From a virus, in IMG/VR virus record IMGVR_UViG_3300046467_002171, positions 1-55,982 of that record: a stretch of 55,982 nucleotides of DNA; one strand, written 5' to 3'. Below the pieces are notes generated by a model. That model saw nothing but the letters and a program-made list of their open reading frames with translations, was not told where the DNA came from and made no database searches. Positions 1 through 55,982 of this stretch are shown here, piece after piece; positions within the stretch are counted from its first letter, which is position 1; every line of letters begins with the position of its first letter. A program made the translations under genes and the position numbers.

Positions 1-152
1 TGCACCTGGCACCTGCACCTGGCCGGTGCCACCTGGCACCTGCACCTGCACCTGCACCTGGCCGGTGGCACCTGGCACCTGCACCTGCACCTGCACCTGG
101 CCGGTGCCACCTGGCACCTGCACCTGGCCGGTGGCACCTGGCCGGTGGCACC
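1..152. repeat. Left end of a GC-rich tandem array (terminal redundancy)
   Basis: The stretch is built almost only from CACCTG, GGCACC and GGCCGGTGGCACC words. Positions 1-195 recur at 55827-55982 with one internal 39-bp unit missing, so the two window ends are the same locus. GGTGCC and GGCACC words form short inverted repeats such as GGTGCCACCTGGCACC. No credible gene lies here; the open frames are low-complexity by-products. Confidence 0.95.
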
Positions 153-563
153 GGATCCGCGTCGCGTTTCGCTCGGACCGCGCACCGGGTCGCGTCCTTT
201 TCGATTCAGGGTCCCTTCTAAAGCGAGTCAAGTTCCGCGCGTAACTGACTGATTTTCAAGGCTTTTCCCCCACGGCCACCCCCACCGTGCCCTCCGTGCA
301 CAAGGTGCAAGTTTCTGACAAATGTTACATAAGAATGTGTGGTAGAATTACTCTCCCATAGAACCCTATAAACGCAGATAGCCCGTGATCCGTGGCTCGT
401 GAGGCCTTTACCAGGAGCATTTTCAAGCAGTTATCTTGGTTCCTGGAGGAGAGATTGCGGGGATTAAATTTTTTTTATTTTTTTTTCTTATGGCGGGTTA
501 TGATGGCAGGGGGGAGTGGTTTCGGAATTCCGTTACCATTAATACCTTAGAAGGAGATCAAAT
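153..563. other. Non-coding leader before the first gene
   Basis: No gene is supported here. It holds the shared flank of the array to 195, a TAGAAT -10-like hexamer at 343-348 preceded by TGTGG (possible extended -10 without a good -35), and an inverted repeat CCAGGA (411-416) / TCCTGG (441-446). A long T tract broken by one A lies at 469-486. AGAAGGAGAT at about 549-558 is a strong ribosome site for the next gene. A late-gene promoter is plausible but not proven. Confidence 0.5.
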
Positions 564-1037
564 ATGGCTGATTCTGAGAACAGTGCTACGAATAGGAGTG
601 CTCATCGGAGGATGATACAGAGAGTCAAAGACACTCCCAAAAGAGACTTGGATGCGGAAGCAGACGCATACGCAAAAGAGCATCCGATTAAGAGTTTTTT
701 TAGACTCTCTAAAGATTACGACCCTGAAACAGGTTTCAGGACCGGTTCGCGCCAGGACCGGCTCGCAAAGCAAATAAAAGTTGCTGACCCTGATCCAAGG
801 ACGCAAAGGCGGAAGCTCCAAGAATTTAAGACGCGTCTGTTGGAACATCACGGGCAGAAAACAGCTGAAAAACGTACGACAGAGGAAGGTCAAAGAAGGA
901 ATAAAAGAGCACAAAGACTAGCAGCAAAACCAAAAGGTATGAAGGAAGGCGGAATGGTCAAAAAGACAAGGATGCGGAAGAAATCCATTGACGGTATTGC
1001 ACGTAGAGGAAAGACCCGAGCAACGCGTCCTTGGTAA
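564..1037 (+). CDS. Conserved phage protein with a basic GGMV/DGIARRGKTR tail
   Basis: The protein has 157 residues and is highly charged. Its start is supported by AGAAGGAGAT seven bases upstream. The N-terminal two thirds are Lys/Arg/Glu-rich and probably helical. The last about 35 residues contain KEGGMVKKTRMRKKS followed by DGIARRGKTR, a tail I know from small proteins of uncultured marine phages, function unknown. The GG-M-V element resembles the GG-x-V/I/M tags in the large virion proteins of this genome, so a virion or packaging role is possible. It begins the rightward run leading to the terminase. No enzymatic motif is visible. Confidence 0.85.
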   Translation: MADSENSATNRSAHRRMIQRVKDTPKRDLDAEADAYAKEHPIKSFFRLSKDYDPETGFRTGSRQDRLAKQIKVADPDPRTQRRKLQEFKTRLLEHHGQKTAEKRTTEEGQRRNKRAQRLAAKPKGMKEGGMVKKTRMRKKSIDGIARRGKTRATRPW

Positions 1038-1071
1038 GGCGGGTCACAATGAGCGCAAAGGGGCCTATAAA

Positions 1072-1437
1072 ATGAGGATCGAATTGCCTTTGGCTCCGAG
1101 TCAAAAAGAATTGCAGGAGCTGCACTGGGCAAGACGCGAAAAGCTGAAAAAAGAATTTGCGTGGTTGATCGTACAGGCGGTGGGCAATCGGAGTTCTGTT
1201 TTAAACGGGGTACACATTACGATCACGCTAAAGACGTACGGTGCGGAGCTAGATTCCGACAAGTTAGCGGCTCCTGCTAAATTAATTTTAGACGCGCTTC
1301 AACGGGCAGGAATCATCAAAGACGACGATTCTAAACGTATATCGGTGACGATATGTTGGGAGCAAGCTAAGAAAGAGAAAGAACAAAGGGTCCTCGTTGA
1401 GATTAAAAAATGGGATCTGGAGAAGTTATCGAAATGA
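1072..1437 (+). CDS. rusA: RusA-family Holliday junction resolvase
   Basis: This 121-residue protein matches the size and pattern of RusA endonucleases, which cut Holliday junctions and branched DNA as Mg2+-dependent dimers. The catalytic acids are visible: D61 and D63 in AELDSDKL, D74 in LILDAL, and D84/D85 in GIIKDDD. In E. coli RusA the equivalent region has paired aspartates plus a downstream Asp. I start it at the ATG at 1072, where a homologous-looking N terminus (MRIELPLAPSQK) begins. An upstream in-frame ATG at 988 would overlap the previous gene. Likely role: resolving branched concatemers before packaging by the terminase encoded just downstream. Confidence 0.85.
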   Translation: MRIELPLAPSQKELQELHWARREKLKKEFAWLIVQAVGNRSSVLNGVHITITLKTYGAELDSDKLAAPAKLILDALQRAGIIKDDDSKRISVTICWEQAKKEKEQRVLVEIKKWDLEKLSK

Positions 1438-1700
1438 GTATCCGCGCTTGGGCTAATCCATGGGAAGACGAGGTCTTATTTGCGGCCGGTTTTGAGAAGG
1501 CCATTTTAGGAGTGGCAAGAAAGGCCGGTCACCCAGAAGTAGTGGCCTATGACTATGAAAAATGCGTACAGGTTCTGATAGATCGGGACGACATGACCGA
1601 AGAAGAGGCTCTCGAATATCTGGAATTCAATGTCGTAGGAGCTATTGTCGGAGAGGGGGCCCCTATATTCATTGAGCCCCATGATTTTGGGCCCCTATAA
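1434..1700 (+). CDS. Small acidic conserved phage protein
   Basis: The protein has 88 residues, and its ATG overlaps the TGA of the resolvase gene (ATGA), suggesting translational coupling. GGAG about 12 bases upstream can serve as ribosome site. The core reads YEKCVQVLIDRDDMTEEEAL followed by EYLEFNVVGAIVGE, which looks like a small helical phage protein commonly seen near terminase genes. I do not recognise a function. It lacks a membrane segment, zinc cluster or nuclease motif. Position suggests a packaging or recombination accessory, but this is inference only. Confidence 0.8.
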   Translation: MSIRAWANPWEDEVLFAAGFEKAILGVARKAGHPEVVAYDYEKCVQVLIDRDDMTEEEALEYLEFNVVGAIVGEGAPIFIEPHDFGPL

Positions 1701-1740
1701 ATGCGTAACGAAACACGGGCGCGTTTCCCGCAAAAAGAGA

Positions 1741-1756
1741 TGTTCCACGTGGAACA
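1741..1756. promoter_or_regulatory. Perfect parS-type palindrome
   Basis: TGTTCCACGTGGAACA is a perfect 16-bp inverted repeat and fits the bacterial chromosomal ParB-binding consensus TGTTNCACGTGNAACA at every defined position. It ends one base before the terminase ATG at 1757, occupying the ribosome-site region. No ParA or ParB gene is visible, so if bound it would be by the host protein. Confidence 0.8.
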
Positions 1757-3226
1757 ATGAATACATTACCGGTCGAATCTGTTGAAATTTCGGAAAAACG
1801 CCTGAAGCTAGAGCTTAGGCTTGAGAAGTTGAGGCAGCATGAGGTTTGCCGACAGGATTTTTTAACCTTCGTACGGGCCATGTGGCCGCAGTTCATTGTC
1901 GGAGAGCATCACCGTACCATCGCAGATAAGCTGGAGCGCATTGCTAAGGGCGAATTAAAGCGGCTTATTATCAATATGCCGCCCCGGCACACCAAGTCTG
2001 AATTTGCCAGTTTCCTGTTTCCCGCGTGGATGATCGGTCGCGATCCAGCCATGAAAATCATTCAGGCCACGCACACCACGGAACTGGCTATCGGTTTTGG
2101 CCGCAAGGTTAAGAACCTGTTGGAGCGCGAGGAATATACGGAAGTCTTTCCTGATACAAAATTATCTTATGATTCGAAGGCTTCGGGCCGTTGGGACACC
2201 AATAAGGGCGGCATGTACTATGCCGTGGGCGTCGGGTCGAACCTCGCGGGCCGTGGCGGAGATTTAATCATTATTGACGACCCGCATTCTGAGCAGACGG
2301 CGATGTCCAACACTGGGTTTGAGGATGCGTGGGACTGGTATACCGGTGGGCCGCGCCAGCGCTTGCAGCCCGGCGGAGCCATTGTTCTGGTGCAGACGCG
2401 CTGGTCAGAAAAGGACCTGACTGCGCAGCTTATCCGCGCACAGAGCAAGGACCACGGTGCAGATCAGTGGGAAATTGTGGAGCTTCCGGCCATTTTGCCT
2501 TCGGGTAACGCTTGCTGGCCGGAATACTGGCCGTTGCAGGATCTAGAGCGGGTCCGTGCGTCGATTCCGGTATACAAGTGGAACGCGCAGTATCAACAGC
2601 AACCCACCAGCGACGAGACTTCCATTTTGAAGAGGGAGTGGTGGAAAATATGGACCAAGGACCATGTGCCGCAATTGCAGTATGTCATACAGAGTTACGA
2701 CACGGCATTCAGCAAGCGGGAGACGGCGGACTTTTCCGCTATTACCACATGGGGGGTATTTTTTCCAGAAGAGGGGGGTCCGCCCAATTTAATTTTGCTG
2801 GACAGCAAAAAGGGCCGTTGGGATTTCCCAGATTTAAAAGAAGTTGCCTTGGAGCAATATAATTTTTGGGAACCGGAGACGGTTATTATTGAAGCGAAGG
2901 CGAGTGGCCTTCCCTTGACGCAGGAACTAAGAAACGTAGGCATTCCCGTGGTCAACTTCACACCCAGTAAAGGGAATGATAAGCTGGCTCGGGCTCATGC
3001 CATTTCGCCGTTATTCGAAAGCGGCATGGTGTGGGCACCAGAAGAAAGCTGGGCGGAAGAACTCATGGAGGAGTGTGCCGCTTTTCCTAATGGGGAATAC
3101 GATGACTTGGTGGACAGTATGACGCAAGCACTGATGCGGTATCGTCAAGGCAATTTTATTCAGCTACCCACGGATGACTGGGAAGATGATCCGAGTACGG
3201 TAAAACCTATGGTCTATTACGGCTAA
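1757..3226 (+). CDS. terL: Terminase large subunit (ATPase and nuclease)
   Basis: The DNA-packaging motor has 489 residues, a usual length. The N-terminal ATPase shows a Walker-A variant MPPRHTKSE (residues 74-82) and Walker B LIIIDDPHSE (170-179), preceded by NLAGRGGD. The C-terminal RNase-H-like nuclease shows an acidic residue near D315 (SYDTAFSK), E in VIIEAKASG (about 379) and D449/D450 in EYDDLVDS. It would cut concatemeric DNA and pump it through the portal. The start directly follows the parS palindrome, so ParB binding there could affect its expression. The likely small subunit lies about 5.9 kb upstream across the circular junction (51573-52184). Confidence 0.96.
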   Translation: MNTLPVESVEISEKRLKLELRLEKLRQHEVCRQDFLTFVRAMWPQFIVGEHHRTIADKLERIAKGELKRLIINMPPRHTKSEFASFLFPAWMIGRDPAMKIIQATHTTELAIGFGRKVKNLLEREEYTEVFPDTKLSYDSKASGRWDTNKGGMYYAVGVGSNLAGRGGDLIIIDDPHSEQTAMSNTGFEDAWDWYTGGPRQRLQPGGAIVLVQTRWSEKDLTAQLIRAQSKDHGADQWEIVELPAILPSGNACWPEYWPLQDLERVRASIPVYKWNAQYQQQPTSDETSILKREWWKIWTKDHVPQLQYVIQSYDTAFSKRETADFSAITTWGVFFPEEGGPPNLILLDSKKGRWDFPDLKEVALEQYNFWEPETVIIEAKASGLPLTQELRNVGIPVVNFTPSKGNDKLARAHAISPLFESGMVWAPEESWAEELMEECAAFPNGEYDDLVDSMTQALMRYRQGNFIQLPTDDWEDDPSTVKPMVYYG

Positions 3227-3230
3227 TATC

Positions 3231-6200
3231 ATGATTGGCGGCATAGCCCAAGCGTTACGCGACGGTACTTATAAGCCTATTTTCTCTGCTGAGCAGCAAG
3301 CAAGCATGGATGCTCGCAATGCGCACAACGCGGCGGCTGCAAAGGCACTCGCAGAAGCGCCCGCACTTGCAGCACAGCGCAGACGAGACGAAATCGCAGC
3401 GAACCAAGCGTTTTTGGATTCTGGAGGGGCAGATATACCAGACAATTACTGGGGCGATACTGCGGCTTCGAGGAATTGGGTGAATCCTTACTACGATCCT
3501 GAAGATCCGCGAGTAACCAATCCAACCCAGTATACTCGCTTCGACGTATCGGAACGGGGCAGCGGCATCCGGGCTAGCGGTAACAGCCTTGCGACAGCCT
3601 TTGATCGCACCATCGCATCGCAATGGTTGCAGCCATTAGACAGTGGCCTCACCGATGTGCAAGAGCATCTCTATGGCGGCGGTGCGGGTGCTTTCACACC
3701 TCCTGCGTATGCAATAGGCAACCTAGACCCGCGTCAGCAAGCGATCATAAATCAAAATAAAGAACTCGCTCAATACAAAACAACCCTGCGCGGCTTTCAA
3801 AACGACAAGGATTATCAAACGGCCTTCCAGGGGGCGGGTATTAACTTAGCGGGGATCAAGAACGCAGAAGATTTAGCCGCTATTTCTCCAGATAGAAAAG
3901 CTGCTGTTTATGACATCTACCAGCGTATTAAACAAGAGAAAAACCAACGCGAGAAGCCTTTTGGCTTTGGCGATGCCCTTGGAATCGGGCTAGCCGTCGC
4001 ATCGGCTTTTGTCGGCAACCCCTATGCTGCCGCCGCTTTAGGAGCCGGGGGTGCTGCGGCTCGTGGGGGTAACCTCAAAGATATTGCCCTAGCCGGGGGT
4101 ATTGCTGGATTCGCCAATTTTGCGGGGGGCAAACTTGGCGAGGCTTGGGATGCATCCCGAGCAGGTCGAGCAGCCCAAGCAGGTCAAAGCGCAGCGACCG
4201 CATCCAATGTAGCGGCGTTCGGTGGAACCGCAGCCGATGTATTTGGTCAGATTTCACCGGATTTAGCCGTTCGAGGGTTAGGTGGCACGGGGATCACTGC
4301 GGGCAACTTAGGATCTACTATTTTCAACCCAGCAGCGTTGGGGGGTATTCAAGGAGCGACGGCCCTTGGGACAGGTGCCGCACTTGGTGGCACCGCAACC
4401 AATGTATTTGGCGCTCTTCCCGCTACCGGTTCCCAAGTGTTGTCAGGAATCCCCTCCGCAATCGGAAGCCGCCACGGTGTCTCGTCCAGCATAACGCAAG
4501 GGGGCCGCTTGGTGCCCTTTTTGGATAAGAGCGCAAGCGCCGCCTCGCGCCCTCTTACAGGGGCCGGGGCACTTGTCCCATCCTCAGCAGGGGTCGGTAG
4601 ACAACTAGTACATTCTGGGCTTTCGTCGGTAGTAAACTCGATACGAGCGCCATCTGAAGGCGGTGGCGACGACGGCGGTATTGGTGGACTTGTAAATCAG
4701 TTATCTAGCGTTCCGACCATAACTTACCCGGACTATGCCCCGATAAGATCAGGGGCTCCGATACAGGCTGGTTTTGAACGGACTTCAAATATTGGTGTGC
4801 CGTCGGAATACGGCTATGTACCGACCGGACTAACCCCAGAGACTGCGCTTCCTTATGGCTCTGGCCTTGATCCGTATGCCCCGACAACGGGGCCGAATTT
4901 TGACGTATCGCCGTATTTTCAGAGTCCAAAGTTATTTCGTAGGGGCGGTGGTGTAGTAAACGTGGACTCTGGTGCACGGCCCACGGATCAGGAAAGTTTT
5001 TACCAAACATACGAATCGGGGTCGCAGCAGTATTCAGACAATCTTGGCGAAGGCATGGGTATTACTTATGATCGTGTAGAAGGCACCGATATTCCGCCAC
5101 AAAGTCGTCTTCAGGTTTTTGAGACGCCGCCTATGGGCGTTGGGTCGTTAAACGGCACGGCGCGGAACATGTCCCGTTTTGCGTATGGCGGGGGCGTAGG
5201 TTCGTTGAACGAGACGGCACGGGCCATACCTTATGCAGACGGCGGCATTGTTCCTGCTGATATGGTATGGGTTTTGGACGAGGACGGCGTGGAAAGGCTT
5301 TATCCGAAAAGCCTAGTTAAAAGGGAGTATAGCGACGAACCGTTGCCTGTAGAGGGGGATTTTATGGCAAACCTACAGGGGATCCCAGAAACCGTGGAAC
5401 GTTATTCAAGACCGAACGCTAGAGAAGAGAGGCAATTTGACGATTGGCAGGATAACAGAAGCGGCCTACACCCAACGGCTAGTTTAACAAGCCTAAATAT
5501 AGGTACAGATAACTGGGGAGTGGGGGGCAGGTTTGGTATTGGTGCGGGTGCTAATACAATTGACGTTGGGGCAAATATAGATCGCACCGGAGTTAATCTT
5601 AGTGATTTGAAAGCGAGGCTTGGATTGGGTGGCGTGTCGTCCGACCTGAGTCTTTTAGGACCTTTATTAGACCCCGATCGTTTCGAGGGGGCGTTAAACG
5701 CTCCAGTGGGTCAGGGTAGGGTGGCGCTAACGGGGGGCTTACCTTTGAAAGATTCCGGTGAGCCTAACGTAGCTTTGACGTATAGGCAGGAGTTTGCTGT
5801 AGGCGGTCCCATTATAAAAGCGGCTTCTATGGTATGGCAGCCCTTTAAGGTGAAGATAAAAAACCAAGCCATTTTTGGGGACTTCATGGGTTATACCAAG
5901 ACGGGCAAAGTCAGGGTTTTGGACGAGGAATCGGGGGTGGAAAAACTTTATCCGAAGAGTCGGGTAAGACGGGCCTATAGCGACGAACCCTTACCGGACG
6001 AGCCTGTAAAAAAGGTCCTTGGCGGGGCCATCGTCGGCGGTCCTGCGGTTCTAAAAACCGCGGCTGAGTTGTTAAAAAGAGATCCCGCAGGATTCTTTAA
6101 CAAGTCACAGCTTGTCGTACAGGAGGCGAAGTTGCCTCAAGCAACGGGACAGCGGTGGCAACAGTTATTCCAAGATAAGGGGATCAACAAAGCCGAACTG

Positions 6201-8777
6201 GGCGGCCTTGGTCTTTTGACCTTTTTGGGTTCGTCGGGAGACGAGCCGATCACCAAGGAAACTGTCGCGGAGTTTATCGATCAGAACCGTCTTGAGGTGG
6301 GAGAAGACTACAGGAGCACAACCCCGTCCGCTGACGCGGAGGAAAAAATTGACTTGGTACCGACGGATTCCAACATGTTTCGTAATTTAAATCTTTCGTG
6401 GCCCGACGCCGAGGGAGAGGATACGAGTAGCGGTGGGTTTTCTATAGTTATTAGGCCTAAAGAGTATCGCTTCGGAGAATTGGGGCTAGTACGTCCTACG
6501 CAATATAGAGTTATCAATCTAGACCCCGAAAATGGAGTTGATTCACGCCAGTGGAGAGTTGCGACAGATGATTTTGACTCGCAGAACGCGGACTACTATA
6601 GTGAGCTTGAAGGGCAGCATACCGACTACGACGGCACCCTGAACGAACTTAAAGTCAGCCTTACGAGTAGATTAAGGGATCAGGGCGTAATACAGACCTC
6701 TAAAGCGCCACGGTGGGCGGGTTTTATTCTTAGCTCCCCTGCGGTGGATCGTGAAACAGAGCTTCCTGACTCACAGGCCGCCGCTGAGTTATTAAATTAC
6801 AGGGAAATTGCCCTTACGGATCAACAAACGGGCGGACTCCACAAAAATACGCGGGCGCTTATTAACAAGCTCTCTGAACAAGCTTCTATGGCCGCCTTTA
6901 AACCAATTACTGAGTCGCAAACACAACCCCGCCAACACAACTTTCCCGAAAATACACTCGTGCATATTCGGGTAACAGATCGGCCCATCAGTATTAATGG
7001 CGTAGACCACGAGAAGGTCCTTTATGCAGAGGAATTTCAGTCTGACTGGGCACAAGGAGCCATAGGTAGGGGAATACTTCGACCGGAAGATATTTCTCGA
7101 AAGGCAGAATTAATAAACAAATTAAGCGAGATCCGCGTTAACTATAGCACCCTTCCAGATTTCGACACCCCAGAAGGCAAAACCCTCCGAAGAATCGCCG
7201 GACGAGAATCAAGCGAAATAGAAAAGGAGATAGAGGCGCTAGACCGAAAACCGGCGTATTCCCCCTTTCTGGAAAGCGGCGATAAAAAAGGAAGTGTGGA
7301 CCAATCTCCGGTACTTAGTTTAGCTATTAGCCGGTTATTGAAGGAAGCCGTGGACAACGGGCAGGACTACGTGGTCTTTTCTAATTATAAGGATCAGGTA
7401 ACAAGATGGGGCGAGACAAAGCTGGAACCCCTTTACCAAGAAACCATGCCAAATCTGGCAAAGAAAATAGTTAAGAATCTAGGCGGTTATGTGAAGCCTA
7501 AGTTCAAGACGAAGGAAAAAGAAAACAAGTATTACGAACAGAATTCCGACAAAGTGGGTAAAGAAGAGGATGCTTTTTTTGCAGATACCGTGATTGAACC
7601 CCAGACGTTCGAAATATTTTTGGATCCACAAAAAGCTAAACTAGAGCCGCCTTATTCACACCTTAGTGCAAACCGCTTCGTGGTGCATATCACGGACGCG
7701 ATGGCGAAGAAAATACGGGAAGAGGGCCAGCCGGTATTGAGCAGGGCCGCAGGCGGTCCAATTATCAAAGGAGCCGCCAAGGTTTTAACCAAACCCAAAA
7801 AGGCCCCTTTACTCCCGGCTGAAACTCTGATGGCTACACGGCCCGTAGAGCCGTTGGCTACGACACGAACAGGCTACCGTGTGGTGAACGTAGATGATGC
7901 CGGTAATTTAGTTTCGCAAGCAGATGCTCGTGTAGTGTTGCCGCCAGAATTGGGCAGCCAACACAACGTGCCTATGTGGCTGACACTGGACGACCAATAT
8001 GCGGTAGAAAACTATTCGCATGGTTCATTTGAGCCGGGGGAACGGCGGCAGGTGTTGCTGACATATGATTTCAACGAAAAGGATATTCTGCAAGGCAATC
8101 TAACGGATGTAGAGACAGAGTTTAGTGTCGGTCGTGCCAAGCTGCGAGAGATGCGAGATTTGTACGGCGAACCAATATCCCCCATAGACGAGGCAAACCG
8201 GGATAGAACCGGCGCGTCAGCGGTCCCGGCTAGAACCGCTCGCGCATCATACGCCACTCCGCTATTTGACAATAGTGATCCACACGTAAGCGATACGCGG
8301 TTCAATGAGAATTTGCTGGTGTATCTAGACGAGCCTAACACACCTCAGATGCAGGAAAGGTTTGGCGAGGAGAAAGTCGAGCAGCGAAATGGATTCGAGG
8401 TGTTTCAAGGAGAGTTCGGGTCGTGGAGGTACGCTGTACGGGGGGACGATGAAAAGTTGGTGAGTGTTATTCAGGGCGTAGACTTGGACGATGGCAGTGT
8501 TGTATCCAACATGTACACGCGCCCGGATGCTCGTAACCAAGGATTCGCTAAACTCTTGTTCGAGAAGGTTGCTTCAGACAAGGATAATCTAGCTGTATCG
8601 CCTCATTTTTCGCAAAGCGGGGCCGGGTTTTTCGGTCAGCGGAAAAAAGACGGTAGTTCAGAAGGTTACGCCGCAGGCGGTGGCGTCAGTTCTCTTAATG
8701 GGATAGCGCGAAACATGACTCGTTACGCTTATGGCGGTGGGGTGGGGTCTATGAATGAAACCGCACGGTCAATGTAG
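3231..8777 (+). CDS. Giant polyvalent virion/ejection protein with LPD-like and GNAT-like domains
   Basis: The protein has 1848 residues and sits between terminase and portal genes. Residues about 245-300 are Ala/Gly-rich and hydrophobic, as in phage ejection proteins. YGGGVGSLNETAR-type tags occur near 640-665 and again at the extreme C terminus. Two copies of a LYPKS..R..YSDEPLP segment lie near 690 and 905. Residues about 1085-1480 resemble the large-polyvalent-protein domain (YAEEFQSDW near 1264, then VVFSNYKDQVTRWGE near 1380). Residues about 1727-1790 look like a GNAT acetyltransferase motif A (RPDARNQGFAKLLFEKV). GGPIIK occurs twice. I infer a capsid-carried multi-domain effector ejected with DNA; no activity is proven. 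A 55-bp element shared with 47452-47506 lies within it. Confidence 0.8.
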   Translation: MIGGIAQALRDGTYKPIFSAEQQASMDARNAHNAAAAKALAEAPALAAQRRRDEIAANQAFLDSGGADIPDNYWGDTAASRNWVNPYYDPEDPRVTNPTQYTRFDVSERGSGIRASGNSLATAFDRTIASQWLQPLDSGLTDVQEHLYGGGAGAFTPPAYAIGNLDPRQQAIINQNKELAQYKTTLRGFQNDKDYQTAFQGAGINLAGIKNAEDLAAISPDRKAAVYDIYQRIKQEKNQREKPFGFGDALGIGLAVASAFVGNPYAAAALGAGGAAARGGNLKDIALAGGIAGFANFAGGKLGEAWDASRAGRAAQAGQSAATASNVAAFGGTAADVFGQISPDLAVRGLGGTGITAGNLGSTIFNPAALGGIQGATALGTGAALGGTATNVFGALPATGSQVLSGIPSAIGSRHGVSSSITQGGRLVPFLDKSASAASRPLTGAGALVPSSAGVGRQLVHSGLSSVVNSIRAPSEGGGDDGGIGGLVNQLSSVPTITYPDYAPIRSGAPIQAGFERTSNIGVPSEYGYVPTGLTPETALPYGSGLDPYAPTTGPNFDVSPYFQSPKLFRRGGGVVNVDSGARPTDQESFYQTYESGSQQYSDNLGEGMGITYDRVEGTDIPPQSRLQVFETPPMGVGSLNGTARNMSRFAYGGGVGSLNETARAIPYADGGIVPADMVWVLDEDGVERLYPKSLVKREYSDEPLPVEGDFMANLQGIPETVERYSRPNAREERQFDDWQDNRSGLHPTASLTSLNIGTDNWGVGGRFGIGAGANTIDVGANIDRTGVNLSDLKARLGLGGVSSDLSLLGPLLDPDRFEGALNAPVGQGRVALTGGLPLKDSGEPNVALTYRQEFAVGGPIIKAASMVWQPFKVKIKNQAIFGDFMGYTKTGKVRVLDEESGVEKLYPKSRVRRAYSDEPLPDEPVKKVLGGAIVGGPAVLKTAAELLKRDPAGFFNKSQLVVQEAKLPQATGQRWQQLFQDKGINKAELGGLGLLTFLGSSGDEPITKETVAEFIDQNRLEVGEDYRSTTPSADAEEKIDLVPTDSNMFRNLNLSWPDAEGEDTSSGGFSIVIRPKEYRFGELGLVRPTQYRVINLDPENGVDSRQWRVATDDFDSQNADYYSELEGQHTDYDGTLNELKVSLTSRLRDQGVIQTSKAPRWAGFILSSPAVDRETELPDSQAAAELLNYREIALTDQQTGGLHKNTRALINKLSEQASMAAFKPITESQTQPRQHNFPENTLVHIRVTDRPISINGVDHEKVLYAEEFQSDWAQGAIGRGILRPEDISRKAELINKLSEIRVNYSTLPDFDTPEGKTLRRIAGRESSEIEKEIEALDRKPAYSPFLESGDKKGSVDQSPVLSLAISRLLKEAVDNGQDYVVFSNYKDQVTRWGETKLEPLYQETMPNLAKKIVKNLGGYVKPKFKTKEKENKYYEQNSDKVGKEEDAFFADTVIEPQTFEIFLDPQKAKLEPPYSHLSANRFVVHITDAMAKKIREEGQPVLSRAAGGPIIKGAAKVLTKPKKAPLLPAETLMATRPVEPLATTRTGYRVVNVDDAGNLVSQADARVVLPPELGSQHNVPMWLTLDDQYAVENYSHGSFEPGERRQVLLTYDFNEKDILQGNLTDVETEFSVGRAKLREMRDLYGEPISPIDEANRDRTGASAVPARTARASYATPLFDNSDPHVSDTRFNENLLVYLDEPNTPQMQERFGEEKVEQRNGFEVFQGEFGSWRYAVRGDDEKLVSVIQGVDLDDGSVVSNMYTRPDARNQGFAKLLFEKVASDKDNLAVSPHFSQSGAGFFGQRKKDGSSEGYAAGGGVSSLNGIARNMTRYAYGGGVGSMNETARSM
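8191..8245. repeat. Copy 1 of a 55-bp hairpin-forming repeat
   Basis: This stretch matches 47452-47506 at 49 of 55 positions. Both contain GCGCGTCAGCGG and ACCGC-T-CGCGC arms that can pair into a stem. On the complementary strand the end also folds like a tRNA T-arm (GCCGG, loop TTCTATC, CCGGT). This copy lies inside the 1848-residue gene and is translated; the reading frame is the same at both copies, but most differences change amino acids. Confidence 0.8.
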
Positions 8778-8807
8778 GTATAATGCTTAAAAAGCAGGAC
8801 ATAAAAC

Positions 8808-11264
8808 ATGGCTACTGATCCTCTTGTATCGCTGATGGAGCGACGGAACAATAACCCGGACATAGAAGATATGGCTCTCGATATTGAAATCGAGCAGCCC
8901 GGAACCTTATTTCCTTCTGCGGACGCAATTCCGGAGGGGATTGAGATAGAGGAAGAGGAAGACGGCGGGGTTACTATTGATCTAGACCCAAGCGCTTCCA
9001 GAGAGAGGGGTTCTGAAAACTTTTTCGATAATCTGGCAGAAGAACTGAATGACCGTGAATTGGGGGCTATTGCTAACGAATTAACGGCAGAGTTTGAGGC
9101 CAACAAAACGTCGCGTGGGGATTGGGAAGATGCCTATGCCAACGGATTGGAACTGTTGGGCTTTCATTACGAGGAGCGGACGCAGCCGTTCCGTGGTGCA
9201 ACCGGCGTTACCCATCCTTTATTGGCGGAAGCGGCCACGCAATTTCAGGCACAGGCGTTTAATGAAATGCTGCCCCCTGGTGGACCTGTAAGAACGGTCA
9301 TTTTGGGGGATTTAACCACAGAGAAGGAACAGCAGTCTCGGCGTGTGCAGGAGTTTATGAATTACTACCTCACGAATGTAATGGAGGAGTACACGCCGGA
9401 ATTTGATCAAATGCTTTTTTATCTGCCTTTGGCGGGTTCCACTTTTAAAAAGGTGTATTACGACGAGTCAATGGAACGTGCGGTCAGCAGTTTCGTTCCG
9501 GCGGAACACCTTGTTGTTCCTTTTGAAGCGAGTGATCTCGAAACTTGCTCAAATATTACGCAGGTGGTTAGAACACCTCTTAACGATTTGCGTAAAAAAC
9601 AAATTTCGGGTTTTTATCGAGACATTCCGGTCCATCCTGCGCAATCTGAAAGCTCTAGTATATCCAAGGAGTTGGAATATCTTGAAGGCGTTCACCCCTC
9701 AACTATCGACTATGATTGTACGTTGCTGGAATGCCATGTGAATTTGGATCTGCCGGGGTATGAAGAACTCGGAGAGGATGGAGAACCCACCGGAATAAAG
9801 GTCCCCTATATCGTTACCATTAGTGAAGATAATGGACAGGTATTATCTATTCGTCGGAATTATCAGGAAGACGACCCTCAGAAGAAGAAGATCCGGTATT
9901 TTGTACATTACAAGTTTCTGCCGGGCTTTGGTTTCTATGGGCTGGGCCTGATCCATACGATTGGTGGCTTGTCCCGCACCGCTACGGCTGCACTGCGTCA
10001 GCTTATTGACGCAGGTACGCTATCGAACCTTCCCGCAGGATTCAAGGCTCGTGGTCTACGGATCCGTGATGACGAGGAGCCGTTACAGCCTGGAGAGTTT
10101 CGAGATGTGGATGCGCCGGGGGGAGCCATTCGGGACAGTTTGATGCCGTTGCCTTTTAAAGGGCCGGATTCCACGCTGTTTCAGCTTTTAGGTTTTGTAG
10201 TTGAAGCGGGACAGCGATTTGCCACGATTACGGATTTGAAGGTTGGGGACGGCAACCAAGGTGCGGCAGTTGGTACGACGATTGCCATGTTGGAGCAGGG
10301 TACTCGTGTGATGAGTGCGGTGCATAAACGAATGCACTATGCCATGCGGCAGGAATTCAAACTTCTGGCGCGGGTCATGGCGGATTATTTACCACCGGAA
10401 TATCCTTATGCGGTTGTAAATGCTAATCGAGACGTTAAGGCGAAGGATTTTGACGATCGGGTGGATATTTTACCCGTATCCAACCCCAATGTTTTTTCTC
10501 AGGCACAACGGGTCACGCTGGCGCAAACACAAATGCAGCTTGCTACGCAGGCTCCAGAAATGCACAACCTGCATGAGGCGTTTCGGCGCATGTATGAGGC
10601 GTTGGGGGTACGGGATATTGACAAGTTATTAAACACCCCTTCCACGGACGAACCAGAGCCTAAAGATCCCGCACAAGAGAATATTGATGCGTTGGAAAAT
10701 ACGGATTTAAAGGCCTTTGGGGGACAGGACCACGATGCCCATATTATGGCGCATTTAATTTTCGGTACTTCTGGGATTGTGCAGGGAATGCCTGCGGTAG
10801 CCATTTCTTTACAGAAGCACGTTATGGAACATGCCAAGCTCAAGGCGCAGGAACAGGCGCAAATTGTGTTCACGCAACAGCGAGAAGCTGCGGGTCAGCA
10901 GGGACAAGTTGATGAGGGAGAAGCACAATATGAAATGGAAGCATTAACCGCGCAGCTAATTGCACAGGAAATGCAGAATCTGAAGGTTATGAGTGATCAA
11001 ATTGCGAACATGGGACAACCGGAAGGCCCTGATCCGTTGGTCGCGTTAAAAGAGCAGGAACTGGCGATCAAGGGTCAGAAGAGTCAGGCGGATATTTCTC
11101 AGGATCAAGCCGAATTGCAGCTTGATCAAACCAAGGAAGCTCGCAAGGCCCAGGAATTTCAACAACGTCTCGCGAGTCAGGAGGGCCAAACGAAAGCCCG
11201 TATTGATGCTGCTCGTGAGCGTGAGATAATTCGTTTACAGCAGCAAGCCAATAGAGGGCAATAA
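8808..11264 (+). CDS. Portal protein
   Basis: The protein has 818 residues and forms the dodecameric ring at the capsid vertex through which DNA is packaged and ejected. Recognisable portal segments are YANGLELLGFHYEERTQPFRG near residues 110-130, a FMNYYLTNVMEEYTPEFDQM stretch near 183-202, and LPLAGSTFKKVYYD just after. The N-terminal 80 residues are acidic. The C-terminal about 150 residues are Gln/Glu/Ala-rich and predicted coiled coil, consistent with a barrel or core-binding extension. This is the P22/SU10-like long portal class seen in marine podovirus-like genomes. A second in-frame ATG is not needed; the start has an AGGA element about ten bases upstream. Confidence 0.93.
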   Translation: MATDPLVSLMERRNNNPDIEDMALDIEIEQPGTLFPSADAIPEGIEIEEEEDGGVTIDLDPSASRERGSENFFDNLAEELNDRELGAIANELTAEFEANKTSRGDWEDAYANGLELLGFHYEERTQPFRGATGVTHPLLAEAATQFQAQAFNEMLPPGGPVRTVILGDLTTEKEQQSRRVQEFMNYYLTNVMEEYTPEFDQMLFYLPLAGSTFKKVYYDESMERAVSSFVPAEHLVVPFEASDLETCSNITQVVRTPLNDLRKKQISGFYRDIPVHPAQSESSSISKELEYLEGVHPSTIDYDCTLLECHVNLDLPGYEELGEDGEPTGIKVPYIVTISEDNGQVLSIRRNYQEDDPQKKKIRYFVHYKFLPGFGFYGLGLIHTIGGLSRTATAALRQLIDAGTLSNLPAGFKARGLRIRDDEEPLQPGEFRDVDAPGGAIRDSLMPLPFKGPDSTLFQLLGFVVEAGQRFATITDLKVGDGNQGAAVGTTIAMLEQGTRVMSAVHKRMHYAMRQEFKLLARVMADYLPPEYPYAVVNANRDVKAKDFDDRVDILPVSNPNVFSQAQRVTLAQTQMQLATQAPEMHNLHEAFRRMYEALGVRDIDKLLNTPSTDEPEPKDPAQENIDALENTDLKAFGGQDHDAHIMAHLIFGTSGIVQGMPAVAISLQKHVMEHAKLKAQEQAQIVFTQQREAAGQQGQVDEGEAQYEMEALTAQLIAQEMQNLKVMSDQIANMGQPEGPDPLVALKEQELAIKGQKSQADISQDQAELQLDQTKEARKAQEFQQRLASQEGQTKARIDAAREREIIRLQQQANRGQ

Positions 11265-11265
11265 C

Positions 11266-11466
11266 ATGGGTGTAGTAAAAATTATTAGTGGTCCGGTAGA
11301 AGCGCCAAAACCACAAAACAAGGCAGTTATTCAAGGTCAGGGCAGTATTCCTTATGCCAAGGCCACCCAAGAAAAAACGCCGAATATAGGGAAAGCTGAA
11401 ATCACGGTAGGCAAAAAACGTGGTATGGGTGCCGCACAACGCGGCGGTCGCTTCACGATGGCATAG
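11266..11466 (+). CDS. Small basic virion-module protein
   Basis: The protein has 66 residues. It begins two bases after the portal stop and ends with KKRGMGAAQRGGRFTMA, a Gly/Arg-rich tail that I associate with small conserved proteins next to portal genes in uncultured marine phages. Lys/Arg residues dominate the C-terminal half. No domain is recognised. Tight spacing with portal and the following small gene suggests co-translation and a head-assembly or DNA-binding role, by position only. Confidence 0.75.
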   Translation: MGVVKIISGPVEAPKPQNKAVIQGQGSIPYAKATQEKTPNIGKAEITVGKKRGMGAAQRGGRFTMA

Positions 11467-11468
11467 CC

Positions 11469-11630
11469 ATGCCGCTTAAACATGGTTCCAGTGATCAGAC
11501 TGTCAGTACCAATATTCGACGGCTGATGGATGAGGGCTATCCACAGGAAAAGGCCCTAGCTATTGCGATGCGTAGCGCCGGTAAACGTCGTGAGAAAAAA
11601 GATAAGCCTAGAAAAAGGAAGCGCACATGA
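11469..11630 (+). CDS. Small conserved phage protein (MPLKHGSS family)
   Basis: This 53-residue gene begins MPLKHGSSDQTVSTNIRRLM and continues with DEGYPQEKALAIAMRSAG and a Lys/Arg-rich tail. The pattern (basic start, N-I-R-x-L-M, then x-G-x-P-x-x-x-A-[VL]-A-I-A) is a widespread small phage protein found between portal and capsid genes. I know no assigned function. Its stop overlaps the holin ATG (ATGA), indicating coupled translation. The helical middle plus basic tail would suit a nucleic-acid or capsid contact, but that is only inferred. Confidence 0.85.
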   Translation: MPLKHGSSDQTVSTNIRRLMDEGYPQEKALAIAMRSAGKRREKKDKPRKRKRT

Positions 11631-12010
11631 TTCCATTAATCGAGGCTGGTTTGAGAATTATTGATAAAATAATCCCCGACCCTACAGCAAAGGCCGAAGC
11701 CACGCGAAAATTGCTAGAAATTCAGCAGGCGGGAGAACTCGCAGATGTTGAAGCCGCAATGAATGTCGTCGTCGCGGAAGCCAAAAGCGAACATGCTCTA
11801 ACGAGCCAATGGCGTCCTATCACGATGCTAGTTTTTACTGCTATCGTCGCGAACAATTACATTGTTGCCCCCTATTTAGCAGCTATATTTGGTTGGAGCG
11901 TCACGTTAGAGATGCCAGACCAACTATGGAATTTACTCAGTATCGGTATCGGTGGCTATGTCGTCGGCAGAAGTTCTGAAAAAGCTATTAAGAACTGGAA
12001 AGGCACCTAA
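11627..12010 (+). CDS. Holin, three-TM (GTA-type) family
   Basis: The protein has 127 residues. It matches the pattern of the GTA holin 3TM family: an amphipathic N terminus (IDKIIPDPTAKAEA), the hallmark SEHALTSQWRPITMLVF, a hydrophobic run ANNYIVAPYLAAIFGW, and a final LLSIGIGGYVVGRSSEK membrane segment. Such holins make inner-membrane lesions that release endolysin at the end of infection. It lies directly upstream of the endolysin gene and overlaps the preceding small gene by an ATGA. Placement of the lysis cassette inside the head module, between portal and scaffold, is notable. Confidence 0.88.
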   Translation: MIPLIEAGLRIIDKIIPDPTAKAEATRKLLEIQQAGELADVEAAMNVVVAEAKSEHALTSQWRPITMLVFTAIVANNYIVAPYLAAIFGWSVTLEMPDQLWNLLSIGIGGYVVGRSSEKAIKNWKGT

Positions 12011-12012
12011 AG

Positions 12013-12531
12013 TTGAAGGGCAATTTTGATCAATGTTTGAGACAGGTTTTAGAGCATGAGGGGGGATATGTAAATCATCCCGAAGATCCCGGTGGTCGTA
12101 CCAACATGGGCATTACACAAGCGGTTTATGAAAAACACTTGGGGCGTCCTGTAACAGAAAAAGACATGAGAGAAATCCCGTTTGAACACGTCAAAGAGAT
12201 TTACAAGGAAAAATATTGGGACAAGGTGTGTGGAGAAGAGTTGCCCGAAGGTTTAGATTTTAGTGTTTTTGACTGGGCCGTGAACTCTGGGCCGTCAAGA
12301 GCGGTTAAAACCTTACAAAGGATAATAAAAGTTTCACAGGACGGCGCTATTGGCCCCATTACGTTAAAAGCAATTGGGGCTATCAGTCCCGGTTATTTGA
12401 TCCATAAGTACGGGTCAGAAAGAGAAAGGTTTTACAGGCAGTTATCCACGTTTGCCACCTTTGGAGAAGGTTGGTTAAATCGGTTGGATAGGACGCAGAA
12501 AAAGTCCTATGAAATGATGTGCGAAGTATAA
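12013..12531 (+). CDS. Endolysin, glycoside hydrolase 108 family
   Basis: The muramidase has 172 residues. The catalytic motif HEGGYVNHPEDPGG (E16) followed by TNMGIT is characteristic of GH108 endolysins. The middle part VFDWAVNSGPSRAVKTLQ and DGAIGPITLKAI correspond to the peptidoglycan-binding C-terminal half of this family. It would hydrolyse the glycan backbone after the holin opens the membrane. No signal peptide is visible. The start codon is TTG at 12013, two bases after the holin stop; no later ATG would preserve the catalytic region. Length is typical for a phage GH108 enzyme. Confidence 0.92.
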   Translation: MKGNFDQCLRQVLEHEGGYVNHPEDPGGRTNMGITQAVYEKHLGRPVTEKDMREIPFEHVKEIYKEKYWDKVCGEELPEGLDFSVFDWAVNSGPSRAVKTLQRIIKVSQDGAIGPITLKAIGAISPGYLIHKYGSERERFYRQLSTFATFGEGWLNRLDRTQKKSYEMMCEV

Positions 12532-13176
12532 ATGAACGAACAACAAATAGAAGCAAGCGTATTAGCCCCCTTTGGCCCTCGCATTTTAAAAGCAAAAGTT
12601 CCTTCAGATATGTTGGATACGCTTAATGCTCATTGCGACGAAATTTTGGAAATAGAGGGCCGGGAAGAATTAAGCCTTTCCAAAGATTTAGTAGGACACG
12701 TGCGGGAAGAATGGGCTTGCGATCTGGAGAAGGCACCCGATTTTGGAAATATGCTATTCATACTTACCAAAGGTTTGTATGACCATTTTATTAACGAGCG
12801 TAAGGAAAAACAAACAGCAATTCCGGAGAATTTAGTTGTCCATAAAAGCTGGTTTGTTCGCGCCTTTGAGAACGATTACAACCCGGCGCATATGCACACA
12901 AGCGGGAGTTATTCCTGTGTACTGTATCTAAAGGTTCCCGAAAATATTTCAGACACCAACCACAAGCATGTTGATAAACAAGTGACGGAAGGATATTTGG
13001 ATTTTATTTACGGGACTTCGCTGGTGTGTTGTGCTGGTAACCTATGCCTTAAACCTGAAGTAGGTGACCTTTATATTTTCCCTGCTTATTTATTTCACGC
13101 GGCATATCCCTTTTATGGGGAAGGTGAACGTCGATCCTTCTCTGCTAATATGTCTTTAGGGGTAAAAAAGGAATGA
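12532..13176 (+). CDS. Putative 2OG-Fe(II) oxygenase
   Basis: The protein has 214 residues with the double-stranded beta-helix pattern of the 2OG-FeII_Oxy_5-like group. The first metal motif is NPAHMHTSGSYSCVLYLKVP (H120, H122). The distal histidine is in DLYIFPAYLFHAAYPF (H189), followed by ER-R at 199-201 that could bind 2-oxoglutarate. Such phage enzymes hydroxylate protein or nucleotide substrates; the substrate here is unknown. It starts immediately after the endolysin stop and its stop overlaps the next ATG, so it is co-expressed with lysis and head genes. A late role such as modifying a virion protein is possible but unproven. Confidence 0.8.
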   Translation: MNEQQIEASVLAPFGPRILKAKVPSDMLDTLNAHCDEILEIEGREELSLSKDLVGHVREEWACDLEKAPDFGNMLFILTKGLYDHFINERKEKQTAIPENLVVHKSWFVRAFENDYNPAHMHTSGSYSCVLYLKVPENISDTNHKHVDKQVTEGYLDFIYGTSLVCCAGNLCLKPEVGDLYIFPAYLFHAAYPFYGEGERRSFSANMSLGVKKE

Positions 13177-13370
13177 ACTCCTTTGATATTGTTCAGTTCA
13201 TACAACGGGCGATTAAGGAACGAAAGACGATTGTTCTGGATGTTTTGGAAAATAATGGTATAAAATCTATAGAACAATACCGAGAACTTATGGGTGAATT
13301 AAACGCCCTTAATTTTGTTTTACAGGAACTCTCGGGCCTGCTAGAAAAACAGGAACAATTAGATGACTGA
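13173..13370 (+). CDS. Small helical protein of unknown function
   Basis: The protein has 65 residues, overlapping the oxygenase stop and the following GroES-like start. The sequence is Glu/Leu/Gln-rich (ELNALNFVLQELSGLLEKQE) and probably one or two helices forming a coiled coil. Short proteins of this type occur at the same position in related marine phages, but I know no function. A structural or assembly accessory is a guess from neighbours. Confidence 0.7.
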   Translation: MNSFDIVQFIQRAIKERKTIVLDVLENNGIKSIEQYRELMGELNALNFVLQELSGLLEKQEQLDD

Positions 13371-13782
13371 AGCTGCTCAAAATGTAGAAAACCTGTACGT
13401 TAAAGAAGATGGACGCGTACTGGACCCAACTCTTCTTGACAATACTCTTTTGGAAAGAATGCCCAACCCTACTGGTTGGAGGCTACTTATTCTTCCTTAC
13501 CGTGGAAAAGGTACGACCGACGGAGGTATTCACCTACCGGACAAAATCCTTGAAGAAGGCCAAATACAAACGGTTGTCGCCTATGTCATAAAACAGGGTC
13601 CTTTAGCTTATAGGGATAAAGAAAAATTTCCTGACGGAGCTTGGTGCAAGGAAAAGGACTGGATCATTCTTGCTAGGTACGCGGGGTCCAGACTTCGAAT
13701 AGAAGGGGGCGAGGTTCGCATCATTAATGATGATGAAGTTTTAGCCACTATTCTTGACCCAGATGACATTATTAATCTTTAA
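13363..13782 (+). CDS. GroES-like co-chaperonin (Cpn10 family)
   Basis: The protein has 139 residues, longer than bacterial GroES (about 97) because of an N-terminal extension of about 30 residues. The Cpn10 barrel is visible: PTGWRLLILPYRGKGTTDGG then IHLPDK (mobile-loop region), VVAYVIKQGPLAY, WIILARYAGSRLRI and IINDDEVLATI. Phage co-chaperonins such as T4 Gp31 replace host GroES so the host GroEL can fold a large capsid protein. No GroEL is encoded here, so it would pair with the host chaperonin. Its place just before scaffold and capsid genes fits that job. Confidence 0.9.
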   Translation: MTEAAQNVENLYVKEDGRVLDPTLLDNTLLERMPNPTGWRLLILPYRGKGTTDGGIHLPDKILEEGQIQTVVAYVIKQGPLAYRDKEKFPDGAWCKEKDWIILARYAGSRLRIEGGEVRIINDDEVLATILDPDDIINL

Positions 13783-13794
13783 GAGAGAGCAGTT

Positions 13795-14739
13795 ATGGCA
13801 GCAGCACAACAAACAGTAGCAGAGACGACGGATAAACAAGTTCCTCTTGACTTTGATGAGGACGCACCGGATGTGGAGGTATCTCTTGAAAGTCCTGCGT
13901 TGGCGGAGGAGATAAGTGACGCGGAAGTTATTGAAGTCCGTGAAGTTGAAGAAAAAACCGAGCAAGAAGAGTACACCACCACGGTTCAAAAACGCATTGA
14001 TCGTTTAACAAAGAAAATGAGGGAAGCCGAAAGGCAACGAGAAGAGGCCCTAAAATACGCCCAAAACGTCCAAACCGAATCAAACGATCTTAAAGCGCGT
14101 ATGCAGCAGTTGGATCAAGGTTATGTGTCGGAATACGGCAGTCGCATTAATGCGGAACAGCAGCAGGCCGAAGGGGAATTAAGAAAAGCGGTAGAGCTAG
14201 GTGATGTGGACGCTACCGTAGCGGCCCAAAAAACCATGACACAGTTGGCTGTTGCACAAGATCGTTATGAGCAGGCCAAAGCTCAACAAGAGCAACAGGT
14301 CGCACAGGAAGCTGCGTATACCCAGCAATTAGCGCAACAAAACCAAGCCAATTATGCTCAACCGCCCGCCGCTGCGCCCGCCGCTGCGCCCCCAACTGAC
14401 CCGAAAGCGGAAAAATGGGCCGCTCGTAATGAATGGTTTGGGCAGGATGAGGCTATGACCTTTGCGGCTTTTGGTATTCATAAAAAAATGGTGGAAAGTG
14501 AAGGATTTGACCCGCAGAGCGATGACTACTATAGTGAACTTGATGAGCGGTTACAGACAGAGTTTCCGCAAAAAATTAATGGGACCAGCAGACGAGCCGC
14601 CCAGACCGTTGCTGGAGTGTCCCGTTCTTCTTCGTCAGGGCGCGGAAAGAAAAAAGTTAGACTCACCCCTAGCCAGGTAACTATTGCTAAAAAATTGGGT
14701 GTGCCGCTTGAAGAATACGCGAAATACGTGAAGGAGTAG
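13795..14739 (+). CDS. Capsid scaffolding protein
   Basis: The protein has 314 residues and is mostly helical and highly charged. An acidic N terminus (residues 1-60) leads into a long coiled coil (RIDRLTKKMREAERQREEAL), then an Ala/Gln-rich region and an APAAAP linker. A conserved segment EKWAARNEWFGQDEAM followed by FAAFGIHKK precedes the basic C terminus GRGKKKVRLTPSQ. Acidic, coiled-coil character with a basic C terminus is classic for scaffolds, and it lies upstream of the major capsid gene. It would template procapsid assembly and then exit. The start has GAGAGAGC about ten bases upstream. Confidence 0.85.
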   Translation: MAAAQQTVAETTDKQVPLDFDEDAPDVEVSLESPALAEEISDAEVIEVREVEEKTEQEEYTTTVQKRIDRLTKKMREAERQREEALKYAQNVQTESNDLKARMQQLDQGYVSEYGSRINAEQQQAEGELRKAVELGDVDATVAAQKTMTQLAVAQDRYEQAKAQQEQQVAQEAAYTQQLAQQNQANYAQPPAAAPAAAPPTDPKAEKWAARNEWFGQDEAMTFAAFGIHKKMVESEGFDPQSDDYYSELDERLQTEFPQKINGTSRRAAQTVAGVSRSSSSGRGKKKVRLTPSQVTIAKKLGVPLEEYAKYVKE

Positions 14740-14742
14740 AAA

Positions 14743-15234
14743 ATGACTAAAGAAGTAGAGACAGACCGCTTCGAAGGCATTGATCGTTCTCCTCGCGCAA
14801 AAAAGACAAGGGAAGAAACGGCGCAGCGTAAGCCGTGGGCTCCCCCCACCATGTTGGACGCACCACCTGCACCAGAAGGATATAAACATCGTTGGATAAG
14901 AGCCGAAGTACGTGGTTTTGATGATCGTCAAAACATTTCAGCACGTCTTCGTGAAGGCTATGAATTTGTCCGAAAAGATGAATATCCTGATTTTGAAGCT
15001 CCGGTTATGGAGTCGGGTCGCTATGAAGGTGTATTTGGCGTTGGTGGATTGATTCTCGCGAGGATTCCACTGGAAACAGTGCAGGAACGTACTGATTATT
15101 TTGCGGCTAAAAGCCAAGATTTAATGGACGCAGTCGATCATGACATGATGCGTGAGAATGCTCATTCAACAATGACGATTGATAAACCAAATCGTCAAAC
15201 TCGTGTAACTTTTGGCGGTCCACGGAAATCGTGA
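14743..15234 (+). CDS. Conserved head-module protein, function unknown
   Basis: The protein has 163 residues. The segment RKPWAPPTMLDAPPAPEG then YKHRWIRAEVRGFDDRQN, FGVGGLILARIPLETVQ and a C-terminal RQTRVTFGG are familiar from uncultured marine phage genomes, always between scaffold and capsid genes. I know of no assigned function. No enzyme motif, membrane segment or zinc cluster is present. Location and invariance suggest a minor head or assembly protein. It starts four bases after the scaffold stop with GGAG upstream. Confidence 0.82.
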   Translation: MTKEVETDRFEGIDRSPRAKKTREETAQRKPWAPPTMLDAPPAPEGYKHRWIRAEVRGFDDRQNISARLREGYEFVRKDEYPDFEAPVMESGRYEGVFGVGGLILARIPLETVQERTDYFAAKSQDLMDAVDHDMMRENAHSTMTIDKPNRQTRVTFGGPRKS

Positions 15235-15260
15235 ACTGCTCCCTTTAGGAGTAAGAACCA

Positions 15261-15905
15261 ATGGCTAATACTTATTCTGCAATGGGGCTACAACCCATTG
15301 CTAAATTAGGTCAAAGCACTAACTCCACGGGTATCACAGGCTACACTCCTTATGAAATTGCCAACGGCAACACCACCGCCATCTACCACGGCTCTCCAGT
15401 TATTCCCCTTTCTACGGGGTATATTTCACTGGTAGGCGCTGCGGCGGGCGGAACGGTTAGCTTAGTAGGCGCTTTTGTGGGGTGTGAGTATGTATCTAGC
15501 ACTACCTCGAAAACCATTTGGTCAAATTATTGGCCGGGTTCCGGGGCAGACAGCAACTATCCTGTAAAGGCTTTTGTCGCTGATGATCCAAACCAATTAT
15601 TCGTAATTGGGACGGACGCATCGTGGACAAATAAAGCCACAGCAAGAGCGGCTGTCTTTGCTAATGCAAACTTTAGCAGTGGCACTAGTGGGTCCACGAA
15701 AACAGGTCGTTCCACCGCAGCACTTGCAATCAGTACCATCGCAACTACCGCAGCCTTGCAGTTAAGAATTATGGGTTGGGTAGAAGATGATTCTGATGCA
15801 GATTTTTCTGCGGCGGGAATTAAGGCCATCGTAAGGTTGAACAACAGCTTTAACTCACCGGAAGGGAGTATTGCTGCTGGGACACCTTCGACAACAGGCG
15901 TTTAG
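15261..15905 (+). CDS. Probable capsid decoration/structural protein
   Basis: The protein has 214 residues, Gly/Ser/Thr/Ala-rich with alternating beta strands, and is preceded by TTTAGGAG as ribosome site. Motifs YEIANGNTTAIYHGSPV and VGAFVGCEYV are typical of a small beta-rich protein encoded just upstream of the capsid gene in related phages. Such proteins often cement or decorate the capsid. Assignment rests on composition and position; I see no catalytic motif. The gene is 11 bp upstream of the major capsid gene, so both are probably co-translated at high level. Confidence 0.72.
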   Translation: MANTYSAMGLQPIAKLGQSTNSTGITGYTPYEIANGNTTAIYHGSPVIPLSTGYISLVGAAAGGTVSLVGAFVGCEYVSSTTSKTIWSNYWPGSGADSNYPVKAFVADDPNQLFVIGTDASWTNKATARAAVFANANFSSGTSGSTKTGRSTAALAISTIATTAALQLRIMGWVEDDSDADFSAAGIKAIVRLNNSFNSPEGSIAAGTPSTTGV

Positions 15906-15916
15906 GAGGGTTTGAT

Positions 15917-16822
15917 ATGGCTATTTCTCGCGCACAACTCGCGAAAGAGCTGGAACCCGGCCTTAATGCCTTGTTCGGGCTCGAATACGACCGGTATGAC
16001 AAAGAACATACCGCAATCTACGAAGAAGAATCTTCAGATCGTGCATTTGAAGAGGAAGTAATGCTTGCCGGTTTCGGAACGGCTCCGGTAAAAGGTGAGG
16101 GCAGTGCAATTTCATTCGATGACGCGCAGGAAACATATACTGCTCGTTATACGCATGACACCATTGCGCTTGCGTTTAGCATTACGGAAGAGGCTATCGA
16201 AGATAACCTGTATGACCGTTTGGCTTCTCGGTATACCCGCGCTTTAGCACGTTCAATGTCACAAACGAAGCAGGTTAAAGCTGCTGCGGTTTTGAACAAT
16301 GCTTTTGACACGGGGTACCCTGTCGGAGATGGCGCAGCTCTTTGCTCGTCCGCACATCCGTCCCTTACCGGTAATCAGCGTAATTTGCTGTCTACCGCAG
16401 CAGATCTCAACGAAACTTCTCTTGAGCAGATGCTGATTGATATTGCCGGATTGACGGATGAGCGCGGTTTGAAGGTTGCGGTTCGGGGAATGAAATTGCT
16501 TATTCCAAAGGAACTGCAATTTATATCCGAGCGAGTGCTTAACTCAACCCTACGTGCAGGAACGGCGGACAATGACATCAACGCCATGAAATCCATGGGG
16601 ATGCTGCCCGAAGGGGCCTATGTCAACCATTTCCTGACTGATACGGATGCGTTTTTCATTAAAACGGATGCGCCAAACGGCTTTAAGCTGTTTCAGCGTA
16701 CGCCAATCCGTACCGCGATGGAGGGGGACTTCGATACTGGGAACATGCGTTTTAAGGCACGAGAGCGTTATAGCTTTGGTGTTTCTGACTGGCGCGGTGT
16801 TTTCGGTACGCCCGGAGCGTAG
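15917..16822 (+). CDS. Major capsid protein
   Basis: The protein has 301 residues and follows the scaffold and decoration genes, as expected for the main shell protein. Supporting segments are an N-terminal helix with FGLEYDRYDKEHTAIYEEES, a P-loop-like basic helix SRYTRALARSMSQTKQVKAA, SSAHPSLTGNQRNLLSTAAD, and the C-terminal MRFKARERYSFGVSDWRGVFG. This resembles the Mu-gpT/HK97-fold capsid proteins of marine phages. No N-terminal delta domain is evident, consistent with a separate scaffold. GGAGGG ribosome site lies upstream. A terminator-like hairpin follows 20 bp after the stop. Confidence 0.9.
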   Translation: MAISRAQLAKELEPGLNALFGLEYDRYDKEHTAIYEEESSDRAFEEEVMLAGFGTAPVKGEGSAISFDDAQETYTARYTHDTIALAFSITEEAIEDNLYDRLASRYTRALARSMSQTKQVKAAAVLNNAFDTGYPVGDGAALCSSAHPSLTGNQRNLLSTAADLNETSLEQMLIDIAGLTDERGLKVAVRGMKLLIPKELQFISERVLNSTLRAGTADNDINAMKSMGMLPEGAYVNHFLTDTDAFFIKTDAPNGFKLFQRTPIRTAMEGDFDTGNMRFKARERYSFGVSDWRGVFGTPGA

Positions 16823-16841
16823 TTCTTCGTTCTGAAGGAAT

Positions 16842-16873
16842 AGAGGGGTGGCTTGTGTCGCCCCTCTGCTTTT
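16842..16873 (+). terminator. Terminator-like hairpin after the capsid gene
   Basis: AGAGGGG (16842-16848) pairs perfectly with CCCCTCT (16861-16867) across a 12-base loop and is followed by GCTTTTA. The short T run makes it a modest rho-independent terminator. It would raise capsid mRNA relative to downstream genes. Confidence 0.65.
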
Positions 16874-16889
16874 ATCTGGGAAAAATTAG

Positions 16890-16952
16890 CCCTAGCGACT
16901 GTCCCAGCAGACGCTTACCAAGACTCTAGGGCAAAACCTTTGGTAAGGAGGT
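16890..16952 (+). promoter_or_regulatory. Interleaved-stem (pseudoknot-like) leader covering a Shine-Dalgarno
   Basis: Two perfect inverted repeats interleave: CCCTAG (16890-16895) with CTAGGG (16926-16931), and CTTACCAA (16914-16921) with TTGGTAAG (16940-16947). The order A-B-A'-B' is that of an H-type pseudoknot. The last arm overlaps AAGGAGGT (16945-16952), the ribosome site of the GTG-started gene at 16959, so folding would hide it. Function as a translational switch is inferred. Confidence 0.55.
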
Positions 16953-16958
16953 AATAAA

Positions 16959-17465
16959 GTGGCTAAAACTACTTTTGCAGGTCCCGTTCGATCTCTCGCA
17001 GGATTCATTAATGCAGGCTCAACGGGTGCTGTCAGCCTAACGGCTGATACGACTTTGACCGTTGCATCTCACGCAGGAAGACTACTACTGACTAATGACG
17101 CTGATGGCAAATTCACGTTGCCTTCTATTGACGTTACAACTCCCGGTGATCCGACAGATCCCAATCAACTCAACAATCTTGGTGCAACCTTCACTTTTTT
17201 AGTGATTACCGCAGCTACGGATATGGATATTTTGACCGATGGAACGGACAAGTTCGTTGGTGGACTTTATCTTGGTAAGAGTGATGCAGCAGGCAAGACT
17301 TTTATGTCTGGTGGATCGAATGATGTCATCACGATGAATGGCACTACCAAGGGCGGTATTGTTGGTACGGTAGTTACATGTTACGCGGCAGCTAGTGCAA
17401 AATACGTTGTTAGTGGAATTGCCCTTGCTTCCGGTACAGTAGTTACTCCGTTTGCTGACGCATAA
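16959..17465 (+). CDS. Conserved virion structural protein
   Basis: The protein has 168 residues and a GTG start served by the perfect AAGGAGGT at 16945. It is beta-rich and Gly/Thr/Ala-rich, beginning AKTTFAGPVRSLAGF, with DPNQLNNLGATFTFLV and TKGGIVGTVVTCYAAASAKY later. I know this family as a conserved protein downstream of the capsid gene in uncultured marine phages, likely a capsid-surface or spike protein. No enzymatic motif is visible. Its leader contains a possible pseudoknot that could tune its translation separately from the capsid gene. Confidence 0.78.
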   Translation: MAKTTFAGPVRSLAGFINAGSTGAVSLTADTTLTVASHAGRLLLTNDADGKFTLPSIDVTTPGDPTDPNQLNNLGATFTFLVITAATDMDILTDGTDKFVGGLYLGKSDAAGKTFMSGGSNDVITMNGTTKGGIVGTVVTCYAAASAKYVVSGIALASGTVVTPFADA

Positions 17466-17476
17466 AGGAGTATCAA

Positions 17477-17887
17477 ATGGCAGATTCAGTAAATGTATCG
17501 ACCATTATTGATGGTCCTCGTAAGGCAGTATTTTACCTCACTAATGTTAGTGACAGTACGGGCGAATCTGCTGTCACGAAGATAGATGTAAGTGCTTTAA
17601 GCACCAGTGCAGACGGAGACGCCTGCACTGGTGTTCGTATTGAAAGCCTTTCTTTTTCTACTATTGGAATGAGTGTCCAATTGCTTTGGAATGCTACAAC
17701 TAATCGTTTAGCAATAGAACTTCCAGCCAATTATAGTGATTCTTTTGATTTTTCCGCCTTTAGCGGTCTTCCAAATTATTCCGGTTCTGGGAAAAATGGA
17801 GATGTGCTATTAACCACAGTAGGAGCGGGAAGCGGCGAGACGTATACTTTAACGATTACCTGTCTTAAAGAATATACGGCTTTGTAA
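17477..17887 (+). CDS. Conserved beta-rich structural protein
   Basis: The protein has 136 residues, with AAAGGAG immediately upstream. It starts ADSVNVSTIIDGPRKAVFYL and is rich in Ser/Thr/Gly beta strands, ending in VGAGSGETYTLTITCLKEY. Related marine phages carry the same gene after the capsid block. The pattern suggests a small virion protein such as a head fibre or decoration protein. The function is not established and is inferred from neighbours only. Confidence 0.75.
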   Translation: MADSVNVSTIIDGPRKAVFYLTNVSDSTGESAVTKIDVSALSTSADGDACTGVRIESLSFSTIGMSVQLLWNATTNRLAIELPANYSDSFDFSAFSGLPNYSGSGKNGDVLLTTVGAGSGETYTLTITCLKEYTAL

Positions 17888-17907
17888 GCGTTACGGGCTG
17901 AGCTTTT

Positions 17908-18147
17908 ATGCGTATGCAAGACGAAGCTCCAAAGATGCCTAAAGATTTGGAGGAAATGCGGGCGCAGTTTTATCATTACGCCATACAGCAACATTACATA
18001 TTGGATAAAGTAAACCAACTGGAACCTGACGTTAAAGATATAAAACGTACTTTGTTCCAGATAAAATGGTTTTTGCTTGGCGGCGTAGTGATATTGCTGT
18101 CTCAACAAACAGGAATATGGCCCTTTATAGCTGCAATGCTTAAATGA
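17908..18147 (+). CDS. Single-pass membrane protein with a coiled-coil stalk
   Basis: The protein has 79 residues. Residues about 25-50 (HYILDKVNQLEPDVKDIKRT) form a helical coiled coil, and residues about 52-76 (WFLLGGVVILLSQQTGIWPF) are a hydrophobic membrane segment. This layout resembles haemolysin XhlA-type accessory lysis proteins, but it could be another small membrane protein. It lies between structural genes, not in the lysis cassette. The ribosome site is weak (GCTGAGC). Confidence 0.65.
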   Translation: MRMQDEAPKMPKDLEEMRAQFYHYAIQQHYILDKVNQLEPDVKDIKRTLFQIKWFLLGGVVILLSQQTGIWPFIAAMLK

Positions 18148-18150
18148 ATC

Positions 18151-18732
18151 ATGGTCAAGAAGTACAATGCATCATATCTCGGGCTTGAAAAGGAGATATG
18201 CAACGAAATTCGTGATTGGTCTGCATATGCCTTAGAAGAGAAAAGCCCCCGCTATAATGACTTTTCTCCGTGCCCCTATGCCAAAAAAGCATGGGAAGAC
18301 AATAAAGTTTCTATTGTTTTTAAGTATTCCGCGTCTTACCAACCCCTTTACAATTTAATTTCTTTATTCGAGGACAACACCTCGGATGTTGTTCTTCTTG
18401 TGGACTTGGAATACCCCAATTCAGAGTATTTTCATACGCATTTGTTTGAATTAAACGACGCTATCGCTGATGGAGACTTTGGTGATAGGGATCTCTGGCT
18501 AATGGGGTTTCATCCGGAAGACGAAGCAAATGAATTAATCGATGACGGGACTTTTGAGCCTCACGTAGAGACCACCTATGCCCTGATTTTTATTCAACGG
18601 TTGGGTAAATTACAGGAGGCGTCTGAAAAATTGTCTAGTCTTGGGTATTACGACAGGTATACTGGGAATTATGATATTTCTAGCATTCGAGAAAAAAGGT
18701 CCGAATTGTACGGGAGACTAAAAAATGGATGA
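18151..18732 (+). CDS. Hypothetical phage protein
   Basis: The protein has 193 residues. Features include FSPCPYAKKAWEDNKVSIVF near residue 38, ENLIS-type hydrophobic strands, LWLMGFHPEDEANELIDDG near residue 115 and a helical C terminus. I recognise the CPYAKKAW and MGFHPxDE segments from uncultured phage proteins but cannot name a function. It overlaps the next gene by 8 bases. The position among head-tail genes may be incidental, since the charge pattern suggests a soluble cytoplasmic protein. Confidence 0.72.
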   Translation: MVKKYNASYLGLEKEICNEIRDWSAYALEEKSPRYNDFSPCPYAKKAWEDNKVSIVFKYSASYQPLYNLISLFEDNTSDVVLLVDLEYPNSEYFHTHLFELNDAIADGDFGDRDLWLMGFHPEDEANELIDDGTFEPHVETTYALIFIQRLGKLQEASEKLSSLGYYDRYTGNYDISSIREKRSELYGRLKNG

Positions 18733-18913
18733 TAAATACATACCGCAACATAAACGCCTTGCTATGGGGAAAAAAATAGTTCCTGAACCTATGTCCCATA
18801 GAGATCGGGAAAAAAAGGTGTTTGCCGACGGGGAGCGAACGATAAAATATCTCGGGAAATTGGTCGGACTGCGTGGAGGCGGTGCGGTGAAAAAAACCGG
18901 AATTAAAAAATAA
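18725..18913 (+). CDS. Small basic protein with a GGGAVKK tail
   Basis: The protein has 62 residues, Lys/Arg-rich throughout, ending LVGLRGGGAVKKTGIKK. The GGG-A-V-K-K tail echoes the GGMVKKTRM tail of the protein at 564-1037 and the GG-x-V tags of the giant virion proteins. It overlaps the gene before by 8 bases and the gene after by 1 base. The function is unknown; a shared virion-targeting tag is an inference. Confidence 0.68.
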   Translation: MDDKYIPQHKRLAMGKKIVPEPMSHRDREKKVFADGERTIKYLGKLVGLRGGGAVKKTGIKK

Positions 18914-19800
18914 TGGCTACGTCTGGGTCTATAAATTTCGAACTCGATGTAAGTGATTATATTGAGGAAGCCTTTGAACGGTGCGGCCTTGAAGTTCGTA
19001 CAGGTTATGATCTAAAAACCGCGAAGCGTTCTATGAACTTGCTTCTAGCGGATTGGGCTAACCGTGGCTTAAACCAATGGACCATTAAGCAGACCTCAAT
19101 AACCGTTGCGGCGAATATTACTGAATATCCTGCGGGCACCTTAACTATGACTGTGGGTTCCAGTTCAAGTTTTACGGTAGCTGAAACCATTACGGGAGGA
19201 ACCAGCGGGGCTACGGCCTCTATTACCAATCTTCCCTCGGCTACTTCAATGGCGATAACCATTCCGACAGGAACTTTCACCAGCGGTGAAACCCTTACGG
19301 GTGGGACGAGCGCAGCAACTACCACCCTTTCTGCTGCCGTGGATTTAACGGACGCACAGGGCACCATAGATATTTTATCGTTAGTGGTTAAACGAGGCGA
19401 TAACAGTTATGCCGCCGCGCGTTTAAGTCGGGACGGATATATTACGATCCCCAATAAAATAGAAACAGGTCGTCCTTCCCAGTTTTTCTTAGATAGACAA
19501 GTAACGCCTAATTTAAAAATTTGGCCTGCGCCTGAAAACAGTACAGACATTCTCATTTTTGATCGTCTTCATCGAATAGACGATGTTGACGATTTTACAA
19601 ATACACTTGGGGTACCTTTTCGTTTTTATCCCGCTTTGGCCGCAGGGCTTGCTTATTACATTGCCTTAAAACGAGCGCCCAATCGTATTCAAGTTTTGAA
19701 ACCGTTATATGAAGAAGAAATGGAGAGGGCTATGGTAGAAGATCGTGACCGAGCCTCGTTTAATGTCGTGCCTAGCCTAGATTATGCGAGATTTAACTAA
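18913..19800 (+). CDS. Head-tail adaptor/connector protein (P22 gp4-like)
   Basis: The protein has 295 residues. Its start FELDVSDYIEEAFERCGL followed by GYDLKTAKRSMNLLLADWAN, and its end PFRFYPALAAGLAYYIAL then APNRIQVLKPLYEEE and EDRDRAS, match the helical adaptor family that docks under the portal in P22-like and SU10-like phages. Residues about 72-150 are an inserted Gly/Thr/Ser-rich double repeat (ETITGGTSGAT, ETLTGGTSAAT) that splits the core and probably forms a beta domain on the virion surface. It closes the portal after packaging. Confidence 0.8.
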   Translation: MATSGSINFELDVSDYIEEAFERCGLEVRTGYDLKTAKRSMNLLLADWANRGLNQWTIKQTSITVAANITEYPAGTLTMTVGSSSSFTVAETITGGTSGATASITNLPSATSMAITIPTGTFTSGETLTGGTSAATTTLSAAVDLTDAQGTIDILSLVVKRGDNSYAAARLSRDGYITIPNKIETGRPSQFFLDRQVTPNLKIWPAPENSTDILIFDRLHRIDDVDDFTNTLGVPFRFYPALAAGLAYYIALKRAPNRIQVLKPLYEEEMERAMVEDRDRASFNVVPSLDYARFN

Positions 19801-20102
19801 TGTCTCGTTATGCGGTTGGAAAACATGCGCGGGGAATTTCAGATAGATCTGGGTTCTCTTATTTACTTAGGCGTATGAAGAAGGAATGGACCGGAGCGCT
19901 TGTTGGCTATGATGAATGGGAACAAAAGCAGCCCCAGTTAGACCCAAGACGTAAGGTAGTGGACCCACAGGCTTTGAAAAATCCTCGTCCCGATAGAATC
20001 GAACCAATGGTGGTTTATGTGGATACGATTATTCCTGAAATAACTAACTTTAAACCAATCATGTCTGTGGGTCAGGTTGGAGAGGTGACGGTAGCGACAT
20101 GA
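19800..20102 (+). CDS. Small neck-region protein, degenerate zinc-ribbon-like
   Basis: The protein has 100 residues, overlapping the adaptor stop (TAATG). The segment HARGISDRSGFSYLLRRMKK followed by EWTGALVGYDEWEQKQPQLD resembles a small marine phage protein that I recall with CDRCGF and VC-x-x-C metal pairs; here those positions are Ser and Gly/Tyr, so zinc binding looks lost. The C-terminal half is beta-rich and ends GQVGEVTVAT. It sits between two adaptor genes, suggesting a head-tail joining role. Confidence 0.7.
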   Translation: MSRYAVGKHARGISDRSGFSYLLRRMKKEWTGALVGYDEWEQKQPQLDPRRKVVDPQALKNPRPDRIEPMVVYVDTIIPEITNFKPIMSVGQVGEVTVAT

Positions 20103-20746
20103 GCTTTACTTACTCTAGTTTAAAGACCGCTATACAGGATTACACCGAAAACACGGAAACTACGTTCGTGACGCATATGGACGACTTTATAAAGTTGTCC
20201 GAAGAACGAATTTTAAAAAATGTCCAATTACAGCTTTTCCGTAAAAATGTAACGGGGACAATGACTTCTTCTAACCAGTATTTAGCTGCGCCGAGCGATT
20301 TTTTAGCTCCTTTTTCGTTATCTATCACAAGCAGCAGCGTTAAGGATTTTCTTCAATACAAAGACGTAAATTTTGTGCAGTCTTTTAACCCAAACAGTGC
20401 TACAACGGGAACACCTCGGTATTACGCACTGTTTGACATAACCAATTTTATTATTGGCCCAACACCGGATAGTGGATATACCACGGAAATGCACTATTTC
20501 TACCGACCCGCCAGTTTGACGGCTGCGGGAGACAGTGGAACAACGTGGTTGAGTGAAAATGCCACGTTGGCTCTTTTATATGGGTGTTTAACCGAAGCCT
20601 ATACCTATATGAAAGGGGAGCAGGATTTAATGGCCGAATATGAAAAACGATTTGGTGAATCTATGGTAGCTCTCAAGATGTTTGGAGAAGCCAAGGAAGT
20701 TACGGAAGATTATCGTGCGGGTATGGTTATTAGGCCGAAACAATGA
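20099..20746 (+). CDS. SU10/T7-gp11-like tail adaptor protein
   Basis: The protein has 215 residues, helical with a beta-rich middle. It begins FTYSSLKTAIQDYTENTETT, has DDFIKLSEERILKNVQLQLF, GTPRYYALFDITNFIIGP and the helical end ATLALLYGCLTEAYTYMKGE. This is the phage adaptor-protein pattern between portal/gp4-like proteins and the nozzle. It overlaps its neighbours by four bases on both sides, so the neck genes are translated as a coupled string. Assignment to the adaptor class is good; exact placement in the neck is inferred. Confidence 0.8.
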   Translation: MSFTYSSLKTAIQDYTENTETTFVTHMDDFIKLSEERILKNVQLQLFRKNVTGTMTSSNQYLAAPSDFLAPFSLSITSSSVKDFLQYKDVNFVQSFNPNSATTGTPRYYALFDITNFIIGPTPDSGYTTEMHYFYRPASLTAAGDSGTTWLSENATLALLYGCLTEAYTYMKGEQDLMAEYEKRFGESMVALKMFGEAKEVTEDYRAGMVIRPKQ

Positions 20747-21039
20747 TGGACGCCTTAAAATTAGACCTTCCTTCCGATTATTCCGTAGAGGTTCATACGA
20801 CAAATAATCGGGGCTTTACGCCGGAAGAAGTGGCGCACCACTGTGCAAACAAAATCATTTCTATATCCAACAATACTCATCCGGGTATTCAGGCACAGGC
20901 TTACGCCTTTAAGAGTCATATAGAAAAAACCATTGCTTTTTACATGCGGGAAGCCATTAAGAGTGATCGAACCACGGTCTATAACGCATTAACGGATGCC
21001 GGTCATCCAGAACTTGCTGAATCCATTAGGAGAATTTAA
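20743..21039 (+). CDS. Small conserved helical protein
   Basis: The protein has 98 residues. RGFTPEEVAHHCANKIISIS and IAFYMREAIKSDRTTVYNAL are strongly typical of a small all-helical protein that occurs in the neck/tail gene string of uncultured marine phages. I know no function. The ending DAGHPELAESIRRI is also conserved. It overlaps the adaptor gene by four bases. Possibly a tail assembly chaperone or structural protein. Confidence 0.75.
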   Translation: MMDALKLDLPSDYSVEVHTTNNRGFTPEEVAHHCANKIISISNNTHPGIQAQAYAFKSHIEKTIAFYMREAIKSDRTTVYNALTDAGHPELAESIRRI

Positions 21040-21040
21040 C

Positions 21041-21475
21041 ATGGCTTTTACCGGAAATTTTATGTGTACGTCTTTCAAGCAAGAATTAATGGAAGCCAAG
21101 CACAATTTTTTAGCTAGCGGCGGCAATACCTTTAAAGTTGCCCTGTATACCAATAGTGCCTCTTTTACGGCAGCTACGACAGCTTACACGGCCACTAATG
21201 AGGTTTCTGGTACGGGTTACACTGCGGCAGGAAACACGCTTACCAACGTAAATCCTTCTACCAGTGGTACGACTGCACTTACTGATTTCGCGGATTCGAC
21301 GTGGACTTCCTCCACCATTACGGCCAGAGGTTCGTTGATTTATAACGACAGTGCCAGCGGAGATCCGTCGGTCATTGTTTTAGACTTTGGTTCTGATAAA
21401 GCATCCAGTTCGGGAGATTTTAAGATTGTATTTCCCGCTGCGGACGCCAGTAACGCGATCATAAGGATCGCTTAA
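21041..21475 (+). CDS. Tail/virion beta-rich structural protein
   Basis: The protein has 144 residues. I start it at 21041, where TTAGGAGAATTTAAC precedes the ATG and the protein begins MAFTGNFMCTSFKQELMEAK. The rest is beta-rich with FKVALYTNSASFTAATTAYT and NEVSGTGYTAAGNTL, a familiar phage structural pattern. Its stop overlaps the next start. It is probably a tail or fibre-network protein; no enzymatic motif is visible. Confidence 0.75.
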   Translation: MAFTGNFMCTSFKQELMEAKHNFLASGGNTFKVALYTNSASFTAATTAYTATNEVSGTGYTAAGNTLTNVNPSTSGTTALTDFADSTWTSSTITARGSLIYNDSASGDPSVIVLDFGSDKASSSGDFKIVFPAADASNAIIRIA

Positions 21476-22047
21476 TGGCCGCAATCACCGGTTGGGGTCG
21501 CGACACCTGGGGATCGGGGACATGGGGCGAAGCCGTTCCAGTTTCCGTTACGGGTGTTGCGGGAACCGGTGCGGTTGGCTCTGTAACAGTTGAGCTTAGT
21601 ATTGATGTTTCTGTAACAGGTGTTGCCGGGACCAGTGCGGTTGGATCTGTAACGGTTACTGAAGGAAGCGGTGTAACCGTTTCTGTAACAGGTGTTGCTG
21701 GTACAGGTTCGGTTGGGTCTGTAACGATTGAAGGTGATGCCAATGTAACGGTCACGGGTGTTGCAGGAACCGGTTCGGTTGGGTCTGTGACGATTGAAAG
21801 TGATGCCAATGTAACGGTCACTGGTATTGCTGGTACAGGTTCGGTTGGATCTGTAACGGTTGAAGGTGATGCTAACGTCAGCGTAACCGGCGTATCCGGT
21901 ACAGGAGAAACAAGCGGGGTTCTTGTTTGGAGTCTTATAATTCCAGATCAAGACCCCAGCTATAGTGAAATTAGCCCGAGTCAATCCCCCTCATGGTCTT
22001 CGGAGACACCTTCTCAAACGCCAGACTGGATAAAAATTGCAGCATAG
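21475..22047 (+). CDS. Repeat-containing tail fibre-type protein (VTGVAGTGSVGSVT repeats)
   Basis: The protein has 190 residues. After an N-terminal GWGRDTWGSGTWGEA, about six tandem copies of VTGVAGTGSVGSVT follow, separated by short EGDANV-like linkers, and a Pro/Ser-rich tail with SPSQSPSW and SQTPDW closes it. Recent copies are nearly identical at DNA level (66-bp period at about 21680-21880), so copy number may change by slippage. The same GTGTVGSVTV word ends the protein at 25933-26232. Beta-helical or fibre-like structure and host adsorption are likely roles. Confidence 0.75.
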   Translation: MAAITGWGRDTWGSGTWGEAVPVSVTGVAGTGAVGSVTVELSIDVSVTGVAGTSAVGSVTVTEGSGVTVSVTGVAGTGSVGSVTIEGDANVTVTGVAGTGSVGSVTIESDANVTVTGIAGTGSVGSVTVEGDANVSVTGVSGTGETSGVLVWSLIIPDQDPSYSEISPSQSPSWSSETPSQTPDWIKIAA

Positions 22048-22057
22048 GACATGAATT

Positions 22058-23830
22058 ATGACCAGTACATACACAACTAATCAGGGCCTCGAAAAACCGG
22101 CAACGGGGGACCGTTCTGGAACGTGGGGAACCATGACGAACACCAACATGGACATGTTGGACAGAGCTATCTCAGGAGTGGGCGCACTCACTCTGACAGG
22201 CACAGCCACTACATTAACCACGTCAGATGGTTCTGCTTCAGACGGGAATTATAAGGTTCTGGTATTGGGTGGAAGCCCAAGTGGTACTAACACCATTACG
22301 TTAAGTCCCAACGACGGGGACAAACTGTATTTTGTAGTTAATGCCAGCGGCCAAAGCGTAATTTTTTCACAAGGCACTGGTGCGAATGTCACGATTGCCA
22401 ATGGTGCGGCGGACATCATCTACGCGGATGGTGCAGGAAGTGGAGCAGCCGTAGCAAGTTTGCTGGCTAATGACCTTGTTTTCGGCGGTACGGTTACGGT
22501 TGGAGTAGACGATACTGGCTATGACGTTAAGTTCTTTGGAGCAACTTCAGGAAAGTACTGGTTGTGGGATGAATCAGCAGATGGAGTTGTTCAGCAAGGA
22601 ACTCTTACGGTTGGAGTAGACGATACTGGATATGACGTAAAGCTATTTGGAGCGACTTCAGGAAAGTATTGGTTGTGGGATGAATCAGCAGATGGAGTTG
22701 TTCAGCAAGGAACTCTTACGGTAGGCGTAGATGATACTGGCTATGACGTAAAGTTTTTTGGAGCGACTTCAGGGGCTTATATGCTCTGGGATGAGAGTGC
22801 TGATGATTTAGTGTTGGCGGGTGCTGCTGGAATTGATCTTGCAGGAGATTTAGATGTTGACGGCACTACTAACTTAGATGTTGTAGATATTGATGGCGCA
22901 GTGGACATGGCAAGTACGCTTGCAGTTGCAGGTGCTTACACTGGCGGCGGTTTAATGACCACGGGGGGTAATATTGTTATTCCAGACGACGGCAATATCG
23001 GTGTGGCAAGTGACACAGATGCCATACATATAGGTTCTGAGGGCGGCGTGGGCATCGGCGTGGCGGCAGGGGACACGGTTCAGTTTCGCGTGTACAACAA
23101 CGAAACGGGGCATTACGTCGGATGGCTTAGGCAAGATAACGCTTCTTCCACCACATCTGCGCTTTATGTACAACAGGATGGAACGGGGTCGACAATCCAA
23201 GGATACGGAAGTGGTCATTGTGTTACAGGACAAACAACGAGCGCCGGACATGCTGCCGGTTATTTTCTCGCAAGCGACACATCCCATTCCGCACTCTTAG
23301 GATATTCAACAATCGGCGTTTATGGGACATCCATACAATCTGGGGGTGCAATTACCGGTGTAACCTTATCAATATCAAGTACTAAGAATTTTAGAATTTC
23401 ACATGGGCTTCGTGAAGGACATGACTTAGTACATTCGAGTATTGAAGGCCCACAAATAGACGTGGTCTATCGAGGGAAGGTCGAGTTAGTAAATGGTCAA
23501 GCATCCATTGATATTGATAGTCATTACGACATGACGCAAGGCACTTTTGAATGGCTGACAAAATCTGACAGTGTGCAGACATTCACATCAAACGAAACCG
23601 GCTGGGATGCAGTCCGTAGTTCATTTTCCGGCGATACCATCACAATAGAATGTCAAAATTCTTCCTCCACGGATACGATTTCATGGATGGTAATCGCGGA
23701 ACGTGGTGACCCGGATATTATGGAAAGCTCGACTACTGACAACGAAGGTAATTTGATCATTGAACCTGAGAGCGAACTGGAACTGGAACTGCCACCACCA
23801 CCCGATTTTGAACCACCACCAGAGGATTAA
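22058..23830 (+). CDS. Tail fibre protein with a conserved C-terminal trimerisation-like domain
   Basis: The protein has 590 residues. The N terminus (TNQGLEKPATGDRSGTWGTM) is typical of marine phage fibres and probably anchors to the tail. Residues about 147-257 are three tandem 37-residue repeats containing TVGVDDTGYDVK and LWDESAD. The middle is beta-rich. Residues about 450-570 (FRISHGLREG, DLVHSSIEGPQIDVVYRGK, ETGWDAV, SWMVIAERGDPD) form a conserved fibre-tip or maturation domain. The end is acidic and Pro-rich. It probably determines host recognition. Confidence 0.85.
   Translation: MTSTYTTNQGLEKPATGDRSGTWGTMTNTNMDMLDRAISGVGALTLTGTATTLTTSDGSASDGNYKVLVLGGSPSGTNTITLSPNDGDKLYFVVNASGQSVIFSQGTGANVTIANGAADIIYADGAGSGAAVASLLANDLVFGGTVTVGVDDTGYDVKFFGATSGKYWLWDESADGVVQQGTLTVGVDDTGYDVKLFGATSGKYWLWDESADGVVQQGTLTVGVDDTGYDVKFFGATSGAYMLWDESADDLVLAGAAGIDLAGDLDVDGTTNLDVVDIDGAVDMASTLAVAGAYTGGGLMTTGGNIVIPDDGNIGVASDTDAIHIGSEGGVGIGVAAGDTVQFRVYNNETGHYVGWLRQDNASSTTSALYVQQDGTGSTIQGYGSGHCVTGQTTSAGHAAGYFLASDTSHSALLGYSTIGVYGTSIQSGGAITGVTLSISSTKNFRISHGLREGHDLVHSSIEGPQIDVVYRGKVELVNGQASIDIDSHYDMTQGTFEWLTKSDSVQTFTSNETGWDAVRSSFSGDTITIECQNSSSTDTISWMVIAERGDPDIMESSTTDNEGNLIIEPESELELELPPPPDFEPPPED
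22496..22828 (+). repeat. Three 111-bp tandem repeats inside the tail fibre gene
   Basis: Units begin at 22496, 22607 and 22718, each starting ACGGT and encoding 37 residues. The first two units are almost identical; the third diverges in its second half (AYMLWDESADDLVL). They are a plausible site of recombination-driven fibre length change. Confidence 0.9.
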
Positions 23831-23832
23831 TT

Positions 23833-23994
23833 ATGAATTGGATCATTGACCGATTTAAAGAACCGTCAAGTTACGCAGCAGCAGGTGCTGTCGTAATCGG
23901 CATTGGAGTCATTACAAGTCAATCCTGGTTGATAATGCTAGGGACTGTCGGCGGTGCAGTAGGTTTTGTGCTGAAAGACAAAGGCGTGATTTAA
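23833..23994 (+). CDS. Small two-segment membrane protein (holin-like)
   Basis: This 53-residue gene has its start two bases after the fibre stop. The sequence MNWIIDRFKEPSSYAAAGAV continues with two hydrophobic stretches (VVIGIGVITSQSWLIML and GTVGGAVGFVL) and a short basic end KDKGVI. This is the layout of a small class-II-like holin or antiholin. Because a GTA-type holin already sits at 11627-12010, this may be a regulator of lysis timing or an unrelated membrane protein. Confidence 0.72.
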   Translation: MNWIIDRFKEPSSYAAAGAVVIGIGVITSQSWLIMLGTVGGAVGFVLKDKGVI

Positions 23995-24040
23995 TGCTTG
24001 CGGATAACAGCATGTCGGGGCCGTGGGAATCCTGGATAGA

Positions 24041-25936
24041 ATGCCTTTAACCAAGCTACAATTTCGCCCCGGCATTAATCGAGAAATTACTTCCTACAGT
24101 AATGAAGGGGGCTGGTATGACTGCGATATGGTTCGTTTCAGATACGGTGTACCTGAAAAGATAGGGGGCTGGCAGCAGGATTCTTCCGCCACTTTTTTAG
24201 GGACCTGCCGTGCGCTTCATACGTATGTTTCCTTGGCGGGTAGTGTTTATACCGGCGTAGGCACCAATCTAAAATATTACATTTATTTGGGCGGCACGTT
24301 TAATGATGTTACGCCGTTGCGTAACACTACGTCTGCGGGGGATGTGACCTTTGCTCGTGTTGGCGTTGGGGATGCAACGCTTACGGTTACGGATTCAAGC
24401 CACGGTGCGGCAGCAAATGACTTTGTTACTTATTCCGGGGCAGCTAGTTTAGGTGGGAATATTATTGCGGCGGTTTTAAATCAGGAATATCAGATTGCCA
24501 CCATTACAGATGCCAACACTTACACCATTGAAGCGAAGGACACCGATGGAGATGCGGTATTAGCTGCCAGTGGTGACTCCGGTAACGGAGGTGGTTCAAC
24601 CGTAGGAAAATATCAAATAAATACAGGACTAGACTCTACCGTTCTTGGTACAGGCTGGGGTACAAGCACGTGGGGCCGTGGTACATGGGGATCGAGCAGT
24701 ACCCCCACAGTGTCTGACACTTTACGTTTATGGTCCCATGATAATTTTGGTGAAGACTTAATATTTAATGTTCGTAACGGAGGTATCTATTATTGGGACA
24801 CAAGCGCCAAGACACTGGGCGCTGATCGTGCTGTAACGCTTGCTTCGCTAGATACAGATTCCGCCATACCGACGGTTGCCAAACAGGTGTTGGTATCTGA
24901 CCGAGATCGTCACATCGTGGCTTTTGGTTGTGATGGTGAGACTACGATTGGCACGCAGGATCCTCTTCTAATTCGTTTTAGCGATGCAGAAAGTACGACG
25001 ACGTGGAATGCGTTAGCGACCAATTCTGCCGGGGAGTTACGAGTAGGGTCTGGGTCTGAAATCATCTGTGCCGTGGAAACCCGACAACAAATTATAGTGT
25101 TTACGGATTCTTCGTTACACGCTATGCAGTTTTTGGGACCGCCCTTCACTTTTGGCATTTCCCAGTTGTCGGAAAACATTACCATTATGGGACCGATGGC
25201 GACAAAGGCGGTGGACGACACGATTTTTTGGATGGGCCAAGAGGACTTTTATGTTTTTGATGGTCGCGTTCAGAAGCTCCCCTGCGCTGTACGGTCTTAC
25301 ATATTTGACGATTTTAATGTGGCCCAAAACCAAAAGGTTTTTGCAGCCCTCAACTCCACTTTTGACGAAGTCTGGTGGTTTTATCCTTCAGGGGATTCCA
25401 CAGAAATAGACCGATATGTGATTTACAATTATCAGGAGCAGGCTTGGTCCTATGGTTCCTTGGCCCGTACGGCATGGTTAGATCGCGGCATTAACGACTA
25501 TCCTTTGGCAACCGGCACGGATTACTATATGTATGATCACGAATATGGCTTAGATGATGGTAGTACAAACCCGCCTTCCGCTATTAGCTCCCATGTCGAA
25601 TCCAGTCAGATTGACATTGGAGACGGTGAACGGTTTGTGTTTATTCGCCGCCTAATTCCCGACGTAACGTTTGGCGGTTCGACGGCAACGTCTCCCACTG
25701 CTACATTTACTTTGAAAACACGGAATTTTCCGGGGGGAGCTTACCTAAGCTCTGACGATAGTTCGGTCACACAATCGGAAGCCGCCACTTCCACGGTAGT
25801 AGAACAATTCACCACTCAGGCGTTTGTGCGTCTGCGGGGGCGCTCTTTTGCCCTGCGTGTCGCCAGTTCTGAGGCACAGGTTCAATGGCGTTTGGGATCT
25901 CCGCGTGTTGAAGTACGACAGGATGGCCGACAATGA
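24041..25936 (+). CDS. Tail nozzle/hub-like protein (P22 gp10 / SU10 nozzle type)
   Basis: The protein has 631 residues from the ATG at 24041; an in-frame GTG at 24023 gives six more residues but the conserved start is PLTKLQFRPGINREITSY. Typical segments are GGWYDCDMVRFRYGVPEKIG, an Ig-like insert near residues 110-190, and a beta-propeller-like part with DGRVQKLPCAVRSYIFDDF and YVIYNYQEQAWSYGSL. Such proteins form the hexameric tail nozzle below the adaptor ring in short-tailed phages. A WGTSTWGRGTWGS segment near residue 210 is shared in style with the protein at 21475. Assignment is by pattern, not by close homology. Confidence 0.75.
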   Translation: MPLTKLQFRPGINREITSYSNEGGWYDCDMVRFRYGVPEKIGGWQQDSSATFLGTCRALHTYVSLAGSVYTGVGTNLKYYIYLGGTFNDVTPLRNTTSAGDVTFARVGVGDATLTVTDSSHGAAANDFVTYSGAASLGGNIIAAVLNQEYQIATITDANTYTIEAKDTDGDAVLAASGDSGNGGGSTVGKYQINTGLDSTVLGTGWGTSTWGRGTWGSSSTPTVSDTLRLWSHDNFGEDLIFNVRNGGIYYWDTSAKTLGADRAVTLASLDTDSAIPTVAKQVLVSDRDRHIVAFGCDGETTIGTQDPLLIRFSDAESTTTWNALATNSAGELRVGSGSEIICAVETRQQIIVFTDSSLHAMQFLGPPFTFGISQLSENITIMGPMATKAVDDTIFWMGQEDFYVFDGRVQKLPCAVRSYIFDDFNVAQNQKVFAALNSTFDEVWWFYPSGDSTEIDRYVIYNYQEQAWSYGSLARTAWLDRGINDYPLATGTDYYMYDHEYGLDDGSTNPPSAISSHVESSQIDIGDGERFVFIRRLIPDVTFGGSTATSPTATFTLKTRNFPGGAYLSSDDSSVTQSEAATSTVVEQFTTQAFVRLRGRSFALRVASSEAQVQWRLGSPRVEVRQDGRQ

Positions 25937-26232
25937 GTTCCAGAAGCCTTGTCCAGCCGCAATTTCCGCTTCCTCCGAATGCCTATGACGCTGCCTATAT
26001 GACGGAAATCGTGCGAGCCTTTTCCGTGTTTTTACAGCAGGTCAACAATCCCGGCGACTCACGGGCCACGACCCTGACCCTCACGAATCTCCAGTCGGAC
26101 GACTATAATCTGGAAACAGGCGCTCTTTTTGAGCAGGAGGCCTATATCAAAATCACCCTTGGGAACGTCTCCAATCCTCGCGGAAGCGAAGGTACGGGAA
26201 CCGTGGGATCAGTGACGGTAACCACTTCCTAA
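25933..26232 (+). CDS. Small tail-associated protein
   Basis: The protein has 99 residues, overlapping the nozzle gene stop (ATGA). The N-terminal half contains PLPPNAYDAAYMTEIVRAFS, a helical phage motif also found at the start of some fibre-attachment proteins. The C terminus ends GTGTVGSVTV, the same word that is repeated in the protein at 21475-22047, which hints that the two meet in the virion or derive from each other. No function is assigned. Confidence 0.72.
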   Translation: MSSRSLVQPQFPLPPNAYDAAYMTEIVRAFSVFLQQVNNPGDSRATTLTLTNLQSDDYNLETGALFEQEAYIKITLGNVSNPRGSEGTGTVGSVTVTTS

Positions 26233-26450
26233 TGGACAGACCGATCCTTTCTCTATCGCGTTGGCGGTCTAAGGACAGTTTTGATATAGTGCTTTGTGCA
26301 TCATGCGGTAATAAGGTTGATACACCTGCGGAAGTTGCTTCCTACCCTTCAGGTCAGTGTCCAGAATGTAAGCACCCGTGGACAGGGGCCGAGAAACGCA
26401 GCACAGCAATCTCGGTCCACGCTCCACGTGCCAGCAGAGGAGTGACATAA
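26232..26450 (+). CDS. Zinc-ribbon protein
   Basis: The protein has 72 residues with two CxxC pairs (C22/C25 in LCASCGNK and C43/C46 in GQCPECKHPW), the pattern of a zinc ribbon. Such small proteins bind nucleic acid or protein partners. Start and stop overlap neighbours as TAATG, so it is co-translated with tail genes. The C-terminal 20 residues are basic. Role unknown; its place between tail and ejection proteins is conserved-looking but unexplained. Confidence 0.75.
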   Translation: MDRPILSLSRWRSKDSFDIVLCASCGNKVDTPAEVASYPSGQCPECKHPWTGAEKRSTAISVHAPRASRGVT

Positions 26451-28309
26451 TGGCGTATGAACTTCCCGCTCAGGGGATCACCGGCATAAAAAAGGTTGCC
26501 GATCACCTTGCGGACTTTGGACGCTTTGGCGACGGCCATCTTGTGCATGCCTCGGAAGGGGAAGCAGTCGTTCCTTCGGCTGTGTTAAATGAAAACCCAA
26601 ATTTAAAAACCGCCCTGTTTACCCAAATGCGAGAGAAGGGCCTTGATCCTAATCGCTATATTGTGGGTGACGAACTTAATTCTATTAATCCGGTTACCGG
26701 CCAACCAGAATTTGGCGCAGTGAGGGATTTTTTCAAAGGCATTAAAAACGTCGTAAAGGCCATTGCGCCGGTTGTACTTCCCGTTGCGTTAAGTATGACG
26801 AAACTAGGCCCCATTTTTGGCTCTGCGGCGGGAACGGGCATTGCTTCGCTTATCGGGGGCGCTAGTCTTGGCAGGAGCTTAAAAAATTCTGTTATTGCTG
26901 GAGGCATTGGTGGACTCTATGCCGGTCTTCAAGGTGCGCGAGCTGGCGGAGGTTGGGAAGGCTTCAAATCGGGGGTAGGCAAAGCCCTTGGGCAACCCTT
27001 TGCAGCCCGCGTCCCACGCACCCCGGCTCCTATAGAAGAGCGGACTTTCGGAGAGTCCGAGCTAAGCCCCATAGATGTAAATGAGTATCTTACCCCAGGG
27101 GAATTACGAGTAGCGTCCGGGACAAACCCCATAACCGCAGCGGAGGCCTCATTACCTTTGGGCCAATTACAACCGCTAGGGAACTTTCCGAGTGACGGAT
27201 CGGACTTTCAACTTCAAGCACGGAGCCCGTTATTTGGACAGACTACGCCTCAGAGGGGTGTTTTTAGCACGGACCCGCCCGCGCCTCTCCTCAGTAGTCG
27301 TTACAGCGGGGCTAATATCCCCAGTACTCGTTACACCGGGGGTATCAGCGCTCGTGGCCCGGAAATGGGTCAACGGCTGCCCTTTGAGCCTAGAGTGCCA
27401 AGATCGGACTATTTGACCCCCGGTAGGACAATTATTTCGGGAGGCACATCGGGTTCCCCATCCTATACAGATCCCAATACGGGCGTAACGACATACGGCA
27501 TAGCCTCTGATCCTATACGTGCTGAAGTAGCACTTGGAACCCCCTATTCGGGGGAAGCCTTTACTAACCGTAATGCACTTGGCCTTAGAGGAATGGAATT
27601 AAAGCCCCCTTCTTTTCGATCACAGGCAGCCCCTATCGTAGATCGCTCTAAAACCCTTCCCCCACAGGGCCCACAGGCAGTTGGTGGTACCTCACAGGGC
27701 GTACAGGGAGACAGTGGCCGTGGCCGCTTTGCCAAGGCGCGGGACTACTTGGTCCGGGGCGGAAAAAACCCGAAGCAAGTGGAAGAGATTAAACAGGCCG
27801 CATTCGACAAAGCACTTTTGCGGACGGGTGACGTGAATATAGCGGACGAGGCTTACAATGCCGCCGGTCCCAATATGCTGGAAAAATGGGGGCCTTCAAC
27901 GGCTTTGGGTCTAGGTGCTGCGGGGCTCTTCGGTGCGTTTAAACCGGGGGAGGAGCCAGAGCCTGTAGATTTTTACGCTCAAATGGGGGGGACTTCAACG
28001 GACCGGTTAAGAGATAATCCCGGTCTATTTAGGGTAGGTGTCCCGACGAGAGCTTATACCCCCGCCACCCTCGAAGATATTAGATATAGCGCCGTGGGCG
28101 GCCCCATAAATCAAGATAATTTTCCTCGGCGTATTGGAGCTATTAACGGAGCGGGTACAGGCACGTCCGATGATGTACGCGCTATGCTGTCCGACGGGGA
28201 ATATGTGATGACGGCTAAAGCGGTACGTGGGGCCGGAAACGGAAACCGGAAACAAGGGATGCACAACATGTATAACATGATGCGCCAATTTGAAGGTCAA
28301 GCAGTCTAA
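26450..28309 (+). CDS. Internal/ejection-type virion protein
   Basis: The protein has 619 residues from the ATG at 26450 (GAGGAG ten bases upstream). The N-terminal segment DGHLVHASEGEAVVPSAVLN and NPVTGQPEFGAV form a module that recurs in the protein at 29352. Residues about 95-165 are hydrophobic and Gly/Ala-rich (APVVLPVALSM, IASLIGGASLG), suggesting membrane insertion on ejection. The middle is Pro/Arg-rich and disordered. The end carries VGGPI, then SDDVRAMLSDGEYVMTAKAV and RGAG, a motif common in marine phage virion proteins. Probably ejected with DNA. Confidence 0.75.
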   Translation: MAYELPAQGITGIKKVADHLADFGRFGDGHLVHASEGEAVVPSAVLNENPNLKTALFTQMREKGLDPNRYIVGDELNSINPVTGQPEFGAVRDFFKGIKNVVKAIAPVVLPVALSMTKLGPIFGSAAGTGIASLIGGASLGRSLKNSVIAGGIGGLYAGLQGARAGGGWEGFKSGVGKALGQPFAARVPRTPAPIEERTFGESELSPIDVNEYLTPGELRVASGTNPITAAEASLPLGQLQPLGNFPSDGSDFQLQARSPLFGQTTPQRGVFSTDPPAPLLSSRYSGANIPSTRYTGGISARGPEMGQRLPFEPRVPRSDYLTPGRTIISGGTSGSPSYTDPNTGVTTYGIASDPIRAEVALGTPYSGEAFTNRNALGLRGMELKPPSFRSQAAPIVDRSKTLPPQGPQAVGGTSQGVQGDSGRGRFAKARDYLVRGGKNPKQVEEIKQAAFDKALLRTGDVNIADEAYNAAGPNMLEKWGPSTALGLGAAGLFGAFKPGEEPEPVDFYAQMGGTSTDRLRDNPGLFRVGVPTRAYTPATLEDIRYSAVGGPINQDNFPRRIGAINGAGTGTSDDVRAMLSDGEYVMTAKAVRGAGNGNRKQGMHNMYNMMRQFEGQAV

Positions 28310-29352
28310 TGCCTGAATCTACCGTCTCTACACAATTTATCCGAGAAGACCCGGCTATTGAAGCCTATCGTCTGGGTCTTTTAGCGGACGTACAAGGCTT
28401 TATAAAACAACAGATAGAAGAAGGCGTACTGCCCCCGGATTATCAGGTTGCGGGTTTATCCGGTTTAGAACAAGCCGGTGCGCGCGTCGCAGAAGAAGGT
28501 ATTGGGGGTTACGAGCAATATATTTCAGGCGGCCTTCGTGGCATACAGGCCGGGCAAGCCGCCGTTTCGGGTGCGGCGATGCCCATGATGGGCACTGGTT
28601 TTGACGCCTATAAACAAGGCTTGGCCGGAATTCCGACAACCGCAGAGCAATTTGATCCGACTATGGCTCAGGCCTATATGGATCCCTATGAAGATCAGGT
28701 TGTACAGCAAGCCTTAAAAGACTTACAACGACAAAGCGATATTGCTCAAGTAGGCGATCAGGCGCGAGCCGTGGGCGCAGGCGCTTTTGGTGGTTCCCGA
28801 GAAGGTATTGTAAGAGCCGAAAATATAAGAAACCTTCAGGAAGCACAGATTCGTTCTTCAGGACAATTGAGATCTGCGGGTTATCAACAGTCTCTTCAAA
28901 ACGCCCAACAAGCGTTTGAAGCCGCGCAACAACGACAATTGGCGGGCGTGGGTCTTACCGGTCAGTTAGCCCAAGGTATTGGTCAATTAGGCTTACAAAC
29001 CGGTCAGTTGGGGGGCCAGTTGGGTACGTTAGGGCTACAAGAGGCCGGTTTGGGAGAATTAAGCACTAATCTGGGGATAGCTCAATCCAGAAATCTTATG
29101 GACATAGGTGGTGTACAACGGGCACAGCAACAAGCGGAATTGGACGCACTGCGTCAAACCAATCTTGCTCGACAAGCGCAGCCCTATCAGCAGTATGCTT
29201 TCCTGTCGGACATTTATAAAGGAACGCCGTCAGGACAGCAGGTCATTACGTCTTCTGCGGCGGCACAACCCTCATCCTTTCAAACGGCGGCGGGTTTTGG
29301 TATTGCGGGGCTGGCTACGGCAGCAGGCGCTAAAAACGCGGGGTTATTCTAA
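28309..29352 (+). CDS. Internal virion / DNA-ejection protein
   Basis: The protein has 347 residues. The conserved part YMDPYEDQVVQQALKDLQRQ followed by VGAGAFGGSREGI is known from uncultured marine phage ejection proteins. Gln/Leu/Gly-rich heptad-like repeats (LTGQLAQGIGQLGLQTGQLG) in residues 215-255 suggest a helical tube or membrane-active segment. A short hydrophobic end (FGIAGLATAAGA) follows. It is coupled to both neighbours by TAATG overlaps, implying production in fixed ratio with the other internal proteins. Confidence 0.75.
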   Translation: MPESTVSTQFIREDPAIEAYRLGLLADVQGFIKQQIEEGVLPPDYQVAGLSGLEQAGARVAEEGIGGYEQYISGGLRGIQAGQAAVSGAAMPMMGTGFDAYKQGLAGIPTTAEQFDPTMAQAYMDPYEDQVVQQALKDLQRQSDIAQVGDQARAVGAGAFGGSREGIVRAENIRNLQEAQIRSSGQLRSAGYQQSLQNAQQAFEAAQQRQLAGVGLTGQLAQGIGQLGLQTGQLGGQLGTLGLQEAGLGELSTNLGIAQSRNLMDIGGVQRAQQQAELDALRQTNLARQAQPYQQYAFLSDIYKGTPSGQQVITSSAAAQPSSFQTAAGFGIAGLATAAGAKNAGLF

Positions 29353-32300
29353 TGGCGGGTGTTTTATCTAGACCTTTATTTCGTCAGCACTACCAGGCAG
29401 GCGGTGGGGTTTCGGACCTCTTGGAACGCGGAAGAGGTATGGGTGGAGCCGCTCTAGAACGCGGAAGAGGTATGGGTGGAGCCGCTGTTGAATATCTAAT
29501 GAAGCAAGGCCTTTCTCTTGAAGAGGCGGTAGAACAACTAAAAAATAACCCCCGTTTAATAGAAGCCCTAGAACGCGGAGAAGGCATTGCAGGCGAAGCC
29601 CTAGAACGTGGAAGGGCCGCTATAGACGATCCACGTGTGAGAGCAACCTTTGAACGTGGGAAGGGTATGGCAGGCGAAGCCCTAGAACGTGGAAGAGGAC
29701 TTATGGAACGCCTACACGGAGTACCCCCCGGCGGCTTTGGTGCAGGTTCGGTTAATGTACCCCCCGGCGGCTTTGGTGCAGGCCCAGTTAATGTACCCCC
29801 CGGCGGTTTCGGGGGGACTAATTTACCTGTACCCGTACAGCGGTCTGGTTTGCCCGTACAGCGGTCTGGTTTGCCCGTACCCACAAGTAGTGATGTAGGG
29901 CTTCCTCGATCCTTTGATACGGATCATATAGATAGCTTCCGAAATAAAGCAGGACGTTTGGCAAAAGGTCTCGGACGTTTGGCCATGAACCCTTATGTAG
30001 CTGCGGCTTCAATAGGGATCCCTTTAGCTTACGACGCTTTAACAGATTCTCCAGGAGAATTGTTGGATCAACTAGACACACAAACACGCGCCTATGTTGA
30101 ATATTTAATGGAACAAGGCGTTTCCATTGAAGAAGCGCTGAAAATAGCTAGTCCCTCCGAAGAGGCTCCTTTAGAAAGACAAGCCGGTGGCCCCGTCATG
30201 TCACCACAGGCGAGGATGCCGCCACCACAGGGAATGCCGCCACAGGCGATGATGCCGCCCCCTCAAGCCACACCTGCGGGCATGGATGCGTTAATGAGGG
30301 AAGCCCCGCAAATGTTAAACCAAGCCGAAGGGGCCGTAGCTACACGAATGGAAGAGGTGGGCCGTGAGTACGTCAACAACACGTTATCTGCGGTAGACAT
30401 GGCTGAAGATCCCGAAGGGTTAATAAACGCTATTCGTGGAACAGACGTACCCCTTGAGCAACGGTATGACGAACTAGCCCAAATCGTGGGCGAACAGGAT
30501 GCAGAGGCCACGCCGCCTTCTGTTTTAGCCTTGGTACAGCCTGCGATTATGATGACGGAGCAGGGTGCCGTGGACAGTGGTATAGGCAACCTGATGCAGG
30601 AATTATCGAGTAGTGCTGAAATGCTGACGGGAGAGGGCGAAGCCACTCCGATGGGAGAGGGCGTCGGCAATTTGATGATGGCTGGTGCACAACCGGCAAT
30701 GGAAGCGCTCCCCCCTGAAGCCATGATGGGTCCCCCGCCCGGAGCGATGATGCCACCACAAGCGATGATGCCACCACCGCCCGGAGGAATGGCCTACGGC
30801 GGCCCCGTACAGCGTTTTGCTTATGGCGGTATGGTTAATAGTGCGCAAGGATTAGCCCGTCTAGGACGGGGGCCAGATACCGAGTTGGTTCATATGTCTA
30901 AACGAGAAATCGGTGCTCTAGACGAGATGGCTAGACAAAGGGGGTTTGCTGGACTACCTCTTAATCCACAAACAGGGCTTCCTGAAGCCGGTCTATTTGA
31001 TCAGGATCCGGGTATTCTTGGCTCTGCGATCGACTTCGCTCGTAACCCTGTGGGGGCTTCGGTCGATCAGGCGAAAAATTTGTATACGGGCATTAGTAAT
31101 ATACTGGGTGATCCCAGTTTTCGGAAGGCTACAGGTGATTTTGACTATACTTATGGCGCAGACCGTCTAAATCCGAACTGGCGCAGCGCTGCGGAAGCAT
31201 TGACCCCTGATTTTATATCTTTACCGAATCTGCCCGCTCTACAACATGCCGAAATGAGCTCGTTTAACCCGACCTCCCAGTTAGATGCAAGCAGCCTTGT
31301 CCAGTTAGGCGATAGCGGCCCCTTGTCTGGTCTAAGCAAAAGTGCGATAGAGCGCTTAGCTCAGAGAAATATAAGGGGCCCAGTAGATGACTCTGTCTTT
31401 AACGTCCCAACCATAGCTCCGGCAACAGTTACGGACACAGAGGCAACAGTACTTAACCGTCCGGGCAGAATGCTCTATGAACCGGGACGGCAAGACTTTA
31501 AGGTCGATTATGACGATCCCGAGCGTTTTAAACAAAACTTTGACGCGCGGCTTAAACTTTACGAAGACGTTTTAGGCTCTGACAAGGACTTTACTAAATC
31601 CCAGATGCTGTTTGACATTGCCGGTGCGGGCTTAAACTTTGCCGGTGGGCGCGGTGCGGGTGGTGAAAATGTTGCCACACGATCTCCTGCGGCGCAGTTA
31701 GCAGCCGCTTTTTCGCAAGTGCCTAAAACTATGGGGGAACGTCTGGCGCTGCAAAGACAGGAAGAACGGGGTGTGAAAACCGCCGCCCTCGCGGCCACCG
31801 AAAAAGAAGAAACCGCCCGCCGAGAGGTCGTCGCGGACGAGCGTAAACTTAAACAGAGCCTGCTGCTTGAGGTGGAAAAAGGGAATTTCAATGCAAACAA
31901 TCTTGTGGATCTAACTGAGGGAAAGATGACGCATGAAAGAACTTTAGCGACGGCAGACCGCTTCTTGAGGGGAGAACTTGCAAGAATATCGAGCAGCACC
32001 GATTTAGCATCCGTTGGCATGCGCGGCAAGATTCAAGCTGCTCTGGGCGAGGTAGATCATCAATACGACATTATAAAACTAGCAGCAACGCTAGACACTC
32101 AGATTAAGAACAAGATGCTAGACGGCAATGTAGCGATTAGCCTGTCTAATACACGACTGCAAACTGAGCAGGAACTAACCCGGTTTAGACAAACTAGCCA
32201 AGACATAAGGTCTGAAAGAGAACTACGCCTTAGAGAAAATCTTGGTGCGGCCGGTCTTAGACAAACCTACGACGCGCTAAACCTACAACGCGCTAGTAGA

Positions 32301-33095
32301 ATAGATGTATTCAATTTAGGCCTAGAAGGCGAGATAACCACGAGAGAGCGGGAACGGTTAGCTGCCAAAATACAGAGCAACCGGGATTACTCGCAAGCCT
32401 CTCAATTTGAAGAGTTGCAGGCTTTCAAAGAGAAGCTTTCGGACAGAGAGCAACGGATGTTTGAGCAAAAACTTGCGACGAACTTCTTGATGGCGACCAC
32501 GGGCCAACTTACCAGAGAGGATTTGCTGCGAGAGTCCGCGTACGATAGACAACTCCAAAGCGCAATGGGCATAGACAACTGGAACAAGTTCAGTTACCAA
32601 CTCGATGAAAACATACGACAATTTGACATAGCGAACGGGCTAGAGGCCGATTCAATATATGGCACAATGGCGCTTAAAAAGAGGGTCTTAGATCGGGAGG
32701 CCCTTGAATATCTTCAACGCAGCACACCGGGTGTTTTTGACGACATTCCGGGCGGCACTCAAGCAGAAAGAGATCGAAATATTTTTGCAATGAGGCCCCT
32801 ATGGAAGCGTTATGCGGAAGGAACGTTAGCTCCTGCTCAGGAGGATTATTTATCCGCTCTTATAACAGGCTATCTGGATCCCACGCTAAACTCGCAAGGC
32901 CTCGAAACGCGCAAGGCCCTCCCACAAATGGCGCTTGCGGCTCTCCGAGAACGAGGGGAGCGGGGGCTAACCATGCCCATACAAAGTTCTACGGACATGG
33001 ATTTTGAAGGGGTGGATCCGAACTTTTTTAATTCACGAGACGCCGCGTTGGGCGCGTATGATAATAGGCTTTTAAATTTGATTCCGGAGAGCTAA
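29352..33095 (+). CDS. Large internal virion protein with repeats and long coiled coil
   Basis: The protein has 1247 residues. It starts with HYQAGGGVSDLLERGRGMGG and repeats ALERGRGMGGAA-like units. Three 36-bp repeats encode VPPGGFGAG (29721-29828), and two 21-bp repeats encode PVQRSGL (29832-29873). A Pro/Met-rich region (MPPPQAMMPP) follows, then AYGGPVQRFAYGGMVNSAQG, PDTELVHMSKREIG and LPLNPQTGLPEAGLF. Residues about 700-1200 are a long charged helical region. The GG-x-V tags and the LVHxS module are shared with other virion proteins here. Likely packaged in the capsid and ejected. Confidence 0.75.
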   Translation: MAGVLSRPLFRQHYQAGGGVSDLLERGRGMGGAALERGRGMGGAAVEYLMKQGLSLEEAVEQLKNNPRLIEALERGEGIAGEALERGRAAIDDPRVRATFERGKGMAGEALERGRGLMERLHGVPPGGFGAGSVNVPPGGFGAGPVNVPPGGFGGTNLPVPVQRSGLPVQRSGLPVPTSSDVGLPRSFDTDHIDSFRNKAGRLAKGLGRLAMNPYVAAASIGIPLAYDALTDSPGELLDQLDTQTRAYVEYLMEQGVSIEEALKIASPSEEAPLERQAGGPVMSPQARMPPPQGMPPQAMMPPPQATPAGMDALMREAPQMLNQAEGAVATRMEEVGREYVNNTLSAVDMAEDPEGLINAIRGTDVPLEQRYDELAQIVGEQDAEATPPSVLALVQPAIMMTEQGAVDSGIGNLMQELSSSAEMLTGEGEATPMGEGVGNLMMAGAQPAMEALPPEAMMGPPPGAMMPPQAMMPPPPGGMAYGGPVQRFAYGGMVNSAQGLARLGRGPDTELVHMSKREIGALDEMARQRGFAGLPLNPQTGLPEAGLFDQDPGILGSAIDFARNPVGASVDQAKNLYTGISNILGDPSFRKATGDFDYTYGADRLNPNWRSAAEALTPDFISLPNLPALQHAEMSSFNPTSQLDASSLVQLGDSGPLSGLSKSAIERLAQRNIRGPVDDSVFNVPTIAPATVTDTEATVLNRPGRMLYEPGRQDFKVDYDDPERFKQNFDARLKLYEDVLGSDKDFTKSQMLFDIAGAGLNFAGGRGAGGENVATRSPAAQLAAAFSQVPKTMGERLALQRQEERGVKTAALAATEKEETARREVVADERKLKQSLLLEVEKGNFNANNLVDLTEGKMTHERTLATADRFLRGELARISSSTDLASVGMRGKIQAALGEVDHQYDIIKLAATLDTQIKNKMLDGNVAISLSNTRLQTEQELTRFRQTSQDIRSERELRLRENLGAAGLRQTYDALNLQRASRIDVFNLGLEGEITTRERERLAAKIQSNRDYSQASQFEELQAFKEKLSDREQRMFEQKLATNFLMATTGQLTREDLLRESAYDRQLQSAMGIDNWNKFSYQLDENIRQFDIANGLEADSIYGTMALKKRVLDREALEYLQRSTPGVFDDIPGGTQAERDRNIFAMRPLWKRYAEGTLAPAQEDYLSALITGYLDPTLNSQGLETRKALPQMALAALRERGERGLTMPIQSSTDMDFEGVDPNFFNSRDAALGAYDNRLLNLIPES
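29721..29873 (+). repeat. Tandem repeats (36 bp x3, 21 bp x2) in the internal virion gene
   Basis: Units starting GTACCCCCCGGCGG at 29721, 29757 and 29793 have a 36-bp period and encode VPPGGFGAG. Units starting CCCGTACAGCGG at 29832 and 29853 have a 21-bp period and encode PVQRSGL. The near identity of copies indicates recent slippage or expansion in a flexible linker. Confidence 0.9.
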
Positions 33096-33107
33096 GGAGT
33101 ATTTAAC

Positions 33108-33794
33108 GTGCCAACAATAGCCGACTTTAAACAGCGTTATCCTCAGTTCGAGGATATGGCCCCTGAAACTCTGGCCCGTGAACTTCATACACGTTTTTAT
33201 TCTGAGCGACCTTATGAAGATTTTATGCAGGAAGTATTACCTGCCCGTGGGGAAGAAAGCCAAGTTGATTTATTAGGTGTCTCTGAAGGTTTAGATCTGA
33301 CGGCAGGCACTGGTGTCTCTGCAAAAGCAAACTTCTATATTAACCAAGCCTCGGATTTAGCTAATGAGGTATTTGGTACAGACATTCCAGCAATGTCTCA
33401 ATCCGCCGAAGAGCTTATACCGGCTTTAGATGCGCTAAGCACTATCGCCACTACTGAAATGATGAAGACCATTTCAGGAAAGGAAAATTTACAACTCCAA
33501 TTAAGGTTGCAGAAACTGCAAGTGCCTTCAAAAAGTTTTATCTATAACGACCGACGATCTTTGAATCAGTTTAAAACCGCCTCCCGCACTATGGATTTTG
33601 CAGGAAAACTTTTACTTGAAAAGCTAGAATCGGGGGACTTAGATCGCAAACAAATTATAAAAACTAAACGCGACTTATCCTCGGCGCGGTCACTTCAAAG
33701 AGAATACGATAAGTTGACGAACGCTTATGAGCGAAAAATGGGTATAGGCATGGAAGAGGAAGATGAAGATTTAGATCGATTCTTCACGTTTTAA
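33108..33794 (+). CDS. Internal virion protein, small
   Basis: The protein has 228 residues with a GTG start preceded by AAGGAG about ten bases upstream. The N terminus ADFKQRYPQFEDMAPETLA then ELHTRFYSERPYEDFM is a short domain often found at the front of phage ejection proteins or lytic transglycosylases; no transglycosylase catalytic part follows. The rest is helical and charged and ends in an acidic EEEDEDLDRF. It lies between two very large internal proteins and probably belongs to the same ejected complex. Confidence 0.7.
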   Translation: MPTIADFKQRYPQFEDMAPETLARELHTRFYSERPYEDFMQEVLPARGEESQVDLLGVSEGLDLTAGTGVSAKANFYINQASDLANEVFGTDIPAMSQSAEELIPALDALSTIATTEMMKTISGKENLQLQLRLQKLQVPSKSFIYNDRRSLNQFKTASRTMDFAGKLLLEKLESGDLDRKQIIKTKRDLSSARSLQREYDKLTNAYERKMGIGMEEEDEDLDRFFTF

Positions 33795-33800
33795 GTAATC

Positions 33801-36800
33801 ATGGCTGATTTCACAGACCTTTTAGACCCTTCTGGCATTCTGGATGAAGATACTTTATCGAGTATTGGAAACACAGCGGAAACGGCTCGTCCCATTTTAG
33901 GAGTTTCTCCAACGGGTTCCAGATTTATAGAAAATTTTGATACCCGTGGGGCTTATGCGGCCCTACGAGAAAAGGGGGATGAGGATTTAGAGGCCAAGCG
34001 AAAAATAGCTGAACGACTGGCTCAAGAAACCCGTTTTAGTATAGAAGCCGCCACACGAGCGGGCTATTCTTACGACGAAATCATAAGTAAATTAACCGGC
34101 GTAGACCGTGAAGAATACGGGGGCGGCTATGGGGCTGCGGCCCGTGGTTTCGGGAGAGAGATTGCTCCCACACTTGCTTTGGGAGCGGGTGGCGTATATG
34201 GAGGACGCGGCGCAGGAAAAGTGATGCGTGGCGCAGCGGGTGCGGCATCGGCGGCAGGTCAAAAGCTAAGAGAAACCGCACGGGATCCTTCCCCACCACG
34301 TCAGGTCGATCCAAGGGTACGTGCCACAGGCGGACAAAAGCCTAATTTAGCCGCACGTATTCTAAATCTCACGCCAAAAGTAGCAAAAGCTGCGGCAGCC
34401 GCAAGATTAGGGCCTATTTCAAAGGGCCTTGGTTATTTAACGGGGGTATTTGGCGGTGCCATTGGTGCGGAAGTCGCTGCCAGAAAAGGGGTAGACGAGG
34501 TTTTTGGCGAACCTCGCCCGTTGGAACTTGCCGATTACCCACGCTATGAAGCGGGTAGAACGGCGGGCATGTTTATTGGGTCTATTCCCGCTACATTTAG
34601 TATAGCGAACGTGCTAAAAGACATTCCAAATTTGGCTCCCGCAGCAATTGGTACAAACGTAGCGCGGATGGGGGCTAAAGAAGGTGGCGACCCTTCAGGT
34701 TTTGTAAGAAAAATGTTCGACTGGGGTCGTCAACAGGCCGGGGAGAAAGCGGCTAGGGCCCGTGCGAGAGCGGCTGGGGGGACAAGGGCCGCGCAGGAAG
34801 CCTTGGAGGGCGGCGCAGGGGCATTAAAAAAGGTTGGGCAAGCCATCGTTGAACACCCCAAGAGCGTAATTGCAGGTGAAGCTGCGTTAGGCCTTGCGTG
34901 GACGCCTTTCGGGGCAATGGTTGCAGAAGAACTCTATCCGGCTCAAGCCGGGGCTAAATTAGGCGCTGAAATCACCGCTTCTGTCGTTTATCCCGGCTCC
35001 ATGCTTTCCCTTGTCAAAATTCCTTTTCGCAAAGCCAGCGCTGCCTTTGGGAAAGGTGCCCGAGAGCAACAGGCTGCGGATTACATGGTCAACCTATTTG
35101 ATGAATTACAAAAAAGGGGTGTCGAGGAAACTCCAGAAGAGTTTTTAGCCACGCTTAGAGCCGCGAAGTTTGAAGACGTTTCAGGGAACGTGGTTGAAGT
35201 TACACCGTCGCAATTAACGGGAAGCACGACGTATTCCATATTAGAAAAGTTCTTGTCAGACGTAAGCCCCGCTTATTCTGCGGTTAATAAAAAGTCGGCT
35301 AGAGACGGCCATGCTGCACTAACCGGACTTATAACGGCGCTTTATTCTCACTCAGACCCCAATCTCGTCAACATGGCGGCGAAGCTAGAAGAAAAAATGC
35401 TTCAGGACACCTTTACAAAATGGTTCGACGTGAGGCTGGATAAGGCGGTTGCTACAACAGAAGCGTTTGCGAAACGTACCGATGCTACACCAGCGACCAT
35501 ACAAAGAGAGGTCAATAATCAAGTTCACGAAAGTATGAAAAGCGCATTAACAGACGCGCGAGTTGTAGAAAAGCGTCTTTATCAAGACGTTGATAAAACA
35601 ATGGAGGTGTCTGTAGATAATATTGCAAAACGGTGGAATGACGAATACGCCAAGCTGTTTAAACCAGGCGTAACGCGTAAAGAATTAGAGAGAGCGGGAA
35701 TACCCGCTTTTCTCAAAGAACTGGAAAACCCAGATAGTCAATTGTGGGGGCAATTAACGGAGCAGTTACAAAACAGCCAAAAGCTGTCCGATGATTTAAA
35801 CAAAGCGGTAGAAAAATCCGCAGGGCAATCAGCGTCACTAGCTTTAAATAAGTATCTTCGCAGCAGGGCTATGGGTACGGGTTTAACCCCAGATCAAAAA
35901 CTGGTCGCAGCGGAACGTGCCTTTCGAAACACGCCTGAAAGAGGAGGGGCCCCCGGCACATATGAAACTATTGAGGGTGTGGCAAAAGATTTGACGCCCA
36001 AACAACGAAAAAACGCCGCAGACTTGGCAAAAAAAATGCAGGATATTCGGAAGACAGATGCCGAAATAAACGGGCTAACCGCCGAAATTACAAAAATCAG
36101 TAATCCGGATGGTACCGCCCCGGAACATTTTAAACGTGTCACGTTACGAGAGCTTATGGGTTTTAGATCGGAAATGCTAAACAGCATAAGAAGTACGCAA
36201 GCCGGGGAAGTGGTTAATTATAACGCCCGTCGAATTTATGGCGAACTAGCGGACGCGGCGCTGGATGATATGGGAGCCAACATTAACAAAAACCCCATTT
36301 CTGGAGAAGTAATTGATGAAGCTCAGGAGGTCAGTCCTAACGTAAAAAAATTGATAAAAGCCTACACGTTTTCCAGAGCACTTAACGACAGCTTTTCAAG
36401 GGGCTTTGGTGGGACTCTGGGGCACGTAAAGGGAACGGGACAATATAAAGTACAGCCAGAATTAGCATTAGAGGAATTGTTCAAAGGGAGCAGTAATGCG
36501 GTCTCTATAAAATATACCGAACTTCAAGAGGCCCTATCCCTGTTAGAAACAGCCTCCAAAGGTATTAACGAAACCGCAGAAGGGCTTTTTGTTCCAAATA
36601 TAGTATCGCTCATTGAAGACGAAGGTCTAAGAAAAGCAGGCGTCAATGACGCGCTGGATATGTTCCTGCGACAAGCCTTTCGAGATGAGGCTGTTGTCAG
36701 GACCCCTGTATATAACCCCGCGACGGGGGAAACTATTGATCGTGCGATCGTAGACGAAAAAAAATGGGGAAAGTTTTTAAAGGACCACGAAGAGATTCTT

Positions 36801-38018
36801 TCCTTAGACATTCTAAGTACGTTACGGAAGGATTTAACGGACCTTCCCCAACGAGATCAATTGGTATCGGCTTATTACAACAACCACCCTGACTTTCCAG
36901 ACAGTGTAGATTTTGCACTTAAAGGTCCGGGGGAAACCCCTACGTCCGTAGGCGATTTTTGGGCGAACATGCAAAAAGAAGCTGTCTGGGCAAAACTTTT
37001 AGGGAACGAAAACCCTACCAAAGTGGTGGCAAACATATTTCGGAAGGACAACAAAAACTTTTCTCCTCAGTATAAAGAACTGGTTCGCTTGGCAAAGGGA
37101 CACCCTAATACAGAGGCTCGTGAGGCTTTCAGGGACTCGATTATTAAATACGCCTTTGAAGAGGCGCGTACCCCCGACGGTTATAGCCTTAAAAAGATAC
37201 ACAAGGTTTTATTTGAGCCCGAGTATAACGGGCATAAAATGCCCCCGCTTCTTGAGGCTCTGGCCGATGATGAAATCGTAGGTACGACGTTTAACCAAAA
37301 ACTAGACGATATAATCACTCAAATGGCTAAGCTGGAACGTCTAGCCGATCAGGGCGAAGATGTATCCAAAATATTGGAAAACGACTCCCCGCTCTTTGTC
37401 TTTGCGGCACGAGTAATTGGTGCCGCAGCGGGTCGTACGGCTGCTGCGAAAACAGGGATGGGCGGAACAGTTCAAATACCGGGCGCAGCCGCAACTTTCG
37501 CAAAAGCCTATCTTAATGACATGCCCTCGGTTCTGATTCAGGACATTCTTATCAAGGCCTCTACGCCGGGAAAAGACGGGGCGAAACTGTTAGAAGCGCT
37601 TCTTAAAAAAGGGCGTACCGAACAGGAAAAAACTGCTGCTGCTGAAACCATAGGTAGTGCTATAGCTTTCAGCCTTGGGGCCCCTGTTTCCGCTATTACG
37701 CGACGGCCCGTTCTAGGTTATGAAGTATTCAGAGCTGAGGATGTTGAACAGCCTTTTCCAGAAGACGCCCCAACCCCACAGTCTCGTGGGCCTCTAGCAC
37801 CGGTCCGAGAATATATTCCACGTGTGGGACGTGCATTAATCCCCGGACGAGCCCCAGCGGCCTCTGCTCCTGCTCCGACACCACCGCCCACGGCTCCCGC
37901 TCCACAGCCCACGGCCCAAGGTACCACGCAGGAGAACCGGCAGCGCTTTGCTCAGATGTTCCCCGGAGACATTACTTCAGGCTTGATCAACCAAGGGATC
38001 GGTTCGTACCGTCCTTAA
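33801..38018 (+). CDS. Giant internal virion/ejection protein
   Basis: The protein has 1405 residues. The first 400 hold several Ala/Gly-rich hydrophobic segments (REIAPTLALGAGGVYGG, IGAEVAARKG, AGMFIGSIPATFSIANVL) suited to membrane passage. Residues about 430-1280 are charged and helical with conserved-looking blocks such as VTPSQLTGSTTYSILEKFL and LRELMGFRSEML-like sequence. The C-terminal 60 residues are Pro/Ala-rich and disordered. It resembles the largest internal protein of T7-like phages in size and place, but I see no catalytic Glu motif of a transglycosylase. It ends converging with, and overlapping by 4 bases, the leftward helicase gene. Confidence 0.75.
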   Translation: MADFTDLLDPSGILDEDTLSSIGNTAETARPILGVSPTGSRFIENFDTRGAYAALREKGDEDLEAKRKIAERLAQETRFSIEAATRAGYSYDEIISKLTGVDREEYGGGYGAAARGFGREIAPTLALGAGGVYGGRGAGKVMRGAAGAASAAGQKLRETARDPSPPRQVDPRVRATGGQKPNLAARILNLTPKVAKAAAAARLGPISKGLGYLTGVFGGAIGAEVAARKGVDEVFGEPRPLELADYPRYEAGRTAGMFIGSIPATFSIANVLKDIPNLAPAAIGTNVARMGAKEGGDPSGFVRKMFDWGRQQAGEKAARARARAAGGTRAAQEALEGGAGALKKVGQAIVEHPKSVIAGEAALGLAWTPFGAMVAEELYPAQAGAKLGAEITASVVYPGSMLSLVKIPFRKASAAFGKGAREQQAADYMVNLFDELQKRGVEETPEEFLATLRAAKFEDVSGNVVEVTPSQLTGSTTYSILEKFLSDVSPAYSAVNKKSARDGHAALTGLITALYSHSDPNLVNMAAKLEEKMLQDTFTKWFDVRLDKAVATTEAFAKRTDATPATIQREVNNQVHESMKSALTDARVVEKRLYQDVDKTMEVSVDNIAKRWNDEYAKLFKPGVTRKELERAGIPAFLKELENPDSQLWGQLTEQLQNSQKLSDDLNKAVEKSAGQSASLALNKYLRSRAMGTGLTPDQKLVAAERAFRNTPERGGAPGTYETIEGVAKDLTPKQRKNAADLAKKMQDIRKTDAEINGLTAEITKISNPDGTAPEHFKRVTLRELMGFRSEMLNSIRSTQAGEVVNYNARRIYGELADAALDDMGANINKNPISGEVIDEAQEVSPNVKKLIKAYTFSRALNDSFSRGFGGTLGHVKGTGQYKVQPELALEELFKGSSNAVSIKYTELQEALSLLETASKGINETAEGLFVPNIVSLIEDEGLRKAGVNDALDMFLRQAFRDEAVVRTPVYNPATGETIDRAIVDEKKWGKFLKDHEEILSLDILSTLRKDLTDLPQRDQLVSAYYNNHPDFPDSVDFALKGPGETPTSVGDFWANMQKEAVWAKLLGNENPTKVVANIFRKDNKNFSPQYKELVRLAKGHPNTEAREAFRDSIIKYAFEEARTPDGYSLKKIHKVLFEPEYNGHKMPPLLEALADDEIVGTTFNQKLDDIITQMAKLERLADQGEDVSKILENDSPLFVFAARVIGAAAGRTAAAKTGMGGTVQIPGAAATFAKAYLNDMPSVLIQDILIKASTPGKDGAKLLEALLKKGRTEQEKTAAAETIGSAIAFSLGAPVSAITRRPVLGYEVFRAEDVEQPFPEDAPTPQSRGPLAPVREYIPRVGRALIPGRAPAASAPAPTPPPTAPAPQPTAQGTTQENRQRFAQMFPGDITSGLINQGIGSYRP

Positions 38019-39484
38019 ATCAGCCATTCTCGGGCTTTTTCCCCCAGCACCTGACTTGAGATATTGATTTTATCCCGCAGTGCTTGCAGGATTTTTTCAT
38101 CAATGGTGTCGGGAGCAACCAGATCTATATAGGTCACATTTTTTTCTTGACCTATTCTATGGGCGCGGTCTTCCGACTGGAGCCGGATCTCCAAATCATA
38201 ACTGTTGCTGAAGTAGATGACCGTCTGAGCCACAGAGAGCGTTAATCCAAACCCCCCGGTTCTCGGCTGGCCGACAAAAAACCGCAATTCTGAATCTGGG
38301 TCCTGAAACTTTTCGACTATTTCCTGTCGATGCTTCTGTTCTGTTGCGCCAAAATAAGAGGCCGCCGCTTCGTCTCCGAAGCGACGGCGCAGGGCGTTGG
38401 CAATGCGGCCTATGTCGTACGTCCATGAGGCCCATATGATCGCCTTGCCCTGAAGTTCTTCGACAACCGCCATAAGTTCGTCTAGACGATTGTTTTTAAT
38501 CTCTTCTATTTCACCATTGTCCGGTTTCAAAAACCCACAGGTGATTTGTTGCAGTCGCATGATTTGTGTCAGAACGGAGGAAGTGGTTGCCAGCTCTCCT
38601 TGATCGAACTGCGCGAGCGCCAGCTTTTTCATTTGTCGATAGAGGCGTTCTTGCTCTGCGGTTAAAGCAACGTCTCGGCGCATGTAAATTTTTTCGGGTA
38701 GATCTAAACAATCTTTTTTAAGGGTTCTCAGCGAGAACCGATTGAGTTTTTCATTCAGCTCATCAAGCCGTTGGTAACCCACAATTTCCTGAATGCTCCG
38801 AGGGCCAATGTGGCGCTGCTGCATCCGTGCATAACGATTTCGAAACGCATAAAAACTTTTGAAGCCTAAAGCCTTGGGGCTTAAAAACGCGCATTGGCTG
38901 TACAAGTCCATCGGGGATTTTGTAATGGGCGAACCGGTTAAAATGCGCCGGTACTTTGCAAACTGAGCCGCCTTTATGATGTTCTTCGTCCGAAGTGCTT
39001 TGTGATTTTTAATCGTCGTGCTTTCATCCACGACCAACAAATTTTTGGGATTACTTTTTAAGTATTTCAAAAGAGTGCTTGCACCTTTTTTGGTACTCAC
39101 CGCTTCTATGTTCATGACCAAGGTGTGTAGTGTTTCTGCTTTACGTTTTGCGGGATAGAGAATGCCTTGCATCTCCCCAATAAACTTTTTTGTGAGGTTA
39201 TTTTGCCATCGGACCAAATTGTGTGGGATCCGATCTGGCAGGTGCCGGGGGATCTCCGATCTGATCCAGTTGTCGTACACACCTTTTGGAGCCAAAATAA
39301 GAACCGTGTCGATGTGTCCGGCTTCAAAAAGCAACGCCATCGTGTCCACAATAACTTTGCTTTTGCCCGTGCCCATTTCCATGTACAGCGCATAATATTC
39401 TGAAAAACAAGAGTTTTTCAGAGCCGTAGTCTGATGCTCATACGGTTTTGTTTTCCATTGATAGTTGCTCATAGCGGCTAGCAT
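38015..39484 (-). CDS. SNF2-family DEAD-box-like helicase
   Basis: The protein has 489 residues from the ATG at 39484, chosen because AAGGGGG lies just upstream; an ATG 36 bases further out (39520) has no ribosome site. The N-terminal ATPase shows EMGTGKSK (K41), DEST in NLLVVDESTTIKN and LTGSPITKS. The C-terminal helicase domain shows IIWASWTYDI, QPRTGGFGLTLSVA and the SNF2-typical RAHRIGQ. Such enzymes translocate on duplex DNA. It is the only leftward gene of the replication block and could unwind the origin, remodel replication forks or strip proteins from DNA. Confidence 0.92.
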   Translation of the reverse strand: MLAAMSNYQWKTKPYEHQTTALKNSCFSEYYALYMEMGTGKSKVIVDTMALLFEAGHIDTVLILAPKGVYDNWIRSEIPRHLPDRIPHNLVRWQNNLTKKFIGEMQGILYPAKRKAETLHTLVMNIEAVSTKKGASTLLKYLKSNPKNLLVVDESTTIKNHKALRTKNIIKAAQFAKYRRILTGSPITKSPMDLYSQCAFLSPKALGFKSFYAFRNRYARMQQRHIGPRSIQEIVGYQRLDELNEKLNRFSLRTLKKDCLDLPEKIYMRRDVALTAEQERLYRQMKKLALAQFDQGELATTSSVLTQIMRLQQITCGFLKPDNGEIEEIKNNRLDELMAVVEELQGKAIIWASWTYDIGRIANALRRRFGDEAAASYFGATEQKHRQEIVEKFQDPDSELRFFVGQPRTGGFGLTLSVAQTVIYFSNSYDLEIRLQSEDRAHRIGQEKNVTYIDLVAPDTIDEKILQALRDKINISSQVLGEKAREWLI

Positions 39485-39494
39485 AGTTTCCCCC

Positions 39495-39523
39495 TTGACT
39501 TGTGCAATGGTATAAGACATTAT
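39495..39523 (+). promoter_or_regulatory. Sigma70-like promoter for the replication genes
   Basis: TTGACT (39495-39500) and CATTAT (39518-39523) are separated by 17 bp, in the gap between the leftward helicase and the rightward gene at 39588. The -35 is one mismatch from consensus; the -10 is weaker. Downstream the leader contains AAGGG/CCCTT and three AACCAC words. No transcript evidence. Confidence 0.5.
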
Positions 39524-39587
39524 CGGCTGCGTAAAGGGCCAATCACCCTTTCAACCACGAACCACAAACCACGGAACAGGAGAAGCT

Positions 39588-40160
39588 ATGAGCGATTTAA
39601 TCTTCGATATGGAAGCCGATGCCGTCTCTTCCAAACTAAGCAACGTTGACGACACAAACCTAAAAACCGTTGCTGAAGTTGCCAACCGCATAATCGAAAC
39701 AGAAGAAGATATTGAGCAATTGGAGAACTTGCTCAAGCAACGAAAAAAAAGCCTGCTCAAACTAACCGACGAAGATCTTCCGGCCATGCTCACTGAGATG
39801 GGCTTATCGGCATTTGAACTGGAAGATGGATCAAAAATTGCTTTGAAACAAACCTACGGTGCCCACATAAAAGTGGACAACAAAGAAGCCGCTTTCAATT
39901 GGCTTCGCGACCACGAATTCGATGATTTAATCAAAAACACGGTAAGCGTGAACTTCGGACGAAACGAAGATACCAAGGCCCGTGAGTTTGTAACAATCAT
40001 TGAAGGGCAGGGGTTTTCACCTGCTCAAAAAACAGATGTTCACCCTTCAACACTCAAAGCCTTTGTCAAAGAGCGTATTGAACAGGGTGAAGAAATCCCG
40101 ATGGAACTGTTCGGCGTCTTCGTTGGACAGCGGGCAACAATCAAGAGAGGAACCAAGTAA
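39588..40160 (+). CDS. Conserved replication-module protein, function unknown
   Basis: The protein has 190 residues and begins the rightward replication operon (AGGAG seven bases upstream). Residues about 30-60 form a coiled coil (ETEEDIEQLENLLKQRKKSL). A conserved core follows: LEDGSKIALKQTYGAHIKV, AFNWLRDHEFDDLIKN, VSVNFGRNED, and VHPSTLKAFVKERIEQGEE then FGVFVGQRATIKR. I recognise this from uncultured marine phages next to the SSB-like gene but know no activity. It overlaps that gene by one base, so the two proteins probably act together, perhaps on single-stranded DNA. Confidence 0.78.
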   Translation: MSDLIFDMEADAVSSKLSNVDDTNLKTVAEVANRIIETEEDIEQLENLLKQRKKSLLKLTDEDLPAMLTEMGLSAFELEDGSKIALKQTYGAHIKVDNKEAAFNWLRDHEFDDLIKNTVSVNFGRNEDTKAREFVTIIEGQGFSPAQKTDVHPSTLKAFVKERIEQGEEIPMELFGVFVGQRATIKRGTK

Positions 40161-40954
40161 TGGCGACGAAAATGACCACAAAAAAAGTGAATAAAGAGCT
40201 GACTGCTGGGCTAGATACCTCCCTGTTAGAATTGGACGCGGGGGTGGGTAACGAAGAGGTGGGACAGGAAGATCTCGCACTTCCTTTCCTGAAACTGCTA
40301 CAGGCCAGCAGCCAGAAAAGCATCAAGCAGTTGAAGGCGCTAGGTATTAACGCCTCGCCGGGGGATGTTTGGAACAGCGTGACCAATGAGCTTTACACGG
40401 ACAGAAAACTTCGTGTTATTCCCGCTGCCTATCAGCGTCGGTTCATTGAGTGGACCCCGCGTGGCGACGGAAATAACGCTCCGGTATCCATCTATACGCC
40501 GGACGAAAAACGCCCGGAAACCACCAGAAGTCCTGAAGACAACAAGGATTATACGGAAAGCGGGTCATACCTGGAGGACACACATCACCATTATTTGCTG
40601 GTGCTGAACGACAAGGGTCCTTCCACGGTTGCGTTGCTGGCGATGAAAAGTACGGCCTTAAAAAAGTCTCGAAAATGGAACAGCATGATCGCTTCGCGGG
40701 TAATGACCAACGACGCGGGAAAGATTTTTAGCCCACCCCGTTTTGCTTACATTTACACGTTGCAGGTCATCGAAGATGGCAACGATGAGGGCGACTGGTT
40801 CAATTGGGACGTGACCTTGGAAGGACCCGTAGAAAACGCGGACCACTATCAGGAGGCCCGTCAATTTGCCCACAGCATCAAAACCGGGACGGTCACTGTT
40901 AAGCATCAGCAGGAAGAGGGTGGTACAGAAATAGATGAAGATGTGCCTTTCTGA
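40160..40954 (+). CDS. Single-stranded DNA-binding-like protein
   Basis: The protein has 264 residues, beta-rich in residues 60-230 (RVIPAAYQRRFIEWTPRGD, HHHYLLVLND, FAYIYTLQVIEDGND, WFNWDVTLEG) and ends in an acidic tip TEIDEDVPF. The tip closely resembles the DDDIPF peptide by which bacterial SSB recruits partners, which is the main reason for the call. The N terminus is Lys-rich. It lies between the preceding conserved protein and the primase. It would coat ssDNA at the fork and recruit replication proteins; an OB fold is inferred, not demonstrated. Confidence 0.72.
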   Translation: MATKMTTKKVNKELTAGLDTSLLELDAGVGNEEVGQEDLALPFLKLLQASSQKSIKQLKALGINASPGDVWNSVTNELYTDRKLRVIPAAYQRRFIEWTPRGDGNNAPVSIYTPDEKRPETTRSPEDNKDYTESGSYLEDTHHHYLLVLNDKGPSTVALLAMKSTALKKSRKWNSMIASRVMTNDAGKIFSPPRFAYIYTLQVIEDGNDEGDWFNWDVTLEGPVENADHYQEARQFAHSIKTGTVTVKHQQEEGGTEIDEDVPF

Positions 40955-40975
40955 TCGAAGATAATTAAAACAAAG

Positions 40976-40996
40976 GGCGGCGCATGGCGCGCCGCC
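40976..40996 (+). other. GC-rich hairpin between SSB-like and primase genes
   Basis: GGCGGCGC (40976-40983) pairs with GCGCCGCC (40989-40996) across the five-base loop ATGGC. No T run follows, so a classical terminator is unlikely; it may stabilise or process the mRNA between the SSB-like and primase genes, allowing different amounts. A ribosome site GGGGGAG lies about 20 bases downstream. Confidence 0.55.
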
Positions 40997-41014
40997 TCGA
41001 TCAGGGGGAGTTTC

Positions 41015-42553
41015 ATGTCTGATGCAGAAAAATTTGCAGGTATTTTCGACGGCCTGAAACAGGCGTACGGAACCTACAACATACAACGAAAAAACGCGAA
41101 CGGAAAAAATCTAGGTAAAGCCAACCTAGTTCGCGAACCACGCACCACGGCTCTGTGGGAAAAGCACCTGAGCGGCGAAGGGGTTTCTGTTGGGGTCATT
41201 CCCATAAATGAAACGAACGAATGCCGCTGGGGCTGCTTGGATATTGATGAATATCCGCTCAACCACACCGCGCTTGTCAATAAAATCCGCGAAGCCAAAT
41301 TACCGCTTGTCGTGTGTAGGAGTAAATCCGGCGGTGCACATTGCTTCCTGTTCTGCACAGATTGGATTGCTGCAAAGGATATGCAGGAGGTTTTGCAGAA
41401 TTTAGGGGCTGGGCTGGGCTACGGCACGTGTGAGGTGTTTCCTAAACAGATCCAACTGAATCTGGACAGGGGGGATGTAGGGAATTTTCTTAACATTCCT
41501 TACTATGATGCCGCCGAGGGGTTGCGATACGCTATTCACGACGATGGCTACGCTGCCACGCTTTCTGAGTTTTTTGAACTGCACGAAAAGTATGCTCAGA
41601 CACCCGAGCAGTTGCTGTCCCTGACTATGGAAGCCACTGACGGTACGCCCGTGCCCGACGGCCCTCCCTGTTTACAGCATCTGTGTTCTCAAAAAATTTC
41701 CGAGGGGTCCCGAAACAACGGGCTTTTTAATATAGGCGTTTTCCTGCGAAAAGCCTTCCCAGACTCGTGGGAAACGGAGATTTTGAATTACAACGCGAAC
41801 TACCTCGTCCCTCCATTGCCCCTCTCGGAAGTCAACGTCGTCGCCAAGCAGTTGCAAAAAAAGGACTACACTTACAAGTGCAAAGACAGCCCCATAAACG
41901 CTTTCTGCAATGCCGACCTATGCCGCACCCGCAAGCACGGCGTAGACGCCACGGCCACCGGAACACTTATCGCCAACCTGCGAAAATACAACAGCCAGCC
42001 TCCTGTTTGGTTTGTGGACGTGAACGGACAGCCGCTGGAAATGGACACGGAAGGTCTGATGAACCAGCCAACCTTCCAGCGAGCCTGCGTCGAACAATTG
42101 AATTTCATGCCACGTACGCAAACCAAACAAGTGTGGGAAGGACGCCTTAACCACTTGTTGACGGACATGACGCAAACCGAGGGCAACGTACTGGAAGTGA
42201 GTCAAGATGCCAGCATAGCCGGGCAGTTTTATGATTTCCTCGAAGAATGGTGCACAAGCAAACAACGAGCTAGTGAGCGGGAGGAAATACTTCTACGACG
42301 CCCTTACACGGATGAGGAAGACGGCATCACATACTTCCGACTAAAAGATTTTGACGCTTTCCTGCGAAAGAACCGATTCTTTGATTTCAAACCACACAAG
42401 ATGGCGCAGCGCTTACGGGACATAAACGGAAAATCTATCCTCCTCAAAGTCCGTGGTAAGCCTGTCCGCGTGTGGTCTATCCCGGCCCACGAGCAGCACT
42501 CCGTCGAAGTGCCTACCCCAGATTTCGGGGAAACTAAGGACGCACCGTTTTAA
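41015..42553 (+). CDS. Archaeo-eukaryotic-type primase (AEP) with PriCT-like region
   Basis: The protein has 512 residues. The AEP catalytic core is visible: GCLDIDEY (D76, D78), CRSKSGGAHCFLF (H109), CEVFPKQ (140-145) and GNFLNIPYY (156-165). A PriCT-like helical region follows (GSRNNGLFNIGVFLRKAF, VPPLPLSEVNVVAKQLQ), then a cysteine cluster CKDSPINAFCNADLC that may bind zinc or iron-sulfur. The C-terminal part has a winged-helix-like KPHKMAQRLRDINGKS. The end ETKDAPF echoes the SSB-type tip. It would synthesise primers for PolA. Related to TOTE/phage AEP primases; no fused helicase is present. Confidence 0.87.
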   Translation: MSDAEKFAGIFDGLKQAYGTYNIQRKNANGKNLGKANLVREPRTTALWEKHLSGEGVSVGVIPINETNECRWGCLDIDEYPLNHTALVNKIREAKLPLVVCRSKSGGAHCFLFCTDWIAAKDMQEVLQNLGAGLGYGTCEVFPKQIQLNLDRGDVGNFLNIPYYDAAEGLRYAIHDDGYAATLSEFFELHEKYAQTPEQLLSLTMEATDGTPVPDGPPCLQHLCSQKISEGSRNNGLFNIGVFLRKAFPDSWETEILNYNANYLVPPLPLSEVNVVAKQLQKKDYTYKCKDSPINAFCNADLCRTRKHGVDATATGTLIANLRKYNSQPPVWFVDVNGQPLEMDTEGLMNQPTFQRACVEQLNFMPRTQTKQVWEGRLNHLLTDMTQTEGNVLEVSQDASIAGQFYDFLEEWCTSKQRASEREEILLRRPYTDEEDGITYFRLKDFDAFLRKNRFFDFKPHKMAQRLRDINGKSILLKVRGKPVRVWSIPAHEQHSVEVPTPDFGETKDAPF

Positions 42554-42579
42554 TGTTCCCCGAGAGAGGTATATAACGA

Positions 42580-43764
42580 ATGCTTAAACAAATGCGGGAA
42601 ATATGGAACTGGTTTGTCGTGCTAATACGGCGGCCAAAGACTAAGCCCCGCATGAAGGCACGTCGAATGTCGAAGCCGGTTGGCCGTGTCGGAACTTATA
42701 AAACATTGTCTGGATTGCTGGAGAATATAGACATAGTTCAAGAACGTCTTTTATGTAAGACCCTCTACAGTGAAACGCATCGGAAAACACGAAAAGCGTT
42801 GAGGAATATCGGCCCCTATATCCCCCACGTCGGATCGAAAACGCACACTTCGAAGGTTCTGGATACCACGAAGTTGAGTTCGATCATGTTTGTTGCGCTA
42901 TCAAGAAAAAATAGCGAAAGAGAAAAGGTAAAATTTAAAGGCTCCGTGGAACTTGAGGATTCTTGCCCCAGCGAATTTATTTACGCCGTCAAAGCACCAA
43001 AACACTTAGGGTTCGACTTGACAAAACCCAGACATAAGTCGTTGGCGGTGTACGAGTGCGGAATAGCCTTTCGGGACATATCAGACGACAAACTTGCTTG
43101 GATTTCTTTTTATTCCTCCGTAAACAAGGCCGGGGAAGTGGAGATTCTGCGGCAGAGAATGCCTAAACAATTTTCTTTTCCAAAAAAATCGGGGCGCTGC
43201 GGTCAAGATAGTGGTGGTTACACACAAATGAACCATTGGGGCCATTCAACGATGGACAAGGAACCCATTCAAGATTGTTGGGAATCCGTTGAAGCCTTTT
43301 TGCGATGTATTTTTTGCAGTGCACTAAATTTTTGGAGGTTTAAAGATCAGCAGTGGTCGGTGTCCATCCGAAAACAAGGTTATCGCGTCACATTTAGTGT
43401 GCCCATGAAAGAAACGAAATACTATTTTAAAGACCGGGAAAAGACGGCCCTGACGCCAACCGGTAAAAAGAAAACAATTATTCACTATGTGCGGGAGCAT
43501 CAGCGTCATGTAAACAATAAAATAACTACCGTGAAAGAACATTTGCGAGGGATACGAGAATTCCAATGGAATGACTGCCTGTGTTGCGTCACGGCACCTA
43601 CTTTTCACCAGTTTTCATCGCAAAATTTCGTGGCAACACCTAGCGATTTTGATGACAGCAGCGAACCCTACGTTGAAATTGATGATATGGCGAAGATGCT
43701 GGCTAATCTTGAAGACTCTCAAGAAACCGCTTCAGCGAACGAATGTTTGGATAACCCGGCTTAA
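42580..43764 (+). CDS. Unknown protein in the replication module
   Basis: The protein has 394 residues and is basic at the N terminus (RRPKTKPRMKARRMSKPVGR). Residues about 180-230 contain two cysteines and SGGYTQMNHWGHSTMDKEP; residues about 290-345 contain KTALTPTGKKKTIIHYVREH and VKEHLRGIREFQWNDC, a segment I recall from uncharacterised phage proteins. The end is acidic. There is no nuclease, helicase or polymerase motif that I can identify. It is co-directional between primase and UvrD-like helicase genes, so a fork-associated role is plausible. Confidence 0.72.
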   Translation: MLKQMREIWNWFVVLIRRPKTKPRMKARRMSKPVGRVGTYKTLSGLLENIDIVQERLLCKTLYSETHRKTRKALRNIGPYIPHVGSKTHTSKVLDTTKLSSIMFVALSRKNSEREKVKFKGSVELEDSCPSEFIYAVKAPKHLGFDLTKPRHKSLAVYECGIAFRDISDDKLAWISFYSSVNKAGEVEILRQRMPKQFSFPKKSGRCGQDSGGYTQMNHWGHSTMDKEPIQDCWESVEAFLRCIFCSALNFWRFKDQQWSVSIRKQGYRVTFSVPMKETKYYFKDREKTALTPTGKKKTIIHYVREHQRHVNNKITTVKEHLRGIREFQWNDCLCCVTAPTFHQFSSQNFVATPSDFDDSSEPYVEIDDMAKMLANLEDSQETASANECLDNPA

Positions 43765-43765
43765 A

Positions 43766-45274
43766 ATGTTTCGGATCTTCGGACCCCCCGGTACAGGGAA
43801 AACTACGACGCTGTTAAATCTGGTTGACCAAGCTCTGGCCGATCAAGTGCCTCCTAACCAGATCGCATTCCTCTCGTTCACAAAAAAAGCCGCCACGGAA
43901 GCGCGGGACCGCGCCGCCAAGCGTTTTAACTTGGATGCTGAGCATGACTTAGTCTATTTTCGCACCCTACACAGCTTGTCCTATCGCCTGTTGGGTTTGC
44001 GCAACGACCAACAAATGAAAACGGAGCACTTCCACGAGCTTTCAAACCACCTTGGGATCCAGTTGGTGAGGTCTAAAAAGGATCCCTTTGCTGGCGATGG
44101 GACGACAATTTCCTCCTCTGACCACCCCATTTTAAGCCTCATCAATCTGGCGCGATTGAGAAAAATTTCCATTCGCGAGCAGTACAACCAATCCAACATA
44201 GATAACGTCTGGGAAGAAGTGTCGTACGTGGACCGCGCCTATCAAAAATATAAAGAAGCAAACGGCTTGCTGGACTACACCGACACCCTCGTGATGTTTG
44301 CGGAAAATATGGCAGACCACTGCCCACGGTTCAAGGTGTGCTTTCTGGACGAAGCGCAAGACTTGAGTCCCCTGCAATGGGACATTGCCCACGGTTTGGA
44401 TGAACACAGCGAAAAAATGTATTGCGCTGGCGACGACGACCAAGCGATCTACCGCTGGGCGGGAGCCGACATAAATCAATTCATACACCTGCCCGGCGGC
44501 TCCGAAACCTTGGAACAATCGTATCGGATCCCACAAAGCGTCCATACCGTTGCCGATAAAATTGTGGCACGAATCACAGATCGGTATCCCAAGCAATATC
44601 GGCCCCGGCAGGAAAAGGGCACCGTCGAACGGATCTACGATCTGTCTGAAGCAGACTTGTCCCACGGCTCATGGCTCATCCTTACCCAAGCTAACTACAT
44701 GCTTGACCCGCTGGACACCACACTGCGCTCAATGGGCTACTTGTTTGAACGACCCCGCCAGCGGTCTATTTCTGAAAAATTGTCGGAAGCGGTGAATGGA
44801 TGGGAAGCCTTGCGGAAAGGAAACGAAGTCTCACTGCACACGGCCCAGTGTGTCTACGGATATATGACAGGAAATGGGGTGCGCGTCACACGTGGGCACA
44901 AAAAAATCCTCGAAGATGAAACCGCCATGTTCACGTTGGAAAAACTTCAAAAACAGCACGGCTTGTTGGCTAGCGAAGATCAAATCTGGCACGAAGCAAT
45001 GGACAAACTGCCAGATGCAGATCGTGCGTACATCGTGGCCCTGTTGCGGCGCGGAGAAAAGTTCAACGCCCAGCCGCGTATCCGCTTATCCACCATTCAC
45101 CAAGCGAAGGGCGGCGAAGCGGATAACGTCGTTTTGTTTTCCGATTTAGCGCCCGCAGCGGCACGAGATTTTAATAATGACACACACCGCGTTTTTTACG
45201 TGGGGGTAACACGTACGCGACAAAACTTATATATTGTGGAACCGGAAAACCTGCATTTGAGCTATCTTTTATGA
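43766..45274 (+). CDS. UvrD/Rep-like superfamily 1 DNA helicase
   Basis: The protein has 502 residues from the ATG at 43766, just after the previous stop; the Walker A would otherwise have an unlikely 65-residue leader. SF1A motifs are in order: GPPGTGKTTT (6-15), AFLSFTKKAATEARDRA, FRTLHSLSYRL, LDEAQDLSPLQWD (motif II), GDDDQAIYRWAGAD (III), LEQSYRIPQSV (IV), LSTIHQAKGGEADNVVLF (V) and VFYVGVTRTRQNLYIV (VI). It would move 3'-5' on single strands. With no DnaB/gp4-type helicase visible, it and the SNF2 protein are the only candidate fork helicases. Its stop overlaps the polymerase start. Confidence 0.95.
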   Translation: MFRIFGPPGTGKTTTLLNLVDQALADQVPPNQIAFLSFTKKAATEARDRAAKRFNLDAEHDLVYFRTLHSLSYRLLGLRNDQQMKTEHFHELSNHLGIQLVRSKKDPFAGDGTTISSSDHPILSLINLARLRKISIREQYNQSNIDNVWEEVSYVDRAYQKYKEANGLLDYTDTLVMFAENMADHCPRFKVCFLDEAQDLSPLQWDIAHGLDEHSEKMYCAGDDDQAIYRWAGADINQFIHLPGGSETLEQSYRIPQSVHTVADKIVARITDRYPKQYRPRQEKGTVERIYDLSEADLSHGSWLILTQANYMLDPLDTTLRSMGYLFERPRQRSISEKLSEAVNGWEALRKGNEVSLHTAQCVYGYMTGNGVRVTRGHKKILEDETAMFTLEKLQKQHGLLASEDQIWHEAMDKLPDADRAYIVALLRRGEKFNAQPRIRLSTIHQAKGGEADNVVLFSDLAPAAARDFNNDTHRVFYVGVTRTRQNLYIVEPENLHLSYLL

Positions 45275-47175
45275 AACCTATCACCAAACTTCAAATGACA
45301 ATGTTTCCCCCTAAAAGCGAGTGGGTGCCCCCGAGTGAGCTTCCAGATCTCACGTCAGCATCCGAAATTGCTATCGACCTGGAAACAAAAGACCCTGGCT
45401 TGAAAACGCACGGCCCCGGCTGGCCCACCGGCAACGGGGAAGTAGTGGGCTATGCCATAGCCACCGCTTCGTGGAACGGATACGTGCCGATCCGCCACGT
45501 GGGCGGCGGCAATCTGGATGAGCGCATCGTGCACCGCTGGATTAAAAAAATCTGCGAATGCCCTGCGGATAAAATTTTTCACAACGCCGCATATGACGTG
45601 GGCTTTTTGAAACACGAGGGCTTCACAGTGAAGGGCAAGCTCATCGACACGATGATCACCGCCAGCTTGCTCGATGAAAACCGCTTTTCCTATTCGCTGA
45701 ACGCACTGGCCTATGACTACCTGTCCCAAACTAAAAGCGAACGCCTGCTCACCGAAGCCGCACAGGAATTTGGCCTAGACCCAAAAGCAGAGTTGTATCT
45801 GCTTCCCGCCATGTATGTCGGTCCCTACGGCGAGGCCGATGCACGATTGACCCTCGATCTCTGGCACTGTTTCAAACTTGAACTGAGGAAGCAGGATTTG
45901 TCCGCTATCTGGGAATTGGAAATGGCGTTGCTGCCGGGCCTGATCGAAATGACGTGGAAAGGTATTCGCGTCGATCTTGACCGCGCTGAACGGACCAAAC
46001 AGGAACTCATCAAACAGGAAAAGGCCGCGCTCCGAAAGATCAAACAACTTGCCGGGAAAGATGTCGAAATCTGGGCCGCGCAATCAGTCGCTTCGGCCTT
46101 TGAAAAGGTGGGCCTGTCCTACCCAAAAACGGAACAGGGGGCACCGTCTTTCACACGCGGCTTTCTGTCAGAACACTCTCACGAATTACCCGTTCTTATC
46201 ATGCAAGCGCGGGAATTGAATAAAACGCATTCGGCCTTCGTCGGCAACATTCTTAAATATGTGGGGAAAGATGGCCGCATTCACGCGCATATCAATCAAA
46301 ATCGCAGCGATTCCGGCGGAACGGTGTCCGGTCGCCTAAGCTATCAGAACCCGAACATTCAGCAGTTGCCTGCACGGAACCCGACACTCGGCCCCATGAT
46401 CAGAAGCCTGTTCCTGCCCGAGGAAGGGCAACAGTGGGCGGCGATCGACTACTCGCAACAGGAACCACGGATCTTGGTGCACTACGCCAAGGCCTACGGC
46501 GATTCAAAAAATACGGAATTGAAGGGCTTGTCCGAATTTCTGGAAGGCTATACCAACGATCCAAAAATGGACTTCCACAGCCTCGTCGCCGAAATGGCTG
46601 AAATCCCACGAAAGCAAGCAAAGCTCATTAATCTTGCCATGATGTACGGAATGGGCGTCAACAAGCTGGCGGAACAACTCGACATTGACAAAGCCGAAGC
46701 CAAGACCCTCACCGACCGCTACCACGAGCGCGTACCGTTCGTTCGCCAGTTGATGCAGGGGGTAAGCCGCCGATTGAACGACCCACGCTCCAGCGGCTCT
46801 ATACGCAGCCTACGTGGACGAAAATGCCGCTTCGACCTGTGGGAGCCAGACTCGTTTGAGATGCACAAGGCTCTGCCGCGAGAAGAAGCCATAGCCGAAT
46901 ACGGCGGAACAACGCGACTCGTTCGCGCATACACCTACAAGAGCCTCAATAGATTGATCCAAGCCAGCGCTGCGGACATGTGCAAGCAGAGCATGGTTGA
47001 TTTGTTTCAGATCGGTGTGGTGCCTCTTGTTCAGATCCACGACGAACTGTGTTTTTCGGTTGAGAACCGGGAGGAGGCGGAAAAATACGCGGAAATTATG
47101 GAAAACGCGGTGCCCTTGGAAATTCCCAACCGCTGCGATATTGAAATCGGCCCCAGTTGGGGCGAAGCCTCTTGA
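45271..47175 (+). CDS. polA: Family A DNA polymerase (3'-5' exonuclease and polymerase)
   Basis: The protein has 634 residues, with no 5'-nuclease domain, as in T7-like PolA. The exonuclease shows IDLETKDP (D36, E38), HNAAYDVGFLKHEGF and YGEADARLTLD. Polymerase motif A is AAIDYSQQEPRIL (D393), motif B is RKQAKLINLAMMYGMG, and motif C is QIHDELCFSV (H590, D591). The residue equivalent to E. coli Phe762 is Leu455 (codon 46633-46635), a variant reported to dominate marine PolA-bearing phages. It copies the genome with the primase and helicases just upstream; the start overlaps the helicase stop by four bases. Confidence 0.97.
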   Translation: MKPITKLQMTMFPPKSEWVPPSELPDLTSASEIAIDLETKDPGLKTHGPGWPTGNGEVVGYAIATASWNGYVPIRHVGGGNLDERIVHRWIKKICECPADKIFHNAAYDVGFLKHEGFTVKGKLIDTMITASLLDENRFSYSLNALAYDYLSQTKSERLLTEAAQEFGLDPKAELYLLPAMYVGPYGEADARLTLDLWHCFKLELRKQDLSAIWELEMALLPGLIEMTWKGIRVDLDRAERTKQELIKQEKAALRKIKQLAGKDVEIWAAQSVASAFEKVGLSYPKTEQGAPSFTRGFLSEHSHELPVLIMQARELNKTHSAFVGNILKYVGKDGRIHAHINQNRSDSGGTVSGRLSYQNPNIQQLPARNPTLGPMIRSLFLPEEGQQWAAIDYSQQEPRILVHYAKAYGDSKNTELKGLSEFLEGYTNDPKMDFHSLVAEMAEIPRKQAKLINLAMMYGMGVNKLAEQLDIDKAEAKTLTDRYHERVPFVRQLMQGVSRRLNDPRSSGSIRSLRGRKCRFDLWEPDSFEMHKALPREEAIAEYGGTTRLVRAYTYKSLNRLIQASAADMCKQSMVDLFQIGVVPLVQIHDELCFSVENREEAEKYAEIMENAVPLEIPNRCDIEIGPSWGEAS

Positions 47176-47199
47176 TTTTATTGGAGAATCCTATACAAT
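47172..47199 (+). promoter_or_regulatory. Sigma70-like promoter before the RHH gene
   Basis: TTGATT (47172-47177) and TACAAT (47194-47199) are 16 bp apart. The -10 lies in ATCCTATACAATCC, a word that recurs before other early genes (53119, with variants at 48608, 52525 and 54410). It overlaps the polA stop and would drive 47236-47439. Confidence 0.55.
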
Positions 47200-47235
47200 C
47201 CCATCACTTCACTAGCCCAATCGGAGAACCTAAGA

Positions 47236-47439
47236 ATGGACACGACGAAATGGAAGTCGGTGCTTGTCACCCGCCCCATGTACGAGGAAATTTCCGCCGT
47301 CGCTCGCATCGAAGCTCGATCAATATCGGGGCAGTTGCGACTTTCTTGGGAAGCGTGGAAGCGGGAAAATCTGTCGAAAAAAGACCAGAAGTTTTTGAAG
47401 GAGGAAATTGTCGCTCGGCGGGACGCAGAGAGCGCCTAG
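47236..47439 (+). CDS. Ribbon-helix-helix-like DNA-binding protein
   Basis: The protein has 67 residues. TKWKSVLVTRPMYEEISAVA followed by RIEARSISGQLRLSWEAW fits the Arc/CopG ribbon-helix-helix pattern: a short beta strand, a helix, a turn with RSISGQ and a second helix. Such dimers bind DNA operators and often act as repressors or antitoxins; no toxin gene is adjacent. GGAG ten bases upstream serves as ribosome site. It has its own promoter with a TCCTATAC word that recurs before other early genes, so autoregulation and control of early promoters is an attractive inference. Confidence 0.72.
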   Translation: MDTTKWKSVLVTRPMYEEISAVARIEARSISGQLRLSWEAWKRENLSKKDQKFLKEEIVARRDAESA

Positions 47440-47440
47440 C

Positions 47441-47452
47441 GTTTCACGTGAA
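47441..47452. promoter_or_regulatory. Degenerate parS-like half-palindrome
   Basis: GTTTCACGTGAA matches twelve contiguous core positions of the parS consensus TGTTTCACGTGAAACA; the flanks differ. It begins two bases after the ribbon-helix-helix gene and abuts the 55-bp repeat copy at 47452. Binding, if any, would be weaker than at 1741-1756. Confidence 0.4.
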
Positions 47453-47506
47453 GGCAAGCCGAGATAGAACCGGCGCGTCAGCGGACTCGGCTTTAACCGC
47501 TCGCGC
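47452..47506. repeat. Copy 2 of the 55-bp hairpin-forming repeat
   Basis: This copy is in intergenic DNA. It matches 8191-8245 at 49 of 55 positions. GCGCGTCAGCGG and CCGCTCGCGC can form a stem, and the complementary strand ends in a T-arm-like GCCGG-TTCTATC-TCGGC fold. A full tRNA cannot be built: no anticodon stem and a poor acceptor. Its origin and function are unknown. Confidence 0.8.
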
Positions 47507-47714
47507 CACTTTGTATAATGCCGTAAAGGGAAACGGCGAACACCGACCCAGAAGCTATCCACATGTAAATTTTTCCCCAAACTTTTCTGCTTCGATAGCG
47601 CTCGTTCGATTTCCGCTGATCCTGCATGATATACTCCATTTTATTTCCTTTGCTTGTTTATCTATGGGACAATGTAAGATACGCTGAAGCCTAAGTCAAA
47701 AGGAAACAAAAATT
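47507..47714. promoter_or_regulatory. Intergenic region with a possible promoter
   Basis: No gene is supported. TATACT at 47630-47635 within ATGATATACTCC is a good -10 but its -35 is poor. CTATCCACA at about 47554 is one mismatch from a DnaA box. The next small gene follows 80 bases downstream. Confidence 0.35.
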
Positions 47715-47873
47715 ATGTCGAACATTGTAAGCATTCCTCTTCCACCGGAAACGATAGAATGGGTCGCCGCTGTCCGAATAATCGAAGCGGCTTTGGTAGA
47801 ATTTTCGGACAGCCTGTCCAAAGAGGACGCGGTTGCGTTGGAACGCGCGTGGAGCCGGATACAGCAAGGATGA
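47715..47873 (+). CDS. Small early protein, unknown
   Basis: This 52-residue gene encodes SNIVSIPLPPETIEWVAAVR then IIEAALVEFSDSLSKEDA and ERAWSRIQQG. It is helical and acidic with no recognised domain. Its TGA overlaps an ATG (ATGA) at 47870, and AAGGA near its end provides the ribosome site for the next ATG at 47876, so the two genes are probably coupled. Small early phage proteins often bind host factors; nothing here shows which. Confidence 0.55.
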   Translation: MSNIVSIPLPPETIEWVAAVRIIEAALVEFSDSLSKEDAVALERAWSRIQQG

Positions 47874-47875
47874 GC

Positions 47876-48175
47876 ATGTCTTCTGAAGCCCAAAACAAAA
47901 TTAACGAGTTTGAAAAAGCGGCAGCATTAACCGAAAAGCTCGTTCAAAAATTTTACGACGAGGAGTTGACATTTGATGCCGCGATGGGCGGCGCGTTGAC
48001 CGTGATGCTACAGTGCCTTTTGCGCGGAACGTCGGATCAAACGCACGCGCTCGGGATCTTAGGGTCTGCCGTGAGCATCGCCGTCGCTTCGAACATGAGC
48101 GCCGAAGAAGGAACGCCGAACGAGGAAGTTTTAGAGTCCGTTTTAACGGGCTCTGAGGAAGGGTTGCTTCACTGA
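47876..48175 (+). CDS. Small early protein, unknown
   Basis: The protein has 99 residues from 47876, which is five bases after AAGGA; the ATG at 47870 would add two residues. The sequence SSEAQNKINEFEKAAALTEK leads into a helical FDAAMGGALTVMLQCLL and GILGSAVSIAVASNMSAEEG, and the end is acidic. The two moderately hydrophobic helices may pack as a soluble helical bundle and are too polar to be sure membrane segments. A strong terminator follows. Function not recognised. Confidence 0.6.
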   Translation: MSSEAQNKINEFEKAAALTEKLVQKFYDEELTFDAAMGGALTVMLQCLLRGTSDQTHALGILGSAVSIAVASNMSAEEGTPNEEVLESVLTGSEEGLLH

Positions 48176-48231
48176 TCCTCCATACTACGCGCACATTCCC
48201 GGCTGATTTTCCCCTTTCAACGCCGGATTTT

Positions 48232-48258
48232 ACCGGGCCTTGCGCCCGGTTTTTTTTT
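48232..48258 (+). terminator. Strong rho-independent terminator
   Basis: ACCGGGC (48232-48238) and GCCCGGT (48244-48250) pair perfectly around CTTGC and are followed by at least eight T residues. It ends the transcript of the two small genes 47715-48175. The stem is the same as in the terminator at 54353-54379. Confidence 0.92.
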
Positions 48259-48269
48259 ACGGAATTAAA

Positions 48270-48566
48270 TCATCCACCTTCCTCGGGTATCCACCTGCAT
48301 GGGAGTTCGAAATGCCGCTGCCGCTGTGGGTGTTTAGCGTCGTATGCCGCCCTTCTATTGATTTCCTCAAAAGCTGCCTTCGGCCCCAAAGTCACTACCA
48401 TCATGTATCGCTGCATATGTTTGATTTCCTCCCGCTCAGAAAAATCTTCCAGCTCACCAGTCACCGGGTCTCTCCTGCCGATCGGCATCCCGTGTCGATA
48501 CTCTTTTGCTAATTTTTCCCAATCCTTCATATCGGTTCCTTCAATTTTATCTGCTGGCCATTCCAT
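48270..48566 (-). CDS. Small leftward early protein, unknown
   Basis: The protein has 98 residues, with AGGAG eight bases upstream on the complementary strand, which supports the leftward reading over the open frames on the other strand. It begins MEWPADKIEGTDMKDWEKLA and contains YRHGMPIGRRDPVTGELEDF and AAFEEINRRAAYD. It is strongly charged and probably helical, typical of a small cytoplasmic early protein. It diverges from the gene at 48663, sharing a 97-bp regulatory gap. No domain is recognised. Confidence 0.65.
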   Translation of the reverse strand: MEWPADKIEGTDMKDWEKLAKEYRHGMPIGRRDPVTGELEDFSEREEIKHMQRYMMVVTLGPKAAFEEINRRAAYDAKHPQRQRHFELPCRWIPEEGG

Positions 48567-48599
48567 TATTTATTCTCCTATAAAATTTTCCGCACGCAG

Positions 48600-48628
48600 T
48601 TGACCGGTCCCATACCCTCCTGTAAAAT
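48600..48628 (+). promoter_or_regulatory. Sigma70-like promoter with CATACC repeats
   Basis: TTGACC (48600-48605) and TAAAAT (48623-48628) are exactly 17 bp apart. CATACC occurs at 48611-48616 in the spacer and again at 48631-48636 just downstream, positions suited to an operator. It would drive 48663-49597. Confidence 0.72.
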
Positions 48629-48662
48629 AGCATACCGGAAAAAAACCTCAAAGGAAAAAACG

Positions 48663-48905
48663 ATGCATGGGTTAGACCTTTACGAGAGAGATAACGAGGC
48701 AGAAAAGTCCAGTGCAGATGAAGATAAAAGGCCCGGCGGCGAAGCCGCGCAAGAGCCACAGCAATTTCTCGTGGTGTGGCGCAGCTTCGCCAGCTTAGAA
48801 CTGCACTTCGAAGCGACTTATACGCGCCCGGAAGCCGAACACATCGCTCGGAATTTATTGATCAACCACCGCCCCTCACGGATCTACAAAGTCAATTTGC
48901 CGTGA
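48663..48905 (+). CDS. Small early protein, unknown
   Basis: The protein has 80 residues with AAAGGAA as ribosome site. The first 30 residues are acidic and disordered. The rest, QFLVVWRSFASLELHFEATY then TRPEAEHIARNLLINHRPSR and IYKVNLP, looks like a compact alpha-beta fold. It is the first gene after a good promoter and is followed within 40 bp by two more co-directional genes. I recognise no family. Confidence 0.62.
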   Translation: MHGLDLYERDNEAEKSSADEDKRPGGEAAQEPQQFLVVWRSFASLELHFEATYTRPEAEHIARNLLINHRPSRIYKVNLP

Positions 48906-48944
48906 AAACAAAACGGGGCAGCGAAAAAACAAAGGAAATACATT

Positions 48945-49196
48945 ATGCGTAAAGAATTTTGCAGAGTGAAAGGCCGACGTACTGGGACCGATCGTAGACC
49001 GTTCGAGGCGGTCCTCAGTCGTTCGGCTGTGTTGTACGCAATCCGCAATAATGACGGAAGCCTGTATGCGCTGATTGACGGGCCCCTGGGGGAGGTAAAT
49101 CTGACCCCGCTGACTTACGCCCAAGACGGGGAAGAGCGGGAATTTTTCTTCGAGTGGCTGACGGAAAAATGTAAGTCGGACGCAGGAGCAAAGTGA
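48945..49196 (+). CDS. Small early protein, unknown
   Basis: The protein has 83 residues with AAAGGAAATA as ribosome site. Basic start RKEFCRVKGRRTGTDRRPFE, then beta-rich AVLYAIRNNDGSLYALIDG and GEVNLTPLTY, and a helical end with two charged segments. The pattern could be a small nucleic-acid-binding protein, but no family is recognised. Its TGA overlaps the next ATG, implying coupled translation with the glycosylase-like gene. Confidence 0.62.
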   Translation: MRKEFCRVKGRRTGTDRRPFEAVLSRSAVLYAIRNNDGSLYALIDGPLGEVNLTPLTYAQDGEEREFFFEWLTEKCKSDAGAK

Positions 49197-49597
49197 TGCA
49201 AACCTTCTTACCCTATGCAGATTTGCGAGACAGCGTGGTCTGCTTAGACAATAAACGGCTTGGTAAACAGCGCGTCGAGTGTCTGCAAATATTGAACGTA
49301 CTCGAAGGGCGGCGCGACGGCTGGAAAAATCATCCAGCGGTCAAAATGTGGACCGGCCACACCGAGGCGCTGCACCTGTATAAGGACATCTGTATAACAG
49401 AATGGATAGACCGGGGATTTAATAACACGATGATCCTAACCTCCAAGAAGGGCCCTGAACCAAACCTGCCCGACTGGTGGAACGGTGAAATCCACGCTAC
49501 ACACCGTAGCAATCTACTGCGTAAGGATGCAGACCACTACGGTCAATTCGGTTGGGCAGAGGCGAACGACCTGCCTTATTACTGGCCCGTTAAATAG
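49196..49597 (+). CDS. Pyr_excise / MSMEG_6728-type DNA repair-like protein
   Basis: The protein has 133 residues from the ATG at 49196 (AGGAG eight bases upstream). QTFLPYADLRDSVVCLDNKR followed by LGKQRVECLQILNVLEG, NHPAVKMWTGHTEALHLYKD and HATHRSNLLRKDADHYGQFG matches the MSMEG_6728/Pyr_excise family, which is related to pyrimidine-dimer glycosylases. Conserved H/R/K residues are present, but the catalytic mechanism in this subfamily is not firmly established. A role in repairing UV-damaged phage DNA is plausible for a virus of sunlit water. Confidence 0.78.
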   Translation: MQTFLPYADLRDSVVCLDNKRLGKQRVECLQILNVLEGRRDGWKNHPAVKMWTGHTEALHLYKDICITEWIDRGFNNTMILTSKKGPEPNLPDWWNGEIHATHRSNLLRKDADHYGQFGWAEANDLPYYWPVK

Positions 49598-49609
49598 CTG
49601 ACGGAAGAT

Positions 49610-49638
49610 AAAAAAACCCGACCCCGTGAAGGGTCGGG
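49610..49638 (-). terminator. Rho-independent terminator of the leftward GHKL gene
   Basis: CCCGACCC (49617-49624) and GGGTCGGG (49631-49638) form a perfect 8-bp stem around six bases. Reading leftward it is followed by seven T residues (A run at 49610-49616), so it terminates 49649-51136. In the rightward direction there is no T run. Confidence 0.9.
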
Positions 49639-49648
49639 CTTAAAGGCA

Positions 49649-51136
49649 CTAGATCTTTTCCAGACCCAGATGCCACGCCAGCTTGGCTCCTAAACTTCCC
49701 ACCGTATCCGCAAAATTCTCGGACAAGTGATCGCTTTCATGGAAATGCGCGAACTCATGGAGCATTAACTCTACCTGCACTTTTCTGTTTTCACGCCGGA
49801 ACCATTGTCGTCCCAGCGCGTCAACGTTCAGGTGCAGACTCCGCTTGGAGTACGCCGCCATGAAGGCGTTGTCGGTTTTGACCAACACAACCCCAGTTGA
49901 GCATCCTAGCAGTAGCTCGTGCAGCCGCTGAGCAAACGCTACCGTGTCGCGTTGGTCGTCCGTCCAATTGCCCGGATCCACGGTTTCCGCTTCGGGCGCA
50001 TTCGGATCATTCGAATACGCGTCGTAGCTGGTCGGGAACTTCTGCCCCGCAGCCGGAATGGCGGACGCCGCCTTGGCGTTCCCCCATTGGCCGCCGGTCA
50101 AAGTGCCCCCGGTGATAACCGTGTAGCCGTTCGCCGCCGCGACCCGGTTCGCTTCGGGGTTGGACGGGTCATAAGCGACCCGCTTCTCCCCAAACCTCGC
50201 TGTCATCACCCGCTCCGTCACTGCATCCGTGCAGCGCTCGTCCGATGAAGCTTCCGTCACCCACGACTCTGAAAAGTCCTCGGTGTCGAGCAAGTGCGCC
50301 GCCGCGTTCAGAACCGCGACCCGTAGTTCCGCCAAGTAGGCGGGCGTCACGTTGTCGCGATCCGCGTTCAACGGCACTTTTTGCTGCACGTTCACGTGCC
50401 AGCGACCTTCGGTCTCAACGACCGGGATCCCGAGTTCGTAAATGTGCGGCACCTCATCCGCCGTCGGCTCGTAAAGCTCCACCGTCGTAGCACGGCGGCT
50501 TCGCTTTAGATTGCCTTCGGCGTCGGCAATGACTGTCGGCAGCGTCAGTTCAAGGGTGCTGACCGGAGAACGTGAGTTTAACGTCACGATCCGATCTTGC
50601 ACCTTCAGCGTCGTTGCGATTCCCGGCGGACACAGCAGGCTATCGAAAAATATTTCGAACGCCCGAATATCCGCGTCGGTCAACGGTAACGTCGCCTCGA
50701 ACAGACTACCCGACTCCCGGCGGCTGCGGAGGTTGTGACGACCCTTAGCGTCAAATGCGACGCCGCCGGTCACCGTCACGATCCGCGCCTCCCGGCACAT
50801 GGACAGAACGAGCTTCTCACCAAGATTGAACCGCCCTCGCAGCGTTGGATCGGCCTTTTTGGCTGACGGCGCGTAGAGAGTGTAGGCGTGGGTCAAGTCG
50901 GACCAACCGTCGGGATCGTCGTCGACTACGGTAACGACCGCGAGGCCGCGACGTAGCTTCTCGATCTCAACAGTAACGTTGGTCACGTTTTGATCCCAAG
51001 CGTTTTGGATCAACTCGGCAAGCACGAACGATCGGGGCCGGTCGGCCATCAATTGAGACAGACCTTTCCTGTCAACGTCGAACCAAGCTCGTTGTGCTGT
51101 TTTTGGCACAGCACGGCCTTTTGCCTTGTAAGGCAT
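49649..51136 (-). CDS. GHKL ATPase fused to an HExxH metallopeptidase-like domain
   Basis: The protein has 495 residues from the ATG at 51136, chosen because GGGGAG lies about nine bases upstream and MPYKAKGRAVPKT is the natural start. The GHKL fold is seen at the N terminus: N-box ELIQNAWDQ (E41, N45, D48), G1 VVDDDPDGW (71-78) and G2 RGRFNLGEKLV (100-110). The middle is beta-rich with KVPLNADRDNV near residue 265. The C terminus has HEFAH (460-464) and SENFADTVG (472-480), the HExxH and ExxAD metal-ligand pattern. I recall similar phage proteins of unknown role. Leftward, separately terminated, so independently regulated. Possible ATP-driven protease or anti-defence factor. Confidence 0.85.
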   Translation of the reverse strand: MPYKAKGRAVPKTAQRAWFDVDRKGLSQLMADRPRSFVLAELIQNAWDQNVTNVTVEIEKLRRGLAVVTVVDDDPDGWSDLTHAYTLYAPSAKKADPTLRGRFNLGEKLVLSMCREARIVTVTGGVAFDAKGRHNLRSRRESGSLFEATLPLTDADIRAFEIFFDSLLCPPGIATTLKVQDRIVTLNSRSPVSTLELTLPTVIADAEGNLKRSRRATTVELYEPTADEVPHIYELGIPVVETEGRWHVNVQQKVPLNADRDNVTPAYLAELRVAVLNAAAHLLDTEDFSESWVTEASSDERCTDAVTERVMTARFGEKRVAYDPSNPEANRVAAANGYTVITGGTLTGGQWGNAKAASAIPAAGQKFPTSYDAYSNDPNAPEAETVDPGNWTDDQRDTVAFAQRLHELLLGCSTGVVLVKTDNAFMAAYSKRSLHLNVDALGRQWFRRENRKVQVELMLHEFAHFHESDHLSENFADTVGSLGAKLAWHLGLEKI

Positions 51137-51572
51137 AAGCGCTTCTCCCCTTTTGTTAAAGAACACATTGCGACCGAGATAGCCGCTCCCATATTATCCC
51201 ATAGATAGGGTTTTGGCTCAATGGGCGCGTAAGTCTTTGATTTAAAAGAGGTTTCAGGAATTGGGGTTTTCGGGTCACGGAACAAGGAACACGATTTACT
51301 ATATATACGTTTCAAATAGTTTTTTTTTATTTTTCTAAAAATATGCCGTTACCTCCGTTACCAGTGTTACTTTAGGTGTTTTTTATATATAAACCAATAA
51401 CTTAGTGGTAACAAAATAGAGCAAAGTAAGGTGTTACCTATTAGACCAATAAAGTTACTCTACCTTAATCAGGAAAATACCTTAGTACGATCTGAGTGAG
51501 TTTTTTTTTATTTTTTATTCAGAACGTATATATAGTGTTTCCTATTTTTTCGGCGTGTGGCAAAATTCGGGC
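51137..51572. other. AT-rich non-coding region with GTTACC iterons and T tracts
   Basis: No gene is supported. From about 51240 to 51550 the DNA is far richer in A/T than its surroundings. GTTACC or its complement GGTAAC occurs at about 51347, 51356, 51405 and 51436; near-matches GTTACT lie between. ACCAATAA occurs at about 51392 and 51446. Two T9-A-T5/6 tracts lie at about 51321-51335 and 51501-51516. Possible replication origin or regulatory region between divergent genes. Confidence 0.55.
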
Positions 51573-52184
51573 ATGACAGTGAATCAAAGCCGCTATCTCG
51601 TCTTGCCCGACCCGGACAGGCATAAGCCGCGCCCGCCGCGAAAAGTTACACCACCGCCCTTTTTGCCTGAAAATCGTCCGTTGACGAAAAAGCAAGAAAA
51701 ATTCGTGCGCGAGTTGGTGGAAAATACCGGGCGCATCACCTTACGTGAAGCTGCGGAACGCGCAGGCTATAGCGCTCGCGGCGCGTCAGTCCGGGCGTCT
51801 GAACTGACGAACCCGGCGATGTATCCCCATGTCGTCAAGCGGATCCTCGAAGTCCGTTCTGAGATGAAGATTAAATATGGCATCGACGAGGACCAGCATC
51901 TTGCGGACCTTTGGCGGCTGCGCGAGGAAAGTTTGTCGGGCGGTGCCTTTTCGGCTGCCGTGGCCGCCGAGAAAATTCGCGGATCGACGGCTGGGCTGCA
52001 CGTTTCGAAATCGGAAATTCGCCACGGCAGTATCGACCAGATGAGCCGCTCTGACGTTGAGCGCGAACTGATTAAAATCCGTGAAAGTTTTGCTCCTTTG
52101 ATGGCGACCCCAGACGATGAAAGTAGCGACAGCGAAAAACCGCGAGTCGAACTTCTGGAAGCAAGTCCGGACAAATCTGCCTGA
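51573..52184 (+). CDS. terS: Terminase small subunit-like protein
   Basis: The protein has 203 residues from the ATG at 51573; a GTG at 51555 is an alternative and neither has a strong ribosome site. LTKKQEKFVRELVENTGRIT then LREAAERAGYSARGASVRAS is the helix-turn-helix pattern of small terminases. A helical central part (DEDQHLADLWRLREES, AFSAAVAAEKIRGSTAGLH) fits the oligomerisation region. The C terminus is acidic. It would recognise the packaging site and load the large subunit. It is unusual in being about 5.9 kb, across the circular junction, from terL, but close to the repeat array at 55749-55939. Confidence 0.75.
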   Translation: MTVNQSRYLVLPDPDRHKPRPPRKVTPPPFLPENRPLTKKQEKFVRELVENTGRITLREAAERAGYSARGASVRASELTNPAMYPHVVKRILEVRSEMKIKYGIDEDQHLADLWRLREESLSGGAFSAAVAAEKIRGSTAGLHVSKSEIRHGSIDQMSRSDVERELIKIRESFAPLMATPDDESSDSEKPRVELLEASPDKSA

Positions 52185-52536
52185 GAGTTGGATTGCCACG
52201 CGAATTGAGTCGTGGGCCGTGCCTGGAGTGCCGGATACACTTCTCTGTGATTCCGACGGACAGATCCACCTTATTGAATTAAAGGTTTGCACGGCGAACG
52301 CTGTTCGACTGTCGCCGCATCAAGTTTCTTTCCTGACACGCCATGCCCACGCCTCCGCGTGGGTGCTGATTAAAAAGCAGCCCTTCAAGGATCGAGCGCA
52401 CTCCGTCCTGTTGTATCGCGGCGCGGACGCAATTGCGCTGGCTACCGACGGTTTGTCCGGGGCGGAACCGGCGGGCCATTGGCGGAACCCTGTGCCGTGG
52501 GCGGACGTTTTTAGTCTTGTAAAGTCCCATACCTAA
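52117..52536 (+). CDS. PD-(D/E)XK (VRR-NUC-like) nuclease
   Basis: The protein has 139 residues and overlaps the terS-like gene by 68 bases in another frame. Catalytic pattern: E31 in TRIESWAVPGVPD, D40 in the same stretch, E54 and K56 in HLIELKV, and Q69 in SPHQVSFL. This is the compact fold of phage VRR-NUC or related endonucleases that cut branched or damaged DNA. The C-terminal third has no known motif. Its overlap with the terminase-like gene suggests a packaging or recombination partner. It has no clear ribosome site of its own. Confidence 0.8.
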   Translation: MKVATAKNRESNFWKQVRTNLPESWIATRIESWAVPGVPDTLLCDSDGQIHLIELKVCTANAVRLSPHQVSFLTRHAHASAWVLIKKQPFKDRAHSVLLYRGADAIALATDGLSGAEPAGHWRNPVPWADVFSLVKSHT

Positions 52537-52545
52537 CGGTATGCT
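52517..52545 (+). promoter_or_regulatory. Promoter with a CATACC/GGTATG inverted repeat
   Basis: TTGTAA (52517-52522) and TATGCT (52540-52545) are 17 bp apart. CATACC (52528-52533) and GGTATG (52538-52543) form a perfect 6-bp inverted repeat with a four-base centre between and over the promoter elements, as an operator would. It lies at the end of the nuclease gene and drives 52582. Confidence 0.62.
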
Positions 52546-52581
52546 TTGGGGGTGTAAAACTAAACCTCAAGGGGTAACCAA

Positions 52582-52953
52582 ATGAATCTCACAGTAGATC
52601 AATTAACCGCCGTAAAAGCTTATGCAGAACAACACGGCGAGGAATGGAAAACCAGCTTGCAATCCGATTGGATGCGCTCGGGCTCCGCTACTTATCGCGG
52701 CGAGTGGGCGCACCTTCAGCAACTACGGAATCGTTTAGGACCAAAATGGTTGTATGAATTTCAACTGGCGGAACTACTGGATCGCGCCTCGCAACCGCGT
52801 AACACATGGACAACTTCGGAATTGCAGGAAGACTTTGAAGTCGAGGGCTTCGGCGGCGGACTTTGCGTGGTGCGTCGGAAATCCGACAATCAACGGGGCA
52901 GTTTGCAGTTCGATCATATGCCGCGCCTGTACTTCAATTTTGTGCCCGCCTGA
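52582..52953 (+). CDS. Small early protein, unknown
   Basis: The protein has 123 residues with AAGGGG as ribosome site. It begins NLTVDQLTAVKAYAEQHGEE and contains WKTSLQSDWMRSGSATYRGE and LQQLRNRLGPKWLYEFQL, a helical pattern that I recall from uncharacterised plasmid and phage proteins. The C-terminal half (FEVEGFGGGLCVVRRKSDN, LQFDHMPRLYFNF) is beta-like. It shares codon style (many GCG, CGC) with the following genes rather than with the structural genes. Function unknown. Confidence 0.65.
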   Translation: MNLTVDQLTAVKAYAEQHGEEWKTSLQSDWMRSGSATYRGEWAHLQQLRNRLGPKWLYEFQLAELLDRASQPRNTWTTSELQEDFEVEGFGGGLCVVRRKSDNQRGSLQFDHMPRLYFNFVPA

Positions 52954-53067
52954 GTGTTTATTTTTAAGCTGATCGAGTGGATCGTAAAACGGTGCGAGGG
53001 CGAGACTGACTGGGACCGGATCCAGCGCGAAAAGCGCGAAAAGCGGGACCGGGAAAGGGGGCAATAA
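52954..53067 (+). CDS. Possible 37-residue charged protein
   Basis: A GTG-started frame begins directly after the preceding TGA. It encodes FIFKLIEWIVKRCEGETDWD followed by a Arg/Lys/Glu repeat (REKREKRDRERG). The hydrophobic start and charged end resemble a small amphipathic or membrane-associated peptide. The coupled position supports translation, but there is no independent ribosome site and it may be chance. A terminator follows 15 bases later. Confidence 0.4.
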   Translation: MFIFKLIEWIVKRCEGETDWDRIQREKREKRDRERGQ

Positions 53068-53081
53068 ACAAAAACCAATGT

Positions 53082-53109
53082 AAGGGCTGCTAACGTGGCC
53101 CTTTTTTTT
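53082..53109 (+). terminator. Rho-independent terminator
   Basis: AAGGGC (53082-53087) and GCCCTT (53098-53103) pair around TGCTAACGTG and run into eight T residues. It closes the 52582-53067 transcript before the promoter word ATCCTATACACTCC at 53119. Confidence 0.85.
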
Positions 53110-53118
53110 CAACCGTGC

Positions 53119-53133
53119 ATCCTATACACTCCG
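53119..53133 (+). promoter_or_regulatory. Early promoter/operator word before the DUF932 gene
   Basis: ATCCTATACACTCC almost repeats ATCCTATACAATCC at 47189, which overlaps a -10 there. TATACA or TATACT-like hexamers fit a -10, but no good -35 lies at 17 bp because the preceding bases are a terminator T run. Placed about 55 bases before the ATG at 53175. Confidence 0.4.
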
Positions 53134-53174
53134 ATACTCTACGTTTAGAAATTTTAACTTAAAGGGGATTTTTG

Positions 53175-54326
53175 ATGGAAAATCAACACGGAGACCTTCA
53201 GTCTCTACTAGTAAATTTAAAGGATCAGGAAGCGCGAAAAGCGGACTTTGTCGCCGACACGGGCGGCCTGAATTTTCGGACGATCGAGGGCAAAACTTTT
53301 GTACACTCCGAGCAAACCGGTATGGCGACGGTGTCGAGCCGCTGCAACGACGTTGCGTTCGGGCAGGTCCTCGCGAAAGCGGACATTGACAGCCGCACCG
53401 GGCGGCGGTTGCAAGAGCGCTATCCCGACGTTTTAGATTTAGCGCTAAATCGCATTTACACGAATGAGCCTAAGCAAGTTATGCTCCGGACCCACGCCTA
53501 CACTACCTTCGAGCAAGGTGTTGGCGGCGGCGAGCTTCGCGCCTTCCTCTCGGATAAGTTCAAGCGTTTTGATAACTTCGATATGCTCAATGCGGTCGTT
53601 CCCGTGTTGGCCGAGTCGGACGCCCGCTGGGAAATTGTCAATGCGTCGGTTACTGAAAAGCGAATGACTTTGCGGTTGAAGTCTGCCGCGATCACCGGCT
53701 CCGGGGCGAACGTCGGAGATTTAATGGCCTTGGGATTAAGCATTTGCAATTCAGAAACGGGGCACGGCAGTGCCGCACTCGCAATGTTAGCGTGGACGCT
53801 GATCTGTCTGAACGGCATGCAAACGTCGCGAAAGCAGCGCAGTGCGCATCTCACGTCCTCGCAATCTGAAAGTGACGTGTGGTCGGTTCTCACTCAGACC
53901 GCTAAGGACGCCGATAACGCGGCGTTGTCGCTAAAGCTGCGCGACGTTGCGGCTAATTATTCGAGTCGCGAATCCTTCGCTGAAGTGTTGGAGACGTTTC
54001 GCGCGGCGGCGGGCGATACCTTAAGCGCGGGAACGACCGCGCAGGCGGCGGTGGATCAAGTCGGGCGAGTCCTTCAACTGACTAAAAAAGAGACCGCCAG
54101 CGTTTTGGATGGCCTGTTCTCGACAATGGCGCAGCCGGGTTATGCGGGGCAACCGGTATCGCGTGCGACACTAGTCAACGCGGTAACGGCGGTCGGCAAT
54201 GATGCCGCGTTACGCGCTAACCGGATAGATGCGGACGATGTTGGCGAGTGGGAACGGCGCGGCGGGCGGTTGCTCAATCTCCCCGTTTCGCAATGGTCGT
54301 CGATTGCGAGTGCGCAGGCCGCGTAA
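53175..54326 (+). CDS. DUF932 family protein (plasmid/phage type)
   Basis: The protein has 383 residues from the ATG at 53175 (AAGGGG nine bases upstream; a TTG three bases earlier is less likely). The fold family is widespread on plasmids and in phages. Supporting segments are VLAKADIDSRTGRRLQERYP near 75, LRAFLSDKFKRFDNFDML near 120, LRLKSAAITGSGANVGDL near 160 and GLSICNSETGHGSAALAM near 180. Family members are linked to DNA mobilisation or nucleic-acid handling without a proven activity. Strongly GCG/CGC-rich codons and its own promoter and terminator suggest an acquired cassette. Confidence 0.8.
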   Translation: MENQHGDLQSLLVNLKDQEARKADFVADTGGLNFRTIEGKTFVHSEQTGMATVSSRCNDVAFGQVLAKADIDSRTGRRLQERYPDVLDLALNRIYTNEPKQVMLRTHAYTTFEQGVGGGELRAFLSDKFKRFDNFDMLNAVVPVLAESDARWEIVNASVTEKRMTLRLKSAAITGSGANVGDLMALGLSICNSETGHGSAALAMLAWTLICLNGMQTSRKQRSAHLTSSQSESDVWSVLTQTAKDADNAALSLKLRDVAANYSSRESFAEVLETFRAAAGDTLSAGTTAQAAVDQVGRVLQLTKKETASVLDGLFSTMAQPGYAGQPVSRATLVNAVTAVGNDAALRANRIDADDVGEWERRGGRLLNLPVSQWSSIASAQAA

Positions 54327-54352
54327 CTAACCGTCGATTTTTGACACTTCGA

Positions 54353-54379
54353 ACCGGGCCAGGGTGCCCGGTTTTTTTT
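54353..54379 (+). terminator. Strong rho-independent terminator
   Basis: ACCGGGC (54353-54359) and GCCCGGT (54366-54372) pair around CAGGGT, followed by eight T residues. It ends the DUF932 transcript and has the same stem as the terminator at 48232. Confidence 0.92.
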
Positions 54380-54409
54380 CGTTCGCGTTTTGCTCGAGTA
54401 GCTCGAGTA

Positions 54410-54428
54410 TCCCATACAGTTGCATACC
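54410..54428 (+). promoter_or_regulatory. Promoter/operator word with CATAC repeats
   Basis: CCCATACAGTTGCATACC carries CATACA (54413-54418) and CATACC (54423-54428), related to the words at 48611, 48631 and 52528. It lies about 55-70 bases upstream of the ATG at 54481. A full -35/-10 pair is not evident. Confidence 0.4.
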
Positions 54429-54480
54429 TGAGGGCCGTCGTGTATAGGTGTTCGCGTGTTTATTAATAAAGGGGTCAACA

Positions 54481-55272
54481 ATGATTAAAACAGTAGTTAA
54501 CAGTAGATCAAGTAAAACCGCCGGGTGTGATATTACATATCGCGCCGGGGTTCGCGACGTTTTCGCGACGTGCCCGGATACTTGTAGCCTAAAGCCCGCT
54601 AATAGCACCGGAACCGGCGAGATTGATCACGAGTATCTGCGCGCGATGCGCGCGGCGGTACCGCGCGGCGGTATCGCGTTCGGGTATTCCCATTTTGATT
54701 TGTTGCGCTATCGCTGGCGCACGGGCGAGACCGTGATTAACTATTCCACGGACGGGTTGATCGATCTCGATCATGCGCTCCGCGCGGATATGCTCAACCG
54801 GTTACACGGTGAGCCGCGTCCGGTGGTTGTCACGGTGCCTGAAAATTATTTTTCGGACGGTAAACAATGGCGGGATCACGACGGGATCAAGATTGTTAAT
54901 TGCCCGGCTAATCATATGCGCGTCAACGCAATGCGCGTCACGTGCGGCGGCGGCGTACTACCCAGCGGCGAGCGTACGGCGGCGTGCGGGAACGGTAGAC
55001 CTTTATGCGCGCGCGGCGATCGCGATTACGTGATTGCTTTCCCGGTGCACGGTTCGAGTAAACGCGCGGCGGCGGATCCGGATAAACCGGGCGGATGCTA
55101 CGCCGAGCACCACCACGTGCGGCGGCATGGGGAAGCCACGCGCGCGCAAGCTGCCACGATCGACACGGATGGCGAACGGTTAACTGAGTTCGCGCGCACG
55201 CTACCGCGTGGTTCGATTCTCCGCCATCACATAGTCGGCGACGTGGGGCTCGACCTGGGGGCGCTAATTTAG
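54481..55272 (+). CDS. Cysteine-rich protein of plasmid/phage type
   Basis: The protein has 263 residues from the ATG at 54481 (AAAGGGG nine bases upstream). Cysteines occur in ATCPDTCSL (about 30-36), IVNCPAN, VTCGGG, ACGNGRPLCARGDRDYVIAF and GGCYAEHHHV, arranged as metal-binding pairs with nearby His. PRGGIAFGYSHFDLLRY and INYSTDGLIDLD precede them. I recall a plasmid-borne cysteine-rich family of this kind (possibly the one named DUF7227), not verified. Function unknown; zinc or iron-sulfur binding likely. It has very GC-rich codons, like the DUF932 gene beside it. Confidence 0.68.
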   Translation: MIKTVVNSRSSKTAGCDITYRAGVRDVFATCPDTCSLKPANSTGTGEIDHEYLRAMRAAVPRGGIAFGYSHFDLLRYRWRTGETVINYSTDGLIDLDHALRADMLNRLHGEPRPVVVTVPENYFSDGKQWRDHDGIKIVNCPANHMRVNAMRVTCGGGVLPSGERTAACGNGRPLCARGDRDYVIAFPVHGSSKRAAADPDKPGGCYAEHHHVRRHGEATRAQAATIDTDGERLTEFARTLPRGSILRHHIVGDVGLDLGALI

Positions 55273-55296
55273 TAGGTCGGCGCAACGTCGCAGATT

Positions 55297-55325
55297 AAAC
55301 CGGGCCACGTGTCCGGTTTTCTTTT
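55297..55325 (+). terminator. Terminator-like hairpin
   Basis: AAACCGG (55297-55303) pairs with CCGGTTT (55313-55319), and TTTTCTTTT follows. It ends the transcript of the cysteine-rich gene. The loop contains CACGTG but does not fit parS beyond that core. Confidence 0.75.
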
Positions 55326-55748
55326 GCCTGCGATATCGCCAGGCGGCGCGCTCGAGGTCCGGATCCGGGGGTGCAATGGTATGGGTCAAGGTCCGATCGT
55401 TGCTTAGATCGCATTCTGAGGGGTCCTAATCCGGGATCCAGCGGCGGCGGCGTCAGTTAATGCGGGATCGGCGAGCGGCAGCTCGAGGGAAGCCCGGCGG
55501 CGGTGTCAGTTAATGCGGGATCGGCGGCGGACACTATTTGACCGCTCGGGTTGTGCATAACCCGTTTGCGACCGGAAAATCCTATAGCACCCAATCGGAC
55601 AAAAAGGGCCCTTTTCTGTTGCGCCCGGATCTGCGTCAATTGTGCATAACCTGTTAGCGGCGGCGGCGACCTGGTGGTGTCCGTAATACTAGGACCGGGC
55701 CGGTGGCCGTGGCGTATGCAAAATGCTACCGGGCGCGTGCACCTTGGA
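55326..55748. other. Non-coding region with DnaA boxes and 22-bp direct repeats
   Basis: No gene is supported; the open frames are compositional. TGTGCATAA, the complement of the DnaA box TTATGCACA, occurs at 55552-55560 and 55641-55649. A 22-bp direct repeat starting GTCAGTTAATGCGGGATC lies at 55452-55473 and 55505-55526, each preceded by a GGCGGCGG run. It directly precedes the tandem array. Candidate replication origin. Confidence 0.6.
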
Positions 55749-55939
55749 CACCTGGCCGGTGGCACCTGGCACCTGGCACCTGCACCTGGCACCTGCACCT
55801 GCACCAGGCCGGTGGCACCGGGCACCTGCACCTGGCACCTGCACCTGGCCGGTGCCACCTGGCACCTGCACCTGCACCTGCACCTGGCCGGTGGCACCTG
55901 GCACCTGCACCTGGCCGGTGGCACCTGGCCGGTGGCACC
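55749..55939. repeat. Right end of the GC-rich tandem array
   Basis: The array is made of CACCTG, GGCACC and GGCCGGTGGCACC words in irregular tandem order. From 55827 it is the same sequence as positions 1-152 apart from a missing 39-bp unit, and the shared flank continues to the window end (195 equals 55982). GCCGGTGG occurs several times. It may be a packaging, replication or recombination site; the copy difference may come from assembly or real variation. Confidence 0.93.
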
Positions 55940-55982
55940 GGATCCGCGTCGCGTTTCGCTCGGACCGCGCACCGGGTCGCGT

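What the first reader, a model, noticed from the sequence alone, without database searches (positions are those of the whole stretch)
49649..51136. GHKL ATPase fused to an HExxH metallopeptidase-like end
An N-terminal GHKL nucleotide-binding site (ELIQNAWDQ, DDDPDGW, GRFNLGEK) and a C-terminal HEFAH...SENFAD metal site occur in one 495-residue protein. The gene runs against its neighbours, with its own ribosome site and terminator. GHKL proteins appear in Hsp90-, MutL- and MORC-like defence systems; an HExxH end suggests ATP-gated proteolysis. I recall similar uncharacterised phage proteins but no described activity. Best candidate here for a new host-takeover or anti-defence enzyme.
Basis: partly seen in the sequence, partly recalled or inferred. 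Interest (0 to 1): 0.85.

Follow-up and report, generated by a model that had tools for sequence, protein, structure and literature searches.

The report
Phage ATP-clamp protein with protease tail
A spare-part phage gene encodes an uncharacterised protein that joins an Hsp90/MutL-like ATP-driven clamp to a small zinc-protease domain with the same metal-site spacing as the DNA-repair protease Wss1; it is shared by hundreds of viruses, and if it works as built it would be a new kind of ATP-controlled protease.

Summary
Window 49649-51136 (-) encodes 495 aa with an intact GHKL ATP site and a C-terminal HExxH. One detail is corrected: the third metal ligand is His470 (HEFAH-x5-H), not SENFAD. The spacing H460/H464/H470 plus E461 equals that of the solved yeast Wss1 zinc site.

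It belongs to a large family for which no description was found: 206 viral contigs, 29 genome loci, several plasmids. In 107 non-redundant members E41, N45, G77, K108, Q252, R260 and H464 are invariant; H460, E461 and H470 are 96-99% conserved. AlphaFold gives pLDDT 90 overall and 97 for the C-terminal domain. Foldseek matches the N-terminal half to Hsp90/MutL/MORC and the C-terminal domain to minigluzincins, IrrE, SPRTN and Wss1.

The gene is accessory: opposite strand, own terminator, 59% GC against 50%, dN/dS about 0.12, and missing from the same PolA-TerS interval in 20 related phages. No conserved partner was found.

Best reading: an ATP-gated, Wss1-type zinc protease acting on a host protein. 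Neither activity nor target is shown; the anti-defence role remains inference. Cyanobacterial plasmid relatives sit between DisA_N and CHAT genes.

The parts
49649..51136 (-). GHKL-zincin gene, 495 aa (P0001)
   Evidence: dN/dS 0.11-0.14 against three close orthologues
50597..51088 (-). GHKL (Bergerat-fold) ATP-binding domain, residues ~17-180
   Evidence: Pfam HATPase_c_3 2.5e-6; AF2 model and Foldseek
50993..51016 (-). N-box ELIQNAWD (E41 predicted general base, N45 Mg ligand)
   Evidence: E41, N45, D48 invariant in 107 members; roles from established GHKL knowledge
50906..50923 (-). DDDPDG (D72-G77), adenine-binding loop equivalent
   Evidence: D72 and G77 invariant
50813..50839 (-). RGRFNLGEK (R100-K108), G2 box / ATP-lid end
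   Evidence: G101 and K108 invariant; low pLDDT around 101-105 fits a mobile lid
50237..50596 (-). transducer (S5-like / Hsp90-middle-like) domain, residues ~181-300
   Evidence: AF2 secondary structure; Foldseek alignments to Hsp90, MutL and MORC span the N-terminal half
50357..50383 (-). QKVPLNADR (Q252-R260), predicted gamma-phosphate sensor
   Evidence: Q252 and R260 invariant, K253 K/R in all 107; likeness to the Hsp90 catalytic-Arg loop recalled, not tested
49982..50236 (-). alpha/beta linker region, residues 301-385, with a low-confidence loop near 371-380
   Evidence: AF2; no family match
49652..49981 (-). C-terminal Wss1/minigluzincin-like zincin domain, residues 386-495
   Evidence: AF2 pLDDT 97.5; Foldseek jannalysin, selecase, PprI, SPRTN, Wss1; WLM is the most frequent Pfam match among members (30 of 98)
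49745..49759 (-). HEFAH (H460, E461, H464) zinc site
   Evidence: 98/99/100% conserved
49727..49729 (-). H470, third zinc ligand
   Evidence: 96% conserved; Wss1 ligands H115/H119/H125 have the same spacing (PMC5557861)
51145..51150 (-). ribosome-binding site GGGGAG
   Evidence: sequence
51193..51221 (-). promoter-like site TTGAGC-17-GATAAT with TG extension
   Evidence: consensus match only
49614..49641 (-). intrinsic terminator, 12-pair stem and T run

Best explanation
The gene is an accessory phage gene for an ATP-gated, Wss1-type zinc protease. SHOWN by sequence or model: an N-terminal GHKL ATP site with a transducer domain, and a C-terminal minigluzincin domain with an intact three-His plus Glu zinc site, both under strong constraint; the gene is optional in its own phage group and is scattered over unrelated viruses. 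INFERRED: ATP binding closes the GHKL lid and brings two subunits together, as in Hsp90, MutL and MORC. Q252/K253/R260 in the transducer sense the gamma-phosphate. The closing movement places or opens the C-terminal zincin on a protein substrate, which E461 and zinc hydrolyse; ATP hydrolysis (E41) resets the clamp. INFERRED more weakly: the substrate is a host protein, and cutting it disables a host defence or frees host machinery, because the gene behaves as cargo that many unrelated phages carry alone, without a conserved partner.
For: Both active sites are nearly invariant across 107 members from viruses, plasmids and genomes. Confident model: pLDDT 90.4 full length, 97.5 for the C-terminal domain. 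Foldseek: N-terminal half to HtpG/Hsp90, MutL, MORC3 and GyrB; C-terminal domain to jannalysin, selecase, PprI, SPRTN and Wss1 (best E 0.0019, so support rests on several related folds plus the motif, not on one score). The zinc spacing +4/+10 is that of Wss1 H115/H119/H125 with E116, and N437 (94 of 101) may match Wss1 Asn-83 near the zinc. WLM, YgjP and SprT are among the most frequent Pfam matches of members. Purifying selection in every domain. Accessory status: absent from the PolA-TerS interval of 20 related phages, which carry other genes there; atypical GC and its own terminator. No conserved neighbour in 103 loci.
Against: No activity has been measured. Two of 107 members have lost the metal site (L009, L085). 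In related families the zincin is missing (4MG gp176, Ab18 ORF34) or reads EExxH (YuA gp29), so the wider group can work without proteolysis. ArdC, a plasmid anti-restriction protein with a comparable domain, works without its metalloprotease activity (PMC7213743). Relative positions of the two halves are less certain (pTM 0.77). No defence-gene association was found in the viral loci.
Confidence: 0.5

Rival explanations
1. DNA-clamp protease. The GHKL part works as a MutL/MORC/topoisomerase-type ATP clamp around DNA, and the Wss1/SPRTN-like tail removes proteins bound or crosslinked to phage DNA (repair, roadblock or nucleoid-protein removal).
For: Wss1 and SPRTN, the best-known relatives of the tail domain, are DNA-activated proteases that digest DNA-protein crosslinks. 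MutL is the best profile match of the GHKL half among the references tried and MORC2/3 are high in Foldseek. The gene next door encodes a pyrimidine-dimer glycosylase.
Against: The protein is acidic overall (net -11) and the transducer very acidic (-11; family median -7), which does not suggest a DNA clamp, though net charge is a crude test. The glycosylase neighbour is not conserved: it was not found next to the gene even in the close relatives.
Confidence: 0.2
2. Defence or superinfection-exclusion factor. The protein protects the infected cell or prophage from other phages, as a sensor ATPase with a suicide or effector protease; phages carry it as cargo.
For: Picosynechococcus plasmids carry a full-length relative between a DisA_N-domain gene and a CHAT-protease gene, in the same order in two strains. 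The Rhodovastum plasmid copy lies about 3 kb from a SIR2-HerA anti-phage pair. Moron-like layout.
Against: No PADLOC family matches significantly. There is no conserved partner in viral loci. Most carriers look like virulent or very large phages rather than prophages, though this was not tested.
Confidence: 0.15
3. GHKL ATPase with a structural or regulatory zinc domain: an rIIA-like factor in which the HExxH domain binds metal or a partner but does not cut.
For: In related phage families the domain is absent or has EExxH. RIIA proteins are frequent fold matches of the N-terminal half in the viral library. ArdC precedent.
Against: The catalytic Glu is 99% conserved in this family, which a structural zinc site would not need. 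There is no detectable profile relation to T4 rIIA beyond the GHKL part.
Confidence: 0.13

Closest known systems
Wss1 / WLM domain and SPRTN (SprT) DNA-protein-crosslink proteases
   Same: Zincin fold; HExxHx5H zinc site with the same spacing as Wss1; WLM is the most frequent Pfam match of members (30 of 98).
   Different: This protein has an N-terminal GHKL ATPase instead of ubiquitin, SUMO or p97-binding parts. The window protein itself does not reach the WLM threshold.
Minigluzincins (jannalysin/selecase, abylysin)
   Same: Top Foldseek hits of the tail; minimal about 110-residue zincin.
   Different: Those are free-standing small enzymes; by established knowledge their third ligand is Glu, here it is His.
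GHKL ATPases: Hsp90/HtpG, MutL, MORC, sacsin
   Same: Bergerat fold, N-box, G-boxes, lid, transducer; Foldseek and Pfam matches.
   Different: No HSP90 (PF00183) or MutL (PF01119) family match; no CW domain. None of these is fused to a zinc protease.
T4 rIIA-type phage proteins
   Same: Phage GHKL ATPase with a variable C-terminal part, proposed as poorly understood counter-defence (PMC7824862); fold matches.
   Different: Sequence relation limited to the GHKL core; no rIIB partner seen; different C-terminal domain.
phrog_6077 and phrog_8203 (phage proteins of unknown function)
   Same: Full-length profile relation of this family to the phrog_6077 group (E 2.6e-9), including PLNxDR and HExxH, and of the phrog_8203 group to the phrog_6077 group (E 3e-9).
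   Different: Direct comparison of this family with the phrog_8203 group is not significant. In those families the zinc motif is often lost (4MG gp176, Ab18 ORF34) or altered to EExxH (YuA gp29).
ArdC antirestriction proteins
   Same: Mobile-element protein with a SPRTN/IrrE-like metalloprotease tail.
   Different: N-terminal ssDNA-binding domain rather than an ATPase; proteolysis not needed for its effect.

Membership tests
GHKL / HATPase superfamily | N-box ExxxN, G1 and G2 boxes, Bergerat fold | tested here: met
   the G1 box is DDxPxG rather than DxGxG
Zincin (HExxH) metallopeptidases | HExxH on the active-site helix within a zincin fold, third ligand downstream | tested here: met
   metal binding itself not testable
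WLM / Wss1 family (PF08325) | HExxHx5H zinc site | tested here: met
   H460/H464/H470 against Wss1 H115/H119/H125; x5 spacing in 86 of 101 members
WLM / Wss1 family (PF08325) | score above the Pfam WLM threshold | tested here: not met
   window protein has no WLM match; members only weak (best 1.9e-5)
Hsp90 | HSP90 family (PF00183) match | tested here: not met
   no match; A3 against HtpG alignment aligns only the GHKL core, E 7e-4
MutL | DNA_mis_repair transducer domain (PF01119) | tested here: not met
   no match; A3 against MutL aligns residues 36-195 only, E 6e-6
MORC | MORC S5 domain plus CW zinc finger | tested here: not met
   no CW match; fold similarity of the ATPase region only
T4 rIIA | homology to rIIA along its length; rIIB partner gene | tested here: not met
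   GHKL core only, E 0.0016; no conserved neighbour
ATP-dependent protease (functional class) | nucleotide-dependent proteolysis | not testable with these tools
   needs biochemistry
Anti-defence proteins | restores phage growth on a defended host | not testable with these tools
   needs plaque assays; genomic context is only suggestive

The most novel reading that the evidence does not exclude
The family is the first known class of GHKL-gated proteases: an Hsp90/MutL-type clamp whose ATP cycle switches a built-in Wss1-like protease. Phages spread it as a stand-alone counter-host weapon, and cyanobacteria use it inside a cyclic-dinucleotide (DisA_N)-CHAT signalling operon.
Probability: 0.3. 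Interest if true: 0.87.

Novelty: new variant of a known kind. Interest (0 to 1): 0.62.

Why it matters
The known ATP-dependent proteases are, to established knowledge, built on AAA+ engines. A GHKL clamp fused to a zinc protease would be a different way to couple ATP to proteolysis. The family is common in environmental viruses (206 related contigs in IMG/VR), yet in about 50,000 phage records only one uncultured entry encodes a convincing relative, which would explain why it has no name. Two separate active sites with invariant residues make the idea directly testable by point mutants, and a lab cyanobacterium (Picosynechococcus PCC 7002) carries a relative. If the target is a defence protein, the target itself could reveal an unknown defence.

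Tried and rejected
(1) Chance HExxH: rejected by conservation. (2) SENFAD as the third metal site: rejected, H470 is the conserved residue. (3) Membership in Hsp90, MutL, MORC or rIIA: rejected at profile level. A first hhalign run used a wrong alignment mode and is void; it was repeated. (4) Known defence family: PADLOC gave only E 0.04. (5) Conserved operon partner in phages: none beyond scattered genes in 8 or fewer of 103 loci. Two neighbour clusters proved to be related GHKL proteins. (6) Literature: eight searches for such a fusion found no description; the nearest is the rIIA remark in PMC7824862. Only open-access full text is held, so this is not proof of absence.

Full report
OBSERVATION. 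The ORF at 49649-51136 (-) is real. It has 495 codons from ATG 51136, a GGGGAG ribosome site 8 nt upstream, a 12-pair terminator directly after the stop and a promoter-like site 57 nt upstream of the ATG. The neighbouring genes run the other way: a Pyr_excise glycosylase gene on one side and a weak Terminase_2 (TerS) match on the other. Against close orthologues dN/dS is 0.11-0.14, and every domain is constrained. GC is 59% against 50% for the rest of the window.

FAMILY. Searches with the protein and its alignments found 206 related viral contigs (best 80 kept), 29 genome loci and six plasmid records, but only one convincing match among 50,697 phage records, from an uncultured 485-kb genome. 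In 107 non-redundant members E41, N45, D48, G77, G101, K108, R215, E234, G236, P238, Q252, R260 and H464 are invariant; H460 is 98%, E461 99% and H470 96% conserved. Only L009 and L085 have clearly lost the metal site; L126 and L127 are frame-broken or cut off. The spacing between HExxH and the third His is 5 in 86 of 101 members and 3-8 in most others.

FOLD. AlphaFold2 with 101 homologues gives mean pLDDT 90.4 and pTM 0.77; the least certain parts are the N-terminal tail, the predicted ATP lid and a linker loop. Foldseek places the N-terminal half with HtpG/Hsp90, MutL, MORC and GyrB and, among viral models, with RIIA proteins after two unnamed close relatives. The C-terminal 110 residues fold alone at pLDDT 97.5; the best solved matches are jannalysin and selecase (minigluzincins), PprI/IrrE, SPRTN and Wss1. 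No match passes E 0.001, but most of the leading ones (seven of the first eight distinct rows) are zincins of the same gluzincin group. By sequence, WLM is the most frequent Pfam match among members (30 of 98; DUF4932 10, YgjP 7, SprT 4), and a profile search of the PDB finds the zinc protease myroilysin at E 0.0015. The crystal structure of yeast Wss1 has zinc held by His115, His119 and His125 with Glu116 as catalytic residue (PMC5557861). The present protein has His460, His464, His470 and Glu461, the identical spacing, and a conserved Asn437 that may correspond to Wss1 Asn83 (correspondence inferred).

MECHANISM. Shown: two constrained active sites and their folds. Inferred: ATP-driven closure of the GHKL-transducer clamp, sensed through Q252, K253 and R260, positions or opens the zincin on a protein substrate. 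The resemblance of PLNxDRD to the Hsp90 catalytic-arginine loop is recalled, not tested; sequence profiles align only the GHKL core with HtpG. Whether DNA is involved is open: the tail's relatives are DNA-activated, but this protein is acidic.

BIOLOGY. In the window's own clade the gene always sits between PolA and TerS, on the opposite strand. In 20 related phages that have both PolA (54-70%) and TerS (45-57%) in reach, the gene is absent and the interval holds other accessory genes, including apparent MT-A70-type methyltransferases (by motif). No other gene accompanies it in more than 8 of 103 loci. It therefore behaves as stand-alone cargo. In Picosynechococcus plasmids a full-length relative (profile E 1e-38) lies between a DisA_N-domain gene and a CHAT-protease gene, in the same order in two strains, which hints at a signalling or conflict role on the cellular side. 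Tree labels are mixed: viral, genome and plasmid members interleave.

WIDER SUPERFAMILY. Five loci carry a second, distantly related GHKL-HExxH protein (phrog_6077 group) and four carry a GHKL protein ending in EExxH (phrog_8203 group). The phrog_6077 group aligns with this family along the whole length (E 2.6e-9), and the phrog_8203 group aligns with the phrog_6077 group (E 3e-9) but not significantly with this family directly. Culturable phages have members: 4MG gp176 and Ab18 ORF34 lack the zinc domain, while YuA gp29 and Synechococcus phage Ssp-JY42 have EExxH. Both groups are listed as unknown function in PHROGs.

NOVELTY. The parts are known kinds; eight searches of open-access papers found no description of this combination. 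The nearest published remark is that rIIA-type GHKL proteins with variable C-terminal domains are poorly understood counter-defence candidates in jumbo phages, and separately that jumbo phages carry SprT-like and ArdC-like metallopeptidases (PMC7824862). ArdC is a caution: its metalloprotease activity is dispensable for antirestriction (PMC7213743). Verdict: a real, widespread and undescribed architecture, with an ATP-gated protease as the most likely mechanism and a counter-host role as the most likely but unproven use.

Noticed in passing
L112:6017-7357(-), L041:5504-6883, L043:6085-7401, L037:1586-2947(-), L083:2831-4138: A second, diverged GHKL plus HExxH protein (phrog_6077 group) encoded near the family gene in five loci.
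   Followed up: partly
L028:7241-8680, L031:10313-11740, L039:9762-11207, L104:4816-6336: A third GHKL protein (phrog_8203 group, also YuA gp29) whose C-terminus reads EExxH...D..RD.Q[DN]F instead of HExxH: a changed, perhaps non-catalytic zincin.
   Followed up: partly
L014:7424-13895 and L015:7431-12708: Picosynechococcus plasmid gene order DisA_N protein, GHKL-zincin protein, CHAT protein, close to sigma-70 and DUF1822 genes: a possible undescribed signalling or conflict operon.
   Followed up: partly
window 47175-51555 and the matching interval in L159-L230: The stretch between PolA and TerS is a variable accessory region across this marine phage group, with different cargo in different members (apparent MT-A70 methyltransferases, hydrolase-like and lipase-like proteins by eye).
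   Followed up: partly
window 13363-13782 (+): By eye, a GroES-like co-chaperonin in the structural gene region; not searched.
   Followed up: no
window 55457-55972: GC-rich tandem-repeat-like stretch at the contig end, read as repetitive ORFs on the - strand.
   Followed up: no
window 54448-55272 (+): Protein with the uncharacterised domain DUF7227.
   Followed up: no
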